From IMG/VR virus record IMGVR_UViG_3300033153_005665, positions 1 to 28,346 of that record: a stretch of DNA of 28,346 bases; one strand, given 5' to 3'. Source of the DNA: a virus. Both the position numbers and the translations under genes were made by a program. Positions within the stretch are counted from its first letter, which is position 1. Each line of letters begins with the position of its first letter. Below are positions 1-28,346 of the stretch, piece after piece. The notes under the pieces were generated by a model. That model ran no database searches. It was not told the DNA's origin and saw nothing but the letters and a program-made list of their open reading frames with translations.

Positions 1-126
1 ATAATTTATATAAACGATGAAAATCAAAAGAAGCCTGATAGTTCTATTGTAGCCCCTGAATTTGAATTGAGAACAGAGGGGTATAAGCCATCTAAGAAAA
101 AAAAGAAAAAAAGAAAAGACAGCTAA
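1..126 (+). CDS. C-terminal end of an unidentified phage gene (partial)
   Basis: A reading frame is open from the first base and stops with TAA at 124-126, giving the last 41 residues of a protein whose start lies outside the window. The tail ends in a dense run of lysines and arginines. The TAA overlaps the terminase ATG by one base (TAATG), so the two genes are translationally coupled. A small terminase subunit or other DNA-binding protein commonly sits here, but too little is visible to assign it. The reading frame and coupling are seen directly; any function is a guess. Confidence 0.6.
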   Translation: MIYINDENQKKPDSSIVAPEFELRTEGYKPSKKKKKKRKDS

Positions 127-1298
127 TGAAAATAAAACTACATGAATATCAACAACGAGCCTGGGATAGCGATAAAAGGTTTATATCATTCTGCGCCGGT
201 GTGCAGGGCGGTAAAACGACTTTCGGGGCTTGTTGGATGCTCAGGGAGCTGCAGCAGAATGAGGGGGTGGGGGATTATATTATCATTGCCCCTACGTATA
301 AGGTTATGAACCAGTCAACACAGCGCAAGTTTTTTAGCTACGTACCAAGGGGATATGGCACATTTCATAAGGGTGACTCGATGTTTGAGACTATAAACGG
401 ACAGCACGTTTATCTCCGATCCACGGATAATCCGGCAGCCATTGAGGGGATAACCGCCAATGCTATATGGGCTGATGAGGCCAGCTTAATGAAGGCCGAG
501 GCCTGGCTTATAATGCAGGGCAGGGTATCAAGGACAATGGGGCGGATATTACTGACTTTTACACCCACGGCTATGAACTGGGTCTACCATGAACTATATA
601 AACGCTGGCTTGGTGGTGATAAGGATTATGATTTTATCCAGTTTGCAAACGTAGAATCGCCTTATTTTCCAAAGGAAGAATATGAAAGGGTACGGCGCAC
701 TTTATCGCAGGAACAGTTTGAAATGCGGTACGGGGGGCAGTTCCGGAAAATGGAGGGTTTGATATATCCGGAGTTTAGGGCTGAGCATATTATAGATTCT
801 TTTGCTTTGCCAAAAGATTGGAAAAATATTGGCTGGCGTAAACTTGGAGGGATTGACTTTGGTTATAATAACCCTTTTGTAGCATTAAAAGGGGCGGTCA
901 GTCCGGATGATGTATTATATATATATGACGAATATTTTAAGTCAAATACGTTACTCGCTGACCATGCTGAAAAGATAGCCGATGTTGACATTCGATATGA
1001 AGCTGACCCGTCAGGAAAGAGGGAGATTATGGAACTGAAACATAAGGGCGTGCGGATACGGTCTGCGAACAATGAAGTTAACGCCGGAATAGATGCGGTA
1101 AGAGCGAGAATAAGAACACAGCGCTTGCGTGTTGTTAAGTCTTGCCGTAACTTAATAGATGAGTTTGAAACATATGCATGGATGGAAGATAAAGACAAAC
1201 CGCAAAAGGAGCGCGACCACGGACTCGACAGTTTACGTTATATGATACTTGGGCATGATGGTAAACTAGCAAGACCTAGAATTAGGAGGATAAATTGA
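126..1298 (+). CDS. terL: Phage terminase large subunit (DNA packaging ATPase/nuclease)
   Basis: This is the motor that pumps phage DNA into the procapsid and cuts it. The 390 aa protein shows both expected halves. The ATPase half has a Walker A loop GVQGGKTT (residues 25-32), a Walker B strand ending WADEA with D117/E118, and a coupling motif TFTP (144-147). The RNase H-like nuclease half has GGIDFGYNNP (acidic D244), YEADPSG (D294) and DHGLDSLRY (D368), matching the three-acid arrangement of the family. The length is slightly short but complete for terminases with a compact N-terminus. It starts on ATG overlapping the previous stop and ends in a 4-base TTGA overlap with the portal gene. The partner small subunit is probably upstream, outside or at the edge of the window. 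Confidence 0.96.
   Translation: MKIKLHEYQQRAWDSDKRFISFCAGVQGGKTTFGACWMLRELQQNEGVGDYIIIAPTYKVMNQSTQRKFFSYVPRGYGTFHKGDSMFETINGQHVYLRSTDNPAAIEGITANAIWADEASLMKAEAWLIMQGRVSRTMGRILLTFTPTAMNWVYHELYKRWLGGDKDYDFIQFANVESPYFPKEEYERVRRTLSQEQFEMRYGGQFRKMEGLIYPEFRAEHIIDSFALPKDWKNIGWRKLGGIDFGYNNPFVALKGAVSPDDVLYIYDEYFKSNTLLADHAEKIADVDIRYEADPSGKREIMELKHKGVRIRSANNEVNAGIDAVRARIRTQRLRVVKSCRNLIDEFETYAWMEDKDKPQKERDHGLDSLRYMILGHDGKLARPRIRRIN
1284..1290 (+). promoter_or_regulatory. Ribosome binding site deciding a TTG start for portal
   Basis: AGGAGGA lies inside the last codons of the terminase gene, 4 bases before TTG at 1295-1297. No ATG is nearby in the portal frame, and the TTGA overlap with the terminase stop fits coupled translation. 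The same AGGAGGATAA string precedes other genes here (4141, 7363, 10072). Confidence 0.7.
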
Positions 1299-2758
1299 AG
1301 AATAGACGGAAGTCTTATATAAAAAGATTAAAGGGATGGTTTTCGGATATGCCTTTTCCTGGGAATTGGAGCGCACCGGATATAAACGACGAATCAATTT
1401 GGACAGGGCTTTCTACCTGGGGGCAAGGCTCAGAGGGGGCGACCTTATCCTCTGTAACTGCACAGTTATCTAATAATAAAAGCTGGGTTTATATTTGCAA
1501 CGCTTATAATGCCCGGGCTATAGCAAGGCAGAAATTAAGGCTATACAAAGGCAAGGCGGCTTCCGTTCTGCAGGCAAAACAAACAAGGGGGATTTCCAAG
1601 AACGCCCTCAATCACTTGAAACAAAACGCTGGCATTGACCGGTGGATGACTAAGGCAAAGGGTGAAGTTGTGGAAATAGTAGAACATCCGGTATTAAAGC
1701 TATTACAATCAGTTAACCCGATGTTAAACCAATTAGATTTATGGATGTTGACGGAAACCAATATGGGGCTGACCGGAAACGCCTATTGGTGGCTGCGGGA
1801 AAATTCCTTTGGAGAACCTTATCAGATATGGGTATGGAGCAGCGACAAAATGAGAATCATATTAGGGGCTGACTTAGATAATTACGTGAAGGCATATGTT
1901 TATACAGGTGGCGAGCAGGATGTCCCGTTTGACCCTAAAGTTATATTGCATCACAAATACCCGAACCCGCTATCTCCGGCAATAGGATTAAGCCCCGTCA
2001 TGGCATTGTCGGATTCCATTATAATCAATACTGATATATATCGATATGAAAGAGCGCAGTTTCGAAATATGGCACGCCCAGACGGTGTTTTAGAAATGCC
2101 TGAGTCTTTAGATGACGTTGAATTTGACCGATTAAAGTCAGAATGGAACGAGGCTTATAGGGGGGCTGAAAAGAGCGGAAAAGTAGCAATCCTTGAAGGA
2201 GGTGTAACCTATAAAGCAATCAGCGTGTCACCCAGGGAAATGAATCACCTGGAAGGGAGGAAAATGACCAGGGAGGAAATATCAGATGGTTATGGGATTC
2301 CTATGTCATTATTATCGCCTGAAAAATCCAACAGGGCAAACGCAACAGTGGCTTATGCTCAATATATGCGGGACACTATAGACCCTAAGCTTAAGCTATA
2401 TGAAGAAAAAATAAACGAGAAGCTATTACCATTATTCGGGGAAGGCGAGGAGTTATTTGTAGCGTTTGATAATTGTATACCGGAGGACAGGGATTTTACC
2501 TTAAAGGAAAATCTCACATCTATTAAGGCGGGATACAGAACTTGGAACGAAATACGGCAAGAACAAGGGCGAGAGCCATATGATGGATTTGGGGATATTC
2601 CCGTGATACCGCAAAATATGGTAGAGTTTGGGACAGCCCCGCCACCTGTACCGGTGATTGAACCACCCAAAGAAGAACCAAAGAAACCAACTGAGGAGGA
2701 TGAGGAAAAGGCAATAAACGCCTTAGCTGCTTCTTTAGCGGCGAGGATGATTAATTAG
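1295..2758 (+). CDS. HK97-type phage portal protein
   Basis: The portal forms the dodecameric ring at one capsid vertex through which terminase loads DNA and to which neck proteins attach. This 487 aa protein has the family pattern: SWVYICNAYNARAIA near residues 63-77, an early core GNAYWWL (161-167), a strand ILHHKYPNPLSPAIGLSPV (about 217-235), a helix-rich stem with YERAQFRNMARPDGVLEM (251-268), and a clip/wing region with MNHLEGRKMTREEISDGYGI. The C-terminal 50 residues are a proline/glutamate-rich tail (PPPVPVIEPPKEEPKKPTEE), probably disordered. It starts on TTG with a strong SD and overlaps terminase by 4 bases, the canonical order TerL-portal. The assignment is firm; the portal subtype is inferred from overall resemblance to the HK97/Phage_portal family. 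Confidence 0.94.
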   Translation: MKNRRKSYIKRLKGWFSDMPFPGNWSAPDINDESIWTGLSTWGQGSEGATLSSVTAQLSNNKSWVYICNAYNARAIARQKLRLYKGKAASVLQAKQTRGISKNALNHLKQNAGIDRWMTKAKGEVVEIVEHPVLKLLQSVNPMLNQLDLWMLTETNMGLTGNAYWWLRENSFGEPYQIWVWSSDKMRIILGADLDNYVKAYVYTGGEQDVPFDPKVILHHKYPNPLSPAIGLSPVMALSDSIIINTDIYRYERAQFRNMARPDGVLEMPESLDDVEFDRLKSEWNEAYRGAEKSGKVAILEGGVTYKAISVSPREMNHLEGRKMTREEISDGYGIPMSLLSPEKSNRANATVAYAQYMRDTIDPKLKLYEEKINEKLLPLFGEGEELFVAFDNCIPEDRDFTLKENLTSIKAGYRTWNEIRQEQGREPYDGFGDIPVIPQNMVEFGTAPPPVPVIEPPKEEPKKPTEEDEEKAINALAASLAARMIN

Positions 2759-2889
2759 ATAACAAGCAATGATAAACCTGGGGAGATGCCAGTTCAAATC
2801 TGGCAGCGCTTTGAAAAAGATAGGCGTTTCGTCTAAGAGGCTCACCGCTTGGCAAAGATACCCTAGGTATTCTATCAAGGAGGTTTAAA
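2759..2889 (+). other. 131-base non-coding gap with three small hairpins
   Basis: No gene is seen here. The stretch contains a 5-bp stem with a seven-base loop at 2788-2804 (GCCAG-TTCAAAT-CTGGC), which has exactly the size and loop sequence of a tRNA T-arm. A weak GGCG-TTT-CGTC hairpin follows, then ATACC-CTA-GGTAT at 2858-2870, seven bases before the AAGGAGG site of the next gene. No D-arm, anticodon arm or acceptor stem can be built around the T-arm-like hairpin, so it is not a complete tRNA. It may be an untranslated leader controlling the gene at 2890, or a relic. Confidence 0.5.
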
Positions 2890-3189
2890 ATGGCATTAAT
2901 TTTTTTATTAAAAGAGAGTCAAAAAGCTATAGTGGCGTATGGCGACATTCATACTTTAAAAAAGGACATTCAGGATAAATGGAAGGATGATGATTACTTT
3001 TTAGTCCGGTCTATTGACGACATTTTTGTTCTGATTGCTAAAGACCATATTTCTCACATTGAAGTTATTTCTGAAAAGGAATTACAGCGGAGAAAGGATG
3101 CCTATGAGGCAGAGAAAAAGAAAATCCTACAAAGACAAGGGAAAATAACTATACCTAGCATGAAATTCCCGAGTGGTAAAATAAACTAA
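2890..3189 (+). CDS. Hypothetical phage protein (99 aa) between portal and minor head genes
   Basis: I do not recognise this gene. It has a very good ribosome binding site (AAGGAGG at 2877-2883, six bases before ATG), sits in the head operon, and ends four bases before the next ATG, so it is very likely real. The N-terminal about 65 residues alternate hydrophobic and charged residues as a small alpha/beta domain would. The remainder is a strongly charged, probably helical segment (EKELQRRKDAYEAEKKKILQ). There is no membrane segment, no cysteine pair and no enzyme motif. Location alone suggests a virion or head assembly role, but that is inference. Confidence 0.75.
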   Translation: MALIFLLKESQKAIVAYGDIHTLKKDIQDKWKDDDYFLVRSIDDIFVLIAKDHISHIEVISEKELQRRKDAYEAEKKKILQRQGKITIPSMKFPSGKIN

Positions 3190-3193
3190 ACCA

Positions 3194-4129
3194 ATGGATC
3201 TAAATGACCGGCTGGCAAAGGCTTTGGCGAGGGAGCTTGCTATCCGGGCATTAGAAAAAAAACTACCCTTGTTAATGGCCAAATCGTTGGCAGGGAAGTT
3301 ATCTGCAAGGGCGGCAATGCTCCATCAGGATGAGTTTTTGGCTGCTAATGAAGGGCATGCCAAGAAATACAAGAAAAAACTAATACAACGATATAATGAA
3401 ATGCAAGCTGAAGTTTTAAGGAAGATGAAAAAGAATCCGGGCAGAGCATACAAAGCTCCTCCGGTTAACAAGGACTTTGATGTTGATAAATGGCTATTTG
3501 ACCGGCAAGCCTGGTATGGCACATTGACAGGGGACGGGCAAGCGTTAACAGCAGCCCCATTAAAGACGGGATTAGGATTGGCAAGCAATGAGGTGGGGGT
3601 GGTTGTTTCCTTTGACCAGGTTGACACATGGGCGATAGAATGGATAGAACAAAACGCCAAGAACGCAGCCTTCTCCATAACGGCAACTCAATATGAAGCC
3701 CTAAAAAAGACCCTTATGACCGGCATAGCAGACGGGGAAAGTATCTGGACTTTACGTAAGCGGATAGAAACCGCTATGGATATAGCCAGAAATAGGGCTG
3801 AAATGATAGCCCGTACAGAGGTATTAAAAGCCAGCAACCGAGGATCATTGCTCGCATATAAAGAAAGCGGCCTTGTAGAGGGGAAAGCCTGGTGTGCGGC
3901 TTATGACCAAAGAACTTGCGAGGCGTGTGCTGAAATGGATGGAAAAACTATGCCGCTTGATGAACCGTTTTTTAAAAAAGGTGACAGCTTTAATTTTAGC
4001 AACCCAGGAGAGGCATTTGAGGGAGTCCCGACTGAGGGTGGGGTAGATATGAAGTTCGATTATGAGGAAATACAACATCCAGGATTACATCCATCATGTC
4101 GCTGCTGCCTGGTGGCTATTTTAAAATAG
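3194..4129 (+). CDS. Minor head / head morphogenesis protein (SPP1 gp7 / Mu gpF-like)
   Basis: Proteins of this family bind the portal and DNA end inside the capsid and help head assembly. The 311 aa protein has a basic helical N-terminal half and the diagnostic C-terminal minor-head domain: AEMIARTEVLKASNRGSL (about residues 201-218), then WCAAYDQRTCEACAEMDGK, and a closing HPSCRCC. The two cysteine clusters (CEAC and CRCC) with nearby histidines are the usual probable metal site of the family. Position directly after the portal supports the call. The start at ATG 3194 is the only good one. It has a weak SD, since only four bases separate it from the preceding stop, so it may depend on reinitiation. 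Confidence 0.9.
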   Translation: MDLNDRLAKALARELAIRALEKKLPLLMAKSLAGKLSARAAMLHQDEFLAANEGHAKKYKKKLIQRYNEMQAEVLRKMKKNPGRAYKAPPVNKDFDVDKWLFDRQAWYGTLTGDGQALTAAPLKTGLGLASNEVGVVVSFDQVDTWAIEWIEQNAKNAAFSITATQYEALKKTLMTGIADGESIWTLRKRIETAMDIARNRAEMIARTEVLKASNRGSLLAYKESGLVEGKAWCAAYDQRTCEACAEMDGKTMPLDEPFFKKGDSFNFSNPGEAFEGVPTEGGVDMKFDYEEIQHPGLHPSCRCCLVAILK

Positions 4130-4154
4130 ATTAAATATTTAGGAGGATAAGAAA

Positions 4155-4331
4155 ATGGCTCATATTATAGGACAGCTTGCTAAGGCTGAAGAAGACATGG
4201 CGGCTTCTCGATTTGCTATGAGAGCAGCTAAGGGGGCTAAGGATAAGGCTCAATATAAAAGGGATTTTCGAAAGGCCAGAAATAGGGCATTAAATGCAAA
4301 GGAGGGAATTATGGGAAGAAGCATTAGATGA
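4155..4331 (+). CDS. Small basic helical protein (58 aa), unknown function
   Basis: A 58-codon frame with a strong ribosome binding site (AGGAGGATAA at 4141-4150, ATG at 4155) and a TGA at 4329-4331. It fills the only gap between the minor head gene and the protease. The sequence is rich in alanine, lysine and arginine, with almost no helix breakers in the first 45 residues (for example AASRFAMRAAKGAKDKA), so it should form a charged helix. I do not recognise a family. Small lysine/alanine-rich proteins in head operons are sometimes internal head or scaffold-assisting proteins, but nothing in the sequence proves that. The good SD and exact fit in the gap are the main reasons to accept it. Confidence 0.65.
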   Translation: MAHIIGQLAKAEEDMAASRFAMRAAKGAKDKAQYKRDFRKARNRALNAKEGIMGRSIR

Positions 4332-4366
4332 ATAAAGTATATAAATTTTAATAGGAGGACAGGACT

Positions 4367-5932
4367 ATGAAGGAATTAACAACCGAGAAGATGACTCTCG
4401 GGCTTAGGTTTAATCAAGAGGCATTTAATCTTCGTTCTATAGAAGATGCAGCCAAGGAATTGTTAAAAAGCCCCTCAGCCCCGTGGCGTGATATGGAAGA
4501 AATCCCATACTGGAAAAAATATTACGTTGATGGGAAGGCAACATTAAAGGGTTTAGCAGAGGGGCAAATAAGGCATTATATCTCAACATCTGCCCTTGAC
4601 CGGGACAGGGAGATAATGACCCCGAAGGGCGTGGATTTAAAGCATTACAAAAAAAATCCCGTTGTTATGTGGGGGCATGATTATTACTCTCCAGAAAATA
4701 TCGTAGGGAAAAATATTGAGATAACTAAGACAGACTCCGGGCTTTTAGCCTTGACGCAATTTAATTTAGTTGAAACAAAGGCAGCCCAGGTTTATCGGCT
4801 TTATGCCGGTGGCTGGATAAAGGCATGGAGCGTTGGGTTTATTCCTATAAAGGGACACAAGCCGGATGAAAAGGAAATTGATAAGCTGGATGTAGGCGAG
4901 GTACGGTATATTCATGATAAATGGAGCCTATTAGAATACTCGGCAGTTTCAATCCCTTCCAATCCTGATGCATTGACCCTAAGCGTGGCAAAGGAATTAA
5001 ACCTATCACCAAAAATAATAGAGGAACTGGAAATCGTTTTAAAGGAAATACCGGAGGTCAAGGATGATAAAAATAAGATTATTTTGGACTTAGGCGATGG
5101 CAAGCAGAAAAAAGAAGGCAAAGAGAAAACGGAGGGCGAGGTTGAAGCGGAAGGAGAAAAAGCTAAATATAATTGCGAATGCATTGACTGCGGACACAAG
5201 CTCAAAAGCGAAAAACATTGCGTTGACATTAAATGCCCGAAATGCGGAGGTGAGATGCGAAGAGCAGAACGCCCTGGAGAAGGAAGGGGCATAGAAGGTG
5301 GGACAACCAAACCATCAGAAAATAATCATGTCTGCACAATCAATTCAGGGGATTATGAAAAATACCGCAGCGACACAAGGGAACATGAAGGCAAGCCCTA
5401 TACCGTTCGTTTTGGCATAAAGGAGGATGGAACAAGTGAAGAAAACGAATATTTTTACTCTGCAGACACTTGGACAGCTAAGGAAGCCAAAACCCATTGC
5501 AATGCCCATGATGGTGAGTTTGCAGCAGCAACTAAGCCTAAAGTTGATGATAATATATCCGATAAAGACGATGTAAACCCATCTAATGGTGATAAATCAG
5601 CAGATGCTATATATGCCCTTACCCAAGAAATAACATCGCTTAAAACGGCCATAGAGGAAAAAGCTGGAAGGGAACTTTCCACGAAAAATAGGGCATTAAT
5701 AAAAACTTGCGTGGAAGCTATGGCAAAAGCAACCGAAGCATTAAGTGCTTTATTAGCAGCAACCGAACCGGATGAGGAAGGAAAAAGCACAATTATTACC
5801 GCTAAACAGGAGTTGGACTTATCTGCTTTATTGCATAAGGAAAATATTAATCTTGAGGAACTAGGAAAAAAAATAGCAAAAACTATTGACATTTCTAAAC
5901 TTGTTACCGATAGTATAAAAGATAAGCAGTAA
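4367..5932 (+). CDS. HK97-type prohead protease fused to zinc-ribbon and scaffold-like domains
   Basis: The N-terminal about 205 residues are an HK97-family (S78/U35) prohead maturation protease: ISTSALDRDREIM (72-84), VVMWGHD with candidate catalytic H104, AWSVGF with candidate Ser S155, and the hallmark EYSAVSIPSNPDA (190-202). Beyond it the protein continues for 300 residues. There is an acidic/lysine linker, a four-cysteine zinc ribbon (CIDC at 272-275, CPKC at 290-293, extra C270 and C285), a roughly 70-residue domain from HVCTINSGDY to HNAHDGEF-like residues, and a helical C-terminus (GRELSTKNRALIKTCVEAM, 434-452) typical of capsid scaffold regions. It is separated from the capsid gene by 90 bases. 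ATG 4367 is chosen for AGGAGG at 4353-4358. I infer that the protein both scaffolds and cleaves the prohead. The role of the zinc ribbon is unknown. Confidence 0.9.
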   Translation: MKELTTEKMTLGLRFNQEAFNLRSIEDAAKELLKSPSAPWRDMEEIPYWKKYYVDGKATLKGLAEGQIRHYISTSALDRDREIMTPKGVDLKHYKKNPVVMWGHDYYSPENIVGKNIEITKTDSGLLALTQFNLVETKAAQVYRLYAGGWIKAWSVGFIPIKGHKPDEKEIDKLDVGEVRYIHDKWSLLEYSAVSIPSNPDALTLSVAKELNLSPKIIEELEIVLKEIPEVKDDKNKIILDLGDGKQKKEGKEKTEGEVEAEGEKAKYNCECIDCGHKLKSEKHCVDIKCPKCGGEMRRAERPGEGRGIEGGTTKPSENNHVCTINSGDYEKYRSDTREHEGKPYTVRFGIKEDGTSEENEYFYSADTWTAKEAKTHCNAHDGEFAAATKPKVDDNISDKDDVNPSNGDKSADAIYALTQEITSLKTAIEEKAGRELSTKNRALIKTCVEAMAKATEALSALLAATEPDEEGKSTIITAKQELDLSALLHKENINLEELGKKIAKTIDISKLVTDSIKDKQ

Positions 5933-6010
5933 AAAGACCGGCTGCTGAAAACGAAAAAGTAGCCCGCCCTGGGTGAAAAAGTAAGGCAGCGATTAGTCGG
6001 CAAATTAATT

Positions 6011-6015
6011 AGGAG
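6011..6015 (+). promoter_or_regulatory. Ribosome binding site deciding a TTG start for the capsid gene
   Basis: AGGAG is seven bases before TTG at 6023, whereas the first in-frame ATG (6041) is 25 bases away with no SD of its own. TTG is therefore the better start, adding six residues. The 5933-6022 gap also allows a long-range pairing GCTGC (5941-5945) with GCAGC (5986-5990). Confidence 0.6.
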
Positions 6016-6022
6016 AAGGACA

Positions 6023-7363
6023 TTGCCAGACGACAACAAAATGACAATGGACAAGCTCAAAACTCTAATCGCTGAAACCGTTCAGTCAATAATATTAGAC
6101 GGAGAGTTTGTTCCATTTAAAACGCTGAAAGATGAGGTTCATGAAGAATTTAAAAATTTCGTGAAAAAGGAAGATTTAAAAGCCTTTGAAGCAGAGCTTG
6201 AAAAATTAAGGAATCTTCCCGGGCCGGAAGGGGCTAATAAAATTAACCCTTCAGATAATGCCCTCAAGGGATTAGACAAAACCGGTGGATATGACTCTTA
6301 TTCAGCATTCGCAAAAGACGTTTACCTTGCAGACCTTCCCGGAGCAGAACCAAGCCCACGTTTCACAAAGTGGCTTACGGACGTGAGGGAAACAAACAAG
6401 GTATTAAAATCAGCAGGCTCACCCTCACTTGAGATTGGTGACCCGGAACAAGGCGGGTATTTAACACCCGCAGAATATGCAAACCAGACCCTTGAAAAAG
6501 GATTTGCTAATTCTAATTTTATTAATCGCTGTACGAAAGTACCGATGCGGATTAATCAGATTGGAATTCCATTTGTAAAAGACTTTGACCATTCAACCTA
6601 TGTACATGGAAACATGCTGGCCTATTGGTTAGATGAGAAAGAACAGAAGACAGGGAGTAAACCCAAGTTCGGAAAAGTTAATCTACGGCTTAATAAACTA
6701 GCAGTGCTGGTTTTTGCAAGTGATGAAATCCTTGAAGATTCCGTTATTTCACTTGAACCGCTCTTGAATGATAAAGCTGCTGACGCTATTGGATGGAAAG
6801 TGGATGAATCCATCATGAGGGGAACAGGAGTGGGGCAGCCTCTGGGTATTATTGGAGGCCCTAGCACCGTAAACCAAGCAAAAGAAACCGGGCAGTTAGC
6901 TACGACCATTGTTTATAAGAACATTCTTGAAATGTATAGCAGGCTTTATCCCAAATGCTTTAAAAAAGCCGTTTGGGTGGCGAACCTTAATACCTTTCCG
7001 CAGCTTGCCTCTATGGCTTTGACTGTAGGGACGGGCGGTTCTGCTGCATATATGCCGGCAAACGGGATAAGCGGGCTTCCCTATGGAACTCTTATGGGAA
7101 AAGAAATAATCTGGACAGAGCATTGCTCTGCTTTAGGAACAACCGGAGATTTAGTCCTTGCAGATTTTTCTCAGTACCTTATTGGGCAGAAAGCCGGAGC
7201 AGGAATTAAGTTCGCAAAGTCAATCCATCTAAAATTCGATTATGACCAAACTGCCTTTAGATTCGTTATGCGGCTTGACGGGCAGCCCTGGTGGCCGAGC
7301 ACATTTACCCAAAAACGGGGCGATACCCTTGGCCCGTTTGTAACCCTGGCTACAAGGTCATAA
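6023..7363 (+). CDS. Major capsid protein, HK97 fold
   Basis: This 446 aa protein builds the icosahedral shell. Residues 1 to about 105 are a charged, helical delta-like region of the kind removed by the prohead protease. The mature domain begins near the glycine-rich GDPEQGGYLTPAEY and shows family landmarks: strands around VPMRINQIGIPFVKDFDHST (E-loop/spine region), FASDEILEDS, the helix DKAADAIGWKVDESIMRGTG followed by GQPLGII, WVANLNTFPQLASM, and the terminal QTAFRFVMRLDGQPW. These are typical of the Phage_capsid (HK97 gp5) family. The gene directly follows the protease-scaffold gene, as expected. The exact processing site and any covalent cross-linking cannot be read from the sequence. 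A TTG start is favoured by SD spacing. Confidence 0.95.
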   Translation: MPDDNKMTMDKLKTLIAETVQSIILDGEFVPFKTLKDEVHEEFKNFVKKEDLKAFEAELEKLRNLPGPEGANKINPSDNALKGLDKTGGYDSYSAFAKDVYLADLPGAEPSPRFTKWLTDVRETNKVLKSAGSPSLEIGDPEQGGYLTPAEYANQTLEKGFANSNFINRCTKVPMRINQIGIPFVKDFDHSTYVHGNMLAYWLDEKEQKTGSKPKFGKVNLRLNKLAVLVFASDEILEDSVISLEPLLNDKAADAIGWKVDESIMRGTGVGQPLGIIGGPSTVNQAKETGQLATTIVYKNILEMYSRLYPKCFKKAVWVANLNTFPQLASMALTVGTGGSAAYMPANGISGLPYGTLMGKEIIWTEHCSALGTTGDLVLADFSQYLIGQKAGAGIKFAKSIHLKFDYDQTAFRFVMRLDGQPWWPSTFTQKRGDTLGPFVTLATRS

Positions 7364-7373
7364 GGAGGATAAA

Positions 7374-7805
7374 ATGGCACACGTAGAATTAAGTAAACAG
7401 TTTGACCTTGACACAGTTATTACATTAAAAGCCGGAAATGCTATTATCGCATCTTCAACTACCGTTACTGGAACTCCATATATCTCTATGGCAAAAAGTC
7501 ATTTTATAGCGTTCATTATAACGACAATCGACACAACTCTTGCAGGAAAAGTATCGGCTTGGATTCTTGAAGCAACCGGAACCGGAACAGGATTAAAGAC
7601 AGCTACAGCACTTAAAAGCACAACCTGGGGAAGCGGGACTACAGATGCAGGCGTGGCAAAGATTCTTGAGGTTGAAGCCTCGGAACTCGATGTCGCAAAT
7701 GGATATGATTGCGTGGCTCTCAAAATAAAAACAGCAGGTGCAGATAGTGTAGCTTGTTCTATTATTAGAGGCCCGAATCGCTATGAACCGGCAGCGTATG
7801 TTTAA
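7374..7805 (+). CDS. Putative head decoration / small virion protein (143 aa)
   Basis: The gene lies 10 bases after the capsid stop with an excellent SD (AGGAGGATAA at 7363-7372), the usual place for a decoration or head-stabilising protein. The protein is rich in threonine, alanine, glycine and alternating hydrophobics, and has no enzyme motif, consistent with a beta-sandwich. A central ATGTGTGLKTATALKS stretch probably forms a loop, and it ends in a short RGPNRYEPAAY tail. I did not recognise a specific family. Position and abundance-type RBS support a structural role; the decoration function is inferred. The protein at 10083 has a similar composition but also a signal-like N-terminus. Confidence 0.6.
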   Translation: MAHVELSKQFDLDTVITLKAGNAIIASSTTVTGTPYISMAKSHFIAFIITTIDTTLAGKVSAWILEATGTGTGLKTATALKSTTWGSGTTDAGVAKILEVEASELDVANGYDCVALKIKTAGADSVACSIIRGPNRYEPAAYV

Positions 7806-7821
7806 ATCTTAGAGGTAAATT

Positions 7822-8061
7822 ATGGATGTTAAACTGAAAAAACCATATAAGAATCATCCTGCTGGGGCGGTTCTTGCTAGTGTCAGTTCAGACATTCTTA
7901 ATGAGCTTGCAAAATTAAAGGTGATAGACGTAGTAAAGAAAAAGAGCAAGAAAAAGGCAATGGCCAAGCCTAAGCGAAATAAGATGGCGATTTCACCTGA
8001 AACTGAAACAAACAATAGGGAGGCTAAAAAGCCTCCCTTGCCTTTTGTAAGGATAAAGTGA
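7822..8061 (+). CDS. Small lysine-rich protein, first of a tandem paralogous pair
   Basis: This 79 aa protein opens with MDVKLKKPYKNHPAGAVL, a short beta-type domain whose pattern (VxLKK-aromatic-x4-AGxV) is shared with its downstream neighbour. It continues into a basic tail (KKKSKKKAMAKPKRNK). Similar short 'VxLxxxYxxxxxGxV' proteins are common beside capsid genes in phages, but I know no firm function. An 8-bp GC-rich hairpin lies inside its 3' end (8017-8038), so the last about 15 codons double as a possible terminator or attenuator. Its TGA overlaps the next ATG by one base (TGATG). Nucleic-acid binding by the basic tail is an inference. Confidence 0.65.
   Translation: MDVKLKKPYKNHPAGAVLASVSSDILNELAKLKVIDVVKKKSKKKAMAKPKRNKMAISPETETNNREAKKPPLPFVRIK
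8017..8048 (+). terminator. Terminator-like hairpin inside a coding 3' end
   Basis: AGGGAGGC (8017-8024), loop TAAAAA, and GCCTCCCT (8031-8038) form a perfect 8-bp GC-rich stem, followed by TTGCCTTTTG. The downstream T-run is interrupted, so termination would be partial at best. Because it lies upstream of most accessory genes, it could step down expression after the capsid and decoration genes. The hairpin is seen; the effect is inferred. Confidence 0.45.
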
Positions 8062-8300
8062 TGCAGGTAAAATTAAAGAAAAACTGGCGTGAATATACTG
8101 CTGGTGATGTAATTAATATTGATGACCAAAAAACCTTAACTAGCCTACTAGGGACAGATATGATTTATAAGCCTTCCCGTCGAAGGTTAGTTAAACCGAT
8201 TAAAAAGAAACCGGTAAAGAAAAAAGCAGTTGTCAAAAAAACTACTGCTACAAAATCGGCAGTAAAGAAACCTGCTGTTACTAGTTTAGCAGCAAAATAA
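8061..8300 (+). CDS. Small lysine-rich protein, second of the tandem pair, with histone-H1-like tail
   Basis: The start is placed at ATG 8061 (overlapping TGATG; AAGGA at 8049-8053), giving 79 aa. A GTG at 8058 would add one residue. The first about 35 residues (MQVKLKKNWREYTAGDVI...) match the pattern of the preceding gene's product. The last about 40 are a low-complexity lysine/alanine/proline/valine segment (IKKKPVKKKAVVKKTTATKS) resembling the disordered tails of histone H1 and AlgP-like proteins. The pair therefore looks like a tandem duplication with diverged tails. A role in binding packaged DNA or capsid acidic surfaces is possible but not shown; a purely structural small protein is an alternative. 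Confidence 0.65.
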   Translation: MQVKLKKNWREYTAGDVINIDDQKTLTSLLGTDMIYKPSRRRLVKPIKKKPVKKKAVVKKTTATKSAVKKPAVTSLAAK

Positions 8301-8302
8301 GC

Positions 8303-8343
8303 CGTATCTGAAGGGTTAAGGATTTAGCCCTCAACAGAATACG
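8303..8343 (+). promoter_or_regulatory. Long two-part RNA hairpin upstream of gene 8358
   Basis: CGTATCTG pairs with CAG-A-ATACG (8303-8310 with 8335-8343, one bulged A). Inside it AGGGTTAA (8312-8319) pairs with TTAGCCCT (8324-8331) around a GGAT tetraloop, with one G-U pair. No T-run follows, so it is not a classic terminator. An AGGAG site starts three bases later. It may insulate, stabilise or process the mRNA. Confidence 0.5.
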
Positions 8344-8357
8344 ACAGGAGAAAAACA

Positions 8358-9176
8358 ATGGCTTATGAATTACAATCACGATCAACCTGGAAGTGGGGAA
8401 ACATGACTTTCAGGGATGTAACCTATGGCCCGGATGAGGGTAAAAGTCTATGGCAGACATGCCCTCTTGCTTTGTTAAACGACCCATCAGTTGGGTTTGT
8501 ATTTTTCGATGATTTTTATGTTTTCGATGCGACAAATAACCCACATTGGGTAATTGCTGAAGATGCTGGAGCAGGCGGAACCGATGCTGTTCAAGATACC
8601 AAAAATGGTTGGTATCGGCATTATTGTGATGGGGATGATAATGATGGGGCGACAATAGCAACTGCATTTGAAAATTTTGGGCTTACTGCAGGAAAAGGCT
8701 TGTGGTTTGAGGCACGGGTAAAGCTGACTGAAAGTGCTACCAATAAAGCTAATTTTGCGATTGGGCTTTCAGAGGATGTTACTGTAGACGTTATGCAGGA
8801 TAATGCAGCTGGGCCGATTGCAAGTAATGATCACATCATGTGGTTTAAAGAAGATAGTAACATGAACCTATCTTTCGAAACTTCACTTGCAGCTGCTCAA
8901 ACTACCAGGGCCAACGTACTGGCTCACGTAACTGCTCATGTTTATCGGCTTGGATTCTATTGTAAACCAGCATCAGCAACGACCTTTACCGTCTATCCCT
9001 ATTATTATGATGAAACAGCAGCACCGGCAGGCGGGGCAGTTCTAAGTACTGCCTTAGCTTGTACTTTAACCCTTACGGGTTGGGGGCCAACTCAGGCATT
9101 TTTTGCTGTTAAAGCCGGTTCAGACGCGGAAGAGTATATTGAAATCGATTACATGAAGATTGTGATGGCTAGGTAG
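8358..9176 (+). CDS. Predicted beta-sandwich virion protein (272 aa), lectin/jelly-roll-like
   Basis: The protein is acidic, aromatic-rich and full of alternating beta patterns, with no signal peptide, cysteine pair or enzyme motif. Segments such as FFDDFYVFDATNNPHW (about 50-65), GLWFEARVKLTES (about 118-130), FAIGLSEDV and YIEIDYMKIVMAR at the C-terminus follow the strand order of concanavalin-A-like jelly rolls. These are often seen in phage capsid-associated and carbohydrate-binding proteins. The gene is bracketed on both sides by long hairpins (8303-8343, 9208-9245), suggesting that its mRNA segment is expressed or stabilised separately. Fold assignment is from pattern only. A head decoration or head fibre role is inferred from position in the head region. 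Confidence 0.55.
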   Translation: MAYELQSRSTWKWGNMTFRDVTYGPDEGKSLWQTCPLALLNDPSVGFVFFDDFYVFDATNNPHWVIAEDAGAGGTDAVQDTKNGWYRHYCDGDDNDGATIATAFENFGLTAGKGLWFEARVKLTESATNKANFAIGLSEDVTVDVMQDNAAGPIASNDHIMWFKEDSNMNLSFETSLAAAQTTRANVLAHVTAHVYRLGFYCKPASATTFTVYPYYYDETAAPAGGAVLSTALACTLTLTGWGPTQAFFAVKAGSDAEEYIEIDYMKIVMAR

Positions 9177-9207
9177 GCTTTGGGGTTCATTTTAAATTCT
9201 CTTTTAA

Positions 9208-9245
9208 TTGGATGAGGGCGGGATGATTACCCGCCTTCAATCCGA
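9208..9245 (+). promoter_or_regulatory. Long RNA hairpin upstream of gene 9255
   Basis: TGAGGGCGGG (9213-9222) pairs with CCCGCCTTCA (9230-9239) around a seven-base loop (ten pairs, one G-U). After a single bulged A, TTGGA (9208-9212) pairs with TCCGA (9241-9245). The AAGGA ribosome site begins at the foot of the stem and ATG is at 9255. There is no T-run. The shape resembles the 8303-8343 hairpin (stem, single bulged A on the 3' side, RBS immediately after). Confidence 0.5.
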
Positions 9246-9254
9246 AGGAAAATT

Positions 9255-10073
9255 ATGACATCAATTTCAGTAGAATTACCACATGAACGAGTCTGGAATT
9301 TCTCAGCAAAACCATTTAAGCTTGAAAACAGAAACGGATTTAAATGCTTATTCTGCGGGGGAGAGATGGTTATCTCTCACGGACAAGTGTTCCAATTTGA
9401 ATTAGGGCTTCATGGGGATGCAAAAAAACGAAGTTATGCCGTTGATACCTGGATGTATTGTTATGATTGCAAGTGGAGCATAGTGCATGGCGTAGCAATC
9501 CCGAAGGAAGTTTATGACGAGTTTGTTGATATGGTTTTTAATGCACCAAGAATAAATACAAAAGGAGAGCCTATGGAAGAAAAAGCAATAAAAAAAGAAA
9601 TACCACCTGGTATGAGTGCGACAATTTTACCGCAGGACTTAACAGGGAAGAAGCGAGGGAAAGCAAAGAAACGATGGGAATTAAGGGAAGATATACAGGG
9701 CGTATATCCATTATTCCCCATGACTTGCAAGATGTGTAACAGGGAAGGTGAAATGTTTCTCCGGCATTCCAAGATGCACATTATACGCAGGGATAAAATA
9801 ATAAAAAAAATCAATATCCCATTTAGCAAAGGGAAACAATTAAGGCTTTATCAACCGGCAACCAAGACAGCCAGAACGGAAGCCTTTAGGATAAGCTATA
9901 AATGCCCTGAATGTGATTGGCTTTCAACATTTGTAGTGCCTGTACCGAAAGATTATTTTGACAGGATTCTCGACTTGCGGGGTGGGGAATCACTTTATTA
10001 TCCACCGCTTGATAAATGGGAATCAGAAGATGAATTAATCCAAAAAAAGCTTGAATCATTAGGCTATGTTTAG
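9255..10073 (+). CDS. Duplicated zinc-ribbon protein (272 aa), unknown function
   Basis: Four CxxC pairs are visible: C31/C34, C69/C72, C158/C161 and C217/C220. They fall into two half-molecules of similar design: CLFCGGEM...YCYDCKWSIVHGVAIPKEVYD in the first, and CKMCNREGEM...YKCPECDWLSTFVVPVPKDYFD in the second. Each half should fold one zinc ribbon from two knuckles about 36-57 residues apart, followed by a PKxxxD helix. The linker (about 105-145) is lysine-rich. This points to an internal duplication. It is cytoplasmic (no signal). Zinc binding is likely; the role (DNA/RNA contact, assembly factor or virion part) cannot be told. Its stop overlaps the AGGAGGATAA site for the next gene. Confidence 0.7.
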   Translation: MTSISVELPHERVWNFSAKPFKLENRNGFKCLFCGGEMVISHGQVFQFELGLHGDAKKRSYAVDTWMYCYDCKWSIVHGVAIPKEVYDEFVDMVFNAPRINTKGEPMEEKAIKKEIPPGMSATILPQDLTGKKRGKAKKRWELREDIQGVYPLFPMTCKMCNREGEMFLRHSKMHIIRRDKIIKKINIPFSKGKQLRLYQPATKTARTEAFRISYKCPECDWLSTFVVPVPKDYFDRILDLRGGESLYYPPLDKWESEDELIQKKLESLGYV

Positions 10074-10082
10074 GAGGATAAG

Positions 10083-10538
10083 ATGAGGAAATATATAATA
10101 ACGGTAATTGCTTTGGTTTGTATTCTTTTATTACCTATTCATGCGAACCAGCATTATCGGATGAATTTTCTTGCTGCTGCGGAAACGGTGAACGATAACG
10201 CAACTTCCGTTCATGGGACAGGACACACATCCCTTGAAATTGATATTTCAGGTCAATTGGCATACGGGGCGATAACGATAATATTTGACTCTGCCGTACC
10301 AGCTGCTGTAGATATTGAATTCGAATTTTCAGTATCTACCGACCAAGGGACAACCTGGACAACCGAAGGGAATTATTCAATAGCAATACCAACAAATACA
10401 CATGGAGATGCTGATGATGTAGTTGTCTGGACAGAGCCTTTTGATTTTAGCGGGATTAGTAAAATAAGATTGGAGCGGATCTTAGTAGGAAATGGTGCTG
10501 GAAACTGTACTGCTATAGAGGCGTTTATATCATTTTAA
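10083..10538 (+). CDS. Small secreted-type beta protein with signal-peptide-like N-terminus
   Basis: The 151 aa protein begins MRKYIITVIALVCILLLPIHA: a basic n-region, about 16 hydrophobic residues, and a plausible signal peptidase I site after IHA. No lipobox fits (the -3 to -1 residues before the cysteine are A, L, V). The remaining about 128 residues are beta-rich with VDIEFEFSVSTDQGTTWTTE and end in a conserved-looking hydrophobic strand, like small phage beta-sandwich proteins. Head-region phage proteins rarely carry export signals, so either it is a host-envelope protein (for example, surface modification) or the hydrophobic start serves virion membrane anchoring. Strong SD (AGGAGG at 10072). 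It forms a pair with the next gene, which has a similar N-terminus. Confidence 0.65.
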   Translation: MRKYIITVIALVCILLLPIHANQHYRMNFLAAAETVNDNATSVHGTGHTSLEIDISGQLAYGAITIIFDSAVPAAVDIEFEFSVSTDQGTTWTTEGNYSIAIPTNTHGDADDVVVWTEPFDFSGISKIRLERILVGNGAGNCTAIEAFISF

Positions 10539-10550
10539 CAGGAGGCTGAA

Positions 10551-12725
10551 ATGGGAAAAATTAAAAAGTTAGGCTTATTTTTAGGTACTTTATTTTTGAC
10601 CCTGGGGTTGATAAATATTATCTCTGCTCAATTTCCAACTAAAGCCCCTTATTCAGCCGTTTCAAGGGATTTCCGGTTTATGCAAGATGTTCAAATTGAT
10701 GGGGCATTAACTGTTACGGGGGCAATAACAACTACAGGTGGGTTAACTCCAGGCGGCGATATAGTTTTAACTGATGATGAGCAGGTACTTTTCGGAACAG
10801 GTGCAGATGCTAGTATAGATTATGATGATGATGACAACGCCTTAGTTATAGGCGTTCCAATAGCAAGCTCTGAAAAGGGGTTAATAATTGCTGACCAAGT
10901 TGACGTAGCTGCCGACTTTAATTTTGGGGGCTTAGTGACAACAACAAGCCAGCCGGTACTATCATTTGTTGACGCAGATACAGATGCATGGTTTAAAGTA
11001 GGGTTTTTTAATGATGATGAGCCCTTCTTTGAATCTTCAGGCGGGGACTTGTTAATCAACCCGAATTACGACCAAAACGTTACCTTTTTTGAGGGTGTAA
11101 ATGCCAATGGTGAGAATCCGACTATAAAGATATTTGGATATAAAACGGATACCGCTGCTCAGTATGGGCAATGGCAAGTTGACACTTCGGGTAATTTAAT
11201 CATTACAGCAGAAAGTGGGGAGATAGGGTTTGGAAATGAAAACCTAACAACTACAGGGACTTTAGATAGCGGAGCGGTTACCTCTACTGCTGGAGTAACA
11301 GTAAATTCAGCCTTGGCCTCTGGTGAGATTGGGCTGAATCTATTTTCAATAACGCCTACTTATTCTAGATTTGTCCAAAGCGATGCTGAAGGCATAGCGT
11401 CCTCAAGCGATACTCGATTAGGATTAGATGAGACTCTAAGGAATTTTATCATCTGTGACAGAGGGGACATTGCGACTGATTTTACTTTGGCTGCAAGTGC
11501 GAATCCTACAGCTTATTTATATGATGCCGATCACGATAGCTGGTTGATGCTGGGTTGGGATACAGATGATGTCCCTAAATTACAATCAGGCGGTGCAGCA
11601 GCTAAAATTGGATTATATTCAGATTTATTTACTGACCGTTGGCTTGAACAGGATACCAACACATTTATTGGTGTATTATCTGGTGGTGCTGGGAATCTGG
11701 CTCATTCTACCGGAGATGAGGGATACCATAATACCGCAGTTGGATATTGGTCGCTTTTTTCAATAACAGATGGATATAAAAATACTGCTGTCGGGAAAAG
11801 CGCTCTTTATAATAATTTAGGTGGTTATCACAACACCGCTCTTGGCTATAGTGCTTTGCATGGGAATACTACTGGGACTAATAATGTTGCTATAGGATTT
11901 GAGGCTCTACATGGAGGGACTGGCACAGGGACTGGCAACACTGGTCTTGGCAACTCAGCTTTACACAATCTTACATCTGGTCAATACAATGCTGGTATGG
12001 GTGATGGGGCTATGTATTATTTATCTTCTGGGCAATCCAATACTGCTATGGGACGCTCTGCTCTTCTGGGGATTACTACTGGCAGATATAATACTGGAGT
12101 AGGAGAGGGGACGCTTTATTCAAACGATACGGGTTATGGTAATACAGCGATAGGATACAAGGCTCTTAATTTATTTGATCCCGCAAATACAGATGGTGGC
12201 AATATAGCAATCGGTTATCAGGCTGGGGATAATATTACAACTGGCAAGGAAAATATCATAATCGGATACGATTTAAACGCTGCATCAGCTACGGGAGATT
12301 ATCAGATTGATATTGGTGGTATTTATAAGGGGGTAACTAGCGGCGGTACAGCACAGGCGGTAATTGCTGGTCATTTAGACCCAGATGGAGATGGTACTCA
12401 AGACCTTGGGCATCAGACTACAGCTCAGTGGGCTAATCTATGGGCAGATGCGGTCAATGGCTCTGATTTTTGCATGTTAAACGGATGGAGAATTTTAGAA
12501 TCAGAAAAATATCATGGCTATCCGAAAGGTGTTGCGATTGGAAATAGCGGGTTTACCGATGGAATTGTTACGGATAAAATGCCAAGAGATATTGAGCCAT
12601 TATTTGTGGTTACCGAAGAATGGATTGAATATCAGGGAATACGATTTACGAGCAAAGATTTAGAGGGATTGCTATCTTTGCTTCATCAGCATGAGCATAA
12701 GAATGGGGGAGCAGTGATTCATTAA
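10551..12725 (+). CDS. Large repeat protein with signal-peptide-like N-terminus and YadA-head-like repeats
   Basis: This 724 aa protein begins with a basic and hydrophobic leader (KIKKLGLFLGTLFLTLGL) ending ISAQ, a plausible cleavage site after residue 26. Then come beta-rich fibre-like segments (VQIDGALTVTGAITTTGG; SIDYDDDDNALVIG), and from about 391 to 575 some ten roughly 17-residue repeats of the type G-x-x-NTAVG-x-x-AL. These are characteristic of the YadA/Hia head of trimeric autotransporter adhesins and of some phage fibres. No C-terminal autotransporter barrel is present. The end (LFVVTEEWIEYQGIRFTSKD, then LLHQHEHKNGG) resembles fibre tips. I infer a trimeric fibre or adhesin. Whether it decorates the head or is exported to the cell surface is open. 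SD AGGAGG just upstream of ATG 10551. Confidence 0.75.
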   Translation: MGKIKKLGLFLGTLFLTLGLINIISAQFPTKAPYSAVSRDFRFMQDVQIDGALTVTGAITTTGGLTPGGDIVLTDDEQVLFGTGADASIDYDDDDNALVIGVPIASSEKGLIIADQVDVAADFNFGGLVTTTSQPVLSFVDADTDAWFKVGFFNDDEPFFESSGGDLLINPNYDQNVTFFEGVNANGENPTIKIFGYKTDTAAQYGQWQVDTSGNLIITAESGEIGFGNENLTTTGTLDSGAVTSTAGVTVNSALASGEIGLNLFSITPTYSRFVQSDAEGIASSSDTRLGLDETLRNFIICDRGDIATDFTLAASANPTAYLYDADHDSWLMLGWDTDDVPKLQSGGAAAKIGLYSDLFTDRWLEQDTNTFIGVLSGGAGNLAHSTGDEGYHNTAVGYWSLFSITDGYKNTAVGKSALYNNLGGYHNTALGYSALHGNTTGTNNVAIGFEALHGGTGTGTGNTGLGNSALHNLTSGQYNAGMGDGAMYYLSSGQSNTAMGRSALLGITTGRYNTGVGEGTLYSNDTGYGNTAIGYKALNLFDPANTDGGNIAIGYQAGDNITTGKENIIIGYDLNAASATGDYQIDIGGIYKGVTSGGTAQAVIAGHLDPDGDGTQDLGHQTTAQWANLWADAVNGSDFCMLNGWRILESEKYHGYPKGVAIGNSGFTDGIVTDKMPRDIEPLFVVTEEWIEYQGIRFTSKDLEGLLSLLHQHEHKNGGAVIH
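11721..12275 (+). repeat. YadA-head-like peptide repeats in coding DNA
   Basis: About ten degenerate units coding for G-x-x-N-T-A-[VLM]-G-x-x-A-L-x(4-6), starting with GYHNTAVGYWSL and ending near KENIIIGYD. The repetition is at protein level. DNA identity between units is modest, which argues against recent slippage. Confidence 0.75.
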
Positions 12726-12737
12726 AAAAAGGAAAAT

Positions 12738-12749
12738 ATGGTGACCTAA
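12738..12749 (+). promoter_or_regulatory. Three-codon leader minicistron before gene 12752
   Basis: AAAGGAAAAT is followed by ATG GTG ACC TAA, which stops two bases before the ATG of the membrane protein gene. The only decent SD is spaced for the minicistron rather than for the gene. This geometry favours reinitiation and low, coupled expression. It is short enough to be chance. Confidence 0.3.
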
Positions 12750-12751
12750 TT

Positions 12752-12982
12752 ATGTTAAAAAAACGCTGGAAAGATATAGCAATCCTAGTGCTGATTATAG
12801 CATTAGTGGCGGTATTATATGTCAATCATGAAGCTAAACAAGAGGAGAGGTTAGATTTATTAATGAATAGACAGATACAAATTATTAACGCTTTGCAGGG
12901 GAAGGCGACTACAAATAATTTATCTAAAAAAGAAGTGGCCGATAAGCAAGGCAAGGAGACGGAAAATGCCAATGATAAGTGA
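12752..12982 (+). CDS. Small single-pass membrane protein (76 aa)
   Basis: MLKKRWKDIAILVLIIALVAVLYV gives a basic start and one transmembrane helix (about residues 9-24). A charged, probably coiled-coil segment (AKQEERLDLLMNRQIQIINA) and a lysine/asparagine-rich tail follow. By layout it could be an inner-membrane spanin-like or holin-accessory protein, or an anchor for the secreted-type proteins just upstream. No motif decides this. The start lacks its own close SD: the nearest AGGA (12730-12733) serves a three-codon ATG-GTG-ACC-TAA minicistron at 12738-12749 that ends two bases before ATG 12752, so reinitiation is likely. It overlaps the next gene by 17 bases. Confidence 0.6.
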   Translation: MLKKRWKDIAILVLIIALVAVLYVNHEAKQEERLDLLMNRQIQIINALQGKATTNNLSKKEVADKQGKETENANDK

Positions 12983-13259
12983 GGGCGTCTTAATAGCAAC
13001 AGTATTAGGCATGTTAGCAAAAGAAGGCATTGCATTTAGTTTATTAAAGAGAAGAGAGAGAAATAATGGTAACGGTAAAAATGGAGTTGGTAAAGCAAGG
13101 GTATGTATTGAGAATGGGAAACAGCTTGTTGAACATGACGTTGTTATAAAACAATTATGCGCAAATATGGAAAAATATGAAAAAACAGCCGAAACCGCAC
13201 GAATAGAAAATAATAAAGCTCATGACAAGATATTTAATAAACTGGATGCTTTAAAATAA
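12966..13259 (+). CDS. Small coiled-coil protein with hydrophobic N-terminus (97 aa)
   Basis: ATG 12966 has AAGGAG at 12953-12958. The first about 25 residues (VLIATVLGMLAKEGIAFSLL) are a moderately hydrophobic helix. A glycine/asparagine/lysine linker (NNGNGKNGVGKA) and a charged coiled coil to the end (VVIKQLCANMEKYEKTAETA...) follow. The layout recalls small phage proteins with a membrane helix plus coiled coil, such as XhlA-type lysis helpers. The order of parts here is reversed relative to XhlA, so I do not assign that name. It overlaps the preceding membrane-protein gene, and the two may interact at the membrane. Function unknown. Confidence 0.6.
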   Translation: MPMISEGVLIATVLGMLAKEGIAFSLLKRRERNNGNGKNGVGKARVCIENGKQLVEHDVVIKQLCANMEKYEKTAETARIENNKAHDKIFNKLDALK

Positions 13260-13271
13260 TAGGAGAAAAAA

Positions 13272-14396
13272 ATGGCAGTCGGAACTTATGCATTAATTTC
13301 AGTCGAAGATTATAAAACTTGGGCTGATATAAATAATTCTGATATTGAGGAAAACGCCATTGAGCTTTATTGTTCAGCCGGAGATGCAACTGCAGCCACA
13401 GCCACTATAAGCGCTAATGTTTTAACCTTGATAATAACAGGTGGCGCTAATGCAGGGACGGTTGCATTAGACTTAACCCTTGCTGCTAATGATACCCTAG
13501 GAGAGTTGGCTTCTGTGATTGACGGGACAGGCGGTTGGACGGCAAATCTTGTCGGGAGTTCAAGCGCATCCTCTGCGGATTTAAAAAATGTAGGGGCTAC
13601 GGCTTGCCTTGGATCTGCTAATGAACTGACTTTGATTTATTATAATAATTATTCTATAGAGAGATTGATTGATCAGGCCACAGGATGGATTGAAAGATTC
13701 ACAAGAAGGGAATTAAAAAGCAGGGATTATTTATTTGAAAGATATGCAGGAAGCAGCTCTAAAATATTTACCAAGAATTATCCCATTACTAAGATAGAAA
13801 GCATCGGGATTGGTTCAATAGAATGTATTAAGGTGCAGAATACCGCTTTAAAATATAACGCTGCTGTGAAAGTATCGCCTACAGGAGTAACTCTAGTAGA
13901 GGAAGGGTCAGAAGGCACGGAAATTACTTTTGCCAGTTATGCGACCATGACATTGCTGGCTGCTGAAATAAATAGCAATGCCGGGTGGGCTGCTTCAACC
14001 GCCTCTAGCACGGTAGGAGCATACCCTTCTGATAGATTATATCGACACCCGAATTATTACTGCTTAAATGAGGATGTTTATTTGAGATGTCCCTATACAC
14101 CTTTAAACAGTTATGAAGTAGATATGGATAACGGGATAATTGACTTAGGGTCAGCCTTCTATACAACTTTTAAAGGGATATTTATCTGTTATACGGCGGG
14201 CTTTGTAACTATCCCGGAAGAAATAAAATTAATTGCCTGTAGTTTCGTAAAAGGGCTGGACGCAAAGCGGACAATGGATGGGACAATGAAGTCAGAAAAA
14301 TTAGGAGATTATTCTTATACGAGGTCTGAAGCTGCTTCTATGATTTCAACTGATGAGATGAAGATTTTAAAAACATACAGGAGAGTTATAATATGA
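13272..14396 (+). CDS. Head-tail connector (gp6-like) with two inserted paralogous domains
   Basis: The core is a gp6-type connector that docks under the portal: YALISVEDYKTWADI at the start, the helix SIERLIDQATGWIERFTRRE (128-147), the strand pair FTKNYPITKIESIGI (166-180), and a C-terminal helical region IPEEIKLIACSFVKGLD. The protein is 374 aa, against about 200 for plain family members. The extra length is two insertions of one design. Copy A (about 42-107) has TLxxxxTGG, TLGELASVIDGTGGWTA and later S-rich strands. Copy B (about 197-257) has VTLVEEG, TMTLLAAEINSNAGWAA and a matching tail. The inserts probably project from the connector ring. It ends in an ATGA overlap with the next gene. 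Confidence 0.8.
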   Translation: MAVGTYALISVEDYKTWADINNSDIEENAIELYCSAGDATAATATISANVLTLIITGGANAGTVALDLTLAANDTLGELASVIDGTGGWTANLVGSSSASSADLKNVGATACLGSANELTLIYYNNYSIERLIDQATGWIERFTRRELKSRDYLFERYAGSSSKIFTKNYPITKIESIGIGSIECIKVQNTALKYNAAVKVSPTGVTLVEEGSEGTEITFASYATMTLLAAEINSNAGWAASTASSTVGAYPSDRLYRHPNYYCLNEDVYLRCPYTPLNSYEVDMDNGIIDLGSAFYTTFKGIFICYTAGFVTIPEEIKLIACSFVKGLDAKRTMDGTMKSEKLGDYSYTRSEAASMISTDEMKILKTYRRVII

Positions 14397-14740
14397 GCTT
14401 AGAATCGATAATCCAAGCTGCCAATACAAGGGGTGATATTAAATATTACTCTAAATCAACCGGTGCTGGAGCGCAGCTTGCAAAGACCTGGAAAATACGA
14501 CATAACAATGTCCCCGTTCGATTAAATGCAATGAGTTCCTTATCACAAAAGGAAATCTTATATTATGATGCCGCCAAGGTATTTGCTGACTTTGTTATGT
14601 ACTGCCCGTTCAGGGAGGGTATTTCAAATCATGATAGAGTTTATATTGGCAACCGGGTATTTAATATTAAAAAAGTTGACGATTGGGACTTGCAGGGACT
14701 ATATTTAAAAATAGCATTATTAGAGGAAACAGATATATGA
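14393..14740 (+). CDS. Head closure / head-tail joining protein
   Basis: This 115 aa protein follows the gp6-like connector with an ATGA overlap, the standard place for head closure proteins that seal DNA after packaging and receive the tail. The central and C-terminal pattern (KVFADFVMYCPFREGISNHD, then RVYIGNRVFNIKKVDDWD, ending in a hydrophobic strand) follows the small beta-barrel of the SPP1 gp16/HK97 gp7-type joining family: a DRVYIGNRVFNI strand before a mobile segment and a last strand. Similarity is by pattern and synteny, so the exact family is inferred. Confidence 0.75.
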   Translation: MSLESIIQAANTRGDIKYYSKSTGAGAQLAKTWKIRHNNVPVRLNAMSSLSQKEILYYDAAKVFADFVMYCPFREGISNHDRVYIGNRVFNIKKVDDWDLQGLYLKIALLEETDI

Positions 14741-15129
14741 TTTATTTAGATTTATCCATTTATCCGGCATCGAGTCCTGAAGCCTGCGTATATCATTTTT
14801 TAGAGGCTTGGATAAAGGCTAAATGGAGTGTTATGCTTGAAAATACGCAAAAGAGTTGGGTAATAGCGCAGGATAACCCATTAGAAGCCCTCAGAGCCGT
14901 TTTAAGCCATAATCTCAAGGGTTATAAGGTGTTGGATAGCACACGGCTTAATCCGGTTGTAAATGCTATTACAGTGATTTTGTCCGTAGGAATAGCCCGA
15001 GGGGTAACAAAGAATAAAACCGTTACAATAAGAACGATAAGCGAGATCCAGCCGCTTCTTCCTTCCCCTGAAGGCGAGTGGGGCGTGAATCCTATAACAG
15101 TAGGCATGGAGATTTTCAATGATACCTAA
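14737..15129 (+). CDS. Neck-region protein of unknown family (130 aa)
   Basis: The frame is open from a TTG at 14683, but I place the start at ATG 14737, which forms an ATGA overlap with the previous stop and has AGAGGA at 14722-14727 with nine-base spacing. The product is 130 aa: an N-terminal hydrophobic MIYLDLSIYP strand, an aromatic helix (YHFLEAWIKAKWSVML), then alternating strands (NAITVILSVGIARG; KTVTIRTISEIQP) and a short proline-rich loop (LLPSPEGEW). This composition fits small neck or tail-joining proteins, but I do not recognise it specifically. It overlaps the next gene by 11 bases. Confidence 0.65.
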   Translation: MIYLDLSIYPASSPEACVYHFLEAWIKAKWSVMLENTQKSWVIAQDNPLEALRAVLSHNLKGYKVLDSTRLNPVVNAITVILSVGIARGVTKNKTVTIRTISEIQPLLPSPEGEWGVNPITVGMEIFNDT

Positions 15130-15535
15130 AGTGAAATTGATTGGAATGGGCATGCTTATTGCAAATTATCAAAAATTAGCCACGTTAACTAAGTATCAAA
15201 TAGAGCAAGATTTAATTAAGTCAGGAATAGAGACAGAGAACAGGGCTAAGGGGTATTGTCCCATCGATACCGGGCGCCTCAGAGCCTCCACCTCAACAAA
15301 TTGGTCGCTAAGTGGAAAAACCCGAGCAAAGGTCGGGGGAAAGGCAAAAGCAAATGACGGTATAGGACAGCCTCATGGAAAAGGATTCCAGGTTGCGGTG
15401 GGGACGAATGTTATATATGCCGAACCTGTACACAGGAGAACGCCATATCTATTGACAGCTTACAGGGAAGTTGAAAGGCTATTTATAAAAAAAATGGAAC
15501 TGGCTATGGCAAAAGGGATAAATACTAAATTATGA
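15119..15535 (+). CDS. HK97 gp10-like tail completion protein
   Basis: The 138 aa product has the gp10-type signature: a helical N-terminus, GYCPIDTGRLRAST (the PxDTGRLRxS motif) near residues 43-56, a basic glycine-rich strand (RAKVGGKAKANDG), then VAVGTNVIYAEPVHRRTPYLLTA, matching the VGTNxxYAxxVExGTxxxPxL pattern of the family. It closes or joins the neck end of the tail. GGAG at 15108-15111 supports ATG 15119, within the end of the preceding gene. The tail terminator gene follows with an ATGA overlap, giving the standard siphovirus order. Confidence 0.88.
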   Translation: MIPKVKLIGMGMLIANYQKLATLTKYQIEQDLIKSGIETENRAKGYCPIDTGRLRASTSTNWSLSGKTRAKVGGKAKANDGIGQPHGKGFQVAVGTNVIYAEPVHRRTPYLLTAYREVERLFIKKMELAMAKGINTKL

Positions 15536-15948
15536 GTGACGTAATACAGACTGCATATAAAGAAGTGCAAACGGCAATTTATACTTTGCTGACAGGAGGA
15601 GGTTCACCTATTTCTTGTAACGTATATGACGAAGTACCGGAAGGGGCAGCCTTTCCTTATGTGGTTATGGCTGACTTTTACGACGCTCCGTTTGAAGCAA
15701 GGGATGTTAATGGAAGGTCGATCAGCCTAGAATTCCATGTTTTTTCAAGGAATGCAGGAGGGAAGTTTGAAACTTATGACATCATGGATGAGATATGCGG
15801 GAAAATAACAGCTGGAAAATTAACAATAACCGGGTGGAAAGAAGTTTGGAAGGTGATGGAAAATTCTTATATTGAACAGCTAAAAGAAGAGCCTGGGATT
15901 TCCTGGTTAGGGCATTTACCTTTTACAATCGTGGCGGTGAGATCATAA
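15532..15948 (+). CDS. Tail terminator protein (DUF3168-like)
   Basis: The 138 aa product starts with a helix, MSDVIQTAYKEVQTAIYTLL, then the tell-tale CNVYDEVPEGAAFPYVVMAD, the central SISLEFHVFSRNAGGKFETYDI and the helical ICGKITAGKL. This is the pattern of the DUF3168/tail terminator family, which caps the tail tube at the neck. It overlaps the gp10-like gene (ATGA) and its TAA overlaps the ATG of the sulfotransferase (TAATG). The next gene expected in this synteny is the tail tube, but it is displaced by 1.66 kb of sugar/sulfate genes. Confidence 0.85.
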   Translation: MSDVIQTAYKEVQTAIYTLLTGGGSPISCNVYDEVPEGAAFPYVVMADFYDAPFEARDVNGRSISLEFHVFSRNAGGKFETYDIMDEICGKITAGKLTITGWKEVWKVMENSYIEQLKEEPGISWLGHLPFTIVAVRS

Positions 15949-16736
15949 TGTTAATATTTACAGCTTCCACAGGTCGGTGCGGAACGTTATTTGCTTCCGA
16001 AGTTTTTAGAAGTTTAACAAGCATCCCCTCCTACCATGAACCTCAACCGTGGTGTGTAGATGAAACGCTTGAGCAAGTGAACCAACTATCAGTCCTCGGC
16101 AAAGTGGCTCAAATAGAAATTGATGAGAAGATAGAACAAATCCGAGAATGCAGTTATAAAGGCTGGTACTTTGAATCTTCTCAGATGTTTATAAAATCAT
16201 ATATATACAGAGTTTTAACAAGCTTTAAGGATATCGGGATCCTTTATATAGAACGAAATCCCATAGATGTCGGCTTATCATATGCCAAGAAGTGTAAAAA
16301 TGAGGAAAGCGGTTGGTTCTTGCGGTCAAATTGGAAAGGAAATTTTCTTAGGACAGAAGAAGAGTTGCCTTTTTATCCAAATATTTTATGGCAATGGCTA
16401 GAAATAAAAGAACGATTTAATTGGGCAAAACAATATTGCAATAAATATTATGAACTGGATTTTGAAAAAATAAACCAACCGGAAGAATGGAAACGGATAT
16501 TTAGCAGGTTTGGAGTGAAATATAAAGAATTTTCTATACTACCAAAGGGATTAAAGAAAAATTATTCAATAGACAATGATGAGTATGCTAAGAGGAAATT
16601 TATGCAAAGATATAATGCCCCGATGAAAGGTATTGAAGTTTATAATCCTGAATATCTTAGAAGGAAACAATATATTGACAATGGGATTAAAATAATAGCC
16701 CAGAACTCCGCAGAGGTGAACAGATGCAGGATATAA
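15948..16736 (+). CDS. Sulfotransferase-like P-loop enzyme
   Basis: Sulfotransferases move a sulfuryl group from PAPS to a hydroxyl or amine on sugars, lipids or peptides. This 262 aa protein has both PAPS-contact regions of the family: the 5'-phosphosulfate loop near the N-terminus (TASTGRCGT, residues 5-13, after a hydrophobic strand) and the 3'-phosphate motif RNPIDVGLSYAKK (103-115). An ILWQWLEIKERF helix and a C-terminal LDFEKINQPEEWKRI segment match known folds. No membrane or signal segment is seen, so it acts in the cytoplasm. TAATG overlap with the tail terminator and a 13-base overlap with the glycosyltransferase show it is fully embedded in the operon. The acceptor is unknown; a glycan made by the next gene is an inference. 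A kinase-like P-loop enzyme is a weaker alternative. Confidence 0.8.
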   Translation: MLIFTASTGRCGTLFASEVFRSLTSIPSYHEPQPWCVDETLEQVNQLSVLGKVAQIEIDEKIEQIRECSYKGWYFESSQMFIKSYIYRVLTSFKDIGILYIERNPIDVGLSYAKKCKNEESGWFLRSNWKGNFLRTEEELPFYPNILWQWLEIKERFNWAKQYCNKYYELDFEKINQPEEWKRIFSRFGVKYKEFSILPKGLKKNYSIDNDEYAKRKFMQRYNAPMKGIEVYNPEYLRRKQYIDNGIKIIAQNSAEVNRCRI

Positions 16737-17608
16737 CGATACTTATAACGACCCATAAGCGACCCATTGAGTTGAAGCTCTGTTTAAAAAGCATACGGAA
16801 ATATTATCCGGATATTCCTATAATAGTTATTACAGACGCAAGGCTTACGAATCCGGCATTAAAGGCAATCCATAAAGCACGGGCAAAGCTGTATATTTTA
16901 GAGGATGATGCCGGTTTAAGCAGGATGCGAAATAAGGGCGTTAGAGAGGCGAAGACTCCGTATATAATGATATGTGATGAGGATATAGAGTTTTTGGCTG
17001 AAACGGGCTTAGAGCGGTTTAAATCGGTACTTGAGGCTGACTCAAAGGTTGCTTTGGTAGCAGGGAGCCTGATATATTATGGGGAGAAAAAAGATTTTAT
17101 AAATAACCTGGAAATAAATTGGGATAACCATGAGTATGAAATCATCCCGATAACTAATCCGGTTTGGATAAAAACCAAGTCTGGGATAGAGTATTGCTAT
17201 GCTGAATATGTTTATAATTTTTTCTTATTGCGGAAAACTGCCGGGCTTTATTGGGATGATGATTTAAAAATAGGAATAGAACATATTGATTTTTTTATAC
17301 GGCTTAAAACGAATCATCGAAAATGGAAAGCTGCTACTGTACCTTCAGTTATTGCGAATCATGGAAAATTAACCGTAGCAAAGGAATATTTTAAAGACAG
17401 GAAACGCAAAAAATATTGGCAAATATTCCACAAAAAAACAGGGTTTATCAGAGGAATAAATTTGAATGCAAAATTGATTTATGACTTTAAAGATAATCGC
17501 ACTCTCCCATATCCGGAGTATGTATTTTATCTTTTAAAAAATAAAATAAATGTGAGTCGCGAGGCTTTAAAACAGTCAATCCAACCGGCTCACAAGATTG
17601 GAGGATAA
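16724..17608 (+). CDS. Family-2-type (GT-A) glycosyltransferase
   Basis: The 294 aa protein is a GT-A enzyme that transfers a sugar from a nucleotide donor. Evidence: an N-terminal Rossmann start MQDITILITTHKRP, with LKLCLKSIRKYYPDIPIIVI; an AGLSRMRNKGV helix (63-73); a metal-binding DxD motif ICDEDIEF with D85/D87; and an acceptor-side motif WDDDLKIGIEHIDFFIRLK (177-195). The latter is close to the EHxDFFxRxK region of N-acetylgalactosaminyltransferase-like enzymes. The C-terminus is basic and helical. No membrane segment is visible. It overlaps the sulfotransferase gene by 13 bases and ends one base before the tail tube ATG, whose SD lies inside its last codons. Sugar and acceptor cannot be named. 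Confidence 0.85.
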   Translation: MQDITILITTHKRPIELKLCLKSIRKYYPDIPIIVITDARLTNPALKAIHKARAKLYILEDDAGLSRMRNKGVREAKTPYIMICDEDIEFLAETGLERFKSVLEADSKVALVAGSLIYYGEKKDFINNLEINWDNHEYEIIPITNPVWIKTKSGIEYCYAEYVYNFFLLRKTAGLYWDDDLKIGIEHIDFFIRLKTNHRKWKAATVPSVIANHGKLTVAKEYFKDRKRKKYWQIFHKKTGFIRGINLNAKLIYDFKDNRTLPYPEYVFYLLKNKINVSREALKQSIQPAHKIGG

Positions 17609-17609
17609 A

Positions 17610-18053
17610 ATGGCTGACCAAATCCCAATTTCGGGTGAATATTGCACCCTGACAATCGAAGATGTATCGGTAGCGGCAACAAGGACTTTTTCCTTAGCTG
17701 TTGATAGGGCTACTTATGGTAATTTCGTAGCGCGAGATACTTCAAAATGGAGAACTAATTATGTGGCTGATATCGGGGCTACAATGGACATTGACGGTTT
17801 GATTGTAGTTGTAGATACTTCCCCCACGGCAAAACAGTTTGACGACTTATTCACCTATATCTCAAATGGAACTGTTTTGACTGTTGTATTTACATTGAGA
17901 ACTAACACAACAGGCGAGGCAACCTTTATTTACACCGGCGAAGCGTATCTTACTGCTCTCAATGCTTCAGCCCCGCAGTTTGGAGAAGCAACCTATTCAG
18001 CCAGTTTGATTTTTACTGGTGCAATAACTCAAACAACCGGTTCAGTAAGTTAA
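17610..18053 (+). CDS. Major tail tube protein
   Basis: The start is set at ATG 17610 because GGAGG (17600-17604) is five bases before it; a TTG at 17598 would add only four residues within the SD. The 147 aa product is beta-rich and lacks enzyme motifs. The pattern GEYCTLTIEDVSVAATRTFSL, a central DIGATMDIDGLIV, TLRTNTTGEATFIYTGEAYL and the closing strand YSASLIFTGAITQT matches the TP901-1/gpV-type tail tube family. It is followed by the tail chaperone with frameshift and the tape measure, which makes the call secure. Confidence 0.88.
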   Translation: MADQIPISGEYCTLTIEDVSVAATRTFSLAVDRATYGNFVARDTSKWRTNYVADIGATMDIDGLIVVVDTSPTAKQFDDLFTYISNGTVLTVVFTLRTNTTGEATFIYTGEAYLTALNASAPQFGEATYSASLIFTGAITQTTGSVS

Positions 18054-18071
18054 AAATTTTAAGGAGGATAT

Positions 18072-18497
18072 ATGACAGAAATAAATCCGTTTATTTTACT
18101 CACGCTTGACGGCAAACCGTATAAGTATCGGATGTCGCTAAACAGCATTATTGAACTTCAGGAGCGCACAGGAGTGAACCTGGAAGATGCTGATGCTTTG
18201 GCTAAAAAACTCAAGGGCGATTTAAAATTTTTACGCGTTATCATTTACCTTGGAATCAGAACGTATAACAAAAATATAACCGAAGAAGAAGTTGGCGATA
18301 TGATAGATTTAGAAAATATTGGAGAGGTTCTTGATAAGATGTTTATTCACCTTGGGATGACTGTTGAAAAGGAAATTGGGGAAGTAAAAAACGAACAAAG
18401 GGTGGTAAAGAAAAAGACACCCAGCCGTGGAACTGGCAAACAGCCCTCCAAACGGCCTGTCAAATCGGCATCACCCCACAGCAATTCTATGATTTAA
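18072..18497 (+). CDS. Tail assembly chaperone, short (G-type) product
   Basis: The 141 aa product is the shorter of two proteins from this locus. It begins MTEINPFILLTLDGKPYKYR, with a helix NSIIELQERTGVNLED and EEEVGDMIDLENIGEVLDK, fitting small tail chaperones that coat the tape measure during tube assembly. The last about 30 residues (KKKTPSRGTGKQPSKRPVKS) look like readthrough of a region that codes better in the -1 frame. SD AAGGAGGA before ATG 18072. In-frame slippery sites are at 18386 and 18410 (see next entries). Position between tail tube and tape measure is diagnostic. Confidence 0.85.
   Translation: MTEINPFILLTLDGKPYKYRMSLNSIIELQERTGVNLEDADALAKKLKGDLKFLRVIIYLGIRTYNKNITEEEVGDMIDLENIGEVLDKMFIHLGMTVEKEIGEVKNEQRVVKKKTPSRGTGKQPSKRPVKSASPHSNSMI
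18386..18392 (+). other. Candidate programmed -1 ribosomal frameshift site
   Basis: A AAA AAC in the chaperone reading frame is a canonical X-XXY-YYZ heptamer. A second, weaker A-rich site (G AAA AAG, 18410-18416) lies 18 bases later. The -1 frame is free of stops from a TGA at about 18367 onward to the TAA at 18824-18826. Slippage at either site yields a 251 aa fusion. Which site is used cannot be told from sequence. Confidence 0.65.
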
Positions 18498-18826
18498 CGA
18501 TACTGGAATTTAATACCCTTGTAGCAGCGTCGATAAAGAGAGACAAGCAGGTTTGGTATAGGGCAGCTTGGCAAACAGCCCATTTAATGAATATGTGGAT
18601 TGTCAAGGGCAAGCGGTTAACGGCTGAAGATTTGCTGGGTGCTGACTTCATGCGTGAGCTTGGGGTTGCAAAGTTTAAATCTCAAGCTGAATGGGATGCC
18701 CATAAGGCAGACCTTCAGAAGATGGCGCGCTGGCATAGTCATATATTGAGAGAAGTAAAAGCAGGAAAAAGGAAACGTAAAAAGGTAACATTGGAACAAA
18801 TGCAAGCAGATAAGAGAGGAAAATAA
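18392..18826 (+). CDS. Tail assembly chaperone T-domain, made as -1 frameshift G-T fusion
   Basis: This frame lacks a credible start of its own: the first ATG (18587) has no good SD and would cut off a well-formed domain. Read continuously from the frameshift site, it codes for 144 residues with a conserved-looking core: PWNWQTALQTACQIGITPQQ, FYDLTILEFNTLVAASIKRD, VWYRAAWQTAHLMNMW, then a lysine-rich helical tail. The pattern of an aromatic EF-type helix plus AWxTAxLM is usual for T-domains of tail chaperones in many siphoviruses. The product would be joined to the first 107-115 residues of the gene at 18072. The stop at 18824-18826 is one base before the tape measure ATG. Confidence 0.8.
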   Translation, partial: RTKGGKEKDTQPWNWQTALQTACQIGITPQQFYDLTILEFNTLVAASIKRDKQVWYRAAWQTAHLMNMWIVKGKRLTAEDLLGADFMRELGVAKFKSQAEWDAHKADLQKMARWHSHILREVKAGKRKRKKVTLEQMQADKRGK

Positions 18827-18827
18827 A

Positions 18828-21800
18828 ATGGGAATGGTAGGGACTGTCTATGCTTTATTTACGGCAGACACGACTTCTTTTACCCGAAAGATGAAGGCGC
18901 TTGGGGTATCGGCCGGGACATTAGGTAAGACGTTAACCATGAAACTCACTGCTCCGCTTTTACTTATAGCTGGGGCAGCCGTAAAAGTGTCAGCAGATTT
19001 TGAACAAAAACTGACAAACGCCTTTTCTGTAACCGGCTCGGCAAGTGAAGAAGTTAAAGGGCAGATGGAAGATTTAGCCCGGGCAATGGGAAAAGATACC
19101 GTATTCTCTGCCGGCGAAGCTGCTGACGCTATGTATTATATGGCATGTTTAAAACCTGATGAATACATAATAACTGATGATTATCGAGTTGAGAAAATCG
19201 GAAGCTATAAAGGCAATTCTGTTATTGGGAAAAATGGAGTTTCACAAAAAGTCCTAAAACATACCTATCGCCCTTGTACAGAAGGAGAAGTATTAAAAAT
19301 AAAGCCAGGCTTACAATTACCATTTAGCGTAACGGCGAATCATCCAATATTGGCAATCAAAACAAAACCATGCAGGCCTCATCAGGAAGCAGGGAAAAGC
19401 AATTCGCCAAAATTATGCAAACCTAATTGCAGTTCTTATCTCAGGGAAAACTGCACTAAAGTATATTATGAAGACTATAGGCCAGAGTGGATTGAAGCGG
19501 GAAAATTAAAACCAGGATACGCTCTTCTTATCCCACGAATTAAAAAATCAGAAGAAATACAAATTGACTGGAATGGGTTAGGGATTAATGCTGATTTCTA
19601 TAAGACAAGGTATGGCAAAAATCTTCACGAAAGATTAGATGAAGACTTGGCTTATTTTCTTGGCTTAATGATGGGAGACGGATGGGTTGATAAAGAAAGG
19701 ATCAGTTGTGTTTTTAATGCAGAAAAAGACATAAAATCAAAAATTTGGTTTATTGATTATTTAAAAAAGCATGGGTATTCAACAAATGAAAGAAAAACAC
19801 CAGGAGCTATTCAAGTAACTGCATGGTCAAGGCCGCTTGCTAAACTAATAAGCAAATGGATTGGGAAGGGGGCAGAAAACAAGCATATACCAAAGGCAAT
19901 CTTTCAGGCTGAAGAGAAAATAATCAATTCTTTTCTGCGGGGATATATTACTGCGGATGGTTATGTAGATTATGAAAACAGCATTATTGGTTTAAGCACA
20001 ATTTCACCTCATATTGCTTATACCATCAATTATCTATTAGCAAAAATTGGGATTGTCTTTTCTATAGGAAAAACTAACGGAAAAACAAAGATGATGCCAA
20101 GCGGAAGTGTAAGCGATTGTAAAGATTTGTTTTCTATCTCAACAACGAATCCTGATTATATTGAGAAAATATTTGGGATTAGGCCAAAAAAGGAATTAAA
20201 ATATCAAAAACATTGGATTGATGATGATTATATTTATTTACCAATCCGCTCTATTGAAAAAGAGAAATATGGGGGATTCGTTTATAATCTTGAAACGAAA
20301 GACAATACGTATTCAACTGGAGTGATTGTTCACAACTCTGCCGGCTGGAAAGTTGAACAAATGTCAGTTGCCCTGGAAGATACTTTAAACCTTGCTGCAG
20401 CCACCCAGGAAGACCTGGCATTCACTACAAATACGGTAGTTTCTGCCTTGAATATGTTTGGTAAAAGTGCCTCTGAGGCTGGGGCAGTTGCCGATATTTA
20501 TGCCAACGCTATTTCCAATTCTCAGGCGACTTTAAATAAACTTGGGACTTCAATGAGCTATGTCGGCCCGATTGCAAACTCTTTAGGCTACAGCATAGAA
20601 GATACCACGGCTGCTCTTATGGGACTTTATAATAAGGGCATTGATGCCTCTATGGCAGGGACGGGCTTGCGTATGTCCCTGATGAAACTACTTAAACCGA
20701 CAGGCTCTGCAAAAAAAGCCCTGAAAGAAATGGGCTTGACTATTGAAGATTTAAATCCACAGACGAATTCTCTTACTGATATTGTTAGGAAACTTGAAGC
20801 CGCCAATATGGATGCTAAACAAGCGGTTGAAATATTTGGGGCAAGGGCTTCAGCGGCTATGATCAACCTTGTTGCAACCGGAGGGGATGCCCTGGATGGG
20901 TTTAAGGACAAGCTGGGAGAATCCGGGACTTCTGCCCGAATGGCAGCGCAGCAAATTGATACCCTAAAAGGCCAATGGAAACTTTTAACATCAGCACTTT
21001 CGGAAGTAGCGATTCAGTTTGGGAAAATCTTGATACCGCTTTTAAAGGATTTAATAAACAAACATTTAAAACCATTCGTTCAATGGTTGGGAAGCCTGAA
21101 TGCGGGGACTAAAAAATGGATTGTAGCAATAGCAATCTTAGCCGCTGCTCTGGGACCGCTTGGGTTGTTATTTTCAAAACTAACAATAGCAGCGGGGGCG
21201 CTTGGCAAGGCGTTTACTTTTTTGGCAGCTCATCCGATAGTTGCTACAATTGCCGTCCTGCTTGTATCGATTCCTAAATTAATTAAGGGAATTAATGCTT
21301 TATCTAAATCATATAAAGATTGGCAGGAAATAACAAAAGGAAGCGTTGTTTCCCTTGAAGAAATTATAAGTGCAGTTGAAAAGAATGACAAGGCGTTTGC
21401 TCAATGGTCTGCTGCCCTCATGGTCAACGGAAACGATATGGCCCTTGTGATGAAAAAGCTTGAAAACGGCACGTTAAAAGGTGCTGATGCTGTACAGCAG
21501 TTATACGATGAGCTTAAAGCGGCCGCAAAGGTAACGGAAGAAGCAACTAAAAAAGAAAGCGAATTAAATAAAATTATAGCAGCAGCAACGAAGGGAAAAC
21601 ATGCACTAACGTATAGTTATAGACTTTTGGCAGGTGGAGTTAACGCATATTGTGATAATTTAATATACGAGGCTAAACTTAAGGGGAATCTCACAGAGAA
21701 ACGCAAGGCTGAAATTGAAAAAATAAGAAGTGAATTAACTAACATGGACTTACTCTTTAAGGCACATAATAAAATCACTGCCGCTTTAAAAGACAGAACC

Positions 21801-23948
21801 AACCTTACTCCAAAATTAATTAGCCAATTAGAAAAAAGAAAGGAAGCCCTTGAAAAATTAATCGGGCCGGAAAAAACACACCTCAAGCTGACGAAAGAAC
21901 TTATCCCTAAAATAAAAGACGAAAGGACGGAGATAGAAAAACTTAATGATGAATATTGGGATTTAATGGCAAGGGTTTTTAAAGGGGAAGCGGGCTGGCA
22001 ATCACTTATTGAGCAAGCGGGTATTATAAAAGGTAAAATAAGCGCCTTAAAAGATGAATTCAGCGACCTGGACATGGCAATAGATGATGACGCTGAGGAA
22101 TGGATTGACTTGGGGGATAAGGTCAATACAGTCTTGGAAGATATGGGTTATGGGCTTGGAAGCATACCGGATAAAGTAGATGATGTGGGAGGGAAAATAA
22201 AAACCGGCTGGGGCGAAATGGCAGATGGATTACAGACTAAATGGGCTTCTACAATTAGCGGCATTTTAACAAAAACGGGCGATTTAAAAGAGAAACTTAA
22301 TAGCATGTTCGGTGCTATCAAAACTCAATTTGCAGACATGGCTGGTGAAGCATTGTCTAAATGGATGACAACAACTGCCGGGATGAAAGCGGCAGCGATT
22401 GCCTTTGCTGCCTATGTAACAGTCAACTTAGTATCTCATATATTAAAAGCTTTTGGGATTATAAAAGAAAACTGGGATGATATTTGGGATGAATTAGAAA
22501 AAGCACGGGAAATACCAGATACAGAAAAGGGAACTAAAAGACGACTTGAAGACATGGTGAACGATACAAATGAATGGACGGCAGCGATAGATGAACTGAA
22601 TAAACATTTTAATCTATTTAACAAAACAGGTGAAATGACATTTGAGGGTCAAAAATTACTCAATGATGCTTGGGCTGAGGCTATCAGTTTAGCTAAAAAA
22701 TATGGACAGGAAGGAACTAAGGCATTTGTTGATATGATTAAAAAAATGCGCGAGATGGGGTTGGAATCCGAAGTCCTGTCTGATTATATTTGGGAACAAT
22801 TATCAGCAATCCCGGATGCCTTGAGTATAATGATTAATAACATCCCTGATTTCCAAAGGATTAAGGACAGGATTGCAAAAAAGAAACTCCGGCTTGAGGA
22901 TATAGTTGACCCTGACCTTAGAACAGAATTAATAAAGGAAATAGATGTCCTGGAGGAACGGTTAGCGCGGGGTACTGAATGGGCAGGCAAGAGCCTAAAC
23001 AATACTTCAAAAATAGTTGCCGCTTCCTGGCAAGCCATGATTGCAGAGGGCAAGGGCTATATGGAAGTCCTCGATGCCATGAAAGAACCTTTGGAAGCAC
23101 TCAGACAGCGATATAAAGATTTAGGTCAAGATGTCCCTGAATTTCTTGCACCTATGTTCGACGTGCTTGAAAAAATGGAAGTAGCCCCAAAGGTTTTTGA
23201 AAACCTCGATGCTTCAAGGGCTATTTTAGAATCGCTAACAAATTCTGCCTATTTAACCCAGGATGCCTTTAATGCATTATCTAAATCAGCAGCTTCTTTT
23301 GCAAGGACAATGCTGGGGGTTACCGGAAATCTTAATGACTTTATGAATTCAGCAGAATTAACTACAAATCAAGTCCAGCAATTATTGCCGGTTGTTTCTC
23401 AGTTCGTAGGGGCAGCGGCAGTATTTGGGATGAAAATTCCTGCATGGATGAAGACGTTTGTTGGAAAACAACTTGGGATTGAAGATTTTTCAGAGTTTAA
23501 AAAGACGGCTGCTGCACAAGCCAACGCAGGAGTGGAAACGGTAAAGAAATTAGACAGAGTTGACCAAAGAATAAAAAGGCAGACCGAGAGAATGGTCAGC
23601 AAGTTTGACCAGTTGGGGGATAAATTCTATAAACACCTTGGAACAGTTATGGGTAGGGTAACGAACCGATTAGATAAGATACATAATTCTTTATCAAAAA
23701 TCGGCAGTTTTGCAACCGGTGGAATAGCATGGACTCCACAGCTTGCAACTTTGGCTGAAAATGGCCCTGAAGTAATTTTATCAAAAAGCGACTATGACCA
23801 AAAGATAGCACAGCCAAGTAACATGAATATGATGATAGAAATCCAACCGATTGTAATTCCAAGTAATGAAGGGCATATAATAAAATTCCTACAAAAAAGC
23901 ATAAAAAGGGGAAACTTTAAAATACCAATAAGTGCAGTGGGAGACTAA
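18828..23948 (+). CDS. Tape measure protein, precursor interrupted by an intein
   Basis: The 1706-codon frame encodes a tail tape measure protein that sets tail length and enters the host during infection. The N-terminal region (TADTTSFTRKMKALG, VKVSADFEQKLTNAFSVTGS, DTVFSAGEAADAMYYMA) is typical. After an intein at residues 107-503 the extein resumes with SAGWKVEQMSVALEDTLNLA, restoring the family's conserved YxASAGW motif. The spliced protein would be 1309 aa. It has two hydrophobic patches (about WIVAIAILAAALGPLGLLF, and AAIAFAAYVTVNLV), long coiled-coil stretches, and a C-terminal GGIAWTPQLATLAENGPEVI segment common to these proteins. At about 0.15 nm per residue (general rule for this family) the tail would be near 200 nm. 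ATG 18828 has AGAGGA upstream. Confidence 0.95.
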   Translation: MGMVGTVYALFTADTTSFTRKMKALGVSAGTLGKTLTMKLTAPLLLIAGAAVKVSADFEQKLTNAFSVTGSASEEVKGQMEDLARAMGKDTVFSAGEAADAMYYMACLKPDEYIITDDYRVEKIGSYKGNSVIGKNGVSQKVLKHTYRPCTEGEVLKIKPGLQLPFSVTANHPILAIKTKPCRPHQEAGKSNSPKLCKPNCSSYLRENCTKVYYEDYRPEWIEAGKLKPGYALLIPRIKKSEEIQIDWNGLGINADFYKTRYGKNLHERLDEDLAYFLGLMMGDGWVDKERISCVFNAEKDIKSKIWFIDYLKKHGYSTNERKTPGAIQVTAWSRPLAKLISKWIGKGAENKHIPKAIFQAEEKIINSFLRGYITADGYVDYENSIIGLSTISPHIAYTINYLLAKIGIVFSIGKTNGKTKMMPSGSVSDCKDLFSISTTNPDYIEKIFGIRPKKELKYQKHWIDDDYIYLPIRSIEKEKYGGFVYNLETKDNTYSTGVIVHNSAGWKVEQMSVALEDTLNLAAATQEDLAFTTNTVVSALNMFGKSASEAGAVADIYANAISNSQATLNKLGTSMSYVGPIANSLGYSIEDTTAALMGLYNKGIDASMAGTGLRMSLMKLLKPTGSAKKALKEMGLTIEDLNPQTNSLTDIVRKLEAANMDAKQAVEIFGARASAAMINLVATGGDALDGFKDKLGESGTSARMAAQQIDTLKGQWKLLTSALSEVAIQFGKILIPLLKDLINKHLKPFVQWLGSLNAGTKKWIVAIAILAAALGPLGLLFSKLTIAAGALGKAFTFLAAHPIVATIAVLLVSIPKLIKGINALSKSYKDWQEITKGSVVSLEEIISAVEKNDKAFAQWSAALMVNGNDMALVMKKLENGTLKGADAVQQLYDELKAAAKVTEEATKKESELNKIIAAATKGKHALTYSYRLLAGGVNAYCDNLIYEAKLKGNLTEKRKAEIEKIRSELTNMDLLFKAHNKITAALKDRTNLTPKLISQLEKRKEALEKLIGPEKTHLKLTKELIPKIKDERTEIEKLNDEYWDLMARVFKGEAGWQSLIEQAGIIKGKISALKDEFSDLDMAIDDDAEEWIDLGDKVNTVLEDMGYGLGSIPDKVDDVGGKIKTGWGEMADGLQTKWASTISGILTKTGDLKEKLNSMFGAIKTQFADMAGEALSKWMTTTAGMKAAAIAFAAYVTVNLVSHILKAFGIIKENWDDIWDELEKAREIPDTEKGTKRRLEDMVNDTNEWTAAIDELNKHFNLFNKTGEMTFEGQKLLNDAWAEAISLAKKYGQEGTKAFVDMIKKMREMGLESEVLSDYIWEQLSAIPDALSIMINNIPDFQRIKDRIAKKKLRLEDIVDPDLRTELIKEIDVLEERLARGTEWAGKSLNNTSKIVAASWQAMIAEGKGYMEVLDAMKEPLEALRQRYKDLGQDVPEFLAPMFDVLEKMEVAPKVFENLDASRAILESLTNSAYLTQDAFNALSKSAASFARTMLGVTGNLNDFMNSAELTTNQVQQLLPVVSQFVGAAAVFGMKIPAWMKTFVGKQLGIEDFSEFKKTAAAQANAGVETVKKLDRVDQRIKRQTERMVSKFDQLGDKFYKHLGTVMGRVTNRLDKIHNSLSKIGSFATGGIAWTPQLATLAENGPEVILSKSDYDQKIAQPSNMNMMIEIQPIVIPSNEGHIIKFLQKSIKRGNFKIPISAVGD
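19146..20336 (+). mobile_element. Intein with LAGLIDADG homing endonuclease (397 residues)
   Basis: In-frame element in the tape measure gene. N-terminal splice block begins at Cys107 (CLKPDEYIITDD). Block B has the TxxH signature T169-A-N-H172. The C-terminal end is YNLETKDNTYSTGVIVHN with penultimate His502 and terminal Asn503, followed by extein Ser504, i.e. a standard Cys...His-Asn/Ser splice arrangement. Two LAGLIDADG-type motifs, LGLMMGDGW (D284) and LRGYITADGY (D377), lie 93 residues apart and give a single-chain endonuclease. Between block B and the endonuclease is a C182-C197-C201-C209 cluster (spacing 14/3/7), which might bind zinc. Insertion is exactly between MA and SAGW of the conserved tape measure motif. 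All residues needed for splicing and cutting look intact. Confidence 0.96.
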
Positions 23949-23949
23949 A

Positions 23950-24720
23950 ATGGCTGATGAAAATATACGCTTCCTTTGGGAAAATAAATGGACTGAAGCT
24001 ACGATAACTTCAAGCTCTGAAGCTACTGGCTTCCCGGATACTAATACCCAACATCGGTGGCAAACTTATTGCTGGCAAACGACTGATGATACTGCCGAAT
24101 GGATAAAGGTTGATTTGACAACCGCCCAGAATATTAAAGCACTTGTAATAAATAACCATAATTTCACAGGAGCCGCCACGCTTAAAATCCAAGCTCATGC
24201 TGATGACGCTCATTGGGGAGCACCTGACTTAGATGATACCCTGGCAATAACGGATGGGAAGGTGGTTAAATTTTGGAGCAGTAATCAGAGTTATCGCTGG
24301 TGGAGGATCTCAATAGAAGACGCAGCCAACCCGGATACCTATATTAAAATCGGGCATGTTTTTTTAGGCAGCTATTTTGAACCGGCAGTAAATTATCAGC
24401 ACAGAACGGTAACATTAACAGACCCCTCTATTGTTAAAATGTCAACAGGGGGGCAAATTTCAGTCAATGAAAAAACCCATTATAAAACTATTAGCTATTC
24501 ATTCCCTTCTCTCACGGAAGCCGAGGTTGTTACATTAAAGTCGATTTTTGATGAGGTTGGGATTAGTAAATGCTGGTATATCTGCCAAAATGCCGGACAT
24601 TCGGATGGGGCATATACGGTTACGTTTTATGTCAGAAATACTAACAGTTGGGAAATTTCCCCATTACATCCGGCAATAGTTTACGAGAAGCTCGCAATTA
24701 CGGTGGAGACGCAAAGATAA
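23950..24720 (+). CDS. Distal tail / tail-tip protein with discoidin-like N-terminal domain
   Basis: ATG 23950 is chosen because GGGAG (23939-23943) is six bases before it; a GTG at 23932 would overlap the tape measure. The 256 aa product has an N-terminal about 130 residues reminiscent of F5/8 type C (discoidin) galactose-binding domains: ATGFPDTNTQHRWQTYCWQT, EWIKVDLTTAQNIKALVINNHNF, LKIQAHADDAHW and YRWWRISIEDAA. The remainder (HRTVTLTDPSIVKMSTGGQI, KTISYSFPSLTEAEVVTLKS, YTVTFYVRNTNS) is beta-rich. Immediately after the tape measure this is the expected distal tail protein, the hub that anchors the tip. Carbohydrate binding by the first domain is inferred from fold resemblance. Confidence 0.7.
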   Translation: MADENIRFLWENKWTEATITSSSEATGFPDTNTQHRWQTYCWQTTDDTAEWIKVDLTTAQNIKALVINNHNFTGAATLKIQAHADDAHWGAPDLDDTLAITDGKVVKFWSSNQSYRWWRISIEDAANPDTYIKIGHVFLGSYFEPAVNYQHRTVTLTDPSIVKMSTGGQISVNEKTHYKTISYSFPSLTEAEVVTLKSIFDEVGISKCWYICQNAGHSDGAYTVTFYVRNTNSWEISPLHPAIVYEKLAITVETQR

Positions 24721-24721
24721 A

Positions 24722-26182
24722 ATGGCTGAAAATGTATATCTTTTAGAGATTGAAGAAGGGCACCGAGTGGATGGGGATGGGTGGACGCAAGATGCCTATA
24801 TCTATTTGGCATATGTTGCAGACGATGAGATAAGGAAATATTCAGCTGGTTTAGCTTATATTGATAAATTTGGTTCAGCAGGTGCGGGAGATGGGCAGTT
24901 TAACAATGCTCATGACGTATGTTCTGATAAGACATATCTTTACACGATAGAAACTATAAACGATAGAGTGCAAAAGTTTTTAAGCTCGGATTTTTCTTTT
25001 GATTCAAAATTAGGCTCAGGCGGTGCTGGGGATGGGGAATTTGCTAACGCACAGGGGATTTGTACAGATGGGACTTATCTTTATGTAGCTGATACTGGAA
25101 ACAACCGTATCCAGAAATTGAATTGCTCAGACTTAGCTTATGTAGCTAAGATTGGCTCTGTCGGCTCAGGTGATAATGAGTTCAGCAACCCTATAGGGAT
25201 TTGCACAGATGGGACTTATGTTTATATTGCTGATGTTAATAATAACCGCATAAAAAAACACAACTGCTCTGATTTGGCTTATGTGGCTAAAGTAGGTAGT
25301 TCTGGTTCAGGAAATGACCAGTTTACAAGTCCACGGGGAATTTGTACTGACGGCACGTATGTTTATGTAATTGATAATAATGATAGGATTAACAAAAGGA
25401 ATTGTTCGGATTTAACATATGTTTCAAAGAGGGGGAGTAATGGGTCGGGCGATGATGAGTTCCATAATCCAAAAGATATAGAAGTTGATGACTCTGGCGT
25501 ATATCTCTTTATTTCGGATGATGGGAACAAGAGGGTAAAGAAACATAAATGCTCAGACTTAACTTATGTTGATGAGGTAAGCGTTGCCTCTGTCGCTTCT
25601 TATGGCATTGGCTTTGAGGGACAGAATAGCTATTACATCTCCCACATTGAAGGCGAGCCGTCAAAAGTTGAGGAAGATGGGGTTGCCTTAACTGAGCGGG
25701 GGTCTTTGGCTTTATGTAATGACAATGCCGGAAGCTGGTACTGGGATTCTGCTAATACAAGGCTTTATGTTCACACAACCGGCTCAGACGATCCTGCAGG
25801 CTATATCATCATAGCTTATTTTTGGGAGTATCTGACCAATGCTCAATATGTAGACGAGGACATTGTTTTTAATGGAAATGTTTATTTGCCGTACTTAAAC
25901 GCTGATGATATACCGGATGTAACAAATGAAACTTCCGGCTATCAGGAAGGGGGGACAAGACAGAGCTTTGGCTCGATAAAAATAATAAATGCTGATGGGA
26001 GATATGATACAAGGCTTACGGATTATATTTATGAAGCTAAAAAAATCATCCTAAAAGCCGGAATAAAAGGCGGAAATTATGCAAGTTATAGCACCTACTG
26101 GATAGGCTGGACGGGTGGCATAGGCTGGAGTGAGGAGGCTATTGAAATTGATATTGAGGATTTAAGGGTGCAACATGCTTAA
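24722..26182 (+). CDS. Tail-tip protein with an NHL-type beta-propeller
   Basis: The 486 aa product starts one base after the preceding gene. Residues about 25-288 are six NHL-like blades with an exact 47-residue period in the middle (GICTDGTYVYIADVNNNRIK, then CSDLAYVAKVGSSGSG). The N-terminal strand (MAENVYLLEIEEGH...) and the section after the propeller (YYISHIEGEPSKVEEDGVAL, SWYWDSANTRLYVHTTGSDD, QSFGSIKIINADGRYDTRLT) look like the two halves of a conventional tail-tip protein. The propeller therefore appears inserted as a module. Propellers of this kind in other proteins bind proteins, RNA or sugars, so a role in receptor contact is plausible but not proven. It overlaps the next gene by eight bases. 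Confidence 0.8.
   Translation: MAENVYLLEIEEGHRVDGDGWTQDAYIYLAYVADDEIRKYSAGLAYIDKFGSAGAGDGQFNNAHDVCSDKTYLYTIETINDRVQKFLSSDFSFDSKLGSGGAGDGEFANAQGICTDGTYLYVADTGNNRIQKLNCSDLAYVAKIGSVGSGDNEFSNPIGICTDGTYVYIADVNNNRIKKHNCSDLAYVAKVGSSGSGNDQFTSPRGICTDGTYVYVIDNNDRINKRNCSDLTYVSKRGSNGSGDDEFHNPKDIEVDDSGVYLFISDDGNKRVKKHKCSDLTYVDEVSVASVASYGIGFEGQNSYYISHIEGEPSKVEEDGVALTERGSLALCNDNAGSWYWDSANTRLYVHTTGSDDPAGYIIIAYFWEYLTNAQYVDEDIVFNGNVYLPYLNADDIPDVTNETSGYQEGGTRQSFGSIKIINADGRYDTRLTDYIYEAKKIILKAGIKGGNYASYSTYWIGWTGGIGWSEEAIEIDIEDLRVQHA
24794..25585 (+). repeat. NHL blade repeats, 141-bp period
   Basis: Corresponding codons for the GIC-TDGTY motif start at 25055, 25196 and 25337, exactly 141 bases (47 codons) apart. 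Flanking blades are more diverged. DNA in the middle blades is highly similar, pointing to fairly recent unit duplication or gene conversion. Confidence 0.85.
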
Positions 26183-27686
26183 TACAATAATCCCAACAAA
26201 GCGATATAATACAACCGACTACCCAAACCTTGAAGAACGGGCTGACGGTATGCCAATTCCTTTATGCTATGGGGCTGTTACAAATATCACTCCAGTCATA
26301 ATTGACCAGGTGACACATAAATATAAAATATGCAGCAATACGCTCGCCTCCATTGATGAGGTGCGGGCTGACGGGGTGGCTTTAACCGGAGGCGGGACTG
26401 ACTACACAGCCGACCTTGCTAATGGTGAATTTACCTTTGACACAGGCTCACCCTTATGTACAGCCGGCACGACCTATTATATGATATGGACTGCGGATTT
26501 TGCTATAAGCGGGTCAGATTATATCTGGGTAGTTTCTAGGGATAATAGTTTTTATGGCAATGGTACGATGTATTTTATTAATGGGGCTGATGCCTGGAGT
26601 GACCAGGCGGTTGATGCAACATTTAAAATATATGGACGCAAAGTTCCAAGCGGATCAGAGGAATTATTAGTAGATTGTTCATCTACGGCGGGGGGCGTGC
26701 AGAATAATGGATTGAGAAGCCATGCAGATAGAACGAAAATAGCCCAAAGTTTTAAAATTCCAGGCTCGGGGGATTATTATATTACGAAGATTCAATGGAA
26801 GACGAGGAAAATAGGCGCACCCGTAGGTGATGCCTGGATAGAAATACACAGCGACCAGGTGGGAACACAGGTCGGGGCAAACTCGGCAAAGGTTGATGTA
26901 AGCACCCTTCATACAGCTGCATATTGGCAAGGGTATTCAATTTGGAGTGTTATAAATGCCGAGGATATAAAGGTTGACGCTACAGGTGAATATAATCAGG
27001 TTGATGATATTTTAGACGATGTATTGCAAAACGTATTAAATGTTGATTCTGGCGATATTGACGCTGCTGCCCTTGCTGCTTTAGGGGCTGCCAGGACTCA
27101 AAATTTAGCTGCGTATATTGACAGCGAAAGGAAATTTCAATCCTTTGTTGAAAAGTTGGAAGCGGGACAGTTATTTAAATTTTTAACTAAACTTGACGAT
27201 ACCTATACTGTAACTTTTTATACTGCCGGAGCTGCTGATATATCGTTGACTGATGAAGATTTTATATCCTTTACTTCTTATCGGGATTTATCAGCGGTTT
27301 ATAAAACGATAAAAGTAAAATACAAGGAAAATCCTACAGACCAAACTTTTAATGTTGCCGAAGCTTCATCTACTATAGCCGAGCATATTTATAAAAATAA
27401 CAAAACGCTTGAAGTCGAAACTTATCTTGTGGATTCTGCCGATGCTGCTACACTAGCAAGTGATTATATAGGATTACTTGAATATCCTCAGCGGTATATA
27501 GAGTTTGAGGTTGCCGGCTATGGGTGGGATCTAATTCCTACGAAAAAAGTATCTATAACAAGGACAAGGGGGGATAATACAAGCGGCACTTTTAGCAGCG
27601 TTATATTCAGGATTTTATCTATAAGAAAAAGCCTTTCACGGGGAACAACAAAAATGTTAGCTGTGTTGGATACACAGACATATTAG
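26175..27686 (+). CDS. Second tail-tip / baseplate protein (503 aa)
   Basis: The 503 aa product overlaps the propeller gene by eight bases. Its start, IIPTKRYNTTDYPNLEERADG, followed by PIPLCYGAVTNITPVIID and two beta-rich domains (DGVALTGGGTDYTADLANGE; DYYITKIQWKTRKIGAP), fits tail-tip proteins. A middle acidic helical segment (DDILDDVLQNVLNVDSGDID) and a C-terminal module with DLSAVYKTIKVKYKENP, EVETYLVDSADAATLASDYI and PQRYIEFEVAGYGWDLIPTK resemble the gp27-like baseplate-hub strand order common to tail-associated proteins. I do not identify an enzyme (no peptidase or muramidase motif is evident). Likely part of the tail-tip complex with the two preceding genes. Confidence 0.7.
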   Translation: MLNTIIPTKRYNTTDYPNLEERADGMPIPLCYGAVTNITPVIIDQVTHKYKICSNTLASIDEVRADGVALTGGGTDYTADLANGEFTFDTGSPLCTAGTTYYMIWTADFAISGSDYIWVVSRDNSFYGNGTMYFINGADAWSDQAVDATFKIYGRKVPSGSEELLVDCSSTAGGVQNNGLRSHADRTKIAQSFKIPGSGDYYITKIQWKTRKIGAPVGDAWIEIHSDQVGTQVGANSAKVDVSTLHTAAYWQGYSIWSVINAEDIKVDATGEYNQVDDILDDVLQNVLNVDSGDIDAAALAALGAARTQNLAAYIDSERKFQSFVEKLEAGQLFKFLTKLDDTYTVTFYTAGAADISLTDEDFISFTSYRDLSAVYKTIKVKYKENPTDQTFNVAEASSTIAEHIYKNNKTLEVETYLVDSADAATLASDYIGLLEYPQRYIEFEVAGYGWDLIPTKKVSITRTRGDNTSGTFSSVIFRILSIRKSLSRGTTKMLAVLDTQTY

Positions 27687-27695
27687 GTTAAATAA

Positions 27696-28346
27696 ATGCC
27701 AGGACGTAAATTTTTAAGTAAAGAAAAATTTGAGGCATTTGTACGCAATCTAAACCGCAGATTATACCGTATGGAAACGGGGGTTTCCAGTTATCCAGGA
27801 TTAGTTACAGGCCATCACGAAAACCACGAAGAAGGCGGCAGCGATATGCTTGACACCGGCATCGCTGATACTGATTTAATAAAAGTAGATGGTAGCCCTG
27901 CTGATGATGAGTTTGCCAAATGGACAGCTGCGGGATTAGAGGGGCGGACTTATGCTGAAACGCTTGATGATTTGTCAGGGGAAGCAACAGCAACTTTTGA
28001 TTGGAATAATCAAAACCTTACTAAAATAAACTATTCAGAAATTCACAGTATAGCAGACCCAGGCGCTCCTGGAGCTGGATATGTCAGGTTTTTTGCCAAC
28101 AATGAACATTTAATCGGGCTTACATCAGATGATAGCTGGCATGATTTATCAGCCGGAGCAAAGGGGGTAAGCTCTTGTATCCATGAATTTATAGCCGTTA
28201 CCGATGCGGGGGGATTGAATATAACCTGGAGCGCAGGCAAAATATTTGACGCTGAGATTACAGGCGGGAGTCAAATTATTGATATCCCAGCACAACCTGT
28301 AAATCAGGCCTGCGCTGCATCTGAATTAAATTATTTATTTTATGAC
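27696..28346 (+). CDS. Tail fibre-like protein, N-terminal 217 residues (runs off the window)
   Basis: ATG 27696 starts ten bases after the previous stop and the frame is open to the last base. The N-terminus is basic and helical (GRKFLSKEKFEAFVRNLNRR), then GLVTGHHENHEEGGSDMLD, a histidine/acid/GGSD motif common near the attachment end of phage tail fibres. It continues with beta-type segments such as TFDWNNQNLTKINYSEIHSI and ADPGAPGAGYVRFFANNEH, which are frequent in fibre shafts. No SD is evident, only TTAGG, so coupling to the preceding gene is likely. Receptor-binding parts would be beyond the window. Confidence 0.7.
   Translation, partial: MPGRKFLSKEKFEAFVRNLNRRLYRMETGVSSYPGLVTGHHENHEEGGSDMLDTGIADTDLIKVDGSPADDEFAKWTAAGLEGRTYAETLDDLSGEATATFDWNNQNLTKINYSEIHSIADPGAPGAGYVRFFANNEHLIGLTSDDSWHDLSAGAKGVSSCIHEFIAVTDAGGLNITWSAGKIFDAEITGGSQIIDIPAQPVNQACAASELNYLFYD

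Follow-up and report, generated by a model that had tools for sequence, protein, structure and literature searches.

A variable, putative glycan-modifying cassette with a sulfotransferase in the tail operon of uncultured siphovirus-like phages may decorate the phage particle

The genes described here suggest that a group of uncultured siphovirus-like phages adds sugars to its own particles, and that these sugars vary between phages and are in some cases sulfated. The stretch that we analysed (the window) is an entire virus record of 28,346 nt, which makes it a phage fragment and rules out host DNA. Its late module is ordinary, comprising terminase, portal, capsid protein, adaptor, neck, terminator, tube, chaperone, tape measure and distal tail genes, and a sulfotransferase-family gene (ST) and a glycosyltransferase gene (GT) lie between those for the tail terminator and the tail tube. 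Judging from the sequences and their conserved surroundings, this pair is probably (we would put it at about 60%) one version of a variable late-operon glycan cassette, which would provide a virion protein with a glycan that varies between phages and is sulfated in this one. The features concerned are:

15119..15535, plus strand: neck / HK97-gp10-like protein (phrog_5, weak, 0.003; homologous position in L004-L020)
15532..15948, plus strand: tail terminator, the upstream flank (phrog_176, 9e-14; Tail_completion_gp17 PF11367, 1.4e-7)
15948..16736, plus strand: putative sulfotransferase-family protein (ST), 262 aa (eight-lineage alignment with invariant residues, AF2/Foldseek, hydropathy)
16724..17608, plus strand: GT-A glycosyltransferase (GT), 294 aa, GT2-type fold nearest GT12/GT27 GalNAc transferases (PF00535, AF2, Foldseek, conservation)
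17610..18053, plus strand: major tail / tail tube protein, the downstream flank (phrog_1407, 1.8e-10; Phage_tail_2 PF06199, 9.4e-6)
18072..18497, plus strand: tail assembly chaperone (phrog_2115, 1.2e-11)
18828..23948, plus strand: tape measure protein with intein (PhageMin_Tail, 4.8e-20)

The terminator stop codon (TAA, 15946-15948) shares one nucleotide with the ATG of the ST gene at 15948, the ST and GT genes overlap by 13 nt (16724-16736), and the GT stop ends at 17608, a single nucleotide before the tube ATG at 17610. This ATG, which has a GGAGG ribosome site and is kept in relatives, is the preferred start of the tube gene, an upstream TTG at 17598 being less likely. The reading frames, the overlaps of 1-13 nt, the 1-nt gap and the motifs quoted for the pair in a preliminary description of this DNA (STGRCGT, RNPIDVGLSYAKK, CDED and IGIEHIDFF) can all be read in the sequence. 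Since both proteins are conserved in other phages, at 32-45% identity and with order and place kept, they are not chance open reading frames. A promoter scan of the locus gave no signal above that of shuffled sequences. The GC content of ST and GT (0.35 and 0.36) is slightly lower than the roughly 0.37-0.44 around them, while their GC3 is like that of the neighbours; given this GC3 and the conservation of the GT across lineages, a recent foreign insertion was rejected as the main story. The structural operon also encodes, further upstream (10083-12722), a pair of proteins whose N-termini contain hydrophobic segments that resemble signals. NTAxGxxAL-type repeats are found in the larger one (724 aa), which matches virion structural and tail spike PHROGs (7e-30, 3e-26).

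Taken as a single sequence, the window ST found no match in profile (Pfam, PHROG), PDB or GenBank phage searches, and the same is true of some of its relatives as regards significant profile matches. Two relatives that are 42-44% identical to it nevertheless exceed the PF00685 cut-off of 22 bits (L009, 30.6 bits, 2.8e-7; L020, 24.4 bits, 2.2e-5), and it is through them that the window protein becomes assignable. Its 5'-PSB-like loop (STGRCGT, residues 7-13) and 3'-PB-like motif (RNPIDVGLSY, residues 103-112) are accompanied by a HEP motif (residues 30-32), and in an alignment of eight lineages S7-T13, R103, S111 and HEP are invariant. With a pLDDT of 62 the AF2 model is weak; its best Foldseek matches are largely sulfotransferases (E 4e-4 to 2e-3), but P-loop kinases occur alongside them and score alike. 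A PDB profile search with four STs returned sub-threshold matches only, among them an aryl sulfotransferase (0.34), with the alignment falling on the 3'-PB motif. From its family alignment, the product of 15948-16736 very likely belongs to a divergent sulfotransferase family of the PF00685/PF13469 clan. The earlier assignment thus held: relatives lie above the Pfam cut-off, the PAPS-binding motifs are invariant across the eight lineages, and the profile search did not place the protein outside the sulfotransferase clan.

The second enzyme had likewise been proposed at the outset to be a GT-A glycosyltransferase, and its identity as one of family 2 type is secure at the level of sequence profile and predicted structure, with fold, metal-binding DxD and catalytic acid all in place. 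It matches PF00535 at 1.7e-12 (48 bits against a cut-off of 23.3), and its AF2 model (pLDDT 83.5) has human B4GALNT1 as best Foldseek match (E 2e-17), followed by polypeptide GalNAc transferases (about 1e-11). Among 13 homologous sequences, D87 (of CDED), D178 and H187 are present in all, and E186 and H213 in 12. A weak match to phrog_842, a beta-glucosyl-HMC-alpha-glucosyltransferase (0.0014), would fit a GT that modifies phage DNA, forming a hypermodified base that the ST then sulfates. We regard this as highly improbable, since the fold of the GT comes closest to that of a glycolipid GalNAc transferase and the cassette lies in a late structural operon, whereas DNA-modification genes are normally early. 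Moreover, no gene resembling thymidylate synthase (PF00303) or hydroxymethylase is present in eight related contigs of up to 54 kb, which may be incomplete.

Scans with the tube protein and a tube alignment recovered five further IMG/VR lineages, together with a contig that had been binned as Candidatus Aminicenantes. The tube gene is directly preceded by a gene homologous to the window GT in 7/7 lineages (window, L003, L004/L005, L006, L009-L011, L013-L016 and L020); a further tube match, L012, begins inside the tube gene and is uninformative for this position. What stands between terminator and GT varies: ST alone in the window and L009, a 187-aa methyltransferase-like protein without Pfam match together with ST in L004, a GT-B (PF13439) in L006, ST with a second GT in L020, and nothing in L015, the L003 contig being cut off at this slot. 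The proposed comparison of related genomes at the terminator-tube junction has revealed a constant GT next to a variable slot. Averaged over these lineages, identity is 67% for the tube, 44% for terminator and ST, 38% for GT and 36% for the chaperone, which puts the divergence of the cassette enzymes at about the pace of other fast genes. The same arrangement occurs on the 5.8-kb contig binned as Ca. Aminicenantes, but among the phylum's 396 genomes just one has the tube, so that Aminicenantes can only tentatively be named as hosts.

Independent scans with the ST and the tape measure protein uncovered a related type in which the cassette precedes the terminator instead of following it, and so comes directly after the neck gene (whose homologue at 15119..15535 thus marks the boundary of the alternative position). 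It is found in L002, L036, L038, L106/L107, L109 and L111, with a content that again differs: a methyltransferase-like gene, GT and a GT-LicD-GT fusion in L002, ST, GT, LicD and methyltransferase in L106/L107, and ST, GT and a LicD-like gene in L109. Rarer arrangements are a tail protein, radical SAM, GT, ST and tail fibre series in L019, and a run of about ten sugar or methyl transfer genes directly before head-completion genes in L110 (120-7759), which includes two sulfotransferases of different families and in which the present ST adjoins a putative head-closure gene, called by position and size. In a search with the ST only, the family lay in head-tail or tail operons in 9/9 lineages and directly beside a GT in 8/9, which bears out the idea of a sugar-sulfating cassette. 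It is the head-tail/tail operon that is conserved as the context of the cassette, whereas contact with the tube gene is not. Three of these loci hold further features: a DUF483-like protein accompanies radical SAM, GT and ST in L019 (2906-6747), possibly a further virion-modification cassette; a RIO1-kinase-like protein (PF01163, 4.7e-5) lies in the neck-terminator cassette of L038 (2104-2694); and the ST gene of L111 (225-945) is split over two frames, with STGCCGT for STGRCGT, and is decayed or misassembled next to an intact GT.

Such mobility could mean that the neck-tail stretch is simply a hotspot that tolerates inserted cargo, the substrates of which (other virion parts, small molecules, antibiotics) would be unrelated to the tail. 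In favour of this, the cassette occupies either of two adjacent junctions, or in rarer cases another site, and about ten such genes have accumulated in L110; we still consider it fairly unlikely. The replacements are non-random, being mostly glycan- or methyl-modifying enzymes, and the GT tree consists of two well supported groups that match the two cassette positions. As the GT is also kept in all lineages of both main types, it is an old resident rather than passing cargo.

Compared with phages outside these types, the position of the pair is unusual, as had been claimed. In the more distant tape measure relatives, terminator and tube are adjacent or nearly so, with nothing of this kind between them (loci read in detail: L031, L033-L035, L037, L039, L040, L042-L044 and L046-L051). 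No other locus from the tape measure scan had a GT or ST profile match, although a GT profile built from this family may miss unrelated GTs there. Relatives of the ST are lacking from 50,697 GenBank phage records and from 72,556 plasmids, and a pattern scan of 84,980 prokaryote genomes gave no match, one phage-like contig in a MAG carrying a relative. Cellular relatives, sought in the 396 genomes of the Aminicenantes MAG's phylum, amounted to two weak partial matches.

How might such a cassette work? We infer catalytic activity, reaction order, donors and a virion acceptor along the following lines. The GT, as the core, vertically inherited part, would take a sugar (HexNAc, perhaps) from a nucleotide-sugar of the host and attach it to the acceptor, and the ST, as the accessory part, would sulfate the added sugar with host-made PAPS. 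A host origin of PAPS is probable because no APS kinase gene is present in the eight related contigs, which may be incomplete. The cytoplasm is the most likely place for both enzymes to modify newly made virion protein, since they are soluble, lack signal or membrane segments, are co-translated with tail proteins and have mostly glycan-type neighbours; particles would then end up with a variable, here sulfated and negatively charged, glycan. The exchangeable neighbours (GT-B, LicD, methyltransferases) fit glycan building. Among the points against a virion glycan, the varying position of the cassette marks no single neighbour as acceptor, and contigs may be incomplete, such that the sugar might serve other purposes through genes beyond their ends.

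It is also conceivable that the pair acts late on a glycan at the surface of the host, be it LPS, capsule or glycoprotein, masking receptors against loss of progeny on debris or against superinfection. Loci for cell-surface polysaccharides are known to contain genes of all these kinds (GT2, LicD, methyltransferase, sulfotransferase), and the cassettes are variable as such loci are. Yet this seems unlikely to us, because hydropathy reveals no transmembrane segment in either ST or GT, the cassette has no membrane partner gene and is strictly embedded in structural operons, the promoter signal is not above chance and an integrase gene is absent from the eight related contigs, which may be incomplete. 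The known serotype-converting phage systems rely on a membrane flippase and polytopic transferases that are expressed in the lysogen. Serotype conversion of the Gtr type is accordingly an unlikely explanation for two proteins without membrane segments in a late operon whose eight relatives show no integrase.

If the glycan is destined for the virion, the tube protein made next door comes to mind as acceptor. The tube is rich in Ser/Thr (24.5%), and its T/S-rich end TQTTGSVS is kept in most lineages; both features are compatible with O-glycosylation but do not argue for it. Adjacency as proof of this acceptor was rejected, as the position of the cassette varies. Since the cassette moves to sites before the terminator, before head closure or beside a tail fibre, the tube is plausible as acceptor, but we would bet against it. 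Tentative, and in our view somewhat less likely than not, is the scenario in which the core GT and its exchangeable partner (ST, methyltransferase, LicD or second GT) form a hypervariable glycan locus that endows the tail or another virion part with a type-specific, sometimes sulfated coat. Such a tail-operon locus would be analogous to bacterial surface-antigen loci.

Glycosyltransferases of mycobacteriophages (Che8, Corndog and Myrna; Freeman et al., 2023, as cited in PMC12619734 and PMC12363180) are reported, in the portions of these two papers that were covered, to glycosylate virions, with glycans on the C-termini of capsid and tail tube. They share with the window a phage-encoded GT, and the window GT is weakly similar to the Myrna glycosyltransferase gp234 (E 0.03), in whose genomic region another glucosyltransferase and a structural protein of the virion are also encoded. 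They belong to another phage group, however, no sulfotransferase is mentioned in those portions, and their GTs need not reside in the tail operon (those of Maravista lie near the 3' end), whereas the window GT sits at the neck-tail junction with a swapped neighbour gene. The window ST has the TGRxGT 5'-PSB-like loop, the RNPxxVxxSY 3'-PB-like motif and, judging from its weak model, a P-loop fold in common with PF00685 (Sulfotransfer_1) and PF13469 enzymes, but its family is divergent, with an invariant HEP. OM43 phages and Synechococcus phage S-SRM01 carry PF13469-type sulfotransferases, whose function is called unclear in PMC10580990; a tail-operon context beside a GT is not described in the portions of it that were covered, and the window ST lacks a GenBank phage match. 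The window GT resembles B4GALNT1 (GT12) and the polypeptide GalNAc transferases (GT27) in its GT-A fold and DxD/H layout, at about 20% identity and without a lectin domain. A distant GT homologue (28% identity, 8e-8; profile 1.4e-26) is encoded in the head-tail operon of isolated Salinibacter ruber phages (184 phage records), where it is annotated as hypothetical and lies two genes downstream of that for the major capsid protein, for instance in OR896166.1 (L023, 7367-8485). It lies in the head region without a sulfotransferase match, unlike the window GT at the tail junction beside the ST, but it offers a possible culturable system for virion glycosylation. A literature search found no paper joining phage, sulfotransferase, glycosyltransferase and tail tube, and no description of virion sulfation or of a hypervariable locus inside a tail operon.

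The phage particle is commonly regarded as protein without decoration; to our knowledge, only in a few actinobacterial phages have glycosylated tails or capsids been described. Over known virion glycosylation, the added sulfotransferase and the hypervariable slot inside the tail operon would be new, albeit unproven, and we know of no sulfated phage particle that would precede this one. If the virion is indeed modified, a mass increase of 80 Da on a hexose or HexNAc of a virion protein is predicted, and some phages would diversify their surface chemistry as bacteria diversify capsules. It would also provide phage sulfotransferases with a concrete function, where PMC10580990 terms their function unclear.

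Inteins occur in two genes of these loci. An in-frame intein in the tape measure gene of the window (19146-20336) starts with CLKPDEYI, ends with VIVHN followed by a +1 Ser, and contains a LAGLIDADG endonuclease domain (PF14528, 7e-13), the MASAGW site being uninterrupted in L003, L004, L006 and L009. In L014 (2157-3644), and also in L015 and L016, the neck HK97-gp10-like gene beside a cassette holds an intein of another kind (Intein_splicing, 1.3e-7), which comes with a DUF559/Vsr-like nuclease.
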